This document shows, in pieces, positions 1 to 64,000 of a DNA stretch of 64,000 bases. The stretch's first letter is position 1, and each line of letters begins with the position of its first letter. Source of the stretch: Aliiroseovarius marinus (GTDB lineage: Bacteria; Pseudomonadota; Alphaproteobacteria; Rhodobacterales; Rhodobacteraceae); NCBI RefSeq assembly GCF_004360145.1, contig NZ_ML178712.1, positions 600,179 through 664,178 on the forward strand. Direction: 5' to 3'. A program made the position numbers and the translations under genes. The notes under the pieces were generated by a model, which had not been told where the DNA came from, searched no databases, and saw nothing but the letters and a program-made list of their open reading frames with translations.

Positions 1-84
1 CCGGTAAGTCGAACAAGAACGACAACGGTCGCTGATATCTTGCACCCGTAGTTACGGGCGAAGATAAGTCGACATGAAAAGATT

Positions 85-115
85 AGCCCGGCAGAAGGAA
101 CGCTTCTGCCGGGCT
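85..115 (-). terminator. Intrinsic terminator, probably bidirectional
   Basis: A perfect 13-bp stem (85-97 with 103-115) closes a 5-nt loop. On the minus strand it is followed by a short T-run (complement of the AAAA at 77-80), which fits termination of the DUF2125 gene ending at 147. It could also end a plus-strand gene lying left of the window. Confidence 0.75.
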
Positions 116-146
116 ATTTCGTTGCAATGAAATGTAAGCGCCAAGC

Positions 147-1694
147 TTACTGAAGCTGCATTCCGTTGGCGAAAACCGATCCGTCTGCGGTGACTTCCAG
201 CGTGGTCATGCGGGCATCATCGCCATTCGCGGCGTCGGCTGCGGTGAACATCTCGAGCATCATCATCGACTGCGCAATCTGTTCTGCCGGAATGCCCAGC
301 TGCTCTAGCCGTTGCGCCAGCGCAGTCAGGCCCTTGGAGCGCAGTGTCAGCTTGCCTTCCGGACGGGGCATGCCAGGGAAGGTTTCAAGATCGCTGGCAT
401 CAAAGGTGAATGCACCTTCGCCGGTGACCTCGGCCCCAACAGCCGACAGACGCAACGTATTCAGAGTCGCGCTGCCCGGCTCCAGCGGCAGCATGTCGTC
501 CAGCGCCATCAGGCTGGCTTCGACATTCGCGAAATCAAGCCATTCGATGTTGTGCTTCAGCGTCCCAGTCAGATCGAGCTTCAGATGGATCGGATCGCGC
601 GGCAGGGCACCCATCGGGTCGCCCATCGCCCAAACCATATCGTCCAGCGTCAGCCCGTTCAGATCGACGTTGAACGCGACCGGGCCAAAGCTGTCATCCG
701 CCAGAAGCGGCAGCTGAACATTGGCCGACATCGACGCAATATTCCCGCCCAGCGGCAGCCCCGGCATCATCGGCATTTCCATCTGAACCCGCAGTTCCTC
801 GGCCGGGCCCGAGATCGTAAGGCCGCTCGCATCCAGCTTCATGGAAGAATCATAGGTCTTGGCCGAGGTCGACTGGGCCATCATCAGCGTGTCGCCCTGC
901 GACGACACCTGATCCGAGCTGTAGTCGGTCATACGGGTGGTCACGTCCATGACCAACCCGCCCCGCAGCGCCTTGGCAAGATTGGCAAGGTCGATTCCGC
1001 CGGATGGGGTCACAATGCGCATTTCACCTTCAGTACGACCCGATTTAGTGACGCCTTCAACCGTGACAGGGGCATCCCCCTCGATCGACATGGCCTGATT
1101 TACCGTCACGCTCTGCTCATCAAAGGCAAAGGTGACGTCGGATGTGATTACGTCCGTTGTGGTCGTCACGGCTTGCCCGACATAGCCAAGGATCGACCCA
1201 CTCATGGCCATGTTTTGAATCTCGGCCGGAAGGCCAGCCACGTCGAGCGTAAAGTCCATCTGATCGGCTTTCCAATCAGAGGTGATCTTGTCCGGGGTGC
1301 CCGAGAAGATGCTGCTGAGACCCTGATAGGTCGCCGCCATGCTGCCACCGAAGCTTTCGCCGTCAGGAGCGGTGTAAGTCACGTTATAGGTCGTGCTTTC
1401 TGGCATCTTTACCTCGACACGGCCATCGCCCATGTCGATCAGATCGAACCCGCCCATATCCAAGCTGATCGAACCCGCATCAAACGGCAGGGTCAGATCG
1501 AATGTCACGTTCTGCAGCGCAAGGCCATCGCCGCGCTCCGACGTCTCGGCGCTGAGCGCGCCGCCAATCACGGTCGAGCTTTGCTGGAAATGCTGCCAAA
1601 CATCATTCGTAGTCAGATCCGCGAAGGCGGTACCGGGCAGGAAGGTTGCGCCCAGAAAAGCGGCGCTGGTCAGCCGGGTGGCAAGTGTTTGCAT
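147..1694 (-). CDS. DUF2125 domain-containing exported protein
   Basis: A 515-residue protein of the DUF2125 type found in Rhodobacteraceae; its biochemical role is unknown. The first 25 residues from the Met at 1694 form a signal peptide (short basic start, hydrophobic core, ending TAFA before DLTTNDVW), so it should be exported to the periplasm or outer membrane. The start at 1694 is preferred to a longer frame beginning at 1724 because AAAGGATT stands about 8 nt upstream and the signal peptide then begins correctly. The rest is acidic and rich in short beta-prone stretches with no catalytic motif I recognise. It ends next to the hairpin at 85-115. The family call comes from overall composition and layout and is moderately sure. 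Confidence 0.7.
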   Translation of the reverse strand: MQTLATRLTSAAFLGATFLPGTAFADLTTNDVWQHFQQSSTVIGGALSAETSERGDGLALQNVTFDLTLPFDAGSISLDMGGFDLIDMGDGRVEVKMPESTTYNVTYTAPDGESFGGSMAATYQGLSSIFSGTPDKITSDWKADQMDFTLDVAGLPAEIQNMAMSGSILGYVGQAVTTTTDVITSDVTFAFDEQSVTVNQAMSIEGDAPVTVEGVTKSGRTEGEMRIVTPSGGIDLANLAKALRGGLVMDVTTRMTDYSSDQVSSQGDTLMMAQSTSAKTYDSSMKLDASGLTISGPAEELRVQMEMPMMPGLPLGGNIASMSANVQLPLLADDSFGPVAFNVDLNGLTLDDMVWAMGDPMGALPRDPIHLKLDLTGTLKHNIEWLDFANVEASLMALDDMLPLEPGSATLNTLRLSAVGAEVTGEGAFTFDASDLETFPGMPRPEGKLTLRSKGLTALAQRLEQLGIPAEQIAQSMMMLEMFTAADAANGDDARMTTLEVTADGSVFANGMQLQ

Positions 1695-1826
1695 GTGCGA
1701 TAATCCTTTGCACTCAATGTTCAATTGACGCGAAGGTATGTCAGCGAAAGGGGGGTTACAACACCTTTCAGAGTATCTCTGGGATAGGATTCAATGCATC
1801 CGTGCAGGGCTGCGCGCCCCGCGGAT

Positions 1827-2714
1827 CTATTGCGCACTGCCCAGCAAAACATCCTTGATCAGAGCCAGCTGATCCGAGCGGACCATCTCGGGCGACAGGT
1901 GTAGAACCAGCTTTCGCGGAAGGTCGACAATGCCTGCGAAGGGACGCACCAGCTCGCCGCTGACCAGAAAACGCTGCACCAGTGCCTCGTGGGCCATCAA
2001 GACGCCTCCGCCATGCCGCGCTTCTTCCAGCGCGACGGCAAATAGCGAGTGTTCCGTCCCGCCCGAAGCGATGCCGCCAAGATCGGTCTGCGCGGACAGC
2101 CAATGCTCCCAATCGTCGGACCATGTGCTGTCGCGGAGAAGCGTTTCACTACGCAGATCCTCAAGGCAGGTCAGGCGGGCGGCCACGTCCGGCGTGCAGA
2201 TCGGAAAGATGCGATCCCGTAGCACTTCGATATCGTTTGGCCCCAAGGGGTCCGAGGTGAAAAACAGCGACATATCAATGGGCTCGCGCACCAGATTTGG
2301 CGGCTCTTCCAAGGCGATCACGGACACCTGCAAATCCGGAGCGATCTGGCGCAGCTTTCCCAAACGGGCGGGCAGCCAGTACTGGGCAAGCGAGGGCAGC
2401 GTCGCCAGCTTGATCTTGTTGGGGGCCACCTGTTTGCGCAGCGCATGGACGGCAAGGCCCAGCTGGTCGAAGGCGCGGGTGAACTCGGGCACCAGTGCCT
2501 CGGCCATTGGGGTCAGCGCGACGCCACGGGCATTCCGCGTGAACAGCGGTGTCTCAGCCCAGGCCTCGAGCGTTTTGATGTGCTGGGTGATCGCGCCGGG
2601 TGTGACCGATAGCTCCTCTGCCGCTGCCGCGAAACTGCCCAGACGCGCTGCAGCCTCGAACGCGCGTAGGGCGTTCAGATGTGGGCCTTTCGGACGGGGT
2701 GGCGAGACGGGCAT
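1827..2714 (-). CDS. LysR-family transcriptional regulator (GcvA-like)
   Basis: A 295-residue LysR-type regulator. Residues about 10-70 form the winged helix-turn-helix (LNALRAFEAAARLGSFAAAA, then SVTPGAITQHIKTLE), followed by a periplasmic-binding-protein-like effector domain. The opening after PHLNALRAFEAAA resembles the GcvA subgroup, which often controls glycine or one-carbon genes. The divergent neighbour is glyA, 121 bp away, so control of glyA is a reasonable but unproven inference. The effector is unknown. Confidence 0.85.
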   Translation of the reverse strand: MPVSPPRPKGPHLNALRAFEAAARLGSFAAAAEELSVTPGAITQHIKTLEAWAETPLFTRNARGVALTPMAEALVPEFTRAFDQLGLAVHALRKQVAPNKIKLATLPSLAQYWLPARLGKLRQIAPDLQVSVIALEEPPNLVREPIDMSLFFTSDPLGPNDIEVLRDRIFPICTPDVAARLTCLEDLRSETLLRDSTWSDDWEHWLSAQTDLGGIASGGTEHSLFAVALEEARHGGGVLMAHEALVQRFLVSGELVRPFAGIVDLPRKLVLHLSPEMVRSDQLALIKDVLLGSAQ

Positions 2715-2835
2715 GGCGCGCTTTCAGCTAGGTTGAGTTTTTCTACACCAAAATAATAGCAATACTGATTTGCGCGATCCAGCCCCTCTGCCCGATCCTG
2801 AGGACGACACCCCTTTCAGGAAAGCGAGTACGCAG

Positions 2836-4110
2836 ATGACACTTCAATTCAATACGCCGGTCGCCCAAACCGATCCGCTGATTGCGGATGCGCTGAACAA
2901 CGAAAAGCAACGCCAGCAGGATCAGATCGAGCTGATCGCGTCCGAAAACATCGTCAGCCGTGCGGTGTTGGACGTGTTGGGGCACGAGATGACAAACAAG
3001 ACGCTGGAAGGCTATCCCGGCAACCGCTTCCACGGAGGGGGTCGTTTCGTGGATGTGGTCGAGCAAGCCGCGATCGACCGCGCAAAGGCTCTGTTCCACT
3101 GCGATTACGCCAATGTGCAGCCCCATTCCGGCTCGCAGGCCAACCTAGCGGTGTTCTTTCTGCTGCTGAAACCGGGCGACAAAGTGCTGTCGCTGGACCT
3201 TGCAGCCGGGGGGCATCTGTCGCACGGTCTGAAGGCTAACCTCTCGGGCCGCTGGTTCGAGCCGCATCACTATGGGGTCGATCCGGAAACCGAGGTGATC
3301 GACTATGACGCGCTGGAACAACAGGCCATGTCGCTGAAACCAAAGCTGTTGATCGCTGGTGGATCGGCCTATCCGCGCGAGATCGACTTTGCGCGCATGG
3401 GGCAGATCGCCAAGAAGGTCGGCGCGTGGTTCCACGTGGACATGGCGCATATCGCGGGGCTGGTTGCGGGTGGGGCGCATCCGTCGCCGTTTCCCCATGC
3501 CGATATCGTCACCTGCACCACCACCAAAACCCTGCGCGGTCCGCGCGGCGGGCTGATCCTGACCAATAACGAAGACTGGTTCAAGCGCCTGCAATCTGCG
3601 GTTTTCCCCGGCGTTCAGGGGTCGATCCACACGCAGGTTCTGGCGGCCAAGGCGGTCTGTCTGGGCGAGGCGATGACGGATGATTTCAAAGCCTATGCGC
3701 ATCAGATCAAGGCCAATGCGAATGCCTTGGCCGGTACACTGGCCGCGCGCGGAATCCGCATCGTTTCCGGTGGAACAGACACACATATTGTACTTCTAGA
3801 CCTCGGCGGGAAGGGCCAGACGGGCAAGCGTGCCGAGGTGGTTTTGGAGCGCGCCAATATCACCGCGAACAAGAACGCGATCCCCAATGACAGCCCCCGA
3901 CCGCCGGAATGGGTTGGTCTGCGCCTTGGGGCAAGTGCTGCCACCACGCGGGGCATGAAAGAAGCCGAGTTCGCGCAGTTGGGCGAGATCATCGCCGACC
4001 TGATCAACGCCGAGGCCGGCGGAGATAGTTCGGCCCTTGATACGGCTGTGTCCAAGGCATCGGATAAGGTGGCTGCGCTTTGCGCTGCCTTCCCCGCCTA
4101 TTCTGGCTGA
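2836..4110 (+). CDS. glyA: Serine hydroxymethyltransferase
   Basis: A 424-residue PLP enzyme that interconverts serine and glycine while loading or unloading one carbon on tetrahydrofolate. The SHMT signatures are intact: SENIVSRAV near residue 36, EGYPGNRFHGG near 58, GGHLSHG near 125, and TTTKTLRGPRGG, in which Lys231 should bind PLP. The ATG at 2836 is chosen because it gives the usual N-terminus and has AGGAAAG upstream; the frame stays open back to a TTG at 2770, which would add 22 atypical residues. It is followed by a strong terminator and then a DMGDH-like gene, so it may also turn demethylation-derived glycine into serine. Confidence 0.96.
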   Translation: MTLQFNTPVAQTDPLIADALNNEKQRQQDQIELIASENIVSRAVLDVLGHEMTNKTLEGYPGNRFHGGGRFVDVVEQAAIDRAKALFHCDYANVQPHSGSQANLAVFFLLLKPGDKVLSLDLAAGGHLSHGLKANLSGRWFEPHHYGVDPETEVIDYDALEQQAMSLKPKLLIAGGSAYPREIDFARMGQIAKKVGAWFHVDMAHIAGLVAGGAHPSPFPHADIVTCTTTKTLRGPRGGLILTNNEDWFKRLQSAVFPGVQGSIHTQVLAAKAVCLGEAMTDDFKAYAHQIKANANALAGTLAARGIRIVSGGTDTHIVLLDLGGKGQTGKRAEVVLERANITANKNAIPNDSPRPPEWVGLRLGASAATTRGMKEAEFAQLGEIIADLINAEAGGDSSALDTAVSKASDKVAALCAAFPAYSG

Positions 4111-4135
4111 CGCAAACCAATGTCGACTTGCAGTG

Positions 4136-4163
4136 CCCCGCCTGTGAATTCAGGCGGGGTTTT
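4136..4163 (+). terminator. Intrinsic terminator of glyA
   Basis: CCCCGCCTG (4136-4144) pairs perfectly with CAGGCGGGG (4151-4159) around a 6-nt loop and is followed by TTTT, 25 bp after the glyA stop codon. It separates glyA from the flavoprotein gene at 4265. Confidence 0.9.
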
Positions 4164-4264
4164 CGCGTCATCTGACCTGCACGCAGGTGTCGTTTTCAGA
4201 GAAGTCAGGGGGTGATTTGCCACTAGAGTGATTCGTATCAGGAATGCAGACCCGGAGGCCCCCC

Positions 4265-6694
4265 ATGCAAACTCATGCGAAAGTCGTTGTTGTCGGAGGC
4301 GGCTGCGTTGGCGCCTCGATCCTGTATGGGCTGACGGAACACGGATGCTCGGACGCGGTGATGTTGGAGCGCACGCAGTTGACGGCGGGATCGACCTGGC
4401 ATGCGGCGGGGCTTTTGGTGACCTTTGTGCGGTCGCACAACGTGTCAAAAATGACGCTGGAAACGATCCGCATCTATACCGAGGTTGAGAAAAAGCTGGG
4501 CGCGTCAGTCGGCCTGAAGAAGGTCGGGCAGCTGCGCGTCGCCAACACGCCCGAGCGTTGGGATGAATTCCAAAGCTATCTGTCCGTGGCCGAGGCGGCG
4601 GGCGTGCCCTGCAAGCTGCTGACCCCGGAAGAAATCGCCGAGGTGCATCCGCTTTTGAACCAAAGCAACAGCATTCAGGGCGGCATTCTGCATACCGAAG
4701 ACGGCTATGTGAACCCGGCCGATATTACGCAGGCGATGGCGAAACTGGCCCGTGATGCGGGGGCGAAGATTTACCAGAACACCGAGGCACAGAGTTACGA
4801 GAAGCTCGACAATGGATTGTGGAAAGTAGTCACTAATCAAGGCGAAATCACGTGTGAGCACTTGATTTTCGCTACTGGAAACTATGCGCGGGAAAACGCC
4901 CGTCGGGTAGGAATTGACCTGCCCTGCATCCCGATCGTGCACCAATACTGGACCACCGAAACCGTACCGCATCTGATCGACCGCAAGAAGGAAGGGTTGC
5001 CGGAGTACCCGATCCTGCGGGACGAGGACTACGGCGCCTATCTGCGCGAGGATACCGGCGGCATTCAGTTCGGCCCTTACGAGTTCGAAAAAGACCTGAA
5101 GCTGTTCGCCGAGGACCGCGTGCCCCCGAGTTTTGGCGCCGATCTTCTGCCCGAAGACTTCGAGGCCGTAGAAACCCAGTGGGAACGCGCCATTGAACGC
5201 GTCCCGGTTTTGGGCGAAGTCGGCATCAAGGCCAATACCCGCGGCCCGTTCCAGATGACGCCCGACGAACTGCCCTTGGCCGGACCCGCGCCGGGGCATG
5301 ACAACCTGTGGCTGGCCGAAGGGATGCCCGGTGGCATCCTGTGGGGCGGCACCGTAGGCAATCAGTTGGCGCAATGGATCCTGAATGGGCGTCCCGCCAT
5401 TGATATGTCGGAACTCGATCCGCGCCGGTTTGGCGACTACGCCTCGAAACGCTGGACGATGGACAAGGTGCGCGAGACGTGGGGCACCCATATGCATGCG
5501 CATATCCCCGGCGAGGATCTGTATTCCGCGCGCCCGATGCGGACTGTTGGCTCGTATGATTTGCTGACCGCTAAGGGGGCGGTTTGGACGACCTATAACG
5601 GCTATGAGTTCCCCAAATGGTTCGCGCCCTCGCCCGATGAGGCAATTCCGGCTGCGTCTTTCCGCCAGACCCACGCTTGGGATCATGTCGCGGGCGAGGT
5701 GAAAACGACCCGCGAGGAAGCGGGTTTCATCGAAATGTCCCCCATGACCAAGTTCACGGTGCGCGGACCGGGGGCGGCGGCGTGGCTGGACGGGTTGATG
5801 GCGAACAAGCTGCCCAAAGTGGGGCGGATGACGCTGTCTTTGATGCTGAACGAGCGCGGTGGGATGGACGCCGAATACACCATTGTGCGCGACGCCGAGG
5901 ATGCGTTCTATCTGGTCTCGACCCCCAACGGGCAGGTCTATAACTGGGACGAGCTGTCCAAGCGTCTGCCGAAGGACGGCTCGGTGCAGATGGAAGATGT
6001 GTCCGAGCAATACGGCGTCGTCGCGCTAGCAGGTCCGAAATCGCGCGAGATTTTGCAGCCGCTGACCGACAATGACCTGTCGAACGAGGCGTTTCCGTGG
6101 TTGTCCGCCCAGATGGGCGAGGTCGGCTATGCCAAGGGCGTGCGCCTTCTGCGGGTCAGTTATACCGGAGAACTGGGCTGGGAAATTCACCACCCCGTGA
6201 ACTACAACCGCCACATCGTCGATTTGCTGTTAAAGGCAGGCGTGCGGCCCTTCGGGGCGCTGGCGCTGGAAAGCATGCGGCTGGACAAATCCTATCGCGC
6301 GATCAACCGCGAGATTTGCAAGGACTTGACGCCGTTCGAGGCGGATCTGGGGCGTTTCGTGGCGATGAAAGATCGGGATTTCATCGGGAAGGACGCCTTG
6401 TTGAAACAGAAGGAAGATGGCGGATATAAGACACTAATCACGCTCAAACTGCCCTTCTGCGACACATCCGTGATCGCGCACGAGGCCGTCTATCATGACG
6501 GTCAGATCGTTGGGCGTGTGACGTCTGGCGGGTTCTCGTATTATTGTCAGCATGACATCGCGATGGCGCTGGTGCCGCAGGATTTGACCGCACCGGGCAC
6601 CAAGCTTCAGGTGAAAATCCACAACGAACTGCGTGAGGGCGAGGTGATCGACACTTGCGCCTACGATTCGGAAAACCTGCGCCCACGCGCGTGA
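4265..6694 (+). CDS. Dimethylglycine/sarcosine dehydrogenase-like flavoprotein with GcvT domain
   Basis: An 809-residue fusion. Residues 1-390 are a DAO-type FAD oxidoreductase with the dinucleotide motif GGGCVG (11-16), next an FAO middle domain, and from about 440 onward GCV_T and GCV_T_C domains that bind tetrahydrofolate. STWHAAG contains His46, which aligns with the histidine that carries covalent FAD in mammalian dimethylglycine dehydrogenase. The family oxidises N-methyl groups of dimethylglycine, sarcosine or related amines and hands formaldehyde to folate. The ATG at 4265 follows GGAGG by 6 nt, which excludes the in-frame ATG at 4244. Lying after glyA, it fits betaine-to-glycine-to-serine flow, but the substrate cannot be read from the sequence. 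Confidence 0.85.
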   Translation: MQTHAKVVVVGGGCVGASILYGLTEHGCSDAVMLERTQLTAGSTWHAAGLLVTFVRSHNVSKMTLETIRIYTEVEKKLGASVGLKKVGQLRVANTPERWDEFQSYLSVAEAAGVPCKLLTPEEIAEVHPLLNQSNSIQGGILHTEDGYVNPADITQAMAKLARDAGAKIYQNTEAQSYEKLDNGLWKVVTNQGEITCEHLIFATGNYARENARRVGIDLPCIPIVHQYWTTETVPHLIDRKKEGLPEYPILRDEDYGAYLREDTGGIQFGPYEFEKDLKLFAEDRVPPSFGADLLPEDFEAVETQWERAIERVPVLGEVGIKANTRGPFQMTPDELPLAGPAPGHDNLWLAEGMPGGILWGGTVGNQLAQWILNGRPAIDMSELDPRRFGDYASKRWTMDKVRETWGTHMHAHIPGEDLYSARPMRTVGSYDLLTAKGAVWTTYNGYEFPKWFAPSPDEAIPAASFRQTHAWDHVAGEVKTTREEAGFIEMSPMTKFTVRGPGAAAWLDGLMANKLPKVGRMTLSLMLNERGGMDAEYTIVRDAEDAFYLVSTPNGQVYNWDELSKRLPKDGSVQMEDVSEQYGVVALAGPKSREILQPLTDNDLSNEAFPWLSAQMGEVGYAKGVRLLRVSYTGELGWEIHHPVNYNRHIVDLLLKAGVRPFGALALESMRLDKSYRAINREICKDLTPFEADLGRFVAMKDRDFIGKDALLKQKEDGGYKTLITLKLPFCDTSVIAHEAVYHDGQIVGRVTSGGFSYYCQHDIAMALVPQDLTAPGTKLQVKIHNELREGEVIDTCAYDSENLRPRA

Positions 6695-6818
6695 GTAGAT
6701 CGTTTCATTTGCAAGAAAATAGTGGACGTCGTCCTGTTAGCGCCCATACATAGGGACCCAGAATAGAAGTGAGGCCGGCCAAATCCGAAAGCCGGGTCTA
6801 TTTAAGGGAGTCCCATAG

Positions 6819-8444
6819 ATGAGCGCCTCAGCTTATGTATATCAGTCCATCGCGCAGTCGCTGGTGGATCACGACCACACCACCATGTTCGGCCTGATGG
6901 GCGATGCGAACCTGTTCATGGTCGATCACTATGTCCGCGAATGCGGGGGTGAATTCGTCCCCGTCGCGTTTGAAGGCAGCGCCGTATTGATGGCACTGGC
7001 CTATGGCCGCGTGTCCGGTAGCGTCGGCATTGCCACTGTCACCCACGGCCCCGCCCTGACCAACTGCGTTACTGCCCTGACCGAGGGCGCCCGCGGGCGT
7101 GTGCCAATGGTGCTGCTGGCCGGGGACACTGCCGTGTCCAACCCGCAGAACCTGCAAAACATCGACCAGCGCGAGACGGTGAAGATCACCGGTGCCGGGT
7201 TCGAGCAGATGCGTTCGCCCCAAACTGCGTCCTATGACGTGGCGCATGCCATTTACCGCGCGCAGGTCGAAAAGCGCCCCATCGTGCTGAACATGCCTGC
7301 CGATTTCATGTGGGAAGAGGCCACGCATGAAAAGCACGTCTTCCCGGCGTTCTCGGCCCCCGCACATGTGCCGGAAGGCGACGATCTGGACGAAGCCATC
7401 GGTATGATCGCGTCGGCCAAGCGCCCGATCATTCTGGCAGGGATCGGGGCGAAGGACTCGGTGGATCAGATCATCAAACTGGCCGACCGTCTGGAGGCCC
7501 CGCTGGCAACCACGCTGAAAGCCAAGGGGATGTTCAACGACCACCCGTTCAACATCGACATTTTTGGCACCCTCTCGACCCCCGCCGCGTATGAGGCGAT
7601 TGCCAAGGCCGATTGCGTTGTGGCCTTCGGCACGTCTTTGCACCACTTCACCACTGATAAAGGTGCCCTGATGAAGGGCAAGCGCGTGGTGCAGGTGAAT
7701 GATACCGTGACCGAAGTGTCCAAGAACTATCACCCCGACGCGGCTTTGGTGGCCGATGCGGGCCTGACCGCCGACAACATCGTCTGGTGGCTGGACGAGG
7801 CCGAAATCCCCCCCAGCGGCTTCACTGCCGAACTGGATATGGAGGTTCTGACCGCGCACCCCAAGGGCAACCCCGACAAGGCCGCACCCGGATTTGTGAA
7901 CTTCGAATACGCTCTGGATCGTCTGGACGCCGCCCTGCCCAAGGATCGCTTCCTGACCACCGATGGCGGCCGCTTCATGACCGAGGTCTGGTGCCGCGTC
8001 GACGCCCCGAATGCCGAAAGCTTCATCGCCACGACCAATTTCGGCTCGATCGGCTTGGGGCTTCAGGTGGCGATTGGTGCAGGCTTTGCCGTGAAAGATC
8101 GCCCCGTTGTGTTGTTCACCGGGGACGGGGGCTTCATGATGGGTGGCATCAACGAGTTCAACACCGCCGTGCGTATGAAGCAGGATCTGGTGGTGATCGT
8201 CGCCAATGACAGCGCCTATGGCGCCGAGCATATCCAGTTCCTCGACCGCAAGATGGACCCGGGTCTGTCGATGTTCGACTGGCCGTCCTTTGCCGAAATC
8301 GGCACCGCGCTGGGCGGGCAGGGCATCTATGTGGACAGTGTCGAGACGCTGGAAAGCGCGATCACTGCGATTGATACCCGCACGAAACCCCTGTTGATCG
8401 AGCTGCGGCTGGATCCGAATGACGTGCCGCGGATGCGAATCTAA
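6819..8444 (+). CDS. Thiamine diphosphate-dependent enzyme, acetolactate synthase-like
   Basis: A 541-residue protein with the three-domain layout of ThDP decarboxylases and synthases: pyrimidine-binding domain (1-165), central domain (185-325) and pyrophosphate-binding domain (350-541). The activating glutamate is Glu52 in AFEGSAV. The metal and diphosphate site GDGG starts at 425, with the Asn-Asp pair at 463-464 in VANDSAYG. AGGGAG precedes the ATG by 8 nt. It is not a canonical IlvB: there is no small-subunit gene nearby and the context is amine catabolism. Its substrate is unknown. It may be co-transcribed with the upstream DMGDH-like gene, 124 bp away. Confidence 0.8.
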   Translation: MSASAYVYQSIAQSLVDHDHTTMFGLMGDANLFMVDHYVRECGGEFVPVAFEGSAVLMALAYGRVSGSVGIATVTHGPALTNCVTALTEGARGRVPMVLLAGDTAVSNPQNLQNIDQRETVKITGAGFEQMRSPQTASYDVAHAIYRAQVEKRPIVLNMPADFMWEEATHEKHVFPAFSAPAHVPEGDDLDEAIGMIASAKRPIILAGIGAKDSVDQIIKLADRLEAPLATTLKAKGMFNDHPFNIDIFGTLSTPAAYEAIAKADCVVAFGTSLHHFTTDKGALMKGKRVVQVNDTVTEVSKNYHPDAALVADAGLTADNIVWWLDEAEIPPSGFTAELDMEVLTAHPKGNPDKAAPGFVNFEYALDRLDAALPKDRFLTTDGGRFMTEVWCRVDAPNAESFIATTNFGSIGLGLQVAIGAGFAVKDRPVVLFTGDGGFMMGGINEFNTAVRMKQDLVVIVANDSAYGAEHIQFLDRKMDPGLSMFDWPSFAEIGTALGGQGIYVDSVETLESAITAIDTRTKPLLIELRLDPNDVPRMRI

Positions 8445-8453
8445 CGCAGGCGT

Positions 8454-9590
8454 TTACGCGCTTAGATCGGTCAGGATCCGGTCCATCATCGCGTCGCAGG
8501 CGGCCAGTTCGGACAGGTCTACGCCCTCGTCCGCTTTATGGCCGTCGCGCGCCATGTCGCCGGGTCCGATCACCACAGTGGGGATACCTTCAGCAGCGAA
8601 GAACCCGGCTTCGGTCCCGAAAGCGACCTTGGTGGTGCCTTGGGTGCCTGCCATTTGACCTGCCCAGCTGACGACCGGATCGTCGGTGGGCGTGTCTAGC
8701 CCGTAATAGGCGTTGGTCTGGGTGATTTCGATGGCATCGGTGTCGCCGAAAGCAGCACCGACGCGCCGAGCGATTTCGTTCAACTCGGACAGGATGTCCT
8801 CGGCTGGGGTATGCGCCAGATATCGAAATTCCATCTCTATCACGGCGGAATCCGGTACGATGTTCAACGCCCTGCCCCCGCTCATCCGGCCGATATGGAC
8901 GGTGGAATAGGGGATGCTATAGGCCGCGTCGGTCGCGCCTTCTGCCAGCCGGGTTTGCAGCGCGCGGACCTCGTCGATGAATGCCGCTGCGACGTGCAGG
9001 GCATTGGTGAAATCCGGCGCCAGCGCACTGTGGCCCGCTTCCCCGTGGCATGCGACCTTCAACGCAACTTTGCCCTTATGCCCCGTCGCTACCTGCATCG
9101 CGGTCGGCTCGCCTACGATCACCGCGCGAGGGCTGCCCAGAAGCGGCGCGAGCGTTGGCATCATCTGGCGAATACCCACGCAGCCGATTTCTTCGTCATA
9201 GGAAATCGCAAGGCTGAGCGGTTCCATCAACGGGGCTTTCGCAGCCCGCTCCGCCAGCGCAAGGGCAGAGGCGAGGAATCCCTTCATATCCGTGGTGCCT
9301 CGCCCATGCAGGCGTTCGCCACGGCGAGTCAGGGTAAACGGGTCGCTGGACCAATTCTGCCCCTCGACCGGCACCACATCCGTATGCGCCGACAGGCACA
9401 CGCCGCCCATTTCGGGCCCAATCCGCGCGAACAGCCCAGCTTTCTGACCGCAGGGCGACGGGATGCTCACAACGGCAAACCCCGCGCTGTGCAGCAGGTC
9501 CTGCACATAGTGGATCAGGTCCAGATTGCTGTCCTTGCTGACCGTCGGAAAGGCAATCAGCCGCTCAAGGATCTCAATTGTGCGGCTCAT
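8454..9590 (-). CDS. argE: M20-family deacylase, acetylornithine deacetylase type
   Basis: A 378-residue M20 metallopeptidase-fold enzyme. The dinuclear zinc site shows as HTD (His69, Asp71), the bridging Asp101 in GTTDMKG, and the Glu133-Glu134 pair in YDEEIGCVG. A dimerisation domain is inserted at about 180-290. The closest functional class is acetylornithine deacetylase, the last step to ornithine in the linear arginine route. In this catabolic setting another N-acyl amino acid is possible. It is convergent with the ThDP gene (9 bp between stops) and lies 60 bp downstream of the TMADH-like gene on the same strand. Confidence 0.75.
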   Translation of the reverse strand: MSRTIEILERLIAFPTVSKDSNLDLIHYVQDLLHSAGFAVVSIPSPCGQKAGLFARIGPEMGGVCLSAHTDVVPVEGQNWSSDPFTLTRRGERLHGRGTTDMKGFLASALALAERAAKAPLMEPLSLAISYDEEIGCVGIRQMMPTLAPLLGSPRAVIVGEPTAMQVATGHKGKVALKVACHGEAGHSALAPDFTNALHVAAAFIDEVRALQTRLAEGATDAAYSIPYSTVHIGRMSGGRALNIVPDSAVIEMEFRYLAHTPAEDILSELNEIARRVGAAFGDTDAIEITQTNAYYGLDTPTDDPVVSWAGQMAGTQGTTKVAFGTEAGFFAAEGIPTVVIGPGDMARDGHKADEGVDLSELAACDAMMDRILTDLSA

Positions 9591-9650
9591 TGTGTCTCCT
9601 GCATTTCGGCATGTGTCCTGCGCGAGTTTTGGGCGAACGAACAGGCGCGG

Positions 9651-11720
9651 TCAATCCGCGGCCAGTTCGGTGATCTCGCGGCGGAAGGGCAGGGCGTCGC
9701 CGATATCCTCGCCGTCCAGCTCGCGGGCATAGCGGTGGCCAGCATAGGTCGCCCAGGCAATCGGGCCGGGGGCGTTGGCGTCGCCGATCAGCTTGACCGA
9801 CTTGATCCCGGCATCCGCCCAGTCCGCCTGACGGGCCTTCAGCTCGTTGTAGACGCCGTTATTTTCCTGCTTCGCGGACACCAGAAGCACCCCGTCGCAT
9901 TCAATCGCACGGCGCTGATCGGTGAAGGTGCAGTTGGTTTCCACGTGATCCTTGCCGATGGCGGTGATGCCGCGGTTCAGCTCGATTGTGACGCCCATCT
10001 CAACCAGACGGCGGTGGATTTCGTGCTGCTCTAGCGTGTTCAGGGTCCATTCGCTGACATAGGCGGCAGGCGTGACCAAAGTGACCTTGCAGCCCTTCTG
10101 GACCAGCAACTCGGCCATCACGCCCCCCATGTAATAGTGGTCGTCATCATAGATCACCACATGGCCCGAGGGGCTGGCCCCGTCCATCATATCATCCGGT
10201 GTGAACAAAGGCATCGCGGCATCGGTCGGGAACGGCACGACATGCTGACGCGAGACGCCATCGCGGCGCCATTTGGCCCCGGTGGCGATGCAGACGTTCT
10301 CGAACCCGAACTCAAGGATGCTTTCGGCGTCGAGTTCACTGTCGAAATAGGTTTCGACATTGGGTTTCTGGCTGATCTGGTACTCGCGATAGTCCACCAC
10401 GCGGCCCCAAGCCGACAGGCCGGGCAGAGTGCGCTCGCGCGTCACGCGGCCGCCAATCACGGTGCCCGCTTCGGCGATAGCAACGTCGTAGCCCCGTTCG
10501 GACAGCGCGCGCGCCGCTTCAAGCCCCGCAGGACCCGACCCGACCACCAGCACGTTCGAACTGTCGCCCTTCGCGTTCATCCGTTCCGGGTGCCAGCCTT
10601 TGCGCCATTCCTCCATAAAGGTGGGGTTTTGGGTGCAGCGGCTGATCGACATGGTCATGTCGCCGGTGATGCAGATGTTGCAGCCGATACATTCGCGAAT
10701 ATCCTCGATCCGGCCTTCTTCGACCTTCTTGGGCAGGAACGGATCCGCGATGGAGGGACGGGCGCAGCCGATGAAATCCAGCGTGCCCGTGCGGACCATC
10801 TTGGCCATCACGTCAGGGCTGGTGAAGCGCCCGACGCCGACGATGGGCTTGTCCGTGAGCTCGTGAATGCCTGTGACCAGTTGTTCCTGCGCGGCCTCTT
10901 CCTTGAAGCGGGATGGGCCCGAGCAGTCCTCCCACGTGCCCTGCGCCAGGTCCCAAAGATCAGGCAGGTTCTTGTTCATCTCGACAAACTCGCGCACCTC
11001 GGCGTTGGAAAAGCCCAGATCGCCGATGGTTTCGTCCAAGCTGACACGCAGCGTGATCCCCATCGTGTCCCCCACGGCGTCTTTAATGTCCGCAATCACC
11101 TCGTTCACAAAGCGCGAGCGGTTTTCGAGCGAGCCACCATATTCATCCGTCCGGTGGTTGGTGGCGCGGCTGAGGAAGTGCTGGAAAATACCGAAGCCAT
11201 GCGCGCCATACAGGCAGATCAGATCAAACCCGGCCAGCTTCGAGCGTTTGGCCGCATTCACAAACCAGCGGCGCAGATCCTTGATGTCCTGCTTGTCCAA
11301 AGCACGCGCCTGAACGGGATCGTTGGTGAAGGTACGGATGGGCTGGGCGGACACCGCCAGCGGCACCTCTTTCGTGTACAGATTCGGCCCATTTACGCCG
11401 GAATAGGCAAGCTGAATGCCCGCCAGCGCGCCGTTGCTTTTCATCGTCTCGGACATCTTGCGCAGCATTGGAATGTCTTTGTCTTCCCACAGGCGCAGCT
11501 CGATGAACGGCGTGATTTCCGAGGTATGGTGCATCTCGCATTGCTCGGTAAAAATGACGCCCCAGCCGCCTTCGGCCTTGGACCCGCGCATCGCCGCCGC
11601 AGCCGACGGATCGCGATAGCCGCCGCCGTTGCAATGGGGCACTTGGTAGAAGCGGTTTTTGGCTGTGACCGGCCCGATGTTCATGGGCTCGAACAAAATG
11701 TCATAGCGAGGATCGCGCAC
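9651..11720 (-). CDS. Trimethylamine/dimethylamine dehydrogenase-like iron-sulfur flavoprotein (N-demethylase)
   Basis: A 689-residue enzyme: an old-yellow-enzyme barrel binding FMN (1-330), a [4Fe-4S] cluster loop, then ADP-binding Rossmann domains from about residue 390 (VLVVGSGPAGLEAA). Cys30 in QVPHC aligns with the cysteine that binds FMN covalently in trimethylamine dehydrogenase. The cluster ligands are Cys344, Cys347, Cys350 and Cys362. Of the aromatic cage that holds trimethylamine, the Tyr60 position is Gln60, as in dimethylamine dehydrogenase; the Trp264 equivalent is Trp263; the Trp355 position is no longer Trp. It should therefore demethylate a secondary or cyclic N-methyl compound rather than trimethylamine. 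It lies 96 bp downstream of the LysR gene that ends the Rieske operon. Confidence 0.85.
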   Translation of the reverse strand: MRDPRYDILFEPMNIGPVTAKNRFYQVPHCNGGGYRDPSAAAAMRGSKAEGGWGVIFTEQCEMHHTSEITPFIELRLWEDKDIPMLRKMSETMKSNGALAGIQLAYSGVNGPNLYTKEVPLAVSAQPIRTFTNDPVQARALDKQDIKDLRRWFVNAAKRSKLAGFDLICLYGAHGFGIFQHFLSRATNHRTDEYGGSLENRSRFVNEVIADIKDAVGDTMGITLRVSLDETIGDLGFSNAEVREFVEMNKNLPDLWDLAQGTWEDCSGPSRFKEEAAQEQLVTGIHELTDKPIVGVGRFTSPDVMAKMVRTGTLDFIGCARPSIADPFLPKKVEEGRIEDIRECIGCNICITGDMTMSISRCTQNPTFMEEWRKGWHPERMNAKGDSSNVLVVGSGPAGLEAARALSERGYDVAIAEAGTVIGGRVTRERTLPGLSAWGRVVDYREYQISQKPNVETYFDSELDAESILEFGFENVCIATGAKWRRDGVSRQHVVPFPTDAAMPLFTPDDMMDGASPSGHVVIYDDDHYYMGGVMAELLVQKGCKVTLVTPAAYVSEWTLNTLEQHEIHRRLVEMGVTIELNRGITAIGKDHVETNCTFTDQRRAIECDGVLLVSAKQENNGVYNELKARQADWADAGIKSVKLIGDANAPGPIAWATYAGHRYARELDGEDIGDALPFRREITELAAD

Positions 11721-11816
11721 GTTTCTTCTCCTGTCAGGATCGCGTTATCGGATCAGCGTGACAGATGATCGAGTTAGGCTAAAGTCGTGCTTACGGAAGC
11801 GCGGGTTAGGCTGTGC

Positions 11817-12755
11817 TTAACCCCTAGGCGGGATAGCGCGGCCCGGATAATTCCAGTCGCGGATCACCGTGGCGGCGTGGTCGATGAAGGCGTTAACCGT
11901 CAGCACATTGCGCGCGCCTTCGGGGATGATCAGGCCCAATTGCATGGGGCGCTGGTCGCCCTTCAGCGGAATAAACACCAACCGCCGCCCGTCCGGGGAC
12001 AGGTCGGAATAGGGTCTAATATTGGCGATTGCATAGCCAAACCCGTTTGCCACCATTGACCGCATCACCGCCATGTCCCGCGTGCGTTCGACAATGCGGG
12101 GCTTGCGGCCCGTCTGGTCAAAGAAGCTGAGGAAATAGTTGCTGCTGAGTGGCAGGTCCAACAGGACCATCGGATAGTCCAAAAGCTCGGCCACCTCGAC
12201 CTCGTTCTGGCGGGCCAGCGGGTGACCTTCGGGCACCATCGCATAAGGGGGCAGGGACCGCAGGGGGACGAATTCCAGATCCGGCGGGATTTCGAGGTCA
12301 TAGGACAGCGCCACGTCGATCTGTGCGCGGCGAAGCTGTTCGATCAGACTCAGTTGGTCGGTCTCGATCTGACTGACGCGCACGTCGGGGTATTTCAGTT
12401 CAAACTGCCGCCGGATCGCGGGCAAAAGCACCTGCGCAAAGGTCACAAGGCAGCCGATGTTCAAGGGCCCCTGCACATTGCCCGAGATATCGCCCGCCAG
12501 ACGGTTCAGCGCGTCGGCTTCCTGCAACACCTGCTTGGCCTGCGCCATGAACTGCCGCCCGGCCTGCGTCAGGCTAAGGCCATGGGCGTGTTTGCGGACG
12601 AAAAGCGGCAGGCCAAACTCGTCCTCCAACTGCGAAATCGCCGCCGAGATCGACGGCGACGACACGTTCACCCGCTCGCTCGCCTGCGAGATCGAGCCTT
12701 CCTCGCCGACCGCGACGAAGTATTCCAACTGACGAAGAGTGAACCGCAAAGCCAT
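11817..12755 (-). CDS. LysR-family transcriptional regulator
   Basis: A 312-residue LysR regulator. The N-terminal helix-turn-helix covers about residues 1-62 (LRQLEYFVAVGEEGSISQAS, then SSPSISAAISQLEDEFG), followed by the effector-binding fold. It is the last gene of the minus-strand series that starts with the CzcO-like gene at 18997, 30 bp after the PuuC-like aldehyde dehydrogenase, so it probably regulates its own operon. The inducer should be the substrate of the Rieske oxygenases or an intermediate, and is unknown. Confidence 0.88.
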   Translation of the reverse strand: MALRFTLRQLEYFVAVGEEGSISQASERVNVSSPSISAAISQLEDEFGLPLFVRKHAHGLSLTQAGRQFMAQAKQVLQEADALNRLAGDISGNVQGPLNIGCLVTFAQVLLPAIRRQFELKYPDVRVSQIETDQLSLIEQLRRAQIDVALSYDLEIPPDLEFVPLRSLPPYAMVPEGHPLARQNEVEVAELLDYPMVLLDLPLSSNYFLSFFDQTGRKPRIVERTRDMAVMRSMVANGFGYAIANIRPYSDLSPDGRRLVFIPLKGDQRPMQLGLIIPEGARNVLTVNAFIDHAATVIRDWNYPGRAIPPRG

Positions 12756-12785
12756 CCTGCGATTATGCCTTACGGTTCAAATGGT

Positions 12786-14282
12786 TCAAGCCTGATACTT
12801 GATCCATGTGGTCTTCAGTGCTGTGTATTTGTCAAAGCTGTGCAGGGACAGATCGCGGCCAAATCCCGACTGCTTCATGCCACCAAACGGGGTTTGCGCA
12901 GACAGGGCGTCGACGGTGTTGACCGACACGGTCCCGGCCATCAACTTGTCCGACACGCGCAGCGCACGGCCCAGATTATCGGTCCAGACGGATGCGGCCA
13001 GCCCATAGACTGAATCGTTGGCCATCGTGACGGCCTCGTCTTCGCTGTCGAAGGGGATGATCGACAGGACAGGTCCGAAAATCTCGTCCCGCGCCAAGGG
13101 GTCGTCGTGGCTGACATCGTCAAAGATCGTGGGCGCGACGAAGCAGCCTTTGCCGTCGACATAGGCACGCTCGCCCCCGGCAACCAGATTGGCGGTTTTC
13201 TTGCCGCCTTCGACAAAGCGCATGATGTCTTCGGTCTGCTTTTCGTCGACAATTGCGCCCATCTTGGAGGCCGGGTCCAGCGGGTCGCCCGGCTGCATCC
13301 CTTCGGCGCGCGCGATCATTTTCTCAACAAACGCATCCTTGATGGACCGCTCCACATACAGCCGCGAGTTCGCCGAGCAGACCTCGCCCTGATTGAAGAA
13401 GATGCCAAAGGCGGCCATGTCGGCGGCGGCGTCCAAGTTCTCGCAATCCGCAAAGACCAGATTGGGGGATTTGCCGCCGGTTTCGGGCCAGACCTGTTTC
13501 AAGTTCGATTGGCCCGAATATTCCATGAATTTCTTGCCGATCATGGTCGATCCGGTGAAGGCCAGACAGTCCACATCCATGTGCAGACCCAAGGCCTGCC
13601 CCGCCGTGTGGCCAAAGCCCGGCACGACGTTAAAGACGCCATCCGGTACGCCCGCCTCAGCGGCCAGTTCGGCCAAACGCAGGGCGGACAAGGGAGATTG
13701 CTCGGCTGGTTTCAACACGACCGAGTTGCCCGCCGCCAGCGCCGCCGCCGCTTTCCACGTGGCCATGTCCAAGGGGAAGTTCCACGGGGTCACCGCGCCG
13801 ACCACGCCCAAGGGCACGCGGGATACCAGCGCCAAATCGCCGGGGCCGGTTGGGGCGACTTCGTCATAGACCTTGTCGATTGCTTCCGCATACCACTGGA
13901 AGAAATGCGCGGATCCCGGGGCGTCGATGGTGGCGGCATCCGTCACCAGCTTGCCCATATCCAGACTGTCCAGAAGCGCCATTTCTTCAAGATTGGCGCG
14001 GATCAGATCGGCGAGCTTCAACAGCACCGCCTTGCGATCCCCCGGTGCCATACGTGACCACCGCCCATCTTCGAAGGCACGCCGTCCGGCAGCGACGGCC
14101 AGATCCACATCCGCCGCGTCACATTCGGCCACCTGCGCCAGCACCTGTCCGTTGGCCGGGTTGATGCTGTCAAAGGTCTTGCCCGACACGGCATCGACGA
14201 ATTTGCCGTCGATGAACGCCTTGTTGCGGAAGGAAATCTGCCCGGCGCGGGACCGCCAGTCTTCTAGGGTGTAGTCAAGCAT
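12786..14282 (-). CDS. NAD(P)-dependent aldehyde dehydrogenase, PuuC-like
   Basis: A 498-residue ALDH with Asn168 (TPWNFP), general base Glu267 (PETGGKSP) and nucleophile Cys302 (QGEVCSANSR). The sequence pattern, including YAEAIDKVY near 131 and the ending LKTTWIKYQA, is close to PuuC, the gamma-glutamyl-aminobutyraldehyde dehydrogenase of putrescine breakdown. It lies 9 bp downstream of a Rieske oxygenase gene and probably oxidises the aldehyde that enzyme releases. No gamma-glutamyl-putrescine synthetase (PuuA) is in the window, so a strict PuuC role is not shown. Confidence 0.88.
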   Translation of the reverse strand: MLDYTLEDWRSRAGQISFRNKAFIDGKFVDAVSGKTFDSINPANGQVLAQVAECDAADVDLAVAAGRRAFEDGRWSRMAPGDRKAVLLKLADLIRANLEEMALLDSLDMGKLVTDAATIDAPGSAHFFQWYAEAIDKVYDEVAPTGPGDLALVSRVPLGVVGAVTPWNFPLDMATWKAAAALAAGNSVVLKPAEQSPLSALRLAELAAEAGVPDGVFNVVPGFGHTAGQALGLHMDVDCLAFTGSTMIGKKFMEYSGQSNLKQVWPETGGKSPNLVFADCENLDAAADMAAFGIFFNQGEVCSANSRLYVERSIKDAFVEKMIARAEGMQPGDPLDPASKMGAIVDEKQTEDIMRFVEGGKKTANLVAGGERAYVDGKGCFVAPTIFDDVSHDDPLARDEIFGPVLSIIPFDSEDEAVTMANDSVYGLAASVWTDNLGRALRVSDKLMAGTVSVNTVDALSAQTPFGGMKQSGFGRDLSLHSFDKYTALKTTWIKYQA

Positions 14283-14291
14283 CTCTCTCTC

Positions 14292-15404
14292 CTATTCGGC
14301 GGCCACGATGGCCCTGTCCTGTCGCGCCAACCACAGCTGGAAGTCGCGGATTGTTCCTTCATAGTCATCGCCCGCCAGCGGCCCTTCGAGCGCGTGTTCA
14401 GACCCAAGCGCCACCTGCATGCGTTCCAGTTTCTCGCGGTCCTCGCGGTTGACCTCTTCCCACAGCTTGATGCGGGCGGCGATGGTCGCGTCGTCCAGAT
14501 CGTCGCCATAGACGGACATGGTCCATTTCACGCGGATCTCTCCGGCGCTGAGTGGGAAAATAGACAACGAAACCAATAGGCTCGCCGCTTGGCTGGCAAC
14601 CTGCGTCGGGAATTTCGCAAATAGGGTCGAGCGCATGCGTTCGTCATCGCTCAGCCCCTCGGCCCCATGCCCACGCGGCGGGATCGTGGTGGGATAATTC
14701 GCGGCGTAAGAGGTGAAATCCTCCCCCGCCAGCAGCTTGCGCGCCAATCCCGTGGGCGTATAGCCATGCAGCGTCTGCGGGTGCACCACGGACAGGTGGT
14801 AACCCTCCATGAAGTTCTCGACGAGGCATTTCCAGTTGGTCTGCCAGTTCTCTTCGGCCACGTGGATCAGACGGAAGTTTTCAGTCTCGTAGGGGGCCAG
14901 CAACCCGTCCAGATCTGGGTGATCAAACGGGGCCGCATGGCTGTCCAGATTGACGTAGATGAAGCCGTTCCACAGGTGCACATTGTGCCCATGCAGGCGG
15001 CAATTCTTGCTGTCAAACCCGGCGTTTTCCATCCGCGCGGCGCGCAGAAGCGCCCCGTCACGGCCATAGGCCCATGCGTGGTACGAGCACACAAAGCGCT
15101 TCACGTTGCCCCGCCCTTCAGCCAGCGGCATGCCGCGGTGACGGCAGACATTGGCCAGCACACGGATGTCCCCATCATCGCCGCGCACGACGATCAGCGG
15201 TTCGGACAAAAGCTGCACGGTGAAAAAGTCGCCGGGTTCGGGAATTTCATCTGTGCGGCCCAGACAATGCCAATTCCAGCGCAACACCGTAGCAGCCTCG
15301 TGTTCGAACTGCGCTTGGCTTGTGTAGTATGCCCCAGGCATGCCCATCGGGCGGTCGGCAGGCAAGGCGGCCAAATCCTGAAGCTTCGTTCTTAAATCAC
15401 CCAT
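14292..15404 (-). CDS. Rieske non-heme iron oxygenase, alpha subunit (quaternary-ammonium type), A
   Basis: A 370-residue oxygenase. The Rieske [2Fe-2S] ligands are Cys87, His89, Cys106 and His109 (CRHRG, CSYHA). The mononuclear iron site is ENFMEGYHLSVVH with His203 and His208. The electron-bridging residue is Glu200 rather than the usual Asp, a feature of carnitine and betaine oxygenases such as CntA. It should hydroxylate a cationic nitrogen substrate, causing N-dealkylation or C-N cleavage. The start at 15404 follows GGAGG by 5 nt; the frame extends upstream to 15497 but overlaps the DUF1028 gene with Arg/Thr-rich noise. A second homologue lies at 16553-17698, and no partner reductase is encoded nearby. 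Confidence 0.9.
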   Translation of the reverse strand: MGDLRTKLQDLAALPADRPMGMPGAYYTSQAQFEHEAATVLRWNWHCLGRTDEIPEPGDFFTVQLLSEPLIVVRGDDGDIRVLANVCRHRGMPLAEGRGNVKRFVCSYHAWAYGRDGALLRAARMENAGFDSKNCRLHGHNVHLWNGFIYVNLDSHAAPFDHPDLDGLLAPYETENFRLIHVAEENWQTNWKCLVENFMEGYHLSVVHPQTLHGYTPTGLARKLLAGEDFTSYAANYPTTIPPRGHGAEGLSDDERMRSTLFAKFPTQVASQAASLLVSLSIFPLSAGEIRVKWTMSVYGDDLDDATIAARIKLWEEVNREDREKLERMQVALGSEHALEGPLAGDDYEGTIRDFQLWLARQDRAIVAAE

Positions 15405-15435
15405 CTTACCCTCCGTTTCCTGTTGCGTTTTGGGG

Positions 15436-16110
15436 TTATTCGTCGCCGGGGACGCCGTAGGACGGCGCCTCGCGCGGGTCGAGCGCGCGTTGGACATAGG
15501 CGTCCAGCTGCGGCTTGTAGATTCCCCACGCGGTGGCGATGTTTTCGATCGGACAGTCCTCGGTCCAGTCGCAGCGCAGATCGGCGACGGGCCACGCGAC
15601 CTTGTCGACCAACATCATGCCTGCGGAATGGATTGGCCCCGCTTCGCCGCCTGCGGCCAGCCCAGCGCGCATCGCGGCGATCAGCCGGTCGCCCAGATGG
15701 CCGGAACTGGCCAAGAACCCGTCCACAATCGCCTGCGGCACGCCGTCATTCGCCAACAAGTTCCCGCCCGAGGCCACATCCGGCCCCTGCGCCTGTGTCC
15801 AAATACCAAGGCTATTGGGTCCGGAATGGATGGCCGTCGCGCCATTTTTATCCACCGCCAGAACCTGCCGGTATTCGATAAACCGGCCCAGATCCTTCAC
15901 GCCGGCAATCGCCTCGCCCGCGGACATGCCGCCTTGCATCATGTCCAGCGCCAAGGGGCCAAGGGTTGGGTCGGTCACGTTTTGTGACGCCACCGCGCCA
16001 ACACCCGCGCGGGCATAGGCGCAGCGCGCCGCCACCGCAGGGGATGACGACGAGATCGCAATGCCAAACATGCCCGTGTCGGCGCAGCGCGCCACCAGTG
16101 AAAAGGTCAT
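15436..16110 (-). CDS. DUF1028 family protein (Ntn-hydrolase-like fold)
   Basis: A 224-residue DUF1028 protein. The family has an Ntn-hydrolase-like fold but no settled reaction. The start at 16110 gives MTFSLVARC, with GGAG about 7 nt upstream overlapping the Rid stop codon, 4 bp away. Removal of Met would expose Thr2 as a possible N-terminal nucleophile, which is inference. Family hallmarks include AISSSSPAVAARC and VGAVASQN. The tight spacing to the Rid gene suggests a shared step, perhaps amide or imine hydrolysis on a nitrogenous intermediate. Confidence 0.8.
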   Translation of the reverse strand: MTFSLVARCADTGMFGIAISSSSPAVAARCAYARAGVGAVASQNVTDPTLGPLALDMMQGGMSAGEAIAGVKDLGRFIEYRQVLAVDKNGATAIHSGPNSLGIWTQAQGPDVASGGNLLANDGVPQAIVDGFLASSGHLGDRLIAAMRAGLAAGGEAGPIHSAGMMLVDKVAWPVADLRCDWTEDCPIENIATAWGIYKPQLDAYVQRALDPREAPSYGVPGDE

Positions 16111-16114
16111 CACA

Positions 16115-16531
16115 TCACTCCGGAATGACGGCGGTGCCGTCGATTTCAACCAGCCACTCGGGCCGCGCCAGCGCCTGCACCACCAGACCCGTCGAGACAG
16201 GGTGCACGCCTTTGATATACTCGCCCATGGTGCGATAGACGGCCTCGCGGTGGCGGACGTCGGTAATGTAGACGACGACCTTCACCAGATGCTCCATCTC
16301 GCCTCCGGCTTCTTCGATCAGCTGGCGGATGTTCTGCATCACCTTGTGGGTCTGCTCGACCGGGTCATGGCTGTCGATGTTGACGGCATCGTCCAGATTT
16401 TGCGGGCACTGGCCGCGCAGATAGACGGTCTTGCCACCCTGTGTGACCACGGCCTGACACAGGTCATTGTCGAGATTCTGTTCGGGATAGGTGTCCGAGG
16501 TGTTGAATTTGCGAATGCGGGTATGGGCCAT
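16115..16531 (-). CDS. Rid-family (YjgF/YER057c/UK114) protein
   Basis: A 138-residue Rid-fold protein, a trimer with active sites between subunits in known members. RidA itself hydrolyses reactive enamines and imines and needs an arginine in a PARSCV-like segment. Here the corresponding stretch, about residues 111-115 (PVSTG), has no arginine, so it belongs to a subgroup without proven deaminase activity. It lies between a Rieske gene (21 bp upstream) and the DUF1028 gene (4 bp downstream). Handling an imine made by oxidative N-dealkylation is plausible but unproven. Confidence 0.85.
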   Translation of the reverse strand: MAHTRIRKFNTSDTYPEQNLDNDLCQAVVTQGGKTVYLRGQCPQNLDDAVNIDSHDPVEQTHKVMQNIRQLIEEAGGEMEHLVKVVVYITDVRHREAVYRTMGEYIKGVHPVSTGLVVQALARPEWLVEIDGTAVIPE

Positions 16532-16552
16532 TGGGCGTCCCTTTATGTGGTG

Positions 16553-17698
16553 TTAGGTGGCGGCGCGTCCGGCCTCGATCCGGGCCATCAGATACTGCGC
16601 GAAGTCATAGTTTGGGCGTTCCAAGTGGCTTAGATGCCCCGGCACGGCGCGGTCGGACGACAGGCCTTTGAACACTTTTTCGGTACAGCCGCGATCTTCG
16701 ACATTCACGTCATCCAGAAGGGTCTTCAGGGCGGCAAAGTTCTCTTGCGCGTCTGCGTCATCGGCATAGTCATCCGACATCCCGCCGCCAAACCGGATCT
16801 GCACCTGGCCCGGTCCCTTGGGGTGCAACGACAAGTACCAGAAATAGCCCGGCGTCAGCGTGATCAGCAGGCTGGGATAGATCGCCAGCAGGAAGGTGGT
16901 GCGCCGTTCCTCGCCCTTCAGGCGGTCGTTCGATGGGTGCGCCATCGCGATGCGCAGCGTCTCGTCCTTCAGGATGGTGTGATAGTTGAACGCAGGTAAA
17001 CCCGGCGGGCAGACCATATCCTCGAGCTTCGACAGACCGCCGATGGTGCCTGCGTGACAAACCGGCAGGTGATAGCTTTCCATGAAGTTCTCGGCCAGCA
17101 CCTTCCAGTTGGTGTCCCAGACGTGTTCTTCGTAAAACGCTTCGGTGTAGTTGGTCATGTCATAGCCCGCGACCATGTCTTCGACTTGGCGAAGCTGATC
17201 AGATACGTCAGGCGCGTCTTGGTTCAGAGTGATGAACACCCAGCCCAGCCATTCCTGACATCTCACCTGCGGCAGCTGGTACTGGTCCTTGCAGAAGCCT
17301 TCGTTCAGGGTCATCGCCGGGGCGCCGCGCAGGCTGCCGTCCAGATTGTAGGTCCAGGCGTGATAGGGGCAGACAATGGCGCGGGTCTTGCCGTTTCCGT
17401 GCAAGAGCGTCGACATGCGGTGCAAGCAGACGTTGGACATGGCGCGCAGCTCGCCGTCGCGATCACGGATGACCAGAACCGGCTGACCGGCAAGCTCGCA
17501 AGTGGTGTACTGGCCCGGCTCTTTCAGCGCATCCGCCCGACCCACGCAGAACCAATCCTTCGAGAAGATGTGCTCCAGCTCTTCCTTCAGAAACGCCTCG
17601 GACGTGTAGACCGAGGGCGGCATGGCATGGGCCTGCTCGAACGGCTCGGCGGTGTTCTGGCGAAGTTCCTCTACGGGGTCGATATGGTCTTTTGCCAT
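16553..17698 (-). CDS. Rieske non-heme iron oxygenase, alpha subunit (quaternary-ammonium type), B
   Basis: A 381-residue oxygenase with Rieske ligands Cys91, His93, Cys110 and His113 (CLHRM, CPYHAW) and mononuclear iron ligands His210 and His215 in ENFMESYHLPVCH. As in the second copy, the bridging residue is a glutamate (Glu207), which points to a cationic quaternary or N-methyl substrate. The two Rieske proteins differ along most of their length, so they probably act on different substrates or at successive steps, not as a recent duplication. The gene starts 21 bp after the CzcO-like gene. Electrons must come from a reductase encoded elsewhere or from the flavoprotein in this operon. Confidence 0.9.
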   Translation of the reverse strand: MAKDHIDPVEELRQNTAEPFEQAHAMPPSVYTSEAFLKEELEHIFSKDWFCVGRADALKEPGQYTTCELAGQPVLVIRDRDGELRAMSNVCLHRMSTLLHGNGKTRAIVCPYHAWTYNLDGSLRGAPAMTLNEGFCKDQYQLPQVRCQEWLGWVFITLNQDAPDVSDQLRQVEDMVAGYDMTNYTEAFYEEHVWDTNWKVLAENFMESYHLPVCHAGTIGGLSKLEDMVCPPGLPAFNYHTILKDETLRIAMAHPSNDRLKGEERRTTFLLAIYPSLLITLTPGYFWYLSLHPKGPGQVQIRFGGGMSDDYADDADAQENFAALKTLLDDVNVEDRGCTEKVFKGLSSDRAVPGHLSHLERPNYDFAQYLMARIEAGRAAT

Positions 17699-17719
17699 CT
17701 GGGATCCTTCTCGTTGAGC

Positions 17720-18997
17720 TTATTCTGCAGCCGAAGACACAACGGCCGCCTGACCGTCGTAATCCAGATAGGCGCGCTGGGTTGCGATCTGATCTGCCAC
17801 GTGTTTGGCGTCGTGCCAGACCCCCCACAGGAAGGTCGAACCGCGGCGGGATTGCCACGGCAGGCCAAGGAAATAGACATCCGGTTCGACCGACACGCCA
17901 CGCTGGTGGATCGGCGCGCCCTTGTCGTCGAAGGCGTCGAATTTCATCCAGTCGAAATCCTGCCGGAACCCGGTGGCCCAGATGATTGTGGTGATCCCTT
18001 CCTTGGCCAGATCAAGCGCGTGGATCGGGTTGGTCAGGCAGTCCGGATCGGGGAAGGCTTCACGGGCTTCGGGCTCTTCCGGAAGGGACAGGCCGGTGCG
18101 TTCCACATAGGCGTCAGCGGCGTCCAGCATCTCGTTATAATTCGCATCGCCCGCGGCCACATTGGCTTGCAGATCGTCACGGAAGGTCAGTGTGCCGTCC
18201 TTGAACCCCTCGGTCAGGCCCAGAAGCGTGACGCCTTCACCCGCCAAGCGGCGGAAATCCATCGTATGTCCGCCATAGGCCCCAGAGACCGAGATCGTCA
18301 CATGTTCTGTCCCCGGGTTTGGCGCGGCCATGTCCCACAGGCCCAGCACACCCAGCCACCAGACGAAATCGCGGCCACGATAGCGACGCGGTGGGCGATC
18401 ATGCGGCCCAACCGACAGGAACACTTTACGGCCCGCGCGGTTCAGCTCGTCCGCGATCTGGGCACCCGATGATCCCGCACCAACAACCATCACCGCCCCA
18501 TCCGAGAGCTGTGACGGGTTTTTGTAATGGAAGGAATGGATCTGATCGACCCCGGCCGTTTCCGGCACGATGGGCGGGATCACCGGATGTTGGAAAGCGC
18601 CAGTTGCGGCGACAATGCGCTTGGCGTGGATTTCACCGTCCGAGGTTTCGACCCGGAACCCGGCCTGATCGGGCAGGCGTTCGGCTTTCAGCACCTCAAC
18701 CCCGGTGCGCACGGGCGCGTTCACCATCTGCGCGTATTCTTCCAGATAGTCCGCCACGCGGTCCTTGGTGACGAATTCGTCCGGGTCATTTCCTGTGAAC
18801 TCAAGGCTGGGGAATCGGTCGTGCCAGACGGGTCCGTTGGTCACAAGCGCGTCCCAGCGCCCGGTGCGCCATGCCTCGGCGACGCGATTCTTTTCCAGAA
18901 TCAGATGCGGCACGCCACGGCTTCCAAGGTGTTCGCTTAGGGCAATTCCGGCCTGTCCGGCACCAACAACAAGCGTATCAATGGTTTCAACGGGCAT
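17720..18997 (-). CDS. Flavin-containing monooxygenase-like NAD(P)/FAD oxidoreductase (CzcO family)
   Basis: A 425-residue two-dinucleotide-domain flavoprotein. FAD-binding GAGQAG lies at about 11-16 and the NADPH-binding GAGSSG near 177, with ATGF near 368 typical of FMO/Baeyer-Villiger-like enzymes. The first-gene position in the operon and the FMO fold suggest oxygenation of an amine or ketone intermediate, or transfer of electrons; neither is shown. The start at 18997 gives the family N-terminus (MPVETIDTLVVGAG) and has AGAGGA upstream; a longer frame to 19072 is proline/threonine noise. It is divergent from the ABC transporter across 330 bp. Confidence 0.82.
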   Translation of the reverse strand: MPVETIDTLVVGAGQAGIALSEHLGSRGVPHLILEKNRVAEAWRTGRWDALVTNGPVWHDRFPSLEFTGNDPDEFVTKDRVADYLEEYAQMVNAPVRTGVEVLKAERLPDQAGFRVETSDGEIHAKRIVAATGAFQHPVIPPIVPETAGVDQIHSFHYKNPSQLSDGAVMVVGAGSSGAQIADELNRAGRKVFLSVGPHDRPPRRYRGRDFVWWLGVLGLWDMAAPNPGTEHVTISVSGAYGGHTMDFRRLAGEGVTLLGLTEGFKDGTLTFRDDLQANVAAGDANYNEMLDAADAYVERTGLSLPEEPEAREAFPDPDCLTNPIHALDLAKEGITTIIWATGFRQDFDWMKFDAFDDKGAPIHQRGVSVEPDVYFLGLPWQSRRGSTFLWGVWHDAKHVADQIATQRAYLDYDGQAAVVSSAAE

Positions 18998-19326
18998 GTG
19001 TCTGGTCCTCTTGTCTGAATGTCGTGTCGGCGCAGGCGTGCTGGCCGGGTGCGCCGTGGTCGGCGGTCGCATTACATTGGCACGATGGGGCCGACAGAAA
19101 AGAATGTTCTGTGTCAGCCGTGATTAGGCAGTGACTAACATCTAGGCAGCTTGAAAAGGTTAAGCCTAAGCCAAACTTCGCAAGATACGTATTTTTCCAA
19201 TGCCGCGCGGCTTCTAGCCTTTTGATACTGACTCGGAGGTCACCATGCGCGGACAACTCAATCCCCCATCGGGGGACATCATTGCTTTGCACGTATCAAG
19301 ATCTCCCAAACGACGGAGAGATCACA
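18998..19326. promoter_or_regulatory. Divergent regulatory region, Rieske operon / ABC importer
   Basis: This 329-bp stretch separates the CzcO-like gene from the importer. It holds an inverted repeat ACAGAA (19094-19099) with TTCTGT (19107-19112), a candidate operator for a LysR-type protein; a T-run at 19191-19195; and, near the importer, a small open frame with its own ribosome binding site (19245-19334). I could not fix promoter elements with confidence. One region serving both directions would link uptake to the Rieske operon. Confidence 0.5.
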
Positions 19327-19334
19327 ATGAATGA
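19245..19334 (+). CDS. Possible leader peptide upstream of the ABC importer
   Basis: A 29-codon open frame starts with ATG at 19245, 4 nt after GGAGGT, one of the best Shine-Dalgarno sequences in the window. It ends at TGA 19332-19334, overlapping the importer ATPase start (19327) by 8 bp in another frame. It contains a hairpin (TCCCCC 19263-19268 with GGGGGA 19272-19277) and ends with a basic segment including three successive arginine codons CGA-CGG-AGA. The arrangement resembles a translationally coupled leader that could sense arginine or polyamine supply. There is no homology evidence, and it may be chance. Confidence 0.35.
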   Translation: MRGQLNPPSGDIIALHVSRSPKRRRDHNE

Positions 19335-20418
19335 CGACGCCCAAATCGCGGTGGACGTGCGCGATGCGGTGAAACGCTATGGCGATTTCACGGCGCTTCA
19401 GAAGATCTCACTCGGGATTCGCGACAACGAGTTTTTCACGCTGCTTGGCCCCTCGGGCTGCGGTAAGACCACGCTTTTGCGGATGATCGCCGGGTTCGAG
19501 GACGTGACCGAAGGTGCTATTTTCCTTTATGGCGACGAGATTGCGACCCTCCCCCCACATCAGCGCCCGGTGAACACGGTGTTCCAAAACTATGCATTGT
19601 TCCCGCACATGACCATTTTGGACAATGTGGGCTTCGGGTTGGAGATGCGCGGCAAATCGAAATCCGAGGCCCGCGCCCGTGCGGGTGAAATGCTGGAGCT
19701 TGTCCAGCTGTCGCAATTCGCTGCCCGCAAGCCATCGCAATTGTCGGGGGGACAGCAACAACGCGTGGCGCTTGCCCGCGCGCTGGCGCCTTCGCCCAAA
19801 GTGCTGTTGCTGGACGAACCTCTCTCTGCTCTGGACCTGAAGCTGCGCAAAGCCATGCAGATCGAGCTGAAACACATCCAGCGTGAAACCGGCATCACCT
19901 TCATCTTCGTGACCCACGATCAAGAAGAGGCCCTGACCATGTCCGACCGCATCGCCGTCATGTCGGCGGGCCGGATGCAGCAACTGGGCGAACCCAAGGA
20001 CATCTATGAACGCCCGCGCAACATGTTTGTGGCCGACTTCATTGGGGAAACCAACCTGCTGGAAGTGTCCGTGGATGCGATCAATGATGGGCGTGCCATT
20101 TGCCATCTGGGCGGCGGGCACGAGCTGACCTGCAACGCGGTGGACGAGGTGGGCGTCGGGTCCAAAGTGCACATGTCTGTGCGCCCCGAACGCCTGTTCC
20201 TGTCGGACCAGCCGACGGAATCGGAAAGCCTGAAGGGCACCATCGTCGAGAACATCTTTATCGGCACGGACATCACCACCATCATCGACCTGAATGATGG
20301 ACCCAACTTCACCGTCCGCACCTCGAATTCAGATCGCGGCAACAAGCGGATCTTTGAACCCGGCGCGCAGGCCTATGTGAATATGGAGGCAGGCTCGGCA
20401 CGCCTGTTGGTCGACTAA
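19327..20418 (+). CDS. potA: Polyamine-type ABC transporter ATP-binding protein
   Basis: A 363-residue importer ATPase: Walker A GPSGCGKTT (41-49), signature LSGGQQQR (about 139-146), Walker B LLLDEP, a switch His in VTHDQEE, and a C-terminal TOBE domain from about 280 that regulates transport or contacts substrate. The closest class is PotA/PotG (spermidine, putrescine). The ATG at 19327 follows GGAGAG; the frame extends back to 19222 but that part shares sequence with the putative leader. The stop overlaps the next start as TAATG, so the permease gene is translationally coupled. Confidence 0.88.
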   Translation: MNDDAQIAVDVRDAVKRYGDFTALQKISLGIRDNEFFTLLGPSGCGKTTLLRMIAGFEDVTEGAIFLYGDEIATLPPHQRPVNTVFQNYALFPHMTILDNVGFGLEMRGKSKSEARARAGEMLELVQLSQFAARKPSQLSGGQQQRVALARALAPSPKVLLLDEPLSALDLKLRKAMQIELKHIQRETGITFIFVTHDQEEALTMSDRIAVMSAGRMQQLGEPKDIYERPRNMFVADFIGETNLLEVSVDAINDGRAICHLGGGHELTCNAVDEVGVGSKVHMSVRPERLFLSDQPTESESLKGTIVENIFIGTDITTIIDLNDGPNFTVRTSNSDRGNKRIFEPGAQAYVNMEAGSARLLVD

Positions 20419-21344
20419 TGGCGGGGGGTGCGGCATCTGGCGGCTCGTCTGCTGCAGACACCTATGCCGGCGCGCGCAACTGGCTGTTGATGCCGTCATG
20501 GGTGGTGTTGATCGTCTTCGTGCTGGCTCCGGTCTGCATGATGCTGATCTATTCCTTCCTGACGAAAGAATTCCGCGGCGGTGTGATCTGGGAGTTCTCG
20601 CTGAAGGCCTACGACCAGTTCTTCTGTGATCGCGGCTTGTTCGGGGACGAGCCTTGCGCGATTGAATGGACCTATATCACCATCTTCTGGCGCTCGATCT
20701 GGCAGGCAGGGGCGGCGACGATCCTGTCCCTGATCATTGGCTTCCCGACTGCCTATTTCATCGCCACCCGGCCCGAGCGGACCCGCGCCATGTGGGTGTT
20801 CCTGATCACCATCCCCTACTGGGTGAACCTGCTGATCCGCACCGTGTCGATGAAGTTCCTGCTGCGCGACCAAGGCCCGTTGAACGATTTCCTGATCAGC
20901 ATCGGCCTGATCGACAGCCCGCTGCATATCATCAACACCAACCTCGCGGTGCAGCTGGGCCTGTTCTACAGCTACCTGCCCTTCATGGTGCTGCCGATCT
21001 ATGCCTCGGTCGAGCGCTATAACTTCGCGCTGTCCGAGGCCGCTGCAGACCTGTACGCCACCAAATGGACCACACTGCGGCGCATTCTTTTGCCAGCCGT
21101 GAAACCCGGCGTGATTGCGGGCTGTATCCTTGTCTTCGTCCCGTCGCTGGGCGCCTTCCTTGCGCCTGACCTGCTGGGCGGGGCCAAAAACTTCATGATC
21201 GGCTCGCTGATTGAAGAGCAGTTCAAAGGCAATGCAGGCAACTGGCCGTTCGGGGCCGCGGCCTCGATGATCCTGCTGACCATGGTTCTGATCATCTTGC
21301 TGATCTTCGCCCGTCAGCAACGCAAGGCGGAGGCCACGTCATGA
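20418..21344 (+). CDS. potB: Polyamine-type ABC transporter permease (PotB-like)
   Basis: A 308-residue inner-membrane permease with about six transmembrane segments, the first at residues 24-48 ([20 protein letters not shown]). The ATPase-coupling EAA loop is [17 protein letters not shown] near 205-221. The start overlaps the ATPase stop by one base and the end overlaps the next permease by 4 bp, so the transporter genes form one transcript. The solute class is inferred from the family. Confidence 0.88.
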
Positions 21345-22147
21345 GCGCCAAGACCGATGTAAAAACCTATTCCGGCTTCAAGTTCATGACCTTGCTGTGC
21401 TTGGTCATCCTCTATGCGCCGCTGATCGTCGTGACGGTCTATTCCTTCAACGCGTCGAAATCGATCACGGTGTGGGAAGGGCTGTCGCTGCGTTGGTACG
21501 CCGACGTTTTCGTCGGGCCGGAAAGCGGCAAGTTCAAACAGGCGGCGATCAATTCCTTCGTCATTGCCATCGTTGCGGCCACGATCTCGACCACAATCGC
21601 AACCTTGGCCGCCACGGCGATCGTGCGGGGCGGAAAGTTCCGCTTGCGCACGGCATCCCTTGGGCTGATCAGCCTGCCCCTGATGGTGCCGGAAATCGTC
21701 ACCGCCGTTGCGCTGCTGATCTTCTACAACTCTATTGGGTTTGATCGCGGGTTGCTGACCATCCTTGTGGCGCACATCGCCTTTTGCATCCCCTTCGCCT
21801 ATCTGCCCATTCAGGCCCGCATGCAGGGGATCGAGGATACCTATGAACAGGCCGCGATGGACCTTTACGCCACCAAGGCACAGGCCTTCCGCCGCGTTCT
21901 GCTGCCCCTGATGATGCCCGGCATCATCTCGGGCTTCCTGCTGGCCTTCATCGTCAGCCTGGATGACTTCATCATCACCAACTTCGTCAAAGGTGCAGGG
22001 GTGGAAACCTTGCCCACGGCGATTTTCGGATCGGTGAAACAGGGCCTCAAGCCCAACATCATGGCGATCTCGACCATGCTTCTGGCTGTGTCGATCGTGA
22101 TGGTGACCATCTCGTACTTCGTATCGAAGTCCGACAATACGAAATAA
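21341..22147 (+). CDS. potC: Polyamine-type ABC transporter permease (PotC-like)
   Basis: A 268-residue second permease with about six transmembrane helices and the coupling loop [18 protein letters not shown] near 166-183, followed by the PotC-like [10 protein letters not shown]. It overlaps the PotB-like gene by ATGA. It should pair with the PotB-like protein to form the membrane channel. The substrate-binding protein gene follows 18 bp downstream. Confidence 0.88.
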
Positions 22148-22165
22148 TCACAGGGAGCTAACACA

Positions 22166-23194
22166 ATGAAACTTCTTACCCAATCTGCCATGGCGCTGGC
22201 CCTGATGGCCAATACTGCCGCTGCCGAGGGCGATCTGGTCGTCTATCACTGGTTCGAATACATGCCTCAGGAGCTGCTGGATAAGTTCACCGCTGAAACG
22301 GGCATCAACGTCACCATGGACACCTACGATTCCAACGAAGCGATGCTGGCATCGCTCAAGGCTGGCGGCATGGGCACCTATGACGTGGCGGTTCCCGGAG
22401 ACTACATGGTGGCGATCATGGCCGGCGAGGGGCTGCTAGATACCATCGCGGATGGCGAGCTGGCCAACAAAGGCAACATCGCGCCGGAATGGGCCGACCC
22501 AAGTTTCGACCCGGGCCGCACGCATTCGATCCCGTATCAGTGGGGCTCCACCGCGTTCTCGGTCGATACCGAAGCCTATAGCGGCGACATCAACACCACC
22601 GACATCCTGTTCAATCCGCCGGCCGAGCTGTCGGGCAAGATCAACATGCTGGACAGCCAAGGCGAAGTCATGGCGCTGGCCTCGCTTCACATGGGCATCC
22701 CGCAGTGTTCGTCCGACCGCGAGCAGTTGAAAGCGCTGAACGAGATGCTGGTCAACGCCAAGGCGCATTGGGCCTCGTTCAACTCGGACACGGCGAAAGA
22801 GGTTCTGGTCTCGGGCGATGTGGCGGTCGGCATGATCTATGACGGGTTCGGCGCGAAGGCGCGGGCGGAAAAAGCATCGCTTCAATACGCCTTCCCGACG
22901 CAGGGCTATGTGGTCTGGATGGACAACGTGGTTCTGTTGAAAGACGCGCCCAACCGCGATAACGCACTGAAATTCATGGACTTCCTGCTGCAGCCAGAGA
23001 ACATCGCCGCGGTATCGAACTATGCGCGCTATGGCGCGGGCGTCAGCGGTGTGGGTGATTTCCTTGACCCTGAATTGGCGACCTTGCCGGAAGCCAACCC
23101 GCCCGCCACCGCCGGTCAGGGCGCGTTCATCGAGGTCTGCGACGAAGCCACTCAGGCCGTCTATGACCAGATCTGGACCAACGTGAAAAAGTAA
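22166..23194 (+). CDS. potF: Periplasmic polyamine-type substrate-binding protein (PotD/PotF-like)
   Basis: A 342-residue solute-binding protein with a signal peptide (residues 1-20, cut after ANTAAA). The mature part opens with LVVYHWFEYMPQELL, which matches the PotD/PotF layout, where this segment lines the cation-binding cleft with aromatic and acidic residues. AGGGAG precedes the start. It is the last gene of the importer unit and ends at a strong terminator. Ligands of this class are putrescine, spermidine, or in marine bacteria other cationic amines; the ligand here cannot be read off. Confidence 0.87.
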   Translation: MKLLTQSAMALALMANTAAAEGDLVVYHWFEYMPQELLDKFTAETGINVTMDTYDSNEAMLASLKAGGMGTYDVAVPGDYMVAIMAGEGLLDTIADGELANKGNIAPEWADPSFDPGRTHSIPYQWGSTAFSVDTEAYSGDINTTDILFNPPAELSGKINMLDSQGEVMALASLHMGIPQCSSDREQLKALNEMLVNAKAHWASFNSDTAKEVLVSGDVAVGMIYDGFGAKARAEKASLQYAFPTQGYVVWMDNVVLLKDAPNRDNALKFMDFLLQPENIAAVSNYARYGAGVSGVGDFLDPELATLPEANPPATAGQGAFIEVCDEATQAVYDQIWTNVKK

Positions 23195-23211
23195 GTCTTA
23201 ATGACGGTAAG

Positions 23212-23236
23212 GGGCGGCTTCCGGGCCGCCCTTTTT
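23212..23236 (+). terminator. Intrinsic terminator of the ABC importer
   Basis: GGGCGGC (23212-23218) pairs with GCCGCCC (23225-23231) around a 6-nt loop, followed by TTTTT. It lies 17 bp after the binding-protein stop and 18 bp before the amidohydrolase start. Expression of the amidohydrolase therefore needs read-through or its own promoter. Confidence 0.88.
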
Positions 23237-23254
23237 CTATCTGCGGAGGCCGGA

Positions 23255-24286
23255 ATGGAAACCATCTTTACCGAGAAACATCGCCTGCGAAACTCCAAGA
23301 CCGAACTGTGTGGGGGCGAGCTGGTCGAGCCTTTCGAACGCCCCTCGCGCGCCGAATACATTATCGACCGGGTGCGTCAGGTGGGGCTGGGCCCGATCTC
23401 GGACCCCGATGATTTCGGGATGGAGCCGATCTTGGCGGTGCATGACGCAGGCTTTGTGGATTTCCTGCAAACCGCGTGGGACGAATGGGTCGCCGAAGGC
23501 TTCAAGGGCGAGGCATTGACCACAGTCTGGCCCGCCCGCCGCATGTCCTCCCACATCCCGCGCCATATCGAGGGCAAGCTGGGCTACTACGCGCTCGCCT
23601 GCGAAACCTCAATTTCCGAGGGTACATGGGAGGCCGCCTATGCCGCCGCGCAAGTCGCCCTGACCGGGGCCGAGCGGATCCGTCAGGGTGCGACTTCCGC
23701 ATTCGCGCTCTGCCGCCCGCCGGGGCATCATGCGGCCATCGATATGTTCGGCGGCTACTGCTTCGTGAACAACGCCGCCGTCGCTGCGCAATACCTGCTG
23801 GACAAGGGTGCGAAACGGATCGCCATTTTGGACGTGGATTTCCACCACGGGAACGGCACGCAGGACATCTTTTATGACCGTGATGATGTGCTGTTTCTGT
23901 CGATCCACGGCGACCCGATGGACGCGTTCCCGCACTTCCTTGGCCACGAGGACGAGACAGGCACAGGCGCAGGTGAAGGTTTCAACGTGAACTATGCCCT
24001 GCCGCCCGGCACCAGTTTCCCGGCATGGCGCGCGGCGCTGTCGGACGCGCTGGCCCGCGTGGCGGACTATGCGCCCAATGTGCTGATCATCTCACTTGGG
24101 GTGGACACGTTCGAAACCGACCCGATCAGCTTTTTCAAGCTGACCAGTGACGATTTCACCACCTATGGCGCGGATATCGCCACGCTGAACCTGCCCACGC
24201 TGTTTGTCATGGAGGGCGGCTATGACATCGACGAGATCGGCATTAACGCTGTGAACGTGCTGCAGGGATTTGAAGGCGGGGCGTAA
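23255..24286 (+). CDS. aphA: Acetylpolyamine amidohydrolase (histone deacetylase family)
   Basis: A 343-residue zinc deacetylase. The zinc ligands Asp195, His197 (DVDFHHGNG) and Asp284 (LGVDTFE), the catalytic His158-His159 pair (PPGHHA) and the transition-state Tyr323 (GGYDIDE) fall at the same residue numbers as recalled for the characterised acetylpolyamine amidohydrolase of Mycoplana ramosa. The insert near residues 17-33 corresponds to the loop that narrows the active site for slender polyamines. It removes acetyl groups from N-acetylputrescine, -cadaverine or -spermidine. The start at 23255 follows CGGAGG by 5 nt; the frame upstream runs through the terminator. Its place behind a polyamine importer supports the role. 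Confidence 0.92.
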   Translation: METIFTEKHRLRNSKTELCGGELVEPFERPSRAEYIIDRVRQVGLGPISDPDDFGMEPILAVHDAGFVDFLQTAWDEWVAEGFKGEALTTVWPARRMSSHIPRHIEGKLGYYALACETSISEGTWEAAYAAAQVALTGAERIRQGATSAFALCRPPGHHAAIDMFGGYCFVNNAAVAAQYLLDKGAKRIAILDVDFHHGNGTQDIFYDRDDVLFLSIHGDPMDAFPHFLGHEDETGTGAGEGFNVNYALPPGTSFPAWRAALSDALARVADYAPNVLIISLGVDTFETDPISFFKLTSDDFTTYGADIATLNLPTLFVMEGGYDIDEIGINAVNVLQGFEGGA

Positions 24287-24298
24287 GTGCCCCACCCC

Positions 24299-25777
24299 TC
24301 ACCGCATCACAAACGGATTGGCCATCGGCTTGTCCGAGGTGCTGATCCACGTGGTTTTCGTGCGGGTGTAATCCAACACTGCCTCAAGCCCCGCCTCGCG
24401 GCCATAGCCGGACTGGTTATAGCCACCGAAGGGTGCAATCGGCGACACGGCGCGATAGGTGTTCACCCAGCAAATCCCCGCCTTCAGCCGCGCCGACACG
24501 CGATGCGCGCGGGCGACGTTTTCGGTGAAGACGCCGGATCCCAGCCCGAAGGGCGTGGAATTGGCGATGGCGATGGCTTCCTCTTCCGTGTCGAAGGGGA
24601 TCAGGGACATAACCGGCCCGAACATCTCGACCTTCAAGGTCTCAACGTCGGTGTTGGGGCATTCGACCAGCGTTGGCGCCATGTAGTTGCCGGGGCGGTC
24701 CAAGGGCGCGCCTCCGAACCGGATGGTTGCCCCGCCGTCGCGGGCGGCTTGCAGGGTGGTTTCGATGGTTTGCACCTGTGCCGCCGTGCAAAGCGGGCCG
24801 ATATGGGTGTCCGCCGACAACGGGTCGCCGATGACAACCGGCTGCATCTTCTCTTCGATCCGCTGCACAAGCGCATCAAAGATCGACCGATGCACCAACC
24901 CGCGCGACCCCGCCACGCAGCTTTGCCCCGAGGCCCCGAAGTTCCCGGCGATCAGCCCATTGGCCGCGCCGTCCAGATCCGCGTCTTCAAACACCAGAAT
25001 GGGGGATTTGCCGCCCAGTTCCAGCGAGGTGACCGCGAAGTTTTCGGCCGAGTTACGCACCACATGCCGCGCGGTTTCCGGCCCTCCGGTAAAGGCGATG
25101 CGGTCCACATCCGGATGGCGGGTCAGAGGGATGGCGCAGTTTTCTGCATCCCCCGTGATGACTGACACGACGCCGGGCGGGAAGCCTGCCTGCCCGATCA
25201 GACGTGCGAATTCCAGCATCGGGGCAGGCGCGATTTCAGACGCTTTCAGCACCACAGAACAGCCCGCTGCCAAGGCCGGACCCAGCTTCGTCGCGGTCAG
25301 GAACATCTGCGCGTTCCACGGCACGATGGCGACCACCACGCCGATGGGCTCGCGCTTGGTGAAGACATGCATGTCGGGCTTGTCTATGGGCAAAACCGCC
25401 CCTTCGATCTTGTCCGCGAGTCCCGCGTAGTAGCGGTAATAGTCGCCGACATAGGCCGACTGAGACGAGGTTTCGGCCAACAGTTTCCCACTGTCTGTCG
25501 TCTCGATCTCGCCAATGCGCTGGGCATTTTCCTCGATCAGTTCGGCCAGACGATACAGAAGTTTGCCCCGCTGAGTTTGCGTCATGTCGCGCCACGCCGG
25601 GTCGTTCAGAACCCGACGCCCGGCGGCGATCGCTCGATCCACATCCGAGGGCGCGGCACAGGCAAATGTCGCCCAATCTTCCCCCGTCGCCGGGTTTTGC
25701 GTGGCCATGACCTGCCCGTCGGCCCCATCGGACCATTGACCGTCGATAAACAGCTGATAATGCGGTTTTTGTTCCAT
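24299..25777 (-). CDS. NAD(P)-dependent aldehyde dehydrogenase of the ring-cleavage operon
   Basis: A 492-residue ALDH with Asn155 (VPWNAQ), Glu253 (LELGGKSP) and nucleophile Cys287 (SGQSCVAGSR). The start at 25777 follows GAGGG; a GTG at 25789 would overlap the upstream stop. It is the last gene of the minus-strand operon beginning with the DUF1185 gene, 8 bp after the LLM monooxygenase. By analogy with TgnC of trigonelline breakdown it would oxidise the semialdehyde made after ring opening. For homarine, a semialdehyde on the route to N-methylglutamate is expected. The substrate is inferred only. Confidence 0.88.
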   Translation of the reverse strand: MEQKPHYQLFIDGQWSDGADGQVMATQNPATGEDWATFACAAPSDVDRAIAAGRRVLNDPAWRDMTQTQRGKLLYRLAELIEENAQRIGEIETTDSGKLLAETSSQSAYVGDYYRYYAGLADKIEGAVLPIDKPDMHVFTKREPIGVVVAIVPWNAQMFLTATKLGPALAAGCSVVLKASEIAPAPMLEFARLIGQAGFPPGVVSVITGDAENCAIPLTRHPDVDRIAFTGGPETARHVVRNSAENFAVTSLELGGKSPILVFEDADLDGAANGLIAGNFGASGQSCVAGSRGLVHRSIFDALVQRIEEKMQPVVIGDPLSADTHIGPLCTAAQVQTIETTLQAARDGGATIRFGGAPLDRPGNYMAPTLVECPNTDVETLKVEMFGPVMSLIPFDTEEEAIAIANSTPFGLGSGVFTENVARAHRVSARLKAGICWVNTYRAVSPIAPFGGYNQSGYGREAGLEAVLDYTRTKTTWISTSDKPMANPFVMR

Positions 25778-25785
25778 CTGATCCC

Positions 25786-26820
25786 TCACTGAAACGCTGG
25801 CATGACGTCGTCGATGAACCGCGCCAGCGACTCGCGCTTGCGTTCAAAGCTCATGCCGCTGTCGATCCAGAATGAATACTCATCATAGCCCAAATCTTCG
25901 TAGCGTTTGATCTGGTCGATGACCTCCTGCGCGGTGCCGATGGTCAGATCGCGCTTCAGGTTCTCGGGCGCCATAATTTTGTTCGCGGCCATCTCTTCCT
26001 CGGTCAGCTCCTGAATTAGACCCTGACTGACCGGACGCTTATTCTGGAACCACGCGCCGAAATAGCAATAGAAGCGCGACAGCTCTTTCGCCGCCTGATC
26101 CACATCCGCCGCGTCTTTGCCCACATAGGTGTGATGCAGCAGCATGATCTTCGGGCGCTTGCCGTCATAGCCGTCACACGCCGCGTTGAAACGCTCCATC
26201 AGGCTTTCGATTTCCTCGATCCCTTGCCATAGCGGGGTGACCTGAATGTTGAAGCCGTTCTGCACGCCAAATTCGTGGCTATTGGGGTCACGCGCGGCGA
26301 TCCAGATCGGCGGACCGTCCTCCTGTGCGGGTTTCGGGGCCGAGGTTGTGGCGGGGAACTGGAAGAACTCGCCTTCATGGGCGCAATCGCCTTTCCACAG
26401 CTGCGGGACCAGAGGGGCCATCTCGCGCATCCGCTGACCGGCCTCCCACGCGTCCAGACCCGGCATCAGACGTTCATATTCATAGGAATACGCCCCGCGC
26501 GCGATGCCCAGTTCAATCCGCCCGTCGGTCATTAGGTCCGCCGACGCGGCCTCGCCTGCCAGTTTGATCGGATGCCAGAAGGGCGCGATTACCGTGCCGG
26601 TGCCAAGGCGCACATGCTTGGTGTGGTGGGCCAGATTGACCAGCGTCAGAAACGGGTTCGGAGCTATGGTGAAATCCATCCCGTGATGTTCCCCGGTCCA
26701 GACCGCCCGCATCTTGGCGTCGTCGGCCATTTTGCACAGCTCGATGAATTCGTCATTCAACTGCGCTTGCGACTGGTCGGGGGTGATGCGCTCCATATGG
26801 GCGAACAGCGAAAATTCCAT
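25786..26820 (-). CDS. LLM-class flavin-dependent monooxygenase (ring-opening oxygenase candidate)
   Basis: A 344-residue bacterial-luciferase-like barrel protein. Typical features are the N-terminal strand MEFSLFAHMER, VWTGEHHG near 41-48, LGTGTVIAP near 72-80 and RGAYSYEYERL near 109. These enzymes use reduced FMN from a separate reductase, and that partner is encoded immediately upstream (stop 3 bp before this start). In trigonelline catabolism the pair TgnB/TgnA opens an N-methylpyridinium ring. The same pairing here, with a hydrolase and an ALDH, supports a similar role. Confidence 0.87.
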   Translation of the reverse strand: MEFSLFAHMERITPDQSQAQLNDEFIELCKMADDAKMRAVWTGEHHGMDFTIAPNPFLTLVNLAHHTKHVRLGTGTVIAPFWHPIKLAGEAASADLMTDGRIELGIARGAYSYEYERLMPGLDAWEAGQRMREMAPLVPQLWKGDCAHEGEFFQFPATTSAPKPAQEDGPPIWIAARDPNSHEFGVQNGFNIQVTPLWQGIEEIESLMERFNAACDGYDGKRPKIMLLHHTYVGKDAADVDQAAKELSRFYCYFGAWFQNKRPVSQGLIQELTEEEMAANKIMAPENLKRDLTIGTAQEVIDQIKRYEDLGYDEYSFWIDSGMSFERKRESLARFIDDVMPAFQ

Positions 26821-26823
26821 GGA

Positions 26824-27753
26824 TCAGGTCCTTTCTGACAGAGCATGCACATCGCCGCGCTTTGCATCGCCCAGATAAAGGCCAAAGCTGCGGGTGCGGA
26901 ATTCAAGGGCAAACCGCGCCATCATGTCGGCGATGGCGGGGGTGGTGTAAGTAAGGGTCGGAAGGTCGGCGACGGGAATGGCCTGAAGGGGCGCGTCCAC
27001 TTGCACGTCGTCGCTGGTGCCAAGGAAATAGGCGAAGTGCTGGCCACGGCTGGCGTCGTCATAGACCGAGTACGCCGGTCCCAACCGCGCCGAAATCCCG
27101 CGTGTAGCCAGATCGTCCTGCAGCCCTTGCCGCAACTGCCCACGGTCCGAACGCTCGATCTGCGGCAGGCGGTATCCGTCGGGCGTCTGCTCCAGCAGCA
27201 CCGCATCGCCGACCGAGATGATGGCCCCGCAAATCGCGCGGCCTTCTGTCTGTTCCAACGCGGCGCGTTCCAGCCCGAGGCTGAAATACTGCCCGCCCGC
27301 ATAGCCAAGGCCGGGGCCCTCGGACTGGGCAAAATCCGTCACCTTTCCGATCAGGATCTGGTGGTCGCCTGCGGGCAGGGATTTCCACGTGGCGCAGGAA
27401 AACTGCGCAATCGCGCCGTCGATCAGGGGGATGCCATTGGCGTCGTCGCGATGGCTGACTTGGGCAAAGCGGTCGCCCTTGAAGCTGGCGAAGGTGTTGG
27501 ACACGTCTTCCTGCCCCTCGGCCAGAATGTTCACGGCAAAATGCATGCTGCTTGCGAAAGCATCGAAGGATGACAGGAACTTGCCGGGGCAGACGAGCAG
27601 CAGGGGCGGGTCCATCGACACCGATGAAAACGAGTTCGCGGTGAAGCCGAAGGGCGCGCCATCGGGCGTACGCGTCGTGACCACGGTGACGCCGGTCATG
27701 AAACGGCCAAAGGCCTGGCGCAGGGCGCGGGGATCAAACTCGGTCATGGCCAA
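26824..27753 (-). CDS. Flavin reductase with a C-terminal extension (monooxygenase partner)
   Basis: A 309-residue protein. Residues 1-160 are an NAD(P)H:flavin reductase domain (GVTVVTTRTPDGAPFGFTANSF, then the GDHQILIGKV strand). Residues 165-309 form an extra domain I cannot name, beyond the usual size of about 170 for stand-alone reductases. Two-component monooxygenase reductases with C-terminal regulatory domains are known. It supplies reduced FMN to the LLM oxygenase encoded next. The start is 27753 or, two codons in, 27747; the second avoids overlap with the hydrolase stop. Confidence 0.83.
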   Translation of the reverse strand: MAMTEFDPRALRQAFGRFMTGVTVVTTRTPDGAPFGFTANSFSSVSMDPPLLLVCPGKFLSSFDAFASSMHFAVNILAEGQEDVSNTFASFKGDRFAQVSHRDDANGIPLIDGAIAQFSCATWKSLPAGDHQILIGKVTDFAQSEGPGLGYAGGQYFSLGLERAALEQTEGRAICGAIISVGDAVLLEQTPDGYRLPQIERSDRGQLRQGLQDDLATRGISARLGPAYSVYDDASRGQHFAYFLGTSDDVQVDAPLQAIPVADLPTLTYTTPAIADMMARFALEFRTRSFGLYLGDAKRGDVHALSERT

Positions 27754-28523
27754 AGCTCCTTTGCGAAGTCCTGAAGGGCCGCGTTCACGTCAGCGGCATG
27801 GGTCATCGGCATCATGTGCGCGGCGCCCTCTACGATCAGCGCGCGACCTTTCGGGGCCAGTGCGGCCATGGCTTGTGACATGGCGGGGGTTGAGTTCGGC
27901 TCGTCCGCGCCGGTCATGAACAGGGCGGGGCAGTGCAGGGTGTTCAGGGCATCCGTGCCCGGCCCGTCCTGATGGGCGAAGATCGTGTAGGCGGCTTTGT
28001 AGCCCGCCGGGTTCACCTCGCTCAGCCACGTGTGGCAAGCGTCCCGCTCGGGCGAGGCGTCGGTGCCAAACCACCGCTCCAACGTGCCCGAGGGGTCCGC
28101 CATGCTGACCCCATCCAAACTGGCCGCGCGGGCCTGCACCGCGTCCGAGGCGTCAGGGCGGCGGCGGAAGATGGCGTTCAGGGCCACAACGCCTTGCACC
28201 TTTTCAGGATGCCGGATCGCCATGTCCAACGCGATCATCGCGCCCATAGAATGCCCGACCACCATCACCGGCCTGTCGATCCCGGCAGCGATGGCGTCGG
28301 TGTAATCGGACAGGCTCAGATCGCCCGCGGGCAGGGTACTGTCCCCATGTCCCGGCATGTCCACGGCCACCACGTGATAGTGCGGCGACAGCGCGTCCAG
28401 TTGCGCGCCCCATGCCTCGGCCCGCAGGCCGACGCCGTGGATGAACAGAATGGTCGCCCCCTGCCCAGCGGTGATCGCGGACAGGGTGGCGTGATCAGAC
28501 CGCGGCCGGGTTGTCCAGGTCAT
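27744..28523 (-). CDS. Alpha/beta hydrolase
   Basis: A 259-residue alpha/beta-hydrolase. The oxyanion-hole loop is HGVG near 29-32, the nucleophile elbow GHSMGAM carries Ser92, and the C-terminal histidine lies in EGAAHMM. It overlaps the DUF1185 gene by 29 bp and the reductase gene by up to 10 bp, so it is tightly coupled. By analogy with TgnD it would hydrolyse the N-formyl/enamide product of ring cleavage. RutD-like roles are an alternative, but no RutB-type amidohydrolase is present. Confidence 0.85.
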   Translation of the reverse strand: MTWTTRPRSDHATLSAITAGQGATILFIHGVGLRAEAWGAQLDALSPHYHVVAVDMPGHGDSTLPAGDLSLSDYTDAIAAGIDRPVMVVGHSMGAMIALDMAIRHPEKVQGVVALNAIFRRRPDASDAVQARAASLDGVSMADPSGTLERWFGTDASPERDACHTWLSEVNPAGYKAAYTIFAHQDGPGTDALNTLHCPALFMTGADEPNSTPAMSQAMAALAPKGRALIVEGAAHMMPMTHAADVNAALQDFAKELWP

Positions 28524-29094
28524 GGCCCAGATCCTTCAGGTCCTGATAGCGGTCGCCGATGCGGTGATGGGGACGTCCGGTGGTGGCTGCCCCCAGCACC
28601 ACGACGATCTCGTCCGCGCGCGGCGCATCTGGGATCGCGAACTGCAAGGTCAGGTAATGCGAGCGGCGCCCCGCGTCGTTCTTGTCCATCAACGGCACCA
28701 TGATCGGCGCGTTCGCAGGCCCACGGGTGTTGGTGAACGCCAGATAGGATTTCGCGCCCACGGCCTCGCGATAGAAATTACCGAACCGCAGGGTGTGGAT
28801 CAGTCCCGAGGCATGCTCGACCTCGCCATCCAGACCGACGACGGCGGCTTTGCCATAGGCCTCGATCGCGTCACCGCTTCCGGCCAACGCAATCATGCGT
28901 TCGGTCATCATCTCGCCCAGCACGGGACCAAAGGCGTGGATCTCGGGCTTCAGGTCTTCGACAAAGCGCCCGGCCCACGGGTTCTTGACCACGGCGGCCA
29001 CGGCGAACATGCGCCACGGGGTGTCGGCGGGCTTGAACCCCTCGATCAGAACCTCTTCGTCATAGGTTACGATTTTGCGGATTTCGGGCGTCAT
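28495..29094 (-). CDS. DUF1185 / amino acid synthesis family protein
   Basis: A 199-residue member of the DUF1185 (AA_synth) family, named after an old link to amino acid production; I know of no established reaction. Conserved-looking stretches are GFKPADTPWRMFAVAAV near 19, SYLAFTNTRGP near 118, and the C-terminal RPHHRIGDRYQDL. It is the first gene of the operon, 106 bp from the divergent LysR gene. A role as isomerase or accessory hydrolase in the pathway would be consistent with the gene order but is a guess. Confidence 0.78.
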   Translation of the reverse strand: MTPEIRKIVTYDEEVLIEGFKPADTPWRMFAVAAVVKNPWAGRFVEDLKPEIHAFGPVLGEMMTERMIALAGSGDAIEAYGKAAVVGLDGEVEHASGLIHTLRFGNFYREAVGAKSYLAFTNTRGPANAPIMVPLMDKNDAGRRSHYLTLQFAIPDAPRADEIVVVLGAATTGRPHHRIGDRYQDLKDLGHDLDNPAAV

Positions 29095-29200
29095 TTGGGT
29101 CTCCTATTCGCTGGCCGACATCATCGGAACGCCCTGATATTTTGACAAATGATAGATTTGCTGGCTTAGGTATTAAAAAGACTAATGGCTGGTTTGACCC
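29095..29200. promoter_or_regulatory. Divergent LysR/operon control region
   Basis: The 106 bp between the DUF1185 gene and lysR contains a TTGACA hexamer at 29142-29147 on the plus strand and an interrupted dyad TTAG (29166-29169) with CTAA (29182-29185), a possible LysR-type binding site in the usual divergent arrangement. A matching -10 is not clear. Confidence 0.45.
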
Positions 29201-30058
29201 ATGAAGAAATCGCTTCCCCCGCTGACATGGTTTCGCGCCTTTGAAGCCGCCGCCCGGCATCTTAGTTTCACCGCTGCGGGGGATGAGATTGGGCTGACCC
29301 AATCGGCGGTCAGCCAGCAGGTGAAAGCATTGGAATCGCGGCTGCGCGTGTCGCTGTTCACCCGCCATGCACGCGGGTTGTCCCTGACCGATGACGGGCG
29401 TAAATTGCTGCCGCAGGTGGGTGCCGCGCTGGGCACCCTTGCCGCCGCGACCGAGGTGTTCGACGCGGGCCCGACCCAGAACCTGTTGACCATCGCGACC
29501 TCGGTCAGCGTCGCGCAATGGATCATTGCCCCGCATCTGCAGAGCTTCACCCGAACGCATCCGAATGTCCGCGTGCGGTTCCTCAGCGCGATCTGGCCAG
29601 ACGAATTCAACGCCTCGCGCGCGGATGTGGAAATCCGCTTTGGGTCCGCCAAACAGGTCGGCAAGAATGCCGAGTTACTGACGCCGGACGGGCTGGTTGC
29701 AATGAAATCTCCGACTCTTTCCGGTGCGCTGGAAGACTTGCCATTGATCGAGGCTGTCGGCACCTCGGGCGGGTGGAAAAGCTGGTCAGAGCAGATCGGC
29801 GGGCGATGTGAACCGACGCTGTTCGCGGACTCATTCGGCATGGCCCTGCACCTTGCGGCGGAAGGAAATGGCGTGGCGCTGGTCAGCGAGCTGTTGATCC
29901 AAAATGCGCTGCACACGGGCCAGTTGACCCGCGCCCACCCGGCCTCGATCCCCAGCAACGAAGGCTATTACCTGTCGGTCAATGACCAGAACCCCGCCGC
30001 GGTCGATTTCCGCGCGTGGCTGCTGGATGTGCTGTCGAACGCGGCGGATCAAGCCTAG
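29201..30058 (+). CDS. LysR-family transcriptional regulator of the ring-cleavage operon
   Basis: A 285-residue LysR regulator with an N-terminal helix-turn-helix (LTWFRAFEAAARHLSFTAAG, then LTQSAVSQQVKALESRL) and an effector domain. The classic divergent position relative to the five-gene operon makes it the likely activator, matching TgnR or HomR in gene layout. Its TAG stop overlaps, within a CCTAGG palindrome, the stop codon of the convergent transporter gene. Confidence 0.88.
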   Translation: MKKSLPPLTWFRAFEAAARHLSFTAAGDEIGLTQSAVSQQVKALESRLRVSLFTRHARGLSLTDDGRKLLPQVGAALGTLAAATEVFDAGPTQNLLTIATSVSVAQWIIAPHLQSFTRTHPNVRVRFLSAIWPDEFNASRADVEIRFGSAKQVGKNAELLTPDGLVAMKSPTLSGALEDLPLIEAVGTSGGWKSWSEQIGGRCEPTLFADSFGMALHLAAEGNGVALVSELLIQNALHTGQLTRAHPASIPSNEGYYLSVNDQNPAAVDFRAWLLDVLSNAADQA

Positions 30059-30984
30059 GAATAGGACGGATGTATCGCGCCCCCGCGTGCCAGTATCCCA
30101 GCCAGCGCTAGACCCGACACCGCGTGCCAGATCCCCCAAAACGCCGCGACCACGGCCATCCCGCCCAGCCCGCTAAAGAACCCGAAGATCAGGATCAGCC
30201 CAAGGCCGGAGTTCTGGATGCCGGTTTCGATCATGATGGCGCGGCGATCAAAGGCGGACAGTCCGGCCAGCGTGGCGACAGCAAACCCGGCCCCCAGTGC
30301 AAGGGCATTGTGGGCGATGACAAGGGCGGCGACGGCCTCGGCATACTCCAAGAACAACGCCCAGTTCGCGGCCAGCGCCAGCACCACGAAGGCGATGAAA
30401 ATCCCCATCGACAGATACTGAAGCGGTGTGCGCAGTCGGCGCGTAATGTCGGGCCGCTTGGCGTTCAGGATCACCCCAAGGCACAAGGGCAGCACCAGCA
30501 TGACGCCCACGGTGATCGCCACCGACACCGGATCAATCGAGGTCTGCCGGAGGATCGCCCGCGTCGGTTCATAGAGGCTGCCCCAGAACGCGATGTTGAT
30601 CGGCGTCAGCAGGATCGCAAAGATCGTCGCAAAGGCGGTCATCGACACGGAAAGCGCTGCGTTCCCGCCTGCCCGATGGGTGATGAAGTTCGAGATATTG
30701 CCCCCCGGACAGGCCGCCACCAGCATCAAGCCCAAGGCAATCGACGGGCGCGGGGTGGTCGCCAGAACCAGACAGAAAGTCAGTGCAGGCAGCACAAGGA
30801 ATTGCGATGCCAACCCGGTCAGCAGGGGCTTTGGATCCCGTGCCAGCTTCTTGAAATCACTGGGTTTCAGGTCAATCGCGATCGAGAACATGACGATCGC
30901 AAGCACGGCGTTCAGGATCTGCAGGCTTGTGGGCGAGAAGTTCAGCATCACCTCGTCAATGCCAGCTTGTGCTGGTGTACTCAT
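30055..30984 (-). CDS. Bile acid:sodium symporter family (BASS) transporter
   Basis: A 309-residue polytopic membrane protein with about nine hydrophobic helices. The family motifs are the CPGGNISNF segment near 89-97 and GIQNSGLGL near 253-261, both part of the sodium and substrate site. Members carry organic anions, including pyruvate, pantoate and sulfonates. The start at 30984 is preceded by GGGGGAC; the longer frame to 31173 overlaps the divergent acyltransferase. It converges on the LysR gene of the ring-cleavage operon, so an anionic or zwitterionic substrate of that pathway is one candidate. Confidence 0.85.
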   Translation of the reverse strand: MSTPAQAGIDEVMLNFSPTSLQILNAVLAIVMFSIAIDLKPSDFKKLARDPKPLLTGLASQFLVLPALTFCLVLATTPRPSIALGLMLVAACPGGNISNFITHRAGGNAALSVSMTAFATIFAILLTPINIAFWGSLYEPTRAILRQTSIDPVSVAITVGVMLVLPLCLGVILNAKRPDITRRLRTPLQYLSMGIFIAFVVLALAANWALFLEYAEAVAALVIAHNALALGAGFAVATLAGLSAFDRRAIMIETGIQNSGLGLILIFGFFSGLGGMAVVAAFWGIWHAVSGLALAGILARGGAIHPSYS

Positions 30985-31172
30985 GCTGCGTCCCCCGTCC
31001 CTTATTTGCCGTCTCGGCCTGTAACCGATTGGCGACAGGTCAAGTTTTGAACACCCACCACCCTTTGGGCAAGCAATAAACGAATTGACCGCGGGGGCGG
31101 TGGGATTGCAGTCTTGGATTTCCACTTCCATGCGCCGAGCCGATTTTGCCCCGACAGAAGACTGAAAACCCA

Positions 31173-32024
31173 ATGGACGAGCTGTTGCGCGCGCGCCTTC
31201 GGCTGACCGAGCGTGCGCATTTCCGGCTGAAGGGTTTGCGCCTTCTGATGGGGTCCGTCGATCTGTTCAGTCGCACCCTGACGGGGCAGGCCTTCTTTGC
31301 GCTGCGCGAAACGGAACAGGTGTTGCGAGACCTCGATGGCCGCACAGGCCCGGATCTGGTGAAGGCGCTTTTAGAGATGCAGGGTGGCACCCAGATCACC
31401 ACACATGGGATTGAAAACATCCCCACCCAAGGCGCGGTGATCATTGGGGCCACGCATCCCGTTGGGACGTTCGATTTCATCTCGCACGCGGGTGCGTTGC
31501 TGGATCACCGGCCCGATCTGAAAGTCGTCGCCAACCGCGAGGCGCAGCGGTTTCTGGGCGCCGAGCGCATCGTTGCGGTGGACCTTGACCGGTCGGACAA
31601 GGTGCTGGGCGCGCGGCAGACCCGGGCCGACATGCAGGCGCATCTGGAAGAAGGTGGCGCTCTGCTGGTCTTCGGATCTGGACGCGTGGCGGATATGGCC
31701 AAGGGGCTGCTGGTCGAACCCCCGTGGCGCACCGGCATCACCCGTGTGTCTGCGGAAACGGGCGCCCCGATCGTGCCCGCATCTGCCGATCTTCGAAACT
31801 CGCGCCATTACTACCGCACCCGAAAGCTCGCCCGCATTCTAAGCGGCAACAACGAATATATCGGCCGCGAGGTCGCCTCGCTGCGCTATGTGTCAGAGCT
31901 GCTGGCGAAACTGGGTGGTAGCTATGAGGTCCGCTATGGCTCCGTCCAACCGCCTGGATCAACGCCGGAAGCGCTGCAAGCGCTGGCGGAAGAGTTGATT
32001 CCGGGACTGTATCGACCTGACTAA
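31173..32024 (+). CDS. Lysophospholipid acyltransferase family protein (PlsC-like)
   Basis: A 283-residue acyltransferase. The catalytic motif is HPVGTFD near residue 94, the His-x5-Asp variant seen in the NHPxGxxD subgroup instead of the usual His-x4-Asp. A second block is VFGSGRVADM near 165-174. It should acylate a lysophospholipid or an amino-lipid precursor at the inner membrane. The ATG at 31173 is chosen over a TTG at 31146; neither has a strong Shine-Dalgarno sequence, so the start is uncertain. Confidence 0.72.
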   Translation: MDELLRARLRLTERAHFRLKGLRLLMGSVDLFSRTLTGQAFFALRETEQVLRDLDGRTGPDLVKALLEMQGGTQITTHGIENIPTQGAVIIGATHPVGTFDFISHAGALLDHRPDLKVVANREAQRFLGAERIVAVDLDRSDKVLGARQTRADMQAHLEEGGALLVFGSGRVADMAKGLLVEPPWRTGITRVSAETGAPIVPASADLRNSRHYYRTRKLARILSGNNEYIGREVASLRYVSELLAKLGGSYEVRYGSVQPPGSTPEALQALAEELIPGLYRPD

Positions 32025-32089
32025 GGGCAGGATACAGGGCACAAAGTCAGTCTAGCCCAGCTCGAAACGATGGTTTTTTGATAATCGCA

Positions 32090-32166
32090 TGGTGACCCCG
32101 GCAGGATTCGAACCTGCAACCTGCCCCTTAGGAGGGGGCTGCTCTATCCAGTTGAGCCACGGGGCC
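32090..32166 (-). tRNA. tRNA-Arg (anticodon CCU)
   Basis: Read on the minus strand from 32166, this is a complete cloverleaf. The acceptor GGCCCCG pairs with CGGGGTC (one G-T wobble). The anticodon stem GCCCC/GGGGC carries the loop CTCCTAA with anticodon CCT, reading AGG, and the T-arm is GCAGGTTCGAATCCTGC. The discriminator base is A and CCA is encoded. Confidence 0.97.
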
Positions 32167-32202
32167 GTTTGCGCAGGAAATAGGCAAGCGGTTCGGGCTT
32201 GT

Positions 32203-33243
32203 CTAGCGGCGTTTCAGGGTCTCGCCGGCTTCGATCTTCGGGGAAAGCTCGATCCGTTCGCCCCCGCCGGTGTCACCGGCTTCGGTGCTGCGGTCCGCGA
32301 TGATCTGGGCCGCGGCACGGCCGATTTCCTTGCGGCAGGCGTCCATCGTGGCCAGTTGGCGCGGCAGACCGTCCAGAAGCTCGACCCCGTTAAAGCCCGC
32401 AAGGCCGATCTGCCCCGGGACACTGATGCCCTTGTCCAGACAGTACAAAAGCCCGCCCGCGCCGATCATATCGTTGGAGTAATACATGAAATCCAGCTCG
32501 GGCGTGCGTTCCAGCATGACCTCGGTCATCTCGCGACCTTTGGCCAGCGCCGATCCGCCCTCGTAGAATTCGCGATCCGCGATCTCGATCCCTTCTTTGG
32601 CCAGCACCTCGGTGAAGCCTTCAAAGCGCTTACGGGCGCGGTGGTCCAGCGGCATCTTCGTGCCAAGGAAGCCGATGTTCTTGTAGCCCGCTTTCAGAAT
32701 GGCCTTGGCCATCTTGCGGCCCGCGCGACGGTGGGAAATGCCCACGCAGGCGTCGATTGCTTCGCCGTCGGTGTCCATGATCTCGACCACGGGAATGCCA
32801 GCGGCCTTTAGCATCGCCTTGGCGGCGTCAGAATGCTCTAACCCTGCGATAATCACGCCTGAGGGACGCCACGACAGCATCTCGTACAGCACTTTTTCTT
32901 CGCGTTTGGGGTCGTAATTCGTGACGCCCACAACGGGTTGCAACGGGGTTTCGTCTAGGATCTCGTTGATGCCCATCATCACTTCGGGGAAGACCATGTT
33001 GGATAGGGACGGAATGATCACGGCCACAAGGTTCACCCGTTGCGAGGCAAGTGCACCGGCAATCTTGTTGGGCACGTATCCCAACTCTTTCGCGGCTTCC
33101 AATACGCGGTCGCGGGTTGCCTGGCTGACATCGCCCCGATTTCGCAACACCCTGCTGACCGTCATTTCGCTGACGCCCGAGGCTTCAGACACGTCACGAA
33201 GGGTCAATGGGCGGCGGTTCGGGGGGGTCTGTCTGTCTGTCAC
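32203..33243 (-). CDS. LacI-family transcriptional regulator (GntR-of-E.-coli type)
   Basis: A 346-residue LacI/GalR regulator. The helix-turn-helix with hinge helix covers residues 14-68 (TLRDVSEASGVSEMTVSRVL, then NKIAGALASQRV), followed by a sugar-binding-protein-like domain. The pattern, including YEMLSWRPSGVIIAGLEH, is that of gluconate-type repressors. No sugar-acid genes adjoin it in this window, so its targets lie elsewhere. The gene starts 81 bp downstream of the IMPase gene on the same strand and may be transcribed alone. Confidence 0.87.
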   Translation of the reverse strand: MTDRQTPPNRRPLTLRDVSEASGVSEMTVSRVLRNRGDVSQATRDRVLEAAKELGYVPNKIAGALASQRVNLVAVIIPSLSNMVFPEVMMGINEILDETPLQPVVGVTNYDPKREEKVLYEMLSWRPSGVIIAGLEHSDAAKAMLKAAGIPVVEIMDTDGEAIDACVGISHRRAGRKMAKAILKAGYKNIGFLGTKMPLDHRARKRFEGFTEVLAKEGIEIADREFYEGGSALAKGREMTEVMLERTPELDFMYYSNDMIGAGGLLYCLDKGISVPGQIGLAGFNGVELLDGLPRQLATMDACRKEIGRAAAQIIADRSTEAGDTGGGERIELSPKIEAGETLKRR

Positions 33244-33324
33244 TTAGGCATCCTTGAACGTATGAGGGTTGCCGTATGTTAGCGATAGAAAGCCGCTTGG
33301 CAATGCCCCAATTTCAAAGGGATG

Positions 33325-34116
33325 TTAGACTAACGGTTCCGCTAACCGTTTAACCAGCGCGTCCTGCACGGGTGGGGTGCCCGCGACCATGCCGCGCAGC
33401 TGCGGATGCGGGTTGTTGAAGCGCGCCGATCCTTTGACCTGATCGGTCACTCTGCCGCCTGCTTCTTCGACGATCAGCGCCCCTGCAGCAACATCCCATT
33501 CCCACGTGGGCCGCAGTGTCATCATCGCGTCAAATCGACCCTCGCCCACCAGGGATAGGCGATAGGCCAGCGAGCTGCGGAACACGCGCTCGACCGGAGG
33601 AACGTCTCTATTCCGCCAGAAACTGGGGTTCAAGTTGGGCTTTGCCGCCAGAACGGTGGCGCCTTCGATCTGGGTCTTCGGGCTGACCGTCAGGGGGGTG
33701 TCATTCAGGGTCGCGCCTTGCCCGCGCGCGGCGGCATAAAGCTTGCCACGTTCCGGCAAATACACCACGGCGGCTTCGACGATACCGTTGCGCGCCACAG
33801 CCAGCGAATGCGCCCACGTGGTCGAGCCCTCGATGAAGCTGCGTGTGCCGTCGATGGGGTCGACGATGAACACCTGTTCGGCCTCAAGGCGGGCGGGTGT
33901 GTCTTCGGTCTCTTCCGACAGCCAGCCATAGCCGGGGCGGGCACCGGTCAATTCGTTGCGCAACATGCGATCCACGGCCAAATCCGCTTCGGTCACGGGG
34001 CCTTGGCCGCCGGGCTTGTCCCAGCGTTCGGCCGCGCCGTGGAAGAAACCGGACGCGATCTTGCCCGCCGCTTCCGCCGCGTCGATCAGAAGTTTCAGAT
34101 CATCAGTCACCGGCAA
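33325..34116 (-). CDS. Inositol monophosphatase / 3'(2'),5'-bisphosphate nucleotidase family
   Basis: A 263-residue lithium-sensitive-type phosphatase. The metal ligands are Glu68/Glu69 (WLSEET), Asp86 and Asp89 in VDPIDGTRS, and a late Asp in WEWDVAAGAL. It cleaves a phosphate from inositol phosphate, PAP/PAPS or a sugar phosphate; the subfamily is not decided. The start overlaps the end of pmbA by 14 bp, so the two are co-transcribed. Confidence 0.85.
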   Translation of the reverse strand: MPVTDDLKLLIDAAEAAGKIASGFFHGAAERWDKPGGQGPVTEADLAVDRMLRNELTGARPGYGWLSEETEDTPARLEAEQVFIVDPIDGTRSFIEGSTTWAHSLAVARNGIVEAAVVYLPERGKLYAAARGQGATLNDTPLTVSPKTQIEGATVLAAKPNLNPSFWRNRDVPPVERVFRSSLAYRLSLVGEGRFDAMMTLRPTWEWDVAAGALIVEEAGGRVTDQVKGSARFNNPHPQLRGMVAGTPPVQDALVKRLAEPLV

Positions 34117-35449
34117 GGGTCATCCCTTCAACCAGCAAGCTGGGGATCATGCGACTCAGATGCGGCTCCGCGTCGTTCGCCGGAATGATCCGCTTCAGCA
34201 TGTCGCGCAGATTGCCCGCGATGGTGCATTCGTTGACGGGATAGGCAATTTCGCCGTTCTCGATCCAGAAGCCCGACGCGCCGCGCGAATAATCGCCCGT
34301 GTTCGGGTTGATCGTGGACCCGATCATCGAGGTCACCAACAGCCCGGTCCCCATCTGGGCGATTAGGTCATCTTTCGTCAAATTGCCCTGCGTTAGAGCC
34401 ACATTCGAGATTGACGGCGAGGGCGGTGCAGACGTCCCGCGTGACGCGCTGGCGGTGCTTTGCATCCCCAGTTGGCGCGCCGTGGCGATGTCCATCGTCC
34501 AGCCGGTCAGCTGTCCGTTATCGACGATCTTGCGCAGTTGCGTGGGCAGACCTTCGCCGTCAAACGGGCGCGAGCCTGAGATACGTTTGCGGTGCGGATC
34601 CTCGATCAAGTCGATGCCGTTGGGCAACACCTGTTCGCCCAACGCATCCAGCAGCCAGGACGAGCCGCGCGCAATCATTGCGCCGTTCGATGCGCTCAGC
34701 AGATGTCCAATCAAAGACGCCGAGATGCGTTCGTCATAGAGCACCGGATAGGCGCCTGTGGGCGGCTTCTTCGCGCCCAGACGTTCCACGGTGCGGTTAC
34801 CCGCCTTGGTGCCGATCTCTTCCGCGCTCGGCAGATCGGCCTGAAAGATGCGCATTTCGCCGGCATAGTCACGTTCCATCGTCGCGCCTTCGCCGGTGAT
34901 CGCCACGGTCGAGATTGCGCGGTTGGTGCGGCCATAGCCCCCAGAAAACCCGTTCGAGCACGCCAGATGGAACTGATGCCGCCCATAACCTGCCGACGAA
35001 CTGCTGACCTGAGATACGCCGTTGACGGCCAGCGCGGCGGCTTCGGCCTCCAGCGCATCGCGTTCCAGCGCGGCCGGGTCGGGCTCGGCGCTGGGGTCGG
35101 CCATTTCCAAGGCCTCCAAATCCCACTCGCTCGCCAGATCAGCCGGATCGGCCTGTGCAATATGGGGATCTTCGGGGGCTTCCTTAGCCATTGCCACGGC
35201 GCGTTCGGCCATCGCTTCAATGGTTGCCTCGGACACATCCGATGCCGATACACAGGCTTGACGCTGCCCCAGCATCACGCGCAGACCGATATCCACGCCC
35301 TCGGAGCGCTCCGCATGCTCTAGCTTGCCGTTCAGCACGTCAATCGACACCGACGTGCCATCCACCGCCAACGCATCCGCCGCGTCCGCTCCGGCCTTCC
35401 GGGCGGCGTCCAAAAGCTGTTGGGTCAGGCTATCAAGCGATGCGCGCAT
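34103..35449 (-). CDS. pmbA: TldD/PmbA family protein, PmbA type
   Basis: A 448-residue protein of the TldD/PmbA family. In the two-protein complex TldD carries the HExxxH zinc motif and PmbA (TldE) does not; this protein lacks HExxxH, so it is the PmbA partner. C-terminal marks are GSTINPNTGDYSRGASGFWIENGEIAYPV and ECTIAGNL. The complex degrades unfolded peptides and matures some peptide antibiotics. The start at 35449 follows AAAGGA; the frame upstream is not family-like. No tldD is in the window. Confidence 0.9.
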   Translation of the reverse strand: MRASLDSLTQQLLDAARKAGADAADALAVDGTSVSIDVLNGKLEHAERSEGVDIGLRVMLGQRQACVSASDVSEATIEAMAERAVAMAKEAPEDPHIAQADPADLASEWDLEALEMADPSAEPDPAALERDALEAEAAALAVNGVSQVSSSSAGYGRHQFHLACSNGFSGGYGRTNRAISTVAITGEGATMERDYAGEMRIFQADLPSAEEIGTKAGNRTVERLGAKKPPTGAYPVLYDERISASLIGHLLSASNGAMIARGSSWLLDALGEQVLPNGIDLIEDPHRKRISGSRPFDGEGLPTQLRKIVDNGQLTGWTMDIATARQLGMQSTASASRGTSAPPSPSISNVALTQGNLTKDDLIAQMGTGLLVTSMIGSTINPNTGDYSRGASGFWIENGEIAYPVNECTIAGNLRDMLKRIIPANDAEPHLSRMIPSLLVEGMTLAGD

Positions 35450-35565
35450 GGGGCGTCCTTTCAATTGCGTGCCTCTCAGGTAACCCCTGCACCCCGCGCT
35501 CGCAAGATGTGTCTCTGGCATCTGCGTGAATGCTGCGCTAGCATTAAAGGAAGGGAGGGCAGCAT

Positions 35566-36321
35566 ATGCATGATATGACAGGGAAAACCGTTGTGATCAC
35601 GGGCGCAAGCCGCGGGATCGGAGAAGCCGCCGCGCACATCTTTGCGCAGGCAGGTGCCAACGTGGTGCTGACCGCCCGAAGCGCGGCCCAGATCCAAGCC
35701 ATCGCGGAATCCATTGGCGAACGTGCCTTGGCCGTCACCTGTGATGTGTCGAATTGGAGCCAAGTGAAAGCCGCCATTGATATGGCCCACGGGCGCTTTG
35801 GCAGCGTGGATGTGCTGATCAACAATGCGGGCGTAATCGAACCCATCGGCCCGCTTGAAACCTCGGATCCCGAGGGGTGGAGCCACGTCATCGATGTGAA
35901 CCTGAAAGGTGTCTATTACGGCGCAAGAGCGGCTTTGCCACACATGATCGAACAGGGCTGGGGGTCAATCCTGACAATCAGTTCCGGGGCTGCGCATCAC
36001 CCTCTGGAAGGTTGGGCGCATTACTGTACCTCGAAGGCCGGGGTGAACATGTTCAACCGGGCGCTTCACCTGGAAACCGCTGGGAAGGGCATCCGCGCTA
36101 TCGGTCTGTCGCCGGGCACCGTCGCGACGCAGATGCAGCGCGAGATCAAAGCCTCGGGCATCAACGCGGTGGCGCGACTGAACTGGGAAGAACACATCCC
36201 CGCCGAATGGCCTGCCCGCGCGCTGTTGTGGATGTGCACAGATGATGCAGACGAGTTTCTGGGCAAGGAAATCTCGCTACGCGACATGGATATTAGGAAA
36301 AGAGCGAACGTATTCGGATGA
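35566..36321 (+). CDS. SDR-family oxidoreductase
   Basis: A 251-residue classical short-chain dehydrogenase. The cofactor motif TGASRGIG is at 12-19, NNAG at 86-89, the catalytic Ser140, and Tyr153/Lys157 in YCTSK. GGGAGG precedes the ATG by about 7 nt. It overlaps the crotonase-like gene by ATGA, so both probably act in one acyl-CoA or alcohol pathway. The substrate is unknown. Confidence 0.88.
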   Translation: MHDMTGKTVVITGASRGIGEAAAHIFAQAGANVVLTARSAAQIQAIAESIGERALAVTCDVSNWSQVKAAIDMAHGRFGSVDVLINNAGVIEPIGPLETSDPEGWSHVIDVNLKGVYYGARAALPHMIEQGWGSILTISSGAAHHPLEGWAHYCTSKAGVNMFNRALHLETAGKGIRAIGLSPGTVATQMQREIKASGINAVARLNWEEHIPAEWPARALLWMCTDDADEFLGKEISLRDMDIRKRANVFG

Positions 36322-36929
36322 TCGAACTCACGAAAGAAAATGGCGTCTGGGTGGTCACCATCAACCGCCCGGACAAGGCGAACTCGCTGACCAAAGCGAT
36401 GTTGGAACGGCTTGCCCAGATCGCGCAGGACGCGGCGGGGGATGCGCGCGTGTTGGTGCTGACCGGCGCGGGCAAGGTGTTTTCCGCTGGCGCGGATCTG
36501 GACGAGGCGAAGGCTGGTTTGGCCACCGACGATGTGTGGGAGCGTCTGTCCGGCGCCATCGCCGCCGCACCTTGTCTGACCATCGCCGCCCTGAACGGCA
36601 CGCTGGCAGGGGGCGCTTTTGGCATGGCCTTGGCCTGTGATCTGCGGATCTCTGTCCCCAGCTCTAAGTTTTTCTATCCGGTGATGAAACTGGGCTACTT
36701 GCCCCAGCCCTCTGACCCCGCACGCCTGTCTGCGCTGGTCGGTCCTGCGCGGGCCAAGATGATCCTGATGGCGGGTCAGAAAATCCAGACAGACGAGGCG
36801 CTGTCCTGGGGTCTGATCGACCGCGTGGTCGCGCCCGAGGGTTTGATGGACGCCGCGTTAGAGCTTGCCGACCACGCCCGATCGCAAAGCGCTGATCATG
36901 TGGCGGCGATGAAGCGGATGGTCCCCTGA
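36318..36929 (+). CDS. Crotonase-fold protein without hydratase glutamates
   Basis: A 203-residue enoyl-CoA hydratase/isomerase-family protein, about 50 residues shorter than usual at the C-terminus. The oxyanion-hole blocks FSAGADLDE (55-63) and GTLAGGAFGMALACDLRI (94-111) are present. The two glutamates that catalyse water addition in mitochondrial enoyl-CoA hydratase align here with Gly102 and Val122. It should bind an acyl-CoA but is unlikely to be a hydratase; thioester hydrolysis or isomerisation remain possible. It is coupled to the SDR gene by a 4-bp overlap. Confidence 0.8.
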   Translation: MIELTKENGVWVVTINRPDKANSLTKAMLERLAQIAQDAAGDARVLVLTGAGKVFSAGADLDEAKAGLATDDVWERLSGAIAAAPCLTIAALNGTLAGGAFGMALACDLRISVPSSKFFYPVMKLGYLPQPSDPARLSALVGPARAKMILMAGQKIQTDEALSWGLIDRVVAPEGLMDAALELADHARSQSADHVAAMKRMVP

Positions 36930-36930
36930 T

Positions 36931-36951
36931 ATAGGCTCTATTTAAGCCTAT
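36931..36951. terminator. Shared hairpin between convergent genes
   Basis: ATAGGCT (36931-36937) pairs with AGCCTAT (36945-36951) around a 7-nt loop, overlapping the stop codon of the HNH gene. There is no T-run on either side, so its termination role is doubtful. Confidence 0.35.
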
Positions 36952-37280
36952 CCCCGCCCTTTCCTACGCCGTGCCCCTTTGGTGACGGCGTAGAAATCCG
37001 GCGGGCGTTTGGCGACCCATCGGATGAACTTGGCAAGCCCCGGATGGGCGCGTAAGGCCTCAGGTGTATGATAGCTGCGCGCCAGTTCGGCCTCGCTCAG
37101 TTCAAGGTGAATCTGATTGTGGCAGATTTGGTGCAGCAGCACTGTCTCCCCGCCTTTCCCACCCTTCAGCTTCGGCACAAGATGATGCTGACTTTGCGCC
37201 ACATCCGGCGGAATCACGCGCCCGCACAGCGCGCATTCCGGCAAGGAAGCCTTGCCCTTTGAGGTCAAACCGCTATCCAT
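36948..37280 (-). CDS. HNH endonuclease domain protein
   Basis: A 110-residue protein with a zinc-bound HNH core: CALC (Cys16, Cys19), HHLVP (His32-His33) and CHNQIH (Cys53 to His58). The start at 37280 is chosen because the frame further upstream, to 37529, is antisense to the MscS gene. Small stand-alone HNH proteins of this type occur widely as chromosomal genes in Rhodobacterales; the function is not known. No phage or restriction genes adjoin it. Confidence 0.75.
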   Translation of the reverse strand: MDSGLTSKGKASLPECALCGRVIPPDVAQSQHHLVPKLKGGKGGETVLLHQICHNQIHLELSEAELARSYHTPEALRAHPGLAKFIRWVAKRPPDFYAVTKGARRRKGRG

Positions 37281-37325
37281 TTCCAAAGGTTTTATCAGTG
37301 ATCGCGTGAAGGCAAGGAAAAGCAG

Positions 37326-38651
37326 ATGGAAAATCGACCTCAGATCGTGGACACCGCGCTGGATTATCTGAACCAGGGGTGGGAGATCGCGGAAGGCTGG
37401 TTGCTGTCGCCCGCCGCGTGGTCTCAGTTCGGGCTCTTGGTCGTTGCCTATCTGGCCGCGCGCTATACCGATAAGAAGCTCGAACCTTTCCTGACTCGCA
37501 TTCTGACGCCGAATGGTGACCGCAATCATCCGATTGCTAAGGTTCGCCTGTTCGCGTTGATCTTCCTGCCCCTGACCATGCCGCTTCTGGCTTGGGCGTT
37601 TACTGCGATGGGCGAGCAGGTCACGCGCTCGATCTTTGGCTCTGGCGCGGTGATCGCCTTCGGGAAACGCGTGTTCCTGTTCCTCGCCGTGCGCGCCTTC
37701 GCGCGTGAGATCATCAAGGATCCGTTCCTGAAACTGCTGGGCAAATACATCCTGATCCCAATGGCTGCGCTCTATACCGTCGGGCTGTTGGATCTGGTGA
37801 CGACCAAGCTGGACGAAACCGTCGTTCCGCTGGGCAACATGAGCTTTTCGCTGCTGTTTGCCATTCGATTTGCGGTTCTGGGCGGCGTCATCTTCTGGCT
37901 AGGGCGCTGGTCCAACGACCAAACCGCACAAGCGATCAAGAAACAGGAAGAGATGCGCCCCGCCACCCGCGAGCTCGCCGTCAAAGCGGCCGAGATTGCG
38001 ATCTTCGGCGCCGCCTTCCTGATCCTGATGAACATCATGGGGGTCAATCTGACCTCGCTCGCCGTGCTTGGGGGCGCGATTGGCGTCGGGCTGGGCTTCG
38101 GGCTGCAGCAAATTGCCTCGAACTTTATCTCGGGCATTATCCTTCTGTTGGAAGGGCAGGCGACCGTCGGGGATTACGTTGAATTGGACGGGGGCGAGTC
38201 CGGCACGATCGTCAAAATGACCGCCCGCGCCGCCATATTAGAGACGTTTGACGGCAAATGGATCGTGGTGCCGAACGAGCATTTCATCACCACCCGCGTG
38301 GTGAACTACTCGGATGCGGGCAGCGCCAATCGCTACGAGGCGCCGTTCTCGGTCAGCTATAAGGCCGACATTGAGGCCGTGCCGGACATCATCGAAAAAG
38401 CCGTGGCCGAACTGGATTTCGTTCTGTCCGATACTGAAGAACACATGCCCGATTGCGAGCTGCGCGCCTTTGGCGACAGCGGCGTCGATTTCGCGTTGGA
38501 GTTCTGGGTGAACGGCATCGACGATGGCCGCAACAAGTTCACGCCGCGCGTCATGATGCAGATCTGGAAAGCGCTCAAGGCGAACGACATCGAAATCCCC
38601 TATCCGCACCGCGTGGTCGAGATGCTGGGTGATGGGGCCAAATCCTCGTGA
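37326..38651 (+). CDS. MscS-family mechanosensitive ion channel
   Basis: A 441-residue inner-membrane channel protein. Hydrophobic segments lie near residues 35-55, 77-100, 108-130, 140-160 and 175-195. They are followed by the glycine-rich pore helix (GGAIGVGLGFGLQQIASNF) and the MscS beta domain (GDYVELDGGESGTIVKM). It releases solutes on hypo-osmotic shock. AAGGAAAAGCAG precedes the ATG. Its stop overlaps the GTG start of the next gene. Confidence 0.9.
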   Translation: MENRPQIVDTALDYLNQGWEIAEGWLLSPAAWSQFGLLVVAYLAARYTDKKLEPFLTRILTPNGDRNHPIAKVRLFALIFLPLTMPLLAWAFTAMGEQVTRSIFGSGAVIAFGKRVFLFLAVRAFAREIIKDPFLKLLGKYILIPMAALYTVGLLDLVTTKLDETVVPLGNMSFSLLFAIRFAVLGGVIFWLGRWSNDQTAQAIKKQEEMRPATRELAVKAAEIAIFGAAFLILMNIMGVNLTSLAVLGGAIGVGLGFGLQQIASNFISGIILLLEGQATVGDYVELDGGESGTIVKMTARAAILETFDGKWIVVPNEHFITTRVVNYSDAGSANRYEAPFSVSYKADIEAVPDIIEKAVAELDFVLSDTEEHMPDCELRAFGDSGVDFALEFWVNGIDDGRNKFTPRVMMQIWKALKANDIEIPYPHRVVEMLGDGAKSS

Positions 38652-39823
38652 AAACTGCGCTGGTCATTGGGGCAGGTCCGGCAGGGCTGATGGCGGCGGA
38701 GGAGCTGGCGAAAGCTGGGCTGTCCGTTGTGGTGGCCGACGCCAAGCCTTCCCCCGCGCGCAAGTTCCTGATGGCCGGAAAGTCGGGTCTGAACCTGACA
38801 AAATCAGAGCCTATTTCAGCGTTTTTGTCCCATATTCATGGACCAGACAGCCTGCGAGATACTGTAGCCGGGTTCGGTCCAGACGCGGTTCAGGACTGGG
38901 CGCGTGAGCTGGGGCAAGAGGTCTTTACCGGGTCGTCGGGGCGTGTTTTTCCCAAGGTGATGAAGGCGTCACCCCTGCTGCGCAATTGGCTGGCGCGGTT
39001 GGATCAGGCCGGGGTGGAGCTGCGCCGGAACTGGCGTTGGGTCGGCATTGAAGGCGGCGCGATGCGCTTCGACGTGCCGGAAGGCCCGCAAACCATACGG
39101 TCAGACGTCACCGTCCTTGCACTGGGCGGGGCCAGCTGGGCGCGGTTGGGATCGGATGGAGAATGGGTCTCTATTCTTGCCCAAAACGGTGTTTCCTGCG
39201 CGCCGTTCCAGCCCGCCAATATGGGCTTCATCGTCGCGTGGAGCGACCATATGGCGCGCCACTTCGGCCAGCCTGTGAAATCCGTACGCGTCACTGCTGG
39301 GGATCTATCTGTGCTGGGCGAGTTCGTCATCTCGTCGCGGGGCATCGAGGGGTCCGCGATTTATGCCGTTAGCCGTGCGATGCGCGACGGGGCGCCTTTG
39401 ACTTTGGACCTGCTCCCCGGGCGCAGCCTTCAGGACATCACCGCCCGTCTCTCCCGCCCACGCGGCAAGGCCAGCCTGTCCAACCACCTGCGCAAGACAT
39501 TGAAACTGGACCCGGCAAAAACGTCTCTAATGCAGGAGTTTTCGCGGCCTTTGCCCTCTGATCCTGCTGAACTCGCTGCCCTGATCAAAGCCCTGCCGAT
39601 CCCCCATCAAGGTCCGCGCCCGATGGACGAGGCGATCTCGACCGCAGGCGGTTTGCCGTTCGAGGCGCTGGATGACGGGCTGATGCTCAAAGCCCTGCCG
39701 GGTGTGTTTGCCTGCGGTGAAATGCTGGATTGGGAAGCCCCGACCGGCGGCTATCTGTTGACCACCTGTTTTGCTACGGGGCGTCATGCGGGACGTGCTG
39801 CGGCGGCATACACCACGCGCTAA
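38648..39823 (+). CDS. TIGR03862-type flavoprotein (HI0933/BaiN-like)
   Basis: A 391-residue FAD protein. The dinucleotide motif GAGPAGLMAAEEL starts at about residue 8, followed by RKFLMAGKSGLNLT, a hallmark of the HI0933-like family, and the C-terminal CGEMLDWEAPTGGYLL, which closes the FAD site. It starts with GTG, overlapping the MscS stop by 4 bp. The reaction is unknown. Its stop overlaps the holA stop on the other strand by 4 bp. Confidence 0.85.
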   Translation: MKTALVIGAGPAGLMAAEELAKAGLSVVVADAKPSPARKFLMAGKSGLNLTKSEPISAFLSHIHGPDSLRDTVAGFGPDAVQDWARELGQEVFTGSSGRVFPKVMKASPLLRNWLARLDQAGVELRRNWRWVGIEGGAMRFDVPEGPQTIRSDVTVLALGGASWARLGSDGEWVSILAQNGVSCAPFQPANMGFIVAWSDHMARHFGQPVKSVRVTAGDLSVLGEFVISSRGIEGSAIYAVSRAMRDGAPLTLDLLPGRSLQDITARLSRPRGKASLSNHLRKTLKLDPAKTSLMQEFSRPLPSDPAELAALIKALPIPHQGPRPMDEAISTAGGLPFEALDDGLMLKALPGVFACGEMLDWEAPTGGYLLTTCFATGRHAGRAAAAYTTR

Positions 39824-40845
39824 CGCCGTCCACCCATCATCGCCAAGCGGATCAGGGTTCGTTCCATCAGCGCCATCTGCGGGGCTTTTTGGGCCGATCG
39901 CAGGGTAAGGTCCGTGTCGATCAGTACTTCCAGCGCCTGTTCCAACCGCCGCAGACCCCATTTATTGGCTTGCCGCACCATCCGGTCACGGGATTTGAAA
40001 TGCACGGGCGGGCGCAGGCGGTTGATGCCTTGTCCCGGTCCTGCCGGATCAGAGCTGGCCCCGTGAAGCGCGCGGAAATGGCGGGTGGCACCGATGCACA
40101 GGCCCACGGCGGCGACGCCTTGGGCCTGTAGATTGGCAAGAATAGGGCCTATTTCGCCTGCGCGCCCCTCGGCCACCGCGTGCAAGAGGTCGTCCAACGC
40201 CGCCTCGGTCGAGGCAGGCGCAACGGCCAGCACATCGTCAGGGCTGACGGGCGTGGGATCGGACAGTTTGTACAGCCCCAGCTTCTCGACCGTTTGCCGG
40301 AAGTCGCCGGGATCCAGATCGCGCGACAGGCCCATCAGGTCGTTCATCGCCTCGGGGCTGACCTGTGCGATGCCGGCGCGCTTCAGGTCGGCCTCGATCT
40401 CGTCGCGCGTGGGGGGATCGTCATAGATGCCCGCTGCATAGGCGTTCGGGTGGCCCTCGAACAGTTTGCGCAACGCGGATCGTGCGGTCAGCGATCCTGC
40501 CGTCACCACAACCTGCGCGTCGCCGTCCTGCCAGTCGGCAATGGCGGGGGTGATGATTTTCGCCAGCGTGTCGGTGGCGTCCTCGACAAAGGCCACACGC
40601 GGGCCGGGGAAGAAACCTTGCGATTTGATTGCGTCCGACAGCATCGCGGGGTCTTTGCGCAGCTCGGCGGCGGGAATGCGGGTTAGGCGCATTTCGTCTT
40701 CGCCATTGGGGCCGATCAGGTTGGCAATCAGCTCTTGCCGCTTCAGCGCCACACGCATCGCATCCGCCCCGAAAATCAGCACGCCCATCCGCTTGGGATC
40801 GGGCTTGGCGAAATAGCCGCTGGCGTCCCGGGGGGAAAGCTTCAT
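39820..40845 (-). CDS. holA: DNA polymerase III subunit delta
   Basis: A 341-residue clamp-loader delta subunit. The N-terminal LIFGADAMRVALKRQEL, the GFFPGPRVAFVEDATD segment and the C-terminal helical HPPVHFKSRD-like region fit the family. It opens the beta sliding clamp during replication. It overlaps lptE by ATGA, completing the leuS-lptE-holA order usual in Rhodobacterales. Confidence 0.9.
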   Translation of the reverse strand: MKLSPRDASGYFAKPDPKRMGVLIFGADAMRVALKRQELIANLIGPNGEDEMRLTRIPAAELRKDPAMLSDAIKSQGFFPGPRVAFVEDATDTLAKIITPAIADWQDGDAQVVVTAGSLTARSALRKLFEGHPNAYAAGIYDDPPTRDEIEADLKRAGIAQVSPEAMNDLMGLSRDLDPGDFRQTVEKLGLYKLSDPTPVSPDDVLAVAPASTEAALDDLLHAVAEGRAGEIGPILANLQAQGVAAVGLCIGATRHFRALHGASSDPAGPGQGINRLRPPVHFKSRDRMVRQANKWGLRRLEQALEVLIDTDLTLRSAQKAPQMALMERTLIRLAMMGGRR

Positions 40846-41339
40846 TCGCCCCAGCCCGAGAACGTGGCCGAGAAGCGCGTGGTGATTTGATCGGCCAACA
40901 GAACCATCAGGCGGCGATTCGCGTCGCGTTCGACCGCTGCGGTCGATACGGTGGAGCCTTCGGTCGAGTAGGACGTGAAGTTGGACACGGTGCCTTTTTC
41001 GACCACATCGCCCGTAGCAACCGAGGTCACGCTAAACTCAACCGCGCCCAATACCTGTGTGCGGGTGATTTCCTGTGCGGGCGTCACACCAACGCCTTCT
41101 GAGCGTGTGGTGATCGTATAGTCCAAACGATACGGGGCCGAGAGGTTGCGCCCCAACCGCTCTTCCATCCGCTTCACGAACTCGTAGCTGTTCGAATCGC
41201 TGGGTTCGGCGATGGTTACCGCCCCGCGCAACCCGTCAGCAGATCCGCCCGGCGCATAGACCGGCGTAAAGCCGCAGCCGGACAAAAGCGCGGCAGCGGC
41301 GGTGATTTTCAGGAAATGGCGGCGATTAGACCACGACAT
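40842..41339 (-). CDS. lptE: LPS assembly lipoprotein LptE
   Basis: A 165-residue outer-membrane lipoprotein. The signal peptide ends in the lipobox LLSGC with Cys22, followed by [10 protein letters not shown], the family's usual start. It plugs the LptD barrel and helps insert lipopolysaccharide. It overlaps leuS by 14 bp and holA by 4 bp, so the three genes are co-translated. Sequence conservation in the family is low, and synteny supports the call. Confidence 0.9.
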
Positions 41340-43881
41340 TCACAATACGTCCCGGAACAACGATCACTTTCTTCGGGGCCTTTCCGTCCAGCGCCCTGAC
41401 GACAGCATCCTCGGCCAGCGCGAGTTTTTCAACCTCGGCTTTGTCCATGTCCTTGGGCACGCTGATTTCCGCACGGCGTTTGCCGTTGATCTGGATCGGC
41501 AGGGTGACGGTATCCTCGACCAACATGGCTTCGTCCGCGACGGGCCATGCGGCCTGCGCCACCAGACCTTCGCCACCCAGCATCGACCAGACCTCTTCCG
41601 AGAGGTGCGGGGTCATGGGCGACATCAGCTGTGCCATGGTGCGCATGGCCTGCTTCTGCGCCTTGCCGCCTGCTTTCGATTTCGAAATGGCGTTCTGGAA
41701 GGCGTAGAGCTTGGCGATGGCGGCGTTGAAGCCGAAGCTTTCGATGCCCATCGTCACATCGTGGATGGCCTTGTGCATCGCGCGCAGCAGCTCTTCATCA
41801 TTACCGTCCGCGTCGTCCATATCCGTGATCTTTACGGCGGTGGCATAAACACGGGCCAAGTGCTTGGCGGCAGCTTCTGCACCGGATGCCGTCCATTCCA
41901 CGTCCCGCTCGGGGGGCGAATCGCTGAGCACGAACCAACGAGCGGTGTCGGCGCCGAAGGCTTCGATGATGTTTACCGGGTCGACCACGTTGTTTTTTGA
42001 CTTCGACATCTTGGCCGAGGGGATCACTTTGACCTTTTCGCCGGTTTCCGAGACGACCATCTCGCCATCACGTTCCTCGACTTCTTCGGGGTAATGATAG
42101 ATCGCGCGACCGTTTTCATCTGTACGCTCGTCGTTCTTGTAGATCGCGTGGGTCACCATGCCCTGCGTGAACAGCGCGTTGAACGGCTCGCGCGCCGTGT
42201 CGGGCAGGTGGCCGCAGATGTTCATCGCGCGGGCGAAGAAGCGCGAGTACAGCAGGTGCAGGATCGCGTGCTCGATCCCGCCGATATACTGGTCAACATT
42301 CATCCAATAGGAGGCTTCTTCCAGATCGGTCGGCGTCGCCGCGTTCGGAGAGGTAAAGCGCGCGTAGTACCAGGACGAATCGACGAAGGTGTCCATCGTG
42401 TCGGTTTCACGCGTGGCGGGCTTGCCACAGGACGGGCAAGCGCAGTCGCGCCACGTCGGGTGACGGTCCAGCGGGTTGCCGGGGGTGTCGAACGACACAT
42501 CCTCGGGCAGTTTAACCGGCAGGTTCTCTTTCTTCTCGGCCACCACGCCGCAATCGTCGCAGTGGACGACTGGAATCGGGCAGCCCCAGTAACGCTGGCG
42601 GCTCAGGCCCCAGTCGCGCAGGCGGAACTTCTCGACACCCGTGCCCCAGCCGGCGGCTTCGGCGAATTTTACCGTGGCGTCAATGGCTTCCTCGCCCGTG
42701 GCCTCGTCCAGACCGGCGAAGTGGTCGACCCATTTCACCTTTTCGGTTTTCGGCGGCACGAAGGCCTCGTTTTCAACGGGCTTCGGATCGTCCAGAGACA
42801 GGAACGTGTCCACGACCGGCAGATCGTACTTGCGGCAGAAGTCCAAGTCGCGCTGGTCATGGGCCGGACAGGCGAAAATCGCGCCGGTGCCGTAGTCCAT
42901 CAGGATGAAGTTGGCGATCCAGACCGGCAGCTCCCAATTCGGGTTCAGCGGGTGTTTCACGCGGATGCCGGTGTCATAGCCCAGCTTCTCGGCGGTTTCG
43001 ATGGCTTCTTCGGTGGTGCCACCTTTGCGCATTTCGGCCAGTTTGGCGGCGACTTCGGGGTTGTCCGCTTCCAGCGCCTTCGAGATCGGGTGGTCGGGCG
43101 AGATGCCGACAAAGCTGGCACCGTTCAGCGTGTCAGGGCGGGTCGTATAGACCTCGATCGGTTCGCCACCATCTGTGCGTTCAAACGAGAATTGCAGACC
43201 CTGCGAACGGCCAATCCAGTTGGCCTGCATGGTGCGCACTTTCTCGGGCCAGTTGTCCAAACCGTCCAGCGCGTCCAGAAGTTCGCCCGAGTAATCCGAG
43301 ATCTTGAAGAACCATTGCGTCAGGTCGCGACGTTCCACAGGCGCACCCGAGCGCCAGCCGCAGCCGTCAATCACCTGCTCGTTGGCCAGAACCGTCATGT
43401 CGACCGGATCCCAGTTCACCGTGGCGTTCTTGCGGTAAACCAGTCCTTTTTCCATGAAGTCGATGAACATTGCCTGCTGCTGGCCGTAATATTCCGGGTC
43501 ACAGGTGGCAAATTCGCGGCTCCAATCAATCGACAGACCCAGCGGACGCATCTGACCTTTCATGGTCTTGATGTTGTCATAGGTCCATGTGCCGGGGTGG
43601 CCGCCCTGCGCCATCGCCGCGTTTTCGGCGGGCATCCCGAAGGCGTCCCAGCCCATCGGGTGCAGGACCGAGAACCCGCAGGACGATTTATAGCGCGAGA
43701 TCACGTCGCCCATCGTGTAGTTGCGCACGTGACCCATATGGATGCGGCCCGACGGATAGGGGAACATCTCGAGCACATAATATTTCGGCTTCGTTTCATC
43801 GCGCTTGGCGGTGAAGATTCCGGCCTCGTCCCAGGCTTTTTGCCATTTCGGTTCGATATCTGCGGCAGTGTATCGCGACAT
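41326..43881 (-). CDS. leuS: Leucine--tRNA ligase
   Basis: An 851-residue class I aminoacyl-tRNA synthetase. The HIGH-type motif is HMGH in [15 protein letters not shown] (about residues 42-56), the CP1 editing domain follows ([13 protein letters not shown]), and KMSKS lies in [10 protein letters not shown]. It charges tRNA-Leu and edits mischarged tRNA. The length is normal for bacteria. It is preceded by a terminator-like hairpin that separates it from the DUF3576 gene. Confidence 0.97.
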
Positions 43882-43900
43882 TCGTCAGGTCCTTGATGTG

Positions 43901-43925
43901 AAAACGCCGGGCTATGGGCCCGGCG
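43901..43925 (-). terminator. Intrinsic terminator between the DUF3576 gene and leuS
   Basis: CGCCGGGC (43905-43912) pairs with GCCCGGCG (43918-43925) around a 5-nt loop. On the minus strand it is followed by TTTT (complement of 43901-43904). It would end or attenuate the DUF3576 transcript upstream of leuS. Confidence 0.75.
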
Positions 43926-43954
43926 CATGTCTTATAAGTCTGGTCGTTCCGGGT

Positions 43955-44467
43955 CTAGAGCTTGCCGTCACGAATACGTAGTTGGCGTGCGCGAGTCAGG
44001 ATCGCGTCCTCGACCTTGCGGACGGCCTCGGCGCTGGCAGGGCCACCGCGTGTATACAGCGCAACCGACAGCGAGCGCGCGTCCAGCGCGGGGTCACGTA
44101 CATAGACGGTGGCTTTGTACGATGCGCCACCACCTGGCGGACGGCCATAGCCCGTCACAATAATACCCGAGAACGGATCAGCGGCCTGCACCGGCAGGAA
44201 GTTCAGCACATCCAGCGCTGCATTCCAGATATAGCGGTTTACTTCCACCGTGGTGTTGGGGTCGTCGACGTTCTTGAACAGATCCCAGATGGTTTCGCGC
44301 GGCTCTTCGACTTCAGGGGTGTGACCAAGCCCACCACCTTGTTGTTCGTTCGAGCCTCCACCGAAAATATTGCCCGATCCAACAGAGCCACGGCTGCCAC
44401 CACAGGCAGAAAGGCCAAGTACGGCGATCAATGACAGACCAAAAGCAGACGTTCTAAGGATGCCCAT
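43955..44467 (-). CDS. DUF3576 domain-containing lipoprotein
   Basis: A 170-residue predicted lipoprotein. The signal peptide ends at LGLSAC with Cys22, followed by a Gly/Ser-rich linker and the DUF3576 domain (residues about 60-165). The role is unknown; the gene commonly precedes leuS in this group. The start at 44467 is chosen for the signal peptide; the frame continues to 44641 without any coding character. Confidence 0.82.
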   Translation of the reverse strand: MGILRTSAFGLSLIAVLGLSACGGSRGSVGSGNIFGGGSNEQQGGGLGHTPEVEEPRETIWDLFKNVDDPNTTVEVNRYIWNAALDVLNFLPVQAADPFSGIIVTGYGRPPGGGASYKATVYVRDPALDARSLSVALYTRGGPASAEAVRKVEDAILTRARQLRIRDGKL

Positions 44468-44762
44468 TAAACAGCCCCATAAGCAAAAGTTTCTTCTTGT
44501 TAGTATATAAGCCCCTGCAGGCGGGCAAGCGTTTTCCCAAGTGCCGTATATCGGCCTAATAATAATAGAATCGCTTGATATTGCGGGTTTTCGCCGACTG
44601 CGGGAAATAAACTGTGGCATAGAAGCACCAATAAGCCCCACATTCGGTTTTCGAAGTTTCAGTCGGCTTGCAATGAGCGGCGGAAAGGTAGATTGAACGA
44701 TGCATACTCAATTCGGATTCCCCTGAATTGAGGCGAACTCTAAAATTCATGAGGGAAAACAA
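44468..44762. promoter_or_regulatory. Porin / DUF3576 divergent promoter region with 5' hairpin
   Basis: This 295-bp stretch is A+T-richer than its surroundings. It holds a perfect 8-bp inverted repeat, CTCAATTC (44707-44714) with GAATTGAG (44725-44732), 30 bp before the porin ATG. That could be an operator or a stabilising 5' leader hairpin. GAGGG at 44751-44755 is the porin ribosome binding site. Confidence 0.5.
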
Positions 44763-45572
44763 ATGAAAAAGATTCTCTTCGCTTCGACCGCTCTGGTCGC
44801 TTCGGCTGGTTTCGCTGCTGCTGAAATCAGCTTCTCGGGTGAAGCTGGCATTGGTGTCATTTATGATGGTACTGACTGGGCTGCTAACCACTACACCACT
44901 CTGTCGGTATCGATGGCTGGCGAAACCGATGGTGGCCTGTCGTTCGGCGCATCGTTCGACATCACCACCGGCACCACCGGTGGCGCTGTTGACGCTTCTT
45001 CGGCTTACATCGAAGGCGGCTTCGGCAAACTGTCGGCTGGTGATATCGACAACGCTGTTGACGCAACTGTTGGTGGCCTGGCTGATGTTGGCTACTCGGG
45101 TCTGGGTGTTGACAACCTGGGTGAAACTCAGAAAGGCACCTCGGGCGCAGACTTCCTTTATCAAGGTTCGTTCGGCGACTTCTCGGTTGCAGCTTCGGCT
45201 CAGCTGGACGGCGGAAGCGATTGGGCGATTGCTGCTGGTTACTCGATGGGTGACTACAAATTCGCAGCTGGTGTTGAAGATGCAGCTGGCGACACCGTAT
45301 ACGCCATCAGCGCTGGCGCTTCGTTCGGCGACTTCGGTGTGAACGCTCTGTTCGCTAAGAACAGCGACACCTCGGCTGAATCGTACGGCATCGACGCAAC
45401 CTACGCCATGGGCGCAACTTCCGTGACTGTTGCTTACGGCAACGACGGCACTGACGAAGCTTTCGGCCTGGGCATTGGATACGATCTGGGCGGCGGCGCT
45501 TCGGTTAACGCCGGTGTTGCAGAAGTTGCAGGCACCACTGTTGCCGATCTGGGCATCATCATGACCTTCTAA
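44763..45572 (+). CDS. Outer-membrane porin (Rhodobacter type)
   Basis: A 269-residue beta-barrel porin. A signal peptide of 20 residues (cut after GFAAA) precedes EISFSGEAGIGV, and the chain ends in Phe (IIMTF), the barrel-assembly signal. Alternating short strands rich in Gly, Asp and aromatic residues fit a 16-strand trimeric porin of the Rhodobacter capsulatus type. Codon use differs sharply from neighbours, with GCT, GGT, GTT and GAA favoured, as expected for a very highly expressed gene. It has its own promoter region and terminator. Confidence 0.92.
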   Translation: MKKILFASTALVASAGFAAAEISFSGEAGIGVIYDGTDWAANHYTTLSVSMAGETDGGLSFGASFDITTGTTGGAVDASSAYIEGGFGKLSAGDIDNAVDATVGGLADVGYSGLGVDNLGETQKGTSGADFLYQGSFGDFSVAASAQLDGGSDWAIAAGYSMGDYKFAAGVEDAAGDTVYAISAGASFGDFGVNALFAKNSDTSAESYGIDATYAMGATSVTVAYGNDGTDEAFGLGIGYDLGGGASVNAGVAEVAGTTVADLGIIMTF

Positions 45573-45596
45573 TCCTAACGGATTATTTGGTAAGGG

Positions 45597-45623
45597 AAGA
45601 GCGGGCCTTGCGCCCGCTCTTTT
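45597..45623 (+). terminator. Intrinsic terminator of the porin gene
   Basis: AAGAGCGGGC (45597-45606) pairs perfectly with GCCCGCTCTT (45612-45621), with a 5-nt loop and TTTTC after, 24 bp past the porin stop. Confidence 0.92.
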
Positions 45624-45661
45624 CTTTTGGGAAACCTGTTTCAACAGATACAGGATGACCC

Positions 45662-46315
45662 ATGGCACTTTCAGACATTCAAACCCGCATCGCCGAGGAA
45701 GAGGCCCGCATGGGCCGCACCCCCGGGTCGGCGCACCTGATTGCCGTGTCCAAGGTTCAACCCTTGGAACGCGTGGTTGCGGTGTTGGAAGAGGGCCATC
45801 GCGTCTTTGGTGAAAACAAGGTGCAAGAGGCTGCGGGAAAGTGGCCGGATCTGAAAACCCAGTTCGATGGGGTCGAACTGCACCTGATCGGCCCGCTTCA
45901 GACCAACAAGACCCGGCAGGCAATTGGGTTGTTTGACGTGATCCATTCAGTCGACCGTCCCAAGCTGGCCCGCGCTATCGCCCGCATTGCCGAGGAAGAA
46001 GGCCACTGTCCGCGTCTGTTTATTCAGGTGAATACGGGCGAAGAGGATCAGAAAGCGGGCGTGTTGCCCGGCGATCTGGACGAACTGGTCGCCCTGTGCC
46101 GCGAACTAAAACTGCCCATTGAAGGTCTGATGTGCATCCCGCCCTCGGATGAAGAACCCAGCCTGCATTTCGCCCTTCTTGCCAAGATGGCGAAGAAACA
46201 CGGTTTTGACGGGCTATCGATGGGGATGAGCGGTGATTTCGAGCGCGCGATTGCGCAGGGTGCGACCTATGTGCGGGTTGGTTCCGCGATCTTTGGCGAG
46301 CGGGATTATGGCTGA
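45662..46315 (+). CDS. YggS-family PLP homeostasis protein
   Basis: A 217-residue single-domain alanine-racemase-fold protein (PLPBP/YggS). Lys31 in AVSKVQP should bind pyridoxal phosphate. FGENKVQE near 57, HLIGPLQTNK near 79 and the C-terminal GLSMGMSGDFERAI (phosphate site) are all typical. It buffers free PLP and affects amino acid balance without a known catalytic reaction. It converges on the L,D-transpeptidase gene with 3 bp between them. Confidence 0.93.
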   Translation: MALSDIQTRIAEEEARMGRTPGSAHLIAVSKVQPLERVVAVLEEGHRVFGENKVQEAAGKWPDLKTQFDGVELHLIGPLQTNKTRQAIGLFDVIHSVDRPKLARAIARIAEEEGHCPRLFIQVNTGEEDQKAGVLPGDLDELVALCRELKLPIEGLMCIPPSDEEPSLHFALLAKMAKKHGFDGLSMGMSGDFERAIAQGATYVRVGSAIFGERDYG

Positions 46316-46318
46316 CCG

Positions 46319-46831
46319 CTATCTAACGATGATCCTACTGTGGTTGGTCCAGCGGTCTAGGATCCAGCGCAGGTCTTTCGGTGCAAACGCCAGACAACCC
46401 GCCGTTGGGTGACGCGGTTTGCGCCAGTGATGCACGAAAATGGCCGAACCTTTGCCCGGCGTGGCGTTCGGATAATTCCAGTCACTGAACAGCACCACAT
46501 CGTAGAGCGGCGCGGTCATGCGCATCTTCTCGTGACTTAGGGCGTAGTTCTGCACGCGGATCCCGTGATTATAGGCCGGATCTGCAGGATCGTCGGACCA
46601 GATATCCATTGGGCCAATGGCGTTCAGGTCGAACAGCGTGTCAGGATGGGCCAGACGGTCCGCACGGAAGCCACCGCCCATCAGACGCCAGACCCCACGC
46701 GGGGTCGCGCCGTCGCCTTCGCGCTTGTCATCGGTCATGCCGCCGCGCCCGATCGCCACGGGAAAGCGTCGCCCCATGAACCGCGCGCCCCAGCGGGTGA
46801 CGGTCATGTCATGGCGGCGCGGAAGGGTCAC
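46319..46831 (-). CDS. L,D-transpeptidase (YkuD) family protein
   Basis: A 170-residue YkuD-fold protein. The catalytic block is HHWRKPRHPTAGC with Cys146 preceded by His134/His135. Family enzymes cross-link peptidoglycan stem peptides or attach lipoproteins. There is no signal peptide, so export or a cytoplasmic role is open. It overlaps the end of ribA by ATGA if translation begins at 46831; an internal Met at 46807 is the alternative. Confidence 0.85.
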   Translation of the reverse strand: MTLPRRHDMTVTRWGARFMGRRFPVAIGRGGMTDDKREGDGATPRGVWRLMGGGFRADRLAHPDTLFDLNAIGPMDIWSDDPADPAYNHGIRVQNYALSHEKMRMTAPLYDVVLFSDWNYPNATPGKGSAIFVHHWRKPRHPTAGCLAFAPKDLRWILDRWTNHSRIIVR

Positions 46832-47907
46832 AGCAGGTGCCCGGATTTTGCGGCTTTCGTCGCCAAATAGGCCGCATTATGCGCGCCTTCGCCGACTTTC
46901 AGGGGCACCCGTTCGGCCACTTTGATGCCGTTGTCTTCCATCATCGCCACTTTGCGCGGGTTGTTGGTCATGAGTTTGACCTGAGAGAATCCCATGGATT
47001 TCAGGATTTCGGACCCGATGCGGAAGTCACGTTCGTCGTCTTCAAAGCCAAGGCGGTGGTTGGCCTCGACCGTGTCAAAGCCTTGATCTTGCAAGGAATA
47101 GGCGCGCATCTTGTTGGCCAGACCAATGCCGCGACCCTCTTGGTTCAGGTAAAGCAGTACGCCCGCGCCGTTTTCGCCCATCGCCGCCAACGCCGCATTC
47201 AACTGCGGGCCGCAATCGCATTTCAGGCTGCCCAGCACATCGCCAGTGAAGCAGGCCGAATGCAGGCGCGCCAGCACCGGTTCATCCCGCGCGGGGCGGC
47301 CGATCTCGACCGCATAATGCTCTTCCCCGCCGTCTTCGGGGCGGAAGATGTGCAGCCGTCCGGCCTCGGACACTTGCATGGGCAGACGGGCATGGACCAC
47401 GGGCGCCAGATGCAAATCGCGGAGCGTTTCTGGGTTCAGATGCACGGACGTCAGGCCATGCATTTGGGTCAGCTCGTTGGCATCCAGCGTTTCAACCACC
47501 AAGGCCGAGGGCAAAAGCTGCGCCGATTTGCACAGCGCAATGGCATGCGCCTCAAGCGCGTCATCGCCGCCACGACAGGTGCGGAAAGGGCCTTTCATCG
47601 GGTGCGACAGGTCATCTGCCGGATCCGCGACCGAGGCGATCCAGCGGGTATCCGCGTCCGACGGCAGCTCGATCCGCGCCACTCGATCCGAATACGCACG
47701 AGCCTTTAGCGTTTCGGCGCGGCGTGGCGTGATCGCCAGGACGGCGTCCCCCAAGGCACGCAGATCGTCCAACCGGCCCGCCGACAGGGTTTCGGCTGCG
47801 GCGGCGACCACAGCACGCCCCTCCAGCCGCAACACGACCGGCACCCCCATGCGCAGATCGGCACGGGCGCGGGCAAGAAGCTCGGTCTGGTTTGGGGCAA
47901 GCGTCAT
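46828..47907 (-). CDS. ribA: GTP cyclohydrolase II
   Basis: A 359-residue RibA. The zinc cysteines are Cys219, Cys230 and Cys232 in SACFTGDVLGSLKCDCG, and the GTP-binding block is QEGRGIGLANK. It makes the first riboflavin intermediate from GTP. An N-terminal extension of about 170 residues precedes the catalytic domain; DHBP synthase motifs are not evident in it. The start at 47907 follows GAAAGG by 6 nt; a Met two codons upstream is too close to that site. The longer frame to 48243 is antisense to the response regulator. Confidence 0.93.
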   Translation of the reverse strand: MTLAPNQTELLARARADLRMGVPVVLRLEGRAVVAAAAETLSAGRLDDLRALGDAVLAITPRRAETLKARAYSDRVARIELPSDADTRWIASVADPADDLSHPMKGPFRTCRGGDDALEAHAIALCKSAQLLPSALVVETLDANELTQMHGLTSVHLNPETLRDLHLAPVVHARLPMQVSEAGRLHIFRPEDGGEEHYAVEIGRPARDEPVLARLHSACFTGDVLGSLKCDCGPQLNAALAAMGENGAGVLLYLNQEGRGIGLANKMRAYSLQDQGFDTVEANHRLGFEDDERDFRIGSEILKSMGFSQVKLMTNNPRKVAMMEDNGIKVAERVPLKVGEGAHNAAYLATKAAKSGHLL

Positions 47908-48058
47908 GGGCATCCTTTCCCGCCCTAGATAGGCGGTTCTGTCACCATATGAAACATTTCCCGTCGAATTGACACGAGGCCGTGAGAGTTTTGTTGCATA
48001 TCTTGTCATTTCCGTGCGCGCCCACAAATCTGACAGCAACAGGATGAAGGAGGGCGCC

Positions 48059-48745
48059 ATGTCCACGCTGAAAAAGATTTTGTTGGTAGATGACGACGAA
48101 GACCTGCGCGACGCGTTGGCTGAACAGCTACTGATGACCGAGGATTTCGACGTTTTCGAAGCTGGAAACGGGGCCGAGGCGATCACCAAATCCAAGGAAG
48201 CGCTATACGATCTGGTGATCCTTGACGTGGGTCTGCCCGACACAGATGGGCGCGAGCTGTGCCGCGTGATGCGTAAGCAAGGTGTGAAATGCCCGATCCT
48301 GATGCTGACCGGTCATGACACCGACGCGGACACCATTCTGGGTCTGGACGCGGGTGCCAATGACTACGTGTCTAAACCTTTCAAATTCCCGGTGCTTTTG
48401 GCCCGCATCCGCGCCCAGCTGCGTCAGCATGAACAGTCGGAAGACGCCGTATTCCAGCTTGGGCCGTATACGTTCAAGCCGTCCGTAAAGATGCTGGTGA
48501 CCGAAGATGACCGCAAGGTGCGCCTGACCGAGAAAGAGACGAACATCCTGAAGTTCCTCTATCGCTCGAACGATGGCGTCGTGGCGCGCGATGTGCTGCT
48601 GCACGAGGTCTGGGGCTATAACGCGGGCGTCACCACCCATACGCTGGAAACCCACATCTATCGCCTGCGCCAGAAGATCGAGCCTGATCCCTCGAATGCG
48701 CGGCTCTTGGTTACCGAAAGCGGTGGCTATCGCCTGAACGCCTAA
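48059..48745 (+). CDS. OmpR-family response regulator (orphan)
   Basis: A 228-residue two-domain regulator. The receiver holds the acidic pocket Asp11-Asp13, phospho-acceptor Asp56 (LDVGLP), Thr84 and Lys106 (SKPF). The C-terminal winged helix includes RLTEKETNIL and TLETHIYRLRQKIEPDP. No histidine kinase gene is next to it. GGAGGG stands 4 nt before the ATG; the longer frame to 47969 is not family-like. Which of the Rhodobacterales envelope or cell-cycle regulators it matches cannot be settled here. Confidence 0.9.
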   Translation: MSTLKKILLVDDDEDLRDALAEQLLMTEDFDVFEAGNGAEAITKSKEALYDLVILDVGLPDTDGRELCRVMRKQGVKCPILMLTGHDTDADTILGLDAGANDYVSKPFKFPVLLARIRAQLRQHEQSEDAVFQLGPYTFKPSVKMLVTEDDRKVRLTEKETNILKFLYRSNDGVVARDVLLHEVWGYNAGVTTHTLETHIYRLRQKIEPDPSNARLLVTESGGYRLNA

Positions 48746-48754
48746 AGCTCCCTT

Positions 48755-48774
48755 GTACTCGGGGTTACGAGTAC
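48755..48774 (+). other. Short hairpin after the response-regulator gene
   Basis: GTACTCG (48755-48761) pairs with CGAGTAC (48768-48774) around a 6-nt loop, 9 bp after the stop and ahead of the terminator. It may protect the 3' end of the transcript. Confidence 0.4.
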
Positions 48775-48794
48775 GCTTCCCTCCCTGAAGACTG

Positions 48795-48821
48795 ACCGGG
48801 CCCTAGCGGGTCCGGTTTTTT
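48795..48821 (+). terminator. Intrinsic terminator of the response-regulator gene
   Basis: ACCGGGCCC (48795-48803) pairs with GGGTCCGGT (48808-48816; one G-T) around a 4-nt loop, followed by TTTTT. It is about 50 bp past the stop codon. Confidence 0.88.
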
Positions 48822-48842
48822 CATGCGCCACGGGGATTAACG

Positions 48843-48873
48843 AAAAACGGGCGCAAGGTTTCCCCTGCGCCCG
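48843..48873 (-). terminator. Intrinsic terminator of the outer-membrane barrel gene
   Basis: CGGGCGCA (48848-48855) pairs with TGCGCCCG (48866-48873). On the minus strand it is followed by TTTTT (complement of 48843-48847), 23 bp past the stop of the gene ending at 48897. Confidence 0.85.
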
Positions 48874-48896
48874 CTTTCTTGGAATCTCGGTTCGGA

Positions 48897-49493
48897 TCAG
48901 AACAAGATCGACGTCTTGAGCGAGATCACTTCCAGCGTTTTGTCATAGCTGTTCGGCGTCACGTTCGACATCTTGTCATAGGACAGCTCGAAACGGGTGG
49001 TGCCGAAGCCGGTTTCTGTCTGAGCGGCCAGACCGACAGTGAAGCCTTTGGCGCGGCTGTCTGCGAAGGTGGTGGGGCCGTCTTCTGCCAGACCGGTTGC
49101 CGTGGCGAAGCCGCCCATTGCCAAGATTTCGAGGTTGTCGTTCACCGGTACGCCAACGACGCCGCGGATGCGTGCGATGTTGTCCACGTCACACCAGTCC
49201 GGCGAGCGGCTGGTGCATGCGGGTTGGCCGTCGCTATAGTCCATTTCGCCATTTTTCAGGAAATCGAACGTGCCTTCCAAGCCGGCCGACCAGCCGTTCT
49301 GAAGCTCGAAGCGATAGCCAACAACTGCGCCATAGGCGATGCTGCCGCCCGTGGTCGTGCCGAAGAAAGATTCACTTTGCAGCGACGATGCGCCAAGCGA
49401 CCCGCCGAAATAGAAGCCCTGTTCGGCCGAGGCTGCGCCTGCGCCAAGCAAGGACGCGCTCAGTGCAACTGCTGCACAAATCTTGGTGTTCAT
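48897..49493 (-). CDS. Outer-membrane beta-barrel protein
   Basis: A 198-residue small barrel protein. The signal peptide (23 residues, cut after GAASA) is followed by EQGFYFGGSLG, a typical first strand of the OmpA/Omp25-like 8-strand family, and the C-terminus is SILF. One cysteine pair, in PACTSRSPDWC, may form a loop disulfide. The role is unknown, probably structural or adhesive in the outer membrane. Confidence 0.85.
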   Translation of the reverse strand: MNTKICAAVALSASLLGAGAASAEQGFYFGGSLGASSLQSESFFGTTTGGSIAYGAVVGYRFELQNGWSAGLEGTFDFLKNGEMDYSDGQPACTSRSPDWCDVDNIARIRGVVGVPVNDNLEILAMGGFATATGLAEDGPTTFADSRAKGFTVGLAAQTETGFGTTRFELSYDKMSNVTPNSYDKTLEVISLKTSILF

Positions 49494-49650
49494 TGTAATA
49501 CCCTTAATTTTCCCACACTTGGTTAATGTTGCCTCAGTGTCGTGGGGTCAACGCCTCACACCAATGCGTTGAAATCTGTTGCGCGAGAGTCACTTGAACT
49601 GGTGTATTTGTGGCTGATTTCCGTGGATTTCCGCGCTTCCAGCGGTTGAC

Positions 49651-49676
49651 CGGGCCTGTACGGCCCGATCCTTTTT
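49651..49676 (+). terminator. Orphan plus-strand terminator, possible small RNA end
   Basis: CGGGCC (49651-49656) pairs with GGCCCG (49662-49667), followed by ATCCTTTTT. Both flanking genes run on the minus strand, so no plus-strand gene explains it. Sequence around it resembles the terminator at 48795-48821 (shared TGACCGGGCC and TTTTTCAT). Confidence 0.5.
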
Positions 49677-49696
49677 CATAGTGCCTTGGCAACACC

Positions 49697-50800
49697 TTAC
49701 CGACTTAGCACGCGCAAGCGGCTTTCGAACTCGCCGCGGTCGACATAGCAGCCGTGCAGGTGGCGGAAACCGGTCTGCGGGTCGAAGGCTTCGCGGCCAT
49801 GCAGGACGCGGCGGTTGTCGAACACGACCATTTCGCCGCCTTTCAGGCGCAGAGACACGACGTAATCGTCCGAGCGGGTCATGATCATGAACTGGCGATA
49901 GGCGCGATAGTAGCGCGTCATCAGTTCGGGCTCTAAGTCGAAGATATCGGCCAGATGTGCGTTGAAGCAGATCTCGATCACCTGTCCGTCTTCGTCCAGA
50001 TTGATCACCTTCTTGCGGTTGCGGATGTCGGTGTCTTCGTCATGGAAGCGGAAGGGAACGGACACGGTGGACAGCAGTTCAAACGCCTCTGGGTCTTGGT
50101 CGCGCAGGTCTTCCGCAATCGCATAGCCGTCACAGAACAGTGATCCGCCGCCCTGTGCTTCATTTGCCAGACAGTGCAGGAACTGGAAGCCCGGGGGCAG
50201 CTCCTGGTTGGTCAGGTCGGTGTGCAGGGGCAGGGCAATTGGGGTGTAGGCCAGATTGTTGGGGTTCGGCTTCGATTGCACTTCGAACACTAGACCGAAA
50301 TTGGTTTCGCGCAGGAAGCCGATGCGCTTGGCCACGTCTGTGCCCGCTTCAATCGTGTCGGCTAGCCCCTCGACGATCGAATAGCCATAGGTCTGCGTGG
50401 CGACGAGCCAGTCTTTTAGGGCGATGTCCGAGGTCATGATCTCGCGCGCATTGGCGCGCGGTACGCCGTCGGCACCCAGATCGGCGCGCCAGGTGGTGAA
50501 ACCGGTGCGCGCCGGGTCGAAGGCGTTCTGGCCGGGACGATAGGCCTTCAGCCAGTTCATATCGAAGCTGGAAATGGTTTTGTCGCCGGCCCAGTGGATG
50601 GTCAGCGTCTTGTCGTTCGCCTCGATCACCTCGGGGGTTTTGTCCAGCGAGATGGCGGTCAGGTCGGTGATCCGCTCCTGCGTTTGCGGGTGGAAGCCAG
50701 CCGGGTCATTGTCGGCCAGCCAGATGAAGGGAAAATGGGCGTCGTGTCCGTCGTCCCATTGGATGAACACGGTGGTATCGTGCATGGTTGCACTGGTCAT
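49697..50800 (-). CDS. Gamma-butyrobetaine hydroxylase-like 2-oxoglutarate dioxygenase
   Basis: A 367-residue Fe(II)/2-oxoglutarate dioxygenase. Residues 1-90 match the N-terminal GBBH-like domain and the rest is a TauD fold. The iron ligands are His193 and Asp195 (LPLHTDL) and His334 (RRVLHGR). Relatives hydroxylate gamma-butyrobetaine to carnitine or act on trimethyllysine-type amines. The cysteines that bind zinc in the N-terminal domain of the human enzyme are absent (WLADNDPAGFHP). The start at 50800 follows GGAG by 7 nt. The substrate is probably a quaternary amine. Confidence 0.82.
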   Translation of the reverse strand: MTSATMHDTTVFIQWDDGHDAHFPFIWLADNDPAGFHPQTQERITDLTAISLDKTPEVIEANDKTLTIHWAGDKTISSFDMNWLKAYRPGQNAFDPARTGFTTWRADLGADGVPRANAREIMTSDIALKDWLVATQTYGYSIVEGLADTIEAGTDVAKRIGFLRETNFGLVFEVQSKPNPNNLAYTPIALPLHTDLTNQELPPGFQFLHCLANEAQGGGSLFCDGYAIAEDLRDQDPEAFELLSTVSVPFRFHDEDTDIRNRKKVINLDEDGQVIEICFNAHLADIFDLEPELMTRYYRAYRQFMIMTRSDDYVVSLRLKGGEMVVFDNRRVLHGREAFDPQTGFRHLHGCYVDRGEFESRLRVLSR

Positions 50801-51062
50801 GGGAAGCTCCATGGTACTGAGATTGTTAGGCTTTTGAAGGTGTGACCGGACGTGCGGTCAGGCGTAGCGACCGGGGGGCGGCCACCAATCATAGGCTTTT
50901 TTATATGGATGTCCGGGGCGCTGCCCCAATACGACATGCATCTCAGTTAATCCCGTTCGCGTTAATCCAAGCTATGCCAACAGGGGTGAGTCGCGGCAAG
51001 ACTATTCTGCGCGATATGGGTTTTGTTCCGCAGGTGACAGGCCAAGAAACACTCGCGTCTGA
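50801..51062. other. Intergenic stretch without recognised feature
   Basis: These 262 bp separate two minus-strand genes. They include a G-rich patch near 50870-50885 and a T-run at 50899-50904. A frame of 74 codons on the plus strand (50842-51066) has no recognisable domain and I do not call it a gene. Confidence 0.4.
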
Positions 51063-51773
51063 TTAAGTATTGAACAGGCTGCCCACGCCATAAGCCAACG
51101 CCGCCGCAGCGCCCCCGATCAGCAAGGTCTCAAAAGCTGACCGCCACCATGGGCTGAGCGACCAGTGGCTTTTCAAGGCGCCGATGGCGAAGAAGCTGGC
51201 CATGGTCATCCATGCGGAAATGGTGAAGGCGCCCTCGAGCTTGAAGATGAAGGGCAGAAGCGGGACCATGCCCGCCACAAGGAAGGCTAGAAAGGTGGTT
51301 GTGGCGGATCGCAGTGGGTTAGGGTCAATTCCGCCCAGCCCGTACTCGCCCTCCATCATCATCGCGATCCAGTTTTCCTTGTCCTTGGTGATGGCGTCCG
51401 TGGCCTCGTCCAATATGCGGTCAGACAGGCCTTTCTGCGCCAAGATCTCGCGCACCTCGCGCCATTCGCCTTCGGGGTTGCGGGCGATGTGGTCTTCCTC
51501 GATCTTTCGGATGCGTTTGAAATTGTCCTGTTCGGCCTTGGTGCCGGAATAGGCGGCGGCTGCCATGGAAAACCCGTCGGCCAGCACGTTCGCGAGCCCC
51601 AGAATGACGATGATGAACGGCGACAGCCCCGCGCCCGCCACGCCCGCCACGATGGCAAAGGTGGTCACTGCGCCGTCAATCGCACCATAGACCGCATCCT
51701 TCAAAACACCGCGTCCGGGAGGCGATCCGATGCGGGCGGTGATTTCCTGTGGGCTGTGTCCGTGATCTGACAT
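51063..51773 (-). CDS. VIT1/CCC1-family transporter
   Basis: A 236-residue membrane protein of the VIT1/CCC1 family (iron or manganese). The first helix pair contains DAVYGAIDGAVTTFAIVAG, which forms the metal path, then LGLANVLADGFSMAAAAYSG. The cytosolic insert of about 60 residues (EQDNFKRIRKIEEDH) is the metal-binding domain with many Glu residues. Three more helices follow. It lies 67 bp downstream of soxR on the same strand, consistent with a link between iron handling and oxidative stress. Confidence 0.87.
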   Translation of the reverse strand: MSDHGHSPQEITARIGSPPGRGVLKDAVYGAIDGAVTTFAIVAGVAGAGLSPFIIVILGLANVLADGFSMAAAAYSGTKAEQDNFKRIRKIEEDHIARNPEGEWREVREILAQKGLSDRILDEATDAITKDKENWIAMMMEGEYGLGGIDPNPLRSATTTFLAFLVAGMVPLLPFIFKLEGAFTISAWMTMASFFAIGALKSHWSLSPWWRSAFETLLIGGAAAALAYGVGSLFNT

Positions 51774-51840
51774 GTGCGGTCTCCTTCAGGGCAGTCTGAA
51801 CGACAGCGCTCGGCGCTGCCTTAAGGCAGATCAAGAGATG

Positions 51841-52305
51841 TCAGTCCTCCGGCCTGACAGCCTCGTCGCCCATCAAATACCGCGGCCCTGCGCCCTTATC
51901 CGCCGCCACATCGTCCGGGTTATACAGCGCACAGCGCTCCAGCGAGAGGCAGCCGCAGCCGATGCAGCCGTCCAGCTTGTCGCGCAGACGGGTCAGGGCG
52001 GCGATTTGCTCGTCCAACTCCGCGCGGAAGTCCTGCGAGATCTCGGTCCAGTCCTTGGCGGTCGGTGTGCGGCTTTGGGGGAGCCGCCCCAGAACCTCGC
52101 GGATGCGGTCTAGCGTGAAGCCGAATTTCTGGGCGATCATCACGAAGCTGAGGCGCCGGATGTCCGAGCGCAGAAACCGCCTTTGCCCGCCCGCGTTTCG
52201 TTCTGGTGCGACCAGCCCTTGGGTTTCGTAATACCGGATCGCCGATACGGCGAGCCCGGTGCGATCGGCCAAAGTACCAATGGAAATCTCGTTCCTGCGC
52301 TGCAT
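51841..52305 (-). CDS. soxR: Redox-sensitive transcriptional activator SoxR
   Basis: A 154-residue MerR-family regulator. The N-terminal winged helix (SIGTLADRTGLAVSAIRYYE) and dimerisation helix are followed by the [2Fe-2S] cluster ligands Cys114, Cys117, Cys119 and Cys125 in CIGCGCLSLERC, the SoxR spacing. Oxidation of the cluster by redox-cycling compounds activates target promoters with a long spacer. Such a promoter lies in its divergent region (52329-52359). The start at 52305 gives the family N-terminus; the longer frame to 52563 is antisense to the VOC gene. Confidence 0.95.
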   Translation of the reverse strand: MQRRNEISIGTLADRTGLAVSAIRYYETQGLVAPERNAGGQRRFLRSDIRRLSFVMIAQKFGFTLDRIREVLGRLPQSRTPTAKDWTEISQDFRAELDEQIAALTRLRDKLDGCIGCGCLSLERCALYNPDDVAADKGAGPRYLMGDEAVRPED

Positions 52306-52328
52306 GTGAAACCTCCGAAAGAAAAAGC

Positions 52329-52359
52329 TTGAGCTAAAGTTAGCTTTAGGAATTATCAA
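52329..52359 (+). promoter_or_regulatory. SoxR-regulated promoter with SoxR box
   Basis: A -35 hexamer TTGAGC (52329-52334) and a -10 TATCAA (52354-52359) are separated by exactly 19 bp, the stretched spacer typical of MerR/SoxR promoters. Between them, CTAAAGTTAGCTTTAG (52334-52349) is a near-palindrome aligning with the E. coli soxS operator, including the following GGAATTAT. It points to the VOC gene at 52391. Confidence 0.85.
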
Positions 52360-52390
52360 CCGAGTCGCACCAAAGATCAAGGAGGCCGAA

Positions 52391-52768
52391 ATGGCAAATC
52401 TAGAGCATGTGAATGTGACTGTATCCGACCCGAAAGCAACCGCCGCATGGCTGGGCGCCGTGTTCGGCTGGACCACCCGGTGGGAGGGCGACGCGATGTC
52501 GGGCGGATACACCGCGCATGTGGGCGATAAGGGATCATATGTGGCTCTATACACGCCCAACATGGCGATGAAGGACCCGCAGCATTCCTACACAACCCGC
52601 GCTGGGCTGAACCATGTGGGGGTGGTTGTGGACGACATTGACGCGACCGAAGCGCGGGTGAAAGCCGCCGGGTTCACCCCGCACAACCACGCCGATTACG
52701 AGCCGGGCAAGCGGTTCTATTTCGATGACCATGACGGTGTGGAGTGGGAGGTCGTGTCCTACGCCTGA
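52391..52768 (+). CDS. VOC-family (glyoxalase-like) protein, SoxR target
   Basis: A 125-residue single VOC-fold protein. The likely metal-side residues are His6 (LEHVNVT), His76 in LNHVGVVVDD and Glu near 119 in VEWEVVSYA. Such proteins act as glyoxalases, ring-cleaving dioxygenases or resistance proteins that bind antibiotics. A SoxR promoter lies 31 bp upstream, so it should be induced by redox-active compounds and may modify or bind one. Confidence 0.85.
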   Translation: MANLEHVNVTVSDPKATAAWLGAVFGWTTRWEGDAMSGGYTAHVGDKGSYVALYTPNMAMKDPQHSYTTRAGLNHVGVVVDDIDATEARVKAAGFTPHNHADYEPGKRFYFDDHDGVEWEVVSYA

Positions 52769-52778
52769 TCCAAATGGA

Positions 52779-53651
52779 TCAGATCTCGGGCCGGTGCTGC
52801 TCTAACCAAGTTTTCACGTCCGACAGCCTGCCGCGCGCGATGGGCACGGCGGTGGCATTGGACAGAAGCAGCACCGGATTCCCGTCCTGTCGCTTGCGGC
52901 CGGTAACCGCCTTCTTCGCCACCCAATGCGAGCGATGACACTGGATGCCGTGGCTGTGGTCGCACAACGCCACGAAGTCCTTCAACGCCCCGCGCAGCAG
53001 GAACTTGGTCTGGTCGAAGACGAATTCCAAATAGTGTTCCTGTGATTGGACATGCAGAAGCGAGGGGAGGTGGATGTCCTTATCTTCGAACCGAATGGTG
53101 TCGGGCTGAGAGGCTTGTGTGGACGTTTCGATGCGTCCGGGCTCGGGCGGCGTGCCCTCCCAAAAGAACGGCAGAATGCTTGTGACGGTCAGCAGTTCGA
53201 CCAATGCAGCGATCAGCAAATTTCGAGAGAAATCGGCCCAAGTCAGGTTTTCATAAAGGAAGGTGCTTTGTGTCAGCAGGTTGATCAGAAAGGTGCTGAC
53301 GAACACGGCACCAATGGTTGCCGCTGCGGTGACGGGATAGTTGATCACGGCAATGTTGGCCTGCAGGCGATCTAGGATCAGATGGATCACACGGATCATC
53401 GAATACCAAAACACCACGGTCAGATAGACCCCGATGACCCAAAACAGGATCCGGGTCAGGTAGGGGGCGGGGATTTCGAACAGGGTGGATTTGAACGTTG
53501 CCAGCGCAAGGGCAACCAAAATGAACGTGCCATTCATCCGTGCCGAGACGAGCAGCCGATGCAGCACGCCCCAATCACAGCGCACGCGTGTGCCGTTGAT
53601 GGCAATTACATGCATTTCATTCCAACGGGCTGTATTTGCTGGGGGTCTCAT
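52779..53651 (-). CDS. Membrane-anchored LytTR DNA-binding protein
   Basis: A 290-residue protein with four predicted transmembrane helices (about residues 35-60, 65-90, 105-130, 135-160) and a cytoplasmic C-terminal LytTR DNA-binding domain (about 190-285, with LPSLLHVQSQEHYLEFV and CHRSHWVAKKAV). It has no receiver domain, so it would sense at the membrane by itself. Target genes are unknown. The start could be 53651 or the internal Met at 53615. It converges on the VOC gene. Confidence 0.83.
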   Translation of the reverse strand: MRPPANTARWNEMHVIAINGTRVRCDWGVLHRLLVSARMNGTFILVALALATFKSTLFEIPAPYLTRILFWVIGVYLTVVFWYSMIRVIHLILDRLQANIAVINYPVTAAATIGAVFVSTFLINLLTQSTFLYENLTWADFSRNLLIAALVELLTVTSILPFFWEGTPPEPGRIETSTQASQPDTIRFEDKDIHLPSLLHVQSQEHYLEFVFDQTKFLLRGALKDFVALCDHSHGIQCHRSHWVAKKAVTGRKRQDGNPVLLLSNATAVPIARGRLSDVKTWLEQHRPEI

Positions 53652-53751
53652 GCGATCAGACTCTTAATCATGGAGCGTGAGGGGCGTCATTATGCTGTTT
53701 GGCATGTTGGCCGTTTCAGGATGGGTAGAGTAATTGGTGTCACCATGATGC

Positions 53752-53790
53752 AAGAGCGCCAGAGTGCCAACGCACTTGGCGCTCTTTTCT
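53752..53790 (+). terminator. Orphan plus-strand terminator
   Basis: AAGAGCGCC (53752-53760) pairs with GGCGCTCTT (53778-53786), extended inside by AGTGC (53763-53767) with GCACT (53772-53776), followed by TTCT. The only upstream gene is divergent, so it may end a short untranslated RNA or a small ORF starting near 53670-53692. Confidence 0.5.
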
Positions 53791-53882
53791 ATACTAAAGG
53801 TGCAAAAAATTTCTGAATGGTGCCAGTCCCGATTTTCTGGCAAGACTGATGGCTCATGCGACCATCAACAGGAAGACGCACG

Positions 53883-54671
53883 ATGAGCTTTACCCTTGCC
53901 ACCTGGAACATCAACTCGGTCCGTCTGCGCGAGCCGATCGTGCTGAAGCTGCTCGAGGAAGAAGCGCCGGATGTGTTGTGCTTGCAGGAATGTAAAAGCC
54001 CAGTGGAAAAGATCCCGCTCGAAGGCTTCAAGGCGCTGGGGTACACCCACATGGTTGCCCGTGGGCAGAAGGGTTATAATGGCGTCGCAATCCTGTCGCG
54101 CATCCCGATGGTCGAGGCCGAAAGCTTTGATTTCGCTGATCTGGGCCACGCGCGTCACATCGCCGGGCAGCTGGAAAACGGTGTGACGGTTCACAACTTC
54201 TATGTCCCTGCGGGCGGCGATGTGCCGGATCGCGAAGTGAACGAGAAGTTTGGCCAAAAGCTCGACTACCTCACCGACATGCGCGACCATTTCGGGCGCG
54301 AGAAGCCGCAGAAGTCGATCCTTGTGGGCGATCTGAACATCGCCCCGCGCGAAGACGATGTCTGGTCGCACAAGCAACTGCTGAAAGTGGTCAGCCACAC
54401 CCCGGTCGAGGTCGAAGCGCTGGGTGACGTACAGGATGCCGCCGGTTGGGTCGACATCACCCGTCAGGATATTCCGGAAGGGCAGCTTTACAGCTGGTGG
54501 TCCTATCGTGCCCGCGACTGGAACGCCGCCGATAAAGGTCGTCGTCTAGATCACGTCTGGGCCACGCCCGATATCTCCAACGCAGGCCACGGCTCGCGGG
54601 TGATGCGCGATGCGCGCGGATGGGAGAAGCCCTCGGATCACGCGCCGGTCTTCGCGACGTTTGACCTTTAA
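53883..54671 (+). CDS. xth: Exodeoxyribonuclease III
   Basis: A 262-residue AP endonuclease/3' exonuclease of the ExoIII family. TWNINSVRLR at the N-terminus, LQECK with the metal-binding Glu, VGDLNIAPREDDVW, RRLDHVWA and the final SDHAPVFATF with catalytic Asp-His are all intact. It repairs abasic sites. The start at 53883 follows AGGAAG; the upstream nine codons to 53856 are not family-like. Confidence 0.95.
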   Translation: MSFTLATWNINSVRLREPIVLKLLEEEAPDVLCLQECKSPVEKIPLEGFKALGYTHMVARGQKGYNGVAILSRIPMVEAESFDFADLGHARHIAGQLENGVTVHNFYVPAGGDVPDREVNEKFGQKLDYLTDMRDHFGREKPQKSILVGDLNIAPREDDVWSHKQLLKVVSHTPVEVEALGDVQDAAGWVDITRQDIPEGQLYSWWSYRARDWNAADKGRRLDHVWATPDISNAGHGSRVMRDARGWEKPSDHAPVFATFDL

Positions 54672-54726
54672 AACCACCCTCACCCGCGCCATATAAGCGG
54701 TAAACCTATTTAACGGAGCCAAAGCC

Positions 54727-55629
54727 ATGGAATTCGGAATGGACGGCGCGTCTGCGGGCGTGGAACTGATCAAAGATGTGGGCGAAGCGACCTTCATGCA
54801 GGACGTGATCGAAGCCTCGCAAGAGGTGCCGGTGATCGTCGATTTCTGGGCGCCGTGGTGCGGCCCCTGCAAGACGCTCGGCCCGGCTTTGGAAGCCGCT
54901 GTGACCGAGGCTGGCGGCAAGGTCCGCATGGCCAAGGTGAATGTGGATGAAAACCAAATGATCGCAGGGCAGATGCGCGTGCAGTCGATCCCGACCGTCT
55001 ATGCGTTCTTTCAAGGCCAGCCTGTAGACGGGTTCCAAGGCGCTGTGCCGCCCAGCGAGATCAAGGAATTCGTCAACCGCGTTGCGGCCCTTGGTGGCGA
55101 CGGCGGTCTGGCAGACGCGATTGCTGCCGCCGATGAAATGCTGGAAGCGGGCGAGGTTCAGGACGCCGCCCAGACCTATGCCGCGATCCTTGAAGAAGAC
55201 CCGAACTCGGCCCCGGCTTATGCCGGTCTGGCCCGCACTCATCTGGCCGTGGGCAATGCCGACGACGCCGAAGCGACCCTGAATGGCGCCCCGGCCGAGA
55301 TCTCGGACGCGCCGGAGCTTGAAGCCGTGCGCGCCCAGATCGAACTGGCCCGCCAAGCCGAAAGCGCCGGTCCGCTTGCCGAGCTGCGCGCCGCTGTCGA
55401 CGCCAACCCCGATGATCACCAGTCGCGCTTTGATCTGGCCGTTGCGATGAACGCTGATGGCGATGTGCAGGGCGCCGTGGACGAGCTTTTGGAGCTTTTC
55501 CGCCGGGATAGAGACTGGAATGACGCCGCCGCCAAGCAGCAGCTCTTCACCATTTTCGACGCTCTGGACGCCAAAGACCCGATCGCCTTGACCGGTCGTC
55601 GCAAGCTGTCGTCGATGATCTTTGTGTGA
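54727..55629 (+). CDS. Thioredoxin-TPR co-chaperone (CnoX/YbbN type)
   Basis: A 300-residue protein with an N-terminal thioredoxin domain (residues 15-125; WAPWCGPCK with Cys45 and Cys48) and a C-terminal tetratricopeptide region (130-300). This is the YbbN/CnoX layout, a holdase that passes clients to GroEL and DnaK. The intact CGPC suggests it keeps redox activity, unlike E. coli CnoX (SQHC). It is followed after 27 bp by a LON-domain gene. Confidence 0.92.
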   Translation: MEFGMDGASAGVELIKDVGEATFMQDVIEASQEVPVIVDFWAPWCGPCKTLGPALEAAVTEAGGKVRMAKVNVDENQMIAGQMRVQSIPTVYAFFQGQPVDGFQGAVPPSEIKEFVNRVAALGGDGGLADAIAAADEMLEAGEVQDAAQTYAAILEEDPNSAPAYAGLARTHLAVGNADDAEATLNGAPAEISDAPELEAVRAQIELARQAESAGPLAELRAAVDANPDDHQSRFDLAVAMNADGDVQGAVDELLELFRRDRDWNDAAAKQQLFTIFDALDAKDPIALTGRRKLSSMIFV

Positions 55630-55656
55630 ATGGAAAAGTCGCGCTAGACTGCTGTC

Positions 55657-56301
55657 ATGATTTCATCAGCTGATCTGCCGGAGACCCTTCCGATCTTCCC
55701 GTTGCCGGGCGCGCTGCTTCTACCGCGTGGCCGGCTTCCACTGCATGTGTTCGAGCCGCGCTATCTTGCGATGGTCGACGATGTGCTGAAGACACCCGGG
55801 CGGCTGCTTGGGATGATCCAGCCCATTGGCGAAGAATGCGGCGAGGATACGCGGTTGCACAGCATCGGCTGCGCGGGGCGGATCACCAGCTTCACGGAAA
55901 CCGATGACGGGCGCTATATGATCACGCTGACTGGTGTGTCGCGCTTTCGTCTTGGGCAGGTCGAGACCGGCTTTACCCCTTATCTGAAAGCGCAGATGGG
56001 GTGGGACAGTTTTGACCGCGATCTTGGCAAACCCGAACATGACACGGGCCTGAATCGCGAGGAATTTCTGGCGCTGCTGACCCGCTATTTCAATCTGCAG
56101 GAATTGCAGACGGATTGGGAAAGCCTTGAATCAGCCGAGGACGAGTTGTTGATCAACGCTCTGTCCATGCTGTGCCCCTTTGCACCCGAAGACAAACAGG
56201 CGCTGCTCGAGGCACCATCGCTGCCGACGCGCCGCGAAACCCTTGTAACTCTTATGGAATTTGCGTTGCGCAAAGGCGCGGGCGAGGAGAAAGTTCAATG
56301 A
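55657..56301 (+). CDS. LON N-terminal substrate-binding domain protein
   Basis: A 214-residue protein with only the Lon substrate-binding (PUA-like) domain ([26 protein letters not shown]) and no ATPase or protease part. Such proteins are common in Alphaproteobacteria, and their clients are unknown. The neighbours, a chaperone-like thioredoxin upstream and Trm112 overlapping by ATGA, suggest one operon. Confidence 0.9.
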
Positions 56302-56489
56302 CCACCCCAGCTGAAACCAAGTTTGATCGTCGCATGATCGAGGCGCTCGTTTGCCCCGTGACCCAGACACAGCTGACCTATGACGCGGACAAGCAGGAAC
56401 TCTTGTCGAAAGCCGCCAATCTGGCCTTCCCGATCCGTGGCGGCATTCCGGTGATGTTGGTGGATGAGGCGCGCAAGATCGAAGAGTGA
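56298..56489 (+). CDS. Trm112-family protein
   Basis: A 63-residue zinc-ribbon-like Trm112 protein ([33 protein letters not shown]). In eukaryotes and archaea Trm112 activates methyltransferases; the bacterial role is uncertain. Only one cysteine remains, so zinc binding is unlikely. The start overlaps the preceding stop by 4 bp. Confidence 0.92.
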
Positions 56490-56542
56490 TGTGCAGGTTC
56501 ACTTCCCCCCAAGCTTAACTTCCCACACAAAAGAGTCCCGAG

Positions 56543-57910
56543 ATGCCCCCCAAATTCGGCACAAGTGGCCTGCGCGGCCTTGTTACAGAGCTGACCCCTG
56601 ACCTTGTTGGCGCTCATGTCGCTGCCTTTCTGCGGGCCTGCCCGGTGGGCACGGGGCTATTCGTGGGGCGCGATCTGCGCCCATCCTCGCCCGACATTGC
56701 GGGGATGGTGGCGGATGCGGCGCGGGCTGCGGGTATTCAAGTGACGGATTGCGGGGCCGTGCCCACCCCGGCGCTGGCTTTGGCGGCGATGGGGGCGGGC
56801 GCCTCGGCGGTTATGATCACTGGCAGCCACATCCCGGCAGACCGCAACGGGTTGAAGTTTTACACCCCCGAGGGCGAGATCACCAAAGCCCATGAAGCGG
56901 CGATTTTGGGTGCATTAGATACACATTCTGACCCTGTTGCAGGGCCAGAGGTGATCCAGAACACCACGGCGGGCGCTGACTATGTCGCCCGTTATGTCAC
57001 CGCCTTTGGGCCAGATGCGCTGGGCGGGTTGCGGATCGGTGTCTACAGCCACTCCGCCGTTGGGCGCGACCTGCTGTTGGACCTGATCCCCGCGCTGGGC
57101 GGCACGGTTGAGGAGCTAGGCCGAAGCCCGACCTTCATCCCCGTGGATACCGAGGCTGTCGCCCCCGAGCTTCGCCAAAAACTGCGCGATTGGGCCGGGG
57201 CGCATGATCTGGATGCCATCATCTCGACCGATGGGGACGGGGATCGACCCTTGCTGACGGATGAAACCGGTCAGGTGATCGTGGGTGATGTGCTGGGCCA
57301 GATCACCGGTGCCGCGATGGGGGCCGAGGTCGCCGTGACGCCGGTCTCTTCGAACACCGGCGCGGAAGACGTATTCGGCGAAGTGATCCGCACCCGTATT
57401 GGTTCGCCTTACGTGATCGCGGGGATGGAAGAGGCTTCGGGCCGCGTCGTCGGGTACGAGGCGAATGGCGGCTTCCTTCTGGGATTTGCGACGCAGGGCC
57501 TGCCCCCGTTGATGACCCGCGACGCGGTGCTGCCGTTCTTGGCGCCCCTGACGCGTGCACGGGCAGCGGGTGGTCTGTCGGCCTTGGTCGCGCAGCAACC
57601 CGCCCGCTTCACCGCCGCCGACCGGTTGCAAGAGGTGCCAACCGAGAGGTCGCAAGCGCTGGTGGCCAAGCTGGACGCTGACGACACAGCGCGCGATGCC
57701 TTTCTGGCGCGTATGGACGGACGCTGTGTCGCCGTGGACCGGACCGACGGATTGCGGATGACACTGGCAGACGGGCGGATCGCGCATTTGCGCCCCTCGG
57801 GCAATGCCCCCGAACTGCGCTTGTATGTCGAGGCAGACAGCACCGCCGCCGCAGACCAAGCGCTTGCCGTCGGGCTGGACGCCTTGCGGGCTGAATTGGG
57901 GCAGGGCTGA
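56543..57910 (+). CDS. manB: Phosphomannomutase
   Basis: A 455-residue alpha-D-phosphohexomutase. The phosphoserine loop is ITGSHIPADRNG with Ser95, the metal loop DGDGDR spans Asp230 to Arg235, the sugar-recognition loop is YEANGGF, and the phosphate-binding loop is RPSGNAPELR. It converts mannose 6-phosphate to mannose 1-phosphate for GDP-mannose. It begins the sugar-nucleotide cluster that continues with colD, gmd, a GDP-fucose synthase homologue and manC. Confidence 0.88.
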   Translation: MPPKFGTSGLRGLVTELTPDLVGAHVAAFLRACPVGTGLFVGRDLRPSSPDIAGMVADAARAAGIQVTDCGAVPTPALALAAMGAGASAVMITGSHIPADRNGLKFYTPEGEITKAHEAAILGALDTHSDPVAGPEVIQNTTAGADYVARYVTAFGPDALGGLRIGVYSHSAVGRDLLLDLIPALGGTVEELGRSPTFIPVDTEAVAPELRQKLRDWAGAHDLDAIISTDGDGDRPLLTDETGQVIVGDVLGQITGAAMGAEVAVTPVSSNTGAEDVFGEVIRTRIGSPYVIAGMEEASGRVVGYEANGGFLLGFATQGLPPLMTRDAVLPFLAPLTRARAAGGLSALVAQQPARFTAADRLQEVPTERSQALVAKLDADDTARDAFLARMDGRCVAVDRTDGLRMTLADGRIAHLRPSGNAPELRLYVEADSTAAADQALAVGLDALRAELGQG

Positions 57911-57993
57911 CCGGCGGACGCAATGGACGGCCCGATCGCCACATCCCCGAATTTCGGCTGGCCCCGACCTTGGGATCTGGGTAGGGTTGCGCG

Positions 57994-60207
57994 ATGAAAC
58001 AGGCAGATTTGCAGAGCAGTATTATTGCCCACCGCAATGACCGGATGGGCGCGCGCATTATTTCGATGCTGAATGCCATCCGGATTGCACGCGACTATGA
58101 CATTCCGTGGTTTTGCGGTTGGACCACGGGCGGGCGCACCCACGAGGAATGCCGCGATCCGACCTATATTTTCAGCGAGGATTTTGTCGAGCGGAAGTTC
58201 TTCGACGGGGATGTGCTACATCAGGTCTATAACGATCTGATCGACATCAGCACGGTGGAAAGCGGTGACACAACTCGCGGACAGTTCCTGAAACCTTTGA
58301 AAAAGGGTGAAAGCTATCTGGCCGGGGCGGCGATGGGGATCACTGTTCTGCCGTGGGAAGATATGGCCAAAGTGCAGGCCGCCTTGCCCCAGTGCATGGA
58401 CGAGTTCGAGTACTCGCCCCCGGTTCAGGCGATGATCGGCGAGATCAAAGAGATGTTCGCCGGGTCCAGCCTGACCGCGTTCCACATCCGCCGCGGGGAC
58501 ATCATCTATAATCAAGTGACGTCAAACAAGCTGTGGCCCAACAAGTATATCCCGCGCGAGTTCTACGAGGTGTTGCTAGAGCGGCTTCTGAAGGATCCGA
58601 CCCAACGCATTCTGGTCTTCTCGGACACCCCGCAAGAGGTTGAGCGACTGAAGGAAAAATCAGATCGCGTGATGGGGATCTCGGATCTGTTCGGTGAGCG
58701 TGACTTTACCAGCGGCGCACGCGATTTCCTTGAGCTTTATGCCATGTCGCTGTGCAAGCAGATCTACGGTCCGCCGTCCTCGGCCTATAGCCAGACGGCG
58801 ATGACCATTGGCGGCTGCAATTTGCGGGCTGTGCAGGACGCCCTGACCCAAGAAGAACATGACATCGCGATGGAGCGGATGTCGCAGCGGTTGGAGCAGA
58901 AATCGGATCTGTTCATCAACATGGGCGATGTGGGGCAAAGCCTGCATTTCCAGATCGAATACCAGATGTCGCGCAACGATCCCGAACGCGCCAAGCGGAT
59001 CATCAGCGCGTATATGGAAGACGGGCTGGACAAAAGCTTTGCCTATTTGCTGCTCTGCGAGCTTTCGGTGACCAGTCAGGACCTGCCCTATGTCGAAGAG
59101 GTGCGCAAAATGGCCTATGTGCGCCCGGTCTATGTGGATGATTCCATTTCGGCAGTGAATGCCTATTCCGGGATGAACCAACTGGTGCAGGGGGATCACG
59201 CGGCGGCACGCTCGCGTCTGCAGGCGGCCACATGGTTCAGACCGCTTGAGCCGTTGGTGCAAGGCGCGCTCAGCACCGCACTGACGGTGGGAGCAATCAC
59301 ACCTGAGAACTTCTTTCCGTTCGATCCGGACTTGGTGCGCAAGAAGGGCGGAGTCTTTCCCATTGGCAGGCCGGCATTGGCCGCGCTGAACGACCTTGTG
59401 CCGCATGGGATGAAGCCGGACGATCGGCCGCTTTTCCACCCGTGGGAGATCGTCGTGCGGGACTGGCGACTTGTCTCGGGCAAGCGTCTGAACCGTGCGT
59501 TCACCAACATCTCGAAAATCGGCAAAACCCGCGAGATGCTTCGTCGGTCTTTCAACAAGATGAAGGGAGAGCCTGCGTTGGTTTCTGCGCTGGGCGTCTA
59601 TGACCAAGCGATGGGCAACACCCGGGCAGCGCTGGATGCGCATCTGACGGCGGTTGAACAAGCGCCTGAGAATCCGATTTATTACAAGCGCCTATCAGAC
59701 ATCTTGTACGAAACGGGCGAGGCCGAGGACGCGCTGCCATATCTTGAGCGGGCCACCGAGCTGTCCGGCAATCACCCCTGTTATGCCGCCTGCCTTGCCG
59801 ATCGCTTGTGGTTCGACAAAGACCGCCGCAAAGAGGCGCGGGACATTCATGACCGGCTGGCCAAGTCGGATCACGAGTTCATCGAGATCCGCATCCTGAC
59901 CGCCAACATGTTGCGCCGCACCGCAGATCGTTTGCCCGAAGCGCTGGCCGAATTGGACAAGGCCGAGAAACTGGCCCATGGCGCCGTACGGATCATGACC
60001 CCAAAGGCCCGCTTCCTGATGGCAGCAGATCGCACCGACGAGGCGTACGAGATCTATGAAAAGATCGTCGATTGGGGGCTGGAGTCTGTGCACACGCTTC
60101 AGGATATCTATCGGCAGTTCGACCGGATCGGTCGCCCCGAGGTCGCACGCGAGCTGATCAAGCGCAGCACGTTCGACACGGATATGGTGCTTGATCTGGT
60201 CAAATGA
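57994..60207 (+). CDS. Fucosyltransferase-like glycosyltransferase fused to TPR repeats
   Basis: A 737-residue protein not seen often in this form. The N-terminal part (1-290) begins with NDRMGARIISMLNAIRIA and contains FHIRRGDII (163-171), the His-Arg-Arg-Gly-Asp pattern that binds GDP-fucose in several fucosyltransferase families; GPPSSAYSQTA near 256 resembles their later conserved block. The C-terminal part (about 530-725) has at least four TPR-like helical pairs. It sits between manB and colD in a GDP-deoxyhexose cluster, so transfer of fucose or colitose is likely. The acceptor is unknown. The match rests on short motifs, so the family remains tentative. Confidence 0.6.
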   Translation: MKQADLQSSIIAHRNDRMGARIISMLNAIRIARDYDIPWFCGWTTGGRTHEECRDPTYIFSEDFVERKFFDGDVLHQVYNDLIDISTVESGDTTRGQFLKPLKKGESYLAGAAMGITVLPWEDMAKVQAALPQCMDEFEYSPPVQAMIGEIKEMFAGSSLTAFHIRRGDIIYNQVTSNKLWPNKYIPREFYEVLLERLLKDPTQRILVFSDTPQEVERLKEKSDRVMGISDLFGERDFTSGARDFLELYAMSLCKQIYGPPSSAYSQTAMTIGGCNLRAVQDALTQEEHDIAMERMSQRLEQKSDLFINMGDVGQSLHFQIEYQMSRNDPERAKRIISAYMEDGLDKSFAYLLLCELSVTSQDLPYVEEVRKMAYVRPVYVDDSISAVNAYSGMNQLVQGDHAAARSRLQAATWFRPLEPLVQGALSTALTVGAITPENFFPFDPDLVRKKGGVFPIGRPALAALNDLVPHGMKPDDRPLFHPWEIVVRDWRLVSGKRLNRAFTNISKIGKTREMLRRSFNKMKGEPALVSALGVYDQAMGNTRAALDAHLTAVEQAPENPIYYKRLSDILYETGEAEDALPYLERATELSGNHPCYAACLADRLWFDKDRRKEARDIHDRLAKSDHEFIEIRILTANMLRRTADRLPEALAELDKAEKLAHGAVRIMTPKARFLMAADRTDEAYEIYEKIVDWGLESVHTLQDIYRQFDRIGRPEVARELIKRSTFDTDMVLDLVK

Positions 60208-60361
60208 CGGGCGCGCTATGGCCTTTGCATCACAGTGGAATTGCCATGCGAGGCGGCAATTTAACGTACTGGCAATTAGAAGACACGATGTCTAAGTTGC
60301 CGCCAATTAATCGACGTATCGGCAATAGGTGCGTCTTACGACAGGCATAAGGTATCAGGCG
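60208..60361 (+). promoter_or_regulatory. Intergenic region with inverted repeat before colD
   Basis: GGCGGCAA (60252-60259) and TTGCCGCC (60297-60304) form a perfect 8-bp inverted repeat 37 bp apart, each flanked by A+T-rich AATT. GGCAATT also recurs at 60281. It may be an operator or promoter of the colD-gmd-colC genes. Confidence 0.4.
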
Positions 60362-61534
60362 ATGTTCTATCCGCTGGCAAATACAACTTGGGACGACGCG
60401 GAATACGCGGCATTGCAAGAGGTGATTTCCTAAGACCGTTTCACGATGGGCGCGCGTGTCCGTGAGTTTGAAGAGGCATTTGCCAAGAAGTTTGGCAAGA
60501 AATACGCGGTTATGACCTCGTCCGGTTCCACGGCCAACCTGCTGGGCATCACGGCAGCTTTCCATCACCCGGATTTTGGGTTCCAGCCCGGGGACGAGGT
60601 GATCGTCCCTGCGGTTAGCTGGTCCACTACCTATTTTCCGATTACCCAGAACGGGATGAAGCTGCGCTTTGTCGACATCGATCCCGAGACGATGAACATC
60701 GACGTGGATCAGGTTGCCGCCGCGATCACGCCACGCACTAAGATGGTGTTCGCGGTGAACCTGTTGGGCAACCCGATTGAGGCTGACCGCCTGCGCAAGA
60801 TCTGTGCGGATGCCGGCATCCTGCTGGCCGAAGACAATTGCGAAAGCATGGGTGCCAGCCTGAATGGCGAAAAGGCGGGTGCATTCGGTCTGTTCGGGAC
60901 GTTCTCGACGTTCTTCAGCCACCACATCTGCACGATGGAAGGTGGCCTTGTGATCACCGATGATCGCAAGCTCTATGACAACATGCTGTCGATCCGCGCC
61001 CATGGCTGGGTCCGTGATCTGCCCGAAGATACACATCTGCCGATGGACCCTGACCCCTTCGTGCGTCAGTTCCGTTTCGTGCTGCCCGGCTACAATCTGC
61101 GCCCGATCGAGATGGAAGGCGCGCTGGGCATTCCTCAGCTTGAGAAACTGGACAGTTTTGTCGCCGAGCGCCGCAAGAATGCGGTGCAGTTCCAGTCTTT
61201 GTTCGGCGATCACGCGCATCTGACCATTCAGCGCGAAACCGGCGAAAGCAGCTGGTTCGGCTTTGCGATGGTGCTGCAGGGCAAGATGCGCGGCCAGCGC
61301 GCGGCCCTGGTCAACGCCCTGAAAGAGGCCGAGATCGAATGCCGCCCGATCGTCACCGGAAACTTCCTACGCAACCCTGTCATCGACAAGCTGGATCACA
61401 ACGTCTTTGGCCAGATCAAGGCCGCCGACGTGATTGATTCCGAAGGGTTGTTTGTCGGCAACCACCACCACCCCATTCCCGCGCAACTGGATCGTCTGCG
61501 CGAGGTCGTCGACGCGACCTGTGCCAAATTCTAA
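60362..61534 (+). pseudogene. colD: GDP-4-keto-6-deoxy-D-mannose 3-dehydratase, interrupted by a stop codon
   Basis: The intact frame would encode 390 residues, like ColD. The N-terminal 23 codons (MFYPLANTTWDDAEY and so on) are in frame with the rest, but codon 24 is TAA (60431-60433). Downstream, the lysine that binds PLP in ordinary sugar aminotransferases is His188 in STFFSHHICTMEGG, at the same number as the catalytic histidine of E. coli ColD. TGESSWFGF and ECRPIVTGNFLRN are also ColD-like. ColD removes the 3-hydroxyl on the way to GDP-colitose. Translation could restart at ATG 60446, giving 362 residues without the N-terminal segment, or the stop may be a sequencing error. Confidence 0.82.
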
Positions 61535-61551
61535 GTACAAGGACCAGAGCT

Positions 61552-62631
61552 ATGGCCGATAAGAAAACCGCCTATATCACGGGCATCACCGGACAAGACG
61601 GCGCCTATCTGGCCGAGCTTCTGCTGGCGAAGGGCTATGAAGTGCATGGCGTCAAGCGCCGCTCGTCGTCGTTCAACACGTCGCGCATTGACCACCTGCA
61701 GATCGACAATCACCGCCCCGGCAACCTGCATCTGCACTATGGCGACATGACCGACAGCACCACGCTGATCCGTCAGATTGCCGACATCCAACCGGACGAG
61801 ATCTATAACCTGGCGGCACAGTCGCACGTGCAGGTCAGCTTTGAGATGCCGGAATACACCGCGAACGCCGACGCCATCGGGTCGCTTCGTATTCTGGAAG
61901 CCATCCGGATGCTGGGCCTGACTGAAAAGACCAAGTATTATCAGGCCTCTACGTCGGAACTGTACGGCAAGGTGCAAGAGGTTCCGCAGCGCGAAACCAC
62001 CCCGTTTTATCCGCGCTCACCCTATGCGGCGGCGAAGCTCTATGCCTATTGGATCACGGTCAACTATCGCGAAGCCTATGACATGTTTGCCACCAACGGC
62101 ATCCTGTTCAACCACGAAAGCCCGATCCGCGGCGAGACCTTCGTGACCCGCAAAATCAGCCGTGCGGCGGCGGCGATCAAGCTGGGTCTGCAGGACACGC
62201 TCTATCTGGGCAATCTGGACGCGCTGCGCGACTGGGGCCATGCCCGCGACTATGTGGAAGGCATGTGGCGCATCCTGCAGCACGACACGCCTGAAGACTT
62301 CGTGCTGGCGACCGGCGAAATGCACTCGGTCCGTGAATTCTGCGAGCTGGCCTTTGCCGCTACCGGCGTGACGCTGGAATGGAAAGGCGAAGGCGTGGAC
62401 GAGAAGGGCTATGACACCGAGACGGGCAAATGTTTGGTGCAGGTCGATCCGCGCTATTTCCGCCCCACCGAGGTCGAGCAGCTGTTGGGCGACCCGACCA
62501 AAGCGCGTGAACTCTTGGGTTGGGAAAGCTCGACCCCCTTCGCGGATCTGGTCAGCGAAATGGTGCAGGAAGACCGGAAGCTTCTGGAAACCGAGCGTCT
62601 GGCCCGTCGCGCGTACGGCGTTGTGGAATAA
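61552..62631 (+). CDS. gmd: GDP-mannose 4,6-dehydratase
   Basis: A 359-residue extended SDR enzyme. [10 protein letters not shown] (11-20) binds NADP, and the catalytic residues are Thr134 and Glu136 in QASTSELYG and Tyr158/Lys162 in YAAAK. It makes GDP-4-keto-6-deoxymannose, the branch point to GDP-fucose, GDP-colitose, GDP-perosamine and GDP-rhamnose. It starts 17 bp after colD. Confidence 0.96.
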
Positions 62632-62649
62632 GACCGGGGCGCGCGGCTG

Positions 62650-63582
62650 ATGAAGCTTCTTCTGACCGGTGGATCTGGCATGTTGGGCAGCGCTTTGCAG
62701 CGCTTGGCCCCAACCGTTGCGCCTGACCTTGAGGTTCTGGCCCCAACCCGGGCCGAGCTTCCCCTAACCGACGCGAAGGCCGTATCCGACTGGTTCGCGG
62801 CCAACCCGGTGGATGCGGTCATCCACGCGGCGGCGCGTGTGGGCGGTATTCAGGCCAACATCGATCACCCGGTCGATTTTCTGGTCGAGAATCTGCGCAT
62901 GAATGATGCGGTGGTCATGGGTGCGCATCAGGCGGGTGTCGAACGTCTGGTGTTTCTTGGGTCGTCCTGCATGTACCCGCGCGACTATCGCCAGCCGCTG
63001 GAAGAAGGCGACATCCTTGCCGCCCCGCTTGAGCCCACCAACGAAGGCTACGCGCTGTCGAAAATCACCGGCGCGCGGCTGTGCGATTACATCACCCGCA
63101 GCCACGACAACCGGCACTACAAGACGCTGATCCCCTGCAACCTGTTCGGGACCGAGGATCATTTTGGCTCGGTTGCAAGCCACCTGATTGCCGCCATCGT
63201 GACCAAGGTCGTGCAGGCGCGCAACGCAGGTGAAGAAAGCGTCGAGATCTGGGGCAGCGGCAACGCCCGGCGCGAGTTCCTGTTTGTGGATGATCTGGTG
63301 CAGTTTATGCTGACGTCGCTGCCGCGACTGGACAGCCTGCCTCAGGTCCTGAATGTCGGCTACGGCACGGACTACTCGGTCAACGAGTACTATCAGATGA
63401 TTGGCGAAATGGCGGGCTATACCGGTGCGTTTCACCACGATCTGTCCCGGCCCGAGGGCATGATGGCGAAATGCATGACGTCCGAGCGTGCCAAGGCGCT
63501 GGGATACGCCCCCCAAACCCCGATGCCACAGGCACTTGCCGCCGTAATTGCGGCCTATGAAGACCAGATAGCGGCTGGCTGA
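62650..63582 (+). CDS. GDP-L-fucose synthase / GDP-L-colitose synthase
   Basis: A 310-residue extended SDR epimerase-reductase. GGSGMLG (7-13) binds NADP; Ser106, Cys107 (GSSCMYP), Tyr134/Lys138 (YALSK) and a histidine near 178 correspond to the catalytic set of GDP-fucose synthase. ColC of the colitose pathway is a homologue with the same reaction type on the 3-deoxy sugar. The neighbouring colD favours ColC in origin, while loss of colD would leave a fucose synthase role; the sequence does not decide. It follows gmd by 18 bp. Confidence 0.88.
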   Translation: MKLLLTGGSGMLGSALQRLAPTVAPDLEVLAPTRAELPLTDAKAVSDWFAANPVDAVIHAAARVGGIQANIDHPVDFLVENLRMNDAVVMGAHQAGVERLVFLGSSCMYPRDYRQPLEEGDILAAPLEPTNEGYALSKITGARLCDYITRSHDNRHYKTLIPCNLFGTEDHFGSVASHLIAAIVTKVVQARNAGEESVEIWGSGNARREFLFVDDLVQFMLTSLPRLDSLPQVLNVGYGTDYSVNEYYQMIGEMAGYTGAFHHDLSRPEGMMAKCMTSERAKALGYAPQTPMPQALAAVIAAYEDQIAAG

Positions 63583-63662
63583 GGATTGCTTGAAGAAGAC
63601 ATCCGATTGCCGCCTTTCTGTCCGAATTTGAAAAGATAAGCAGGGCAAGAAGGAACAGTTCA

Positions 63663-64000
63663 ATGATTACTCCCGTTTTGCTGTGTGGCGGCTCTGGCAC
63701 CCGTTTGTGGCCCCTGTCGCGCAAAAGCTATCCCAAGCAGTTCTCGCCCCTGATGGGGGACGAAAGCCTGTTTCAGGCCAGCGCCCGTCGCTTGTCTGGC
63801 CCTGCCTATGCGGCCCCTCTGGTCGTCACGGCGAATGATTTCCGCTTCATCGTGACCGAGCAGCTGGACGGCGCAGGGATCACGACCGGGGCAGTTCTGA
63901 TTGAACCAGCCGGACGGGATACGGCCCCTGCTGTGCTGGCCGCAGCGCTGCATTTGGCCGCCACCGATCCGGACGGCATGATGCTGGTCGCGCCGTCCGA
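63663..64000 (+). CDS. manC: Mannose-1-phosphate guanylyltransferase (5' part, cut by window end)
   Basis: The first 112 codons are visible. LLCGGSGTRLWPLSRKSYPKQF is the nucleotidyltransferase signature, and EPAGRDTAPA further on is the ManC substrate block. AAGGA precedes the ATG at 63663. It makes GDP-mannose from mannose 1-phosphate. The rest, including a possible isomerase domain, lies beyond the window. Confidence 0.93.
   Translation, partial: MITPVLLCGGSGTRLWPLSRKSYPKQFSPLMGDESLFQASARRLSGPAYAAPLVVTANDFRFIVTEQLDGAGITTGAVLIEPAGRDTAPAVLAAALHLAATDPDGMMLVAPS

Follow-up and report, generated by a model that had tools for sequence, protein, structure and literature searches.

A relative of the trigonelline operon in Aliiroseovarius marinus, with its own regulator and a remodelled aldehyde dehydrogenase, is a candidate for homarine degradation

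The operon described here, carried by a 64,000-nucleotide stretch of Aliiroseovarius marinus DNA (the window), is by its sequence a close cousin of the trigonelline (tgn) genes, having its own regulator and a remodelled aldehyde dehydrogenase and belonging to a lineage separate from Tgn proper. It very probably encodes the flavin-dependent opening of an N-methylpyridinium ring. This class of pathway is well supported because the gene order is the same as in the trigonelline clusters of Acinetobacter (tgnA/B/C), A. baylyi and S. meliloti pSymA. Within the class, we lean towards a Tgn-type pathway adapted to homarine as the likeliest reading, with trigonelline as the next candidate substrate.

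Operon organization

Five packed minus-strand genes with a divergent LysR gene had been predicted for this region; all six reading frames are open and belong to the predicted families according to Pfam (Table 1). The DUF1185 and hydrolase genes overlap by 29 nt and the hydrolase and reductase genes by 4 nt, while 3 nt separate the reductase from the monooxygenase and 11 nt separate the monooxygenase from the ATG of the dehydrogenase (an alternative GTG start gives a 4-nt overlap). For the reductase (307 aa) the ATG at 27747, and for the dehydrogenase (491 aa) that at 25774, were preferred over longer reading frames, since purine-rich, ribosome-binding-site-like sequence favours them. The intergenic region between the DUF1185 and LysR genes spans 106 bp.

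Table 1. Genes and promoter elements of the operon in the window
Feature	Position	Strand	Basis
DUF1185/AA_synth protein (PF06684, TgnF-like), 199 aa, first gene of the operon	28495..29094	-	Pfam 246.7 bits, cut-off 27
Alpha/beta hydrolase, TgnD-like by position, proposed N-deformylase	27744..28523	-	Pfam Abhydrolase_6
Flavin reductase, TgnA-like, extra C-terminal domain	26824..27747	-	Pfam Flavin_Reduct, residues 13-157
Luciferase-like flavin monooxygenase, TgnB-like, proposed ring opener	25786..26820	-	Pfam Bac_luciferase
Aldehyde dehydrogenase, clade distinct from TgnC, remodelled pocket	24299..25774	-	Pfam Aldedh
Divergent LysR regulator, GcvA-like	29201..30058	+	Pfam HTH_1 and LysR_substrate
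Operator-like site ATTAG-N5-YTAAT, divergent promoter	29172..29186	-	One match in 64 kb against 0.01 expected
Second promoter element, ATTTGTCAAA in the window	29141..29150	-	Block conserved across an alignment of 15 window-type promoters

The flanking ABC transporter and deacetylase genes (19222-24286) were rejected as parts of the operon, which they adjoin in only 2 of 18 loci of the window type; the nearby ABC binding protein, merely 24% identical to that of S. meliloti, also counts against their belonging. A BASS transporter gene (30055-31173) was excluded from the system as well, being present in 5/18 window-type loci, all from the same genus.

Locus sets

The 18 window-type loci include five of the same genus (the window among them) whose monooxygenases are 94-100% identical. 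The 116 Tgn-type loci are those with the S. meliloti or Acinetobacter protein as best reference, after removal of nine whose place in the tree is elsewhere or among the deep rows (L202, L203, L205, L208, L267, L269, L271, L272, L273); L205, which has only the monooxygenase and hydrolase, was counted among the deep rows. A single scan with an Acinetobacter query supplied 80 of the 116, and certain contigs are represented twice (e.g., L104/L138). Rows within the window-type and Tgn sets are therefore not independent, and p values from them overstate significance. Several window-type loci lack individual genes: LysR at L127 (a short contig) and L129, the dehydrogenase at L129, DUF1185 at L127 and L131, and the reductase at L131, L263, L264 and L266. 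The reductase is also missing from all four deep loci.

Comparison with trigonelline clusters

Homologues of all five enzymes occur in identical order in A. baylyi and in Acinetobacter sp. PK01, where RefSeq names tgnA, tgnB and tgnC, and protein-by-protein comparison with A. baylyi gave identities of 69% (DUF1185), 38% (hydrolase), 42% (reductase), 64% (monooxygenase) and 56% (the TgnC-like dehydrogenase). The trigonelline region of S. meliloti pSymA, located between nod and nif genes, shows the same five-gene arrangement; unlike the window, its cluster is a member of the Tgn clade and is followed by NIPSNAP and ABC transporter genes. S. meliloti lacking this cluster is reported not to grow on trigonelline (PMC4207669). 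The recurrence of the five-gene order in distant genomes indicates that it is not due to chance.

The original prediction that the operon reproduces tgn thus stands for enzyme set and order but is too strong otherwise, given a monooxygenase in a sister clade of TgnB, a regulator of a different family and a distinct dehydrogenase. Where Acinetobacter tgn has GntR plus DUF1330, the window type has LysR. GntR was found in 0/18 window-type compared with 106/116 Tgn loci, DUF1330 in 0/18 compared with 81/116, and a linked succinate-semialdehyde dehydrogenase (SSADH, TgnE) in 0/18 compared with 42/116, although its absence from the other 74 Tgn loci means that linked SSADH is not strictly a Tgn hallmark. 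Window-type loci also have no linked carboxymuconolactone-decarboxylase-like gene or permease, unlike Acinetobacter tgn, and no Tgn-type transporter was linked in any of the 18. The replacement of GntR by LysR and the lack of linked DUF1330 and SSADH suggest a different inducer, and nothing in them points to succinate semialdehyde as the end point.

Regulator and promoter elements

A LysR homologue of at least 40% identity accompanies 16 of the 18 window-type loci and none of the 116 Tgn loci. The window protein scored 207 bits against the PRK11139/GcvA model, under its cut-off of 288. Of the 16 window-type loci having LysR, 14 carry an exact ATTAG-N5-YTAAT site. The second element, ATTTGTCAAA, has two matches in 64 kb where 0.11 are expected.

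Monooxygenase and aldehyde dehydrogenase

In the monooxygenase tree, the window protein falls outside the Tgn clade, in a sister clade of TgnB. Support for the window-type clade is 100/99, and 99/96 with its deeper kin, while the Tgn clade is supported moderately (84/75); the deep rows sit on long branches, with uncertain placement. Active-site loops of the window type are nearly identical to those of TgnB. At 90%, only two positions differ in a fixed manner from 49 Tgn rows, and at 85%, nine differ from all 116. Comparison with single Tgn subgroups gave 5-11 such positions, not higher than the 6-11 seen between Tgn subgroups. Near the active-site loops, the D found at position 201 in 109/116 Tgn rows is I, M or S in the window type, and the R found at position 229 in 79/116 Tgn rows is H in 17/18 window-type rows. 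The fixed differences R38 and F190 were dropped as evidence of specificity, as the secondary structure of the predicted model (mean pLDDT 90.8) suggests that they lie at the starts of barrel strands, away from the active-site end.

The dehydrogenase of the window type forms its own clade apart from TgnC (support 100/100). Against the same 49 Tgn rows it has 29 fixed differences, five of them at pocket positions, whereas the hydrolase has 4, the reductase 2 and DUF1185 5. All 17 window-type and all 3 deep rows keep the five pocket states, in contrast to other states in 48-49 of the 49 Tgn rows; in a second sequence set, N occurs at position 170 in one Tgn row out of 18. Conserved monooxygenase loops together with a changed dehydrogenase pocket suggest the same ring-opening chemistry acting towards a different aldehyde. 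The pocket changes are as expected if the carboxylate were placed elsewhere, so that the aldehyde could not form the TgnC lactol. Some small low-GC genomes have the same dehydrogenase type as the window; the deep type occurs in 11 of 162 genomes of a low-GC order whose genomes are small, all 11 within one of its seven genera.

A second, more distant monooxygenase clade (about 34-42% identical) is grouped with flavin reductase, hydrolase, dehydrogenase and often DUF1185 genes, in an order different from the window and with active-site residues unlike the window type. Its presence in some small genomes raised it as a candidate homarine set, which was set aside considering these residues and the neighbourhood of the one Rhodobacterales member scanned (L156), where carnitine-dehydrogenase-like, BKACE and CoA-transferase genes adjoin. 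Plasmid members of this clade adjoin ProX- or amino-acid-type transporters. The clade may serve homarine or another betaine pathway.

Reductase, hydrolase and DUF1185

A flavin reductase with a C-terminal extension stands beside the oxygenase, completing a two-component set as in Tgn. Its C-terminal part of about 150 residues matched no Pfam family, and no function was found for it; a solved full-length homologue exists in PDB 3rh7 (SMa0793 of S. meliloti 1021). A Nudix identity, hinted at by the predicted order of strands and helices, is not claimed, since Pfam gave nothing and profile comparison with one Nudix protein returned a probability of 0.14%. In the hydrolase, Ser92 and His236 were assigned by motif, and both Ser and His are conserved.

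The DUF1185 protein, for which 2qtp and 3byq are solved homologues, had also been described as without known function. This is outdated: its A. baylyi homologue is named TgnF and is reported to stimulate TgnE (PMC7913881). Across 64 aligned cluster members, forty positions are invariant or differ in a single member, and a polar set present in 64/64 includes E93, H94, H100, R109, R124, R144, H146, R178 and R182. A tentative and rather doubtful idea is that DUF1185 acts as a catalytic partner in such ring-opening pathways, an enamine/imine hydrolase freeing the N-methylamine after deformylation, RidA-like in role with a chorismate-mutase-like fold, and that the window operon, with its LysR, conserved site and remodelled dehydrogenase, would be a marine specificity branch. 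The idea draws on the conserved polar set and on the retention of DUF1185 in window-type and low-GC-order clusters without linked SSADH; on this view, the stimulating effect reported for TgnF would consist in supplying TgnE with its substrate. Counting against it, 20 of the 42 loci with more distant monooxygenases show no DUF1185 within the stretch examined, and DUF1185 is therefore not obligate for the whole monooxygenase family.

Homarine and genome context

Homarine is reported to exceed trigonelline in the surface ocean, at 1.85 and 14.3 nM compared with 0.07 and 0.14 nM in two regions (about 26-fold and 100-fold; PMC8269262). The same paper considers activity of TgnA/TgnB on homarine unlikely on steric grounds. 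The N-methylglutamate dehydrogenase Mgd is reported to take part in homarine catabolism (PMC13390433).

Twenty-one genomes of the genus were surveyed, of which six carry the window type, five the Tgn type, ten neither and none both. A second SoxA/MgdC-type protein is present in 9/11 carriers of either cluster type compared with 2/9 non-carriers (the 56% complete genome G547 was left out), and in 5/5 Tgn-type carriers. Mgd tracks both cluster types and so failed to separate trigonelline from homarine. The window genome has one SoxA/MgdC-type protein, which the tree places outside the MgsC-linked clade taken for Mgd. Across 14 window-type genomes, seven have a copy inside that clade, three just outside and two further off, and two have no second copy; where a genome has several copies, the tree includes only some of them. 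The NCBIfam soxA model does not separate Mgd from sarcosine oxidase and failed as a test, its cut-off being exceeded by the window protein and also by four members of the clade taken for Mgd. Within the genus, short-type PF01645 matches (profile about 54-312), which were interpreted as MgsC from their proximity to SoxA-type matches, occur only in the non-carrier G543; this is suggestive only that the second SoxA-type copies of the carriers stand without MgsC.

Discussion

We infer a pathway in which the reductase would supply reduced flavin and the monooxygenase would cleave the ring between C5 and C6, giving an aldehyde and an N-formyl group. Oxidation of the aldehyde would fall to the dehydrogenase and removal of the formyl group to the hydrolase, and the DUF1185 protein could deal with the resulting N-methyl enamine. 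LysR, at the putative ATTAG-N5-YTAAT site, would sense the substrate or an intermediate.

Homarine as substrate is favoured by the Tgn-like order, the sister clade, the LysR swap, the pocket changes, the deep type in small genomes, oceanic homarine levels and the Mgd link. Against it count the lack of a protein of the supposed Mgd clade in the window genome, an equal Mgd link in Tgn carriers, the steric argument, the uncertain placement of the deep rows, the presence of an SSADH-like gene elsewhere in the genome and the lack of a reductase within the operon that would make N-methylglutamate. A monooxygenase active site nearly identical to that of TgnB counts against it too, as this is expected were the substrate still trigonelline. 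A divergent trigonelline pathway, in which LysR replaced GntR and the dehydrogenase was replaced or drifted, is possible, yet we think it unlikely. It would account for the common loops, the few fixed monooxygenase differences and the SSADH-like gene elsewhere in the window genome (55% identical to the Acinetobacter one), and the two cluster types do not co-occur in the 21 genomes of the genus, a weak hint that they may be alternatives. The five pocket states set apart from Tgn and the 18 loci without linked SSADH or Tgn-type transporter argue against it.

The pocket changes and monooxygenase positions 201 and 229 would also suit a third N-methylated heteroaromatic, for example a carboxamide or pyridone. 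We regard this as improbable, as homarine is the abundant marine candidate and no direct evidence points to any particular compound. It is very improbable that the operon serves a pyrimidine (Rut) pathway or one built on an unrelated two-component flavin monooxygenase. The weak matches of reductase and hydrolase to the RutF and RutD models fell far short of the cut-offs (82.5 bits against 254.75 and 64.3 against 238.5), on which Rut was rejected; among named proteins, the closest relatives are those of Tgn, and the five-gene order is that of Tgn clusters.

Returning to homarine, an operon homABCDER has reportedly been described by Ferrer-Gonzalez et al. in Nature Microbiology in 2026. The five enzymes and one regulator of the window, from a marine-type member of the Rhodobacterales, would fit its six genes. 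If the homarine reading is true, the dehydrogenase pocket and ATTAG-N5-YTAAT would be simple sequence markers for telling apart homarine-type and trigonelline-type clusters; the monooxygenases of the two types are similar enough to be confused in annotation. The operon would then mark marine bacteria able to use homarine, which is among the most abundant nitrogen-bearing metabolites of plankton.

Operon Organization and Relation to Trigonelline Clusters

The original prediction of a five-gene set with a divergent LysR proved real, tightly packed, and correctly described (genome size 3.13 Mb; window GC 61%). The DUF1185 and hydrolase genes overlap by 29 nt, an arrangement that recurs in loci L033, L034, and L035 and is absent in S. 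meliloti. Ending 12 nt from the end of the operon is a stretch for a polyamine-type ABC transporter and a deacetylase, perhaps for uptake and deacetylation of acetylated polyamines and outside this operon.

Coordinates of the features discussed (positions in the window unless a locus is named)
Feature	Location	Strand
DUF1185, alpha/beta hydrolase, flavin reductase with C-terminal extension, LLM, ALDH (transcription order)	24299-29094	-
DUF1185 gene	28495-29094	-
Alpha/beta hydrolase gene	27744-28523	-
LysR, divergent from five-gene set	29201-30058	+
Operator-like ATTAG-N5-YTAAT	29172-29186	
ABC transporter (ATPase, two permeases, PotD-like binding protein), then histone-deacetylase-family protein	19222-24286	opposite to operon
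Second-clade LLM locus	L156:3956-14372	
Second-clade LLM locus	L151:1950-12468	
FAD-dependent oxidase	L207:10913-12259	
ATTAG-N5-YTAAT in a Tgn-type locus	L047:2107-2121	
LLM of the same Tgn-type locus	L047:9001-10035	
609-residue protein	L204:11138-12967	
Sarcosine-oxidase/Mgd-type operon, G000:C4	L242:7796-13325	

A tblastn search of plasmids with the window's luciferase-like flavin monooxygenase (LLM) returned 330 records at E 1e-30. All five genes stand in identical order on S. meliloti pSymA, between the nod and nif genes; the same order is found in Ruegeria and Leisingera and in an Acinetobacter plasmid cluster with the RefSeq names tgnA, tgnB, and tgnC. The expected likeness to Acinetobacter baylyi was borne out with strain DSM 14961, whose locus came from a genome scan (at least 80 loci): identity was 64% for the LLM, 56% for the aldehyde dehydrogenase (ALDH), 42% for the reductase, 38% for the hydrolase, and 69% for DUF1185. 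Excerpts of PMC4207669 report trigonelline growth for the wild type only, not for delta-pSymA. Because the gene order recurs, the A. baylyi proteins are homologous, trigonelline growth depends on pSymA, and the DUF1185-family protein HcdD is homologous to TgnF, reading the operon as a tgn-type enzyme set is sound at the family level, but the operon lies outside the trigonelline (Tgn) clade.

Monooxygenase Phylogeny and Active Site

Trees of the LLM (FastTree, 164 LLMs; IQ-TREE, 55 LLMs) placed the window's protein in a separate clade of 12 rows (support 100/99), the window type, which four deeper rows join (99/96); the deep rows L204 and L205 have long branches and an unsure placement in the IQ-TREE tree. 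The Tgn clade stands beside it with moderate support of its own (84/75). Among 21 genomes of the window's genus, six carry the window type, five the Tgn type, ten neither, and none both.

Fixed differences were positions kept in at least 90% of each group (14-18 window-type and 47-49 Tgn rows) and differing between them. At an 85% threshold with 116 Tgn rows, the LLM showed nine.

Fixed differences between window type and Tgn type
Protein	Versus all Tgn	Versus single Tgn subgroups	Between Tgn subgroups	Excess
LLM	2	5-11	6-11	no
Reductase	2	9-10	5-11	no
Hydrolase	4	7-9	2-3	yes
DUF1185	5	11-20	4-9	yes
ALDH	29	40-49	7-15	yes

The active-site loops of the LLM, located with the aid of a predicted model (mean pLDDT 90.8), are nearly identical in window and Tgn types and different in the second LLM clade. 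At position 201, 109/116 Tgn rows have D and window-type rows have I, M, or S; at position 229, 79/116 Tgn rows have R and 17/18 window-type rows have H. Partial shifts affect positions 7, 113, 185, 198, and 325, among others.

In Rhodobacterales, second-clade LLMs occur in L156 and L151, both 37% identical to the window's. That of L156 adjoins carnitine-dehydrogenase-like (below cut-off), BKACE, and Rid-family genes; DUF1185 is present, and the flavin reductase is fused behind a CoA-transferase (702 aa). An acyl-CoA dehydrogenase was the sole gene scanned in L151, whose remaining likenesses were judged by eye. In L207, directly downstream of a deep-type dehydrogenase, the FAD-dependent oxidase weakly resembles N-methyl-L-tryptophan oxidase, below the cut-off, and is possibly an N-methyl amino acid oxidase.

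Regulator and Gene Context

Context was scored in all 18 window-type and 116 Tgn-type loci. The window's LysR type (W-type) was present in 16/18 versus 0/116 (Fisher p 7.5e-19, too strong since rows are not independent); it is missing in L129, as is the ALDH, and in L127, a short contig. Conversely, GntR (106/116), DUF1330 (81/116), cytosine permease (52/116), succinate-semialdehyde dehydrogenase (SSADH; at least 50% identity within 9 kb; 42/116, p 8e-4, likewise overstated by non-independent rows), and an S. meliloti-type binding protein (36/116) marked Tgn-type loci and were found in 0/18 window-type loci. Neither W-type LysR nor GntR was found in the four deep loci.

The LysR is GcvA-like, its model match falling under the cut-off; GcvA sites include CTAAT. 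Divergent promoters of 104-159 bp from 15 loci could be aligned and share ATTAG-N5-YTAAT and a TTTGTCAAA-like block. The former, operator-like motif has a single match in the 64-kb window (0.01 expected) and is exact in 14/16 LysR-bearing window-type loci, the exceptions being L128 and L218; among Tgn-type loci it occurs in L047 only, several kb off the cluster.

Remodelling of the Aldehyde Dehydrogenase

Close to the catalytic Cys and to the PWN motif of the ALDH, five positions, presumably 170, 172, 177, 294, and 296 in ALDH2 numbering as assigned by motif, are A, M, T, N, and G in 17/17 window-type and 3/3 deep rows, whereas 48-49 of 49 Tgn rows have S, L, V, I, and A there. A second set kept the former states without exception (11 window-type and 5 deep rows), with N at 170 in 1/18 Tgn rows; G at 296 also occurred in 8/13 second-clade rows and thus may not be derived. 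The ALDH tree united window type and deep rows in a single clade (100/100, stem 0.70). Loci L267 and L269, outside both groups by the LLM tree, grouped with Tgn by ALDH. Pocket states and tree together indicate that the ALDH was changed, or replaced, on the stem of the window type.

Reductase Extension and DUF1185

The window's reductase aligns from end to end with PDB 3rh7 (S. meliloti SMa0793), and a Pfam search gave zero matches for the C-terminal domain of the window's protein. A flavin reductase was not found near the monooxygenase in L263, L264, L266, L204, L206, and L207, which would need to draw on one from elsewhere in the genome.

DUF1185 is present in 16/18 window-type, 115/116 Tgn, and 3/4 deep loci, and in 22/42 other loci (deep loci counted in), with none in 20/42 within the stretch examined; in an alignment of 64 members, 40 positions are conserved in at least 63. 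Excerpts of PMC7913881 describe HcdD as a homologue of TgnF, a reported stimulator of TgnE. Such stimulation is unlikely to be the general role of DUF1185, since the protein stays in clusters without linked SSADH. Excerpts of PMC2954203 describe a hexamer resembling chorismate mutase, in which an interface carries conserved His, Glu, and Arg; we propose that DUF1185 may hydrolyze an enamine or imine.

In L204, L308, L309, L312, and L313, from low-GC small genomes, the gene immediately upstream of that for DUF1185 encodes a 609-residue protein (79-98% identical). A Pfam search at 1e-5 gave no match for this protein, and L310 and L311 showed no such gene.

Homarine as the Candidate Substrate

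The homarine operon hom is reportedly found in Rhodobacterales and open-ocean oligotrophs. RefSeq names the TgnC substrate (Z)-2-((N-methylformamido)methylene)-5-hydroxybutyrolactone, which implies that trigonelline is cut at C5-C6; C6 would stay as the N-formyl group, and the C5 aldehyde would close onto the 3-carboxylate. With homarine, a 2-carboxylate, the equivalent cut would yield an aldehyde unable to close likewise, which predicts an unchanged oxygenase site and a changed ALDH pocket, as seen. The ALDH and hydrolase would then produce 2-(methylamino)glutaconate, which could be reduced to N-methylglutamate or hydrolyzed to 2-oxoglutarate and methylamine, SSADH being needed for neither. 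The steric objection raised in PMC8269262 would be weak if the bond cut is C5-C6.

Excerpts of PMC13390433 state that N-methylglutamate dehydrogenase (Mgd) takes part in homarine catabolism. G000:C4 is the sole heterotetrameric sarcosine-oxidase/Mgd-type operon found in the window's genome and scores above the NCBIfam cut-offs for both soxA and soxB. Sarcosine oxidase and Mgd cannot be separated by the soxA model, because four supposed Mgd-clade proteins pass it too. That clade is the smallest holding six proteins near MgsC-like hits, neighbours from which we infer its name. The genome's single SoxA/MgdC-type protein fell outside it in the FastTree tree, which would count against homarine. In the window's genus, at least two SoxA-type matches occurred in 9/11 cluster carriers versus 2/9 non-carriers (p 0.02); 5/5 Tgn-type carriers have the second match as well, and it is missing in the window's genome and in G540. 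Across 14 window-type genomes (FastTree; some copies read), seven have a protein inside the supposed clade, three just outside (G072, G139, G115), two further off (G253, G525), and two no second copy.

Deep-type LLMs occur in 11/162 genomes of a low-GC, small-genome order, all within one of seven genera. Six loci read there retain DUF1185-hydrolase-LLM-ALDH, and neither a reductase nor a LysR of the reference set was found in them. Excerpts of PMC8269262 give mean concentrations of 1.85 and 14.3 nM for homarine versus 0.07 and 0.14 nM for trigonelline. The deep-type LLMs of this order, with homarine averages above those of trigonelline, would provide a supporting setting for the homarine reading.
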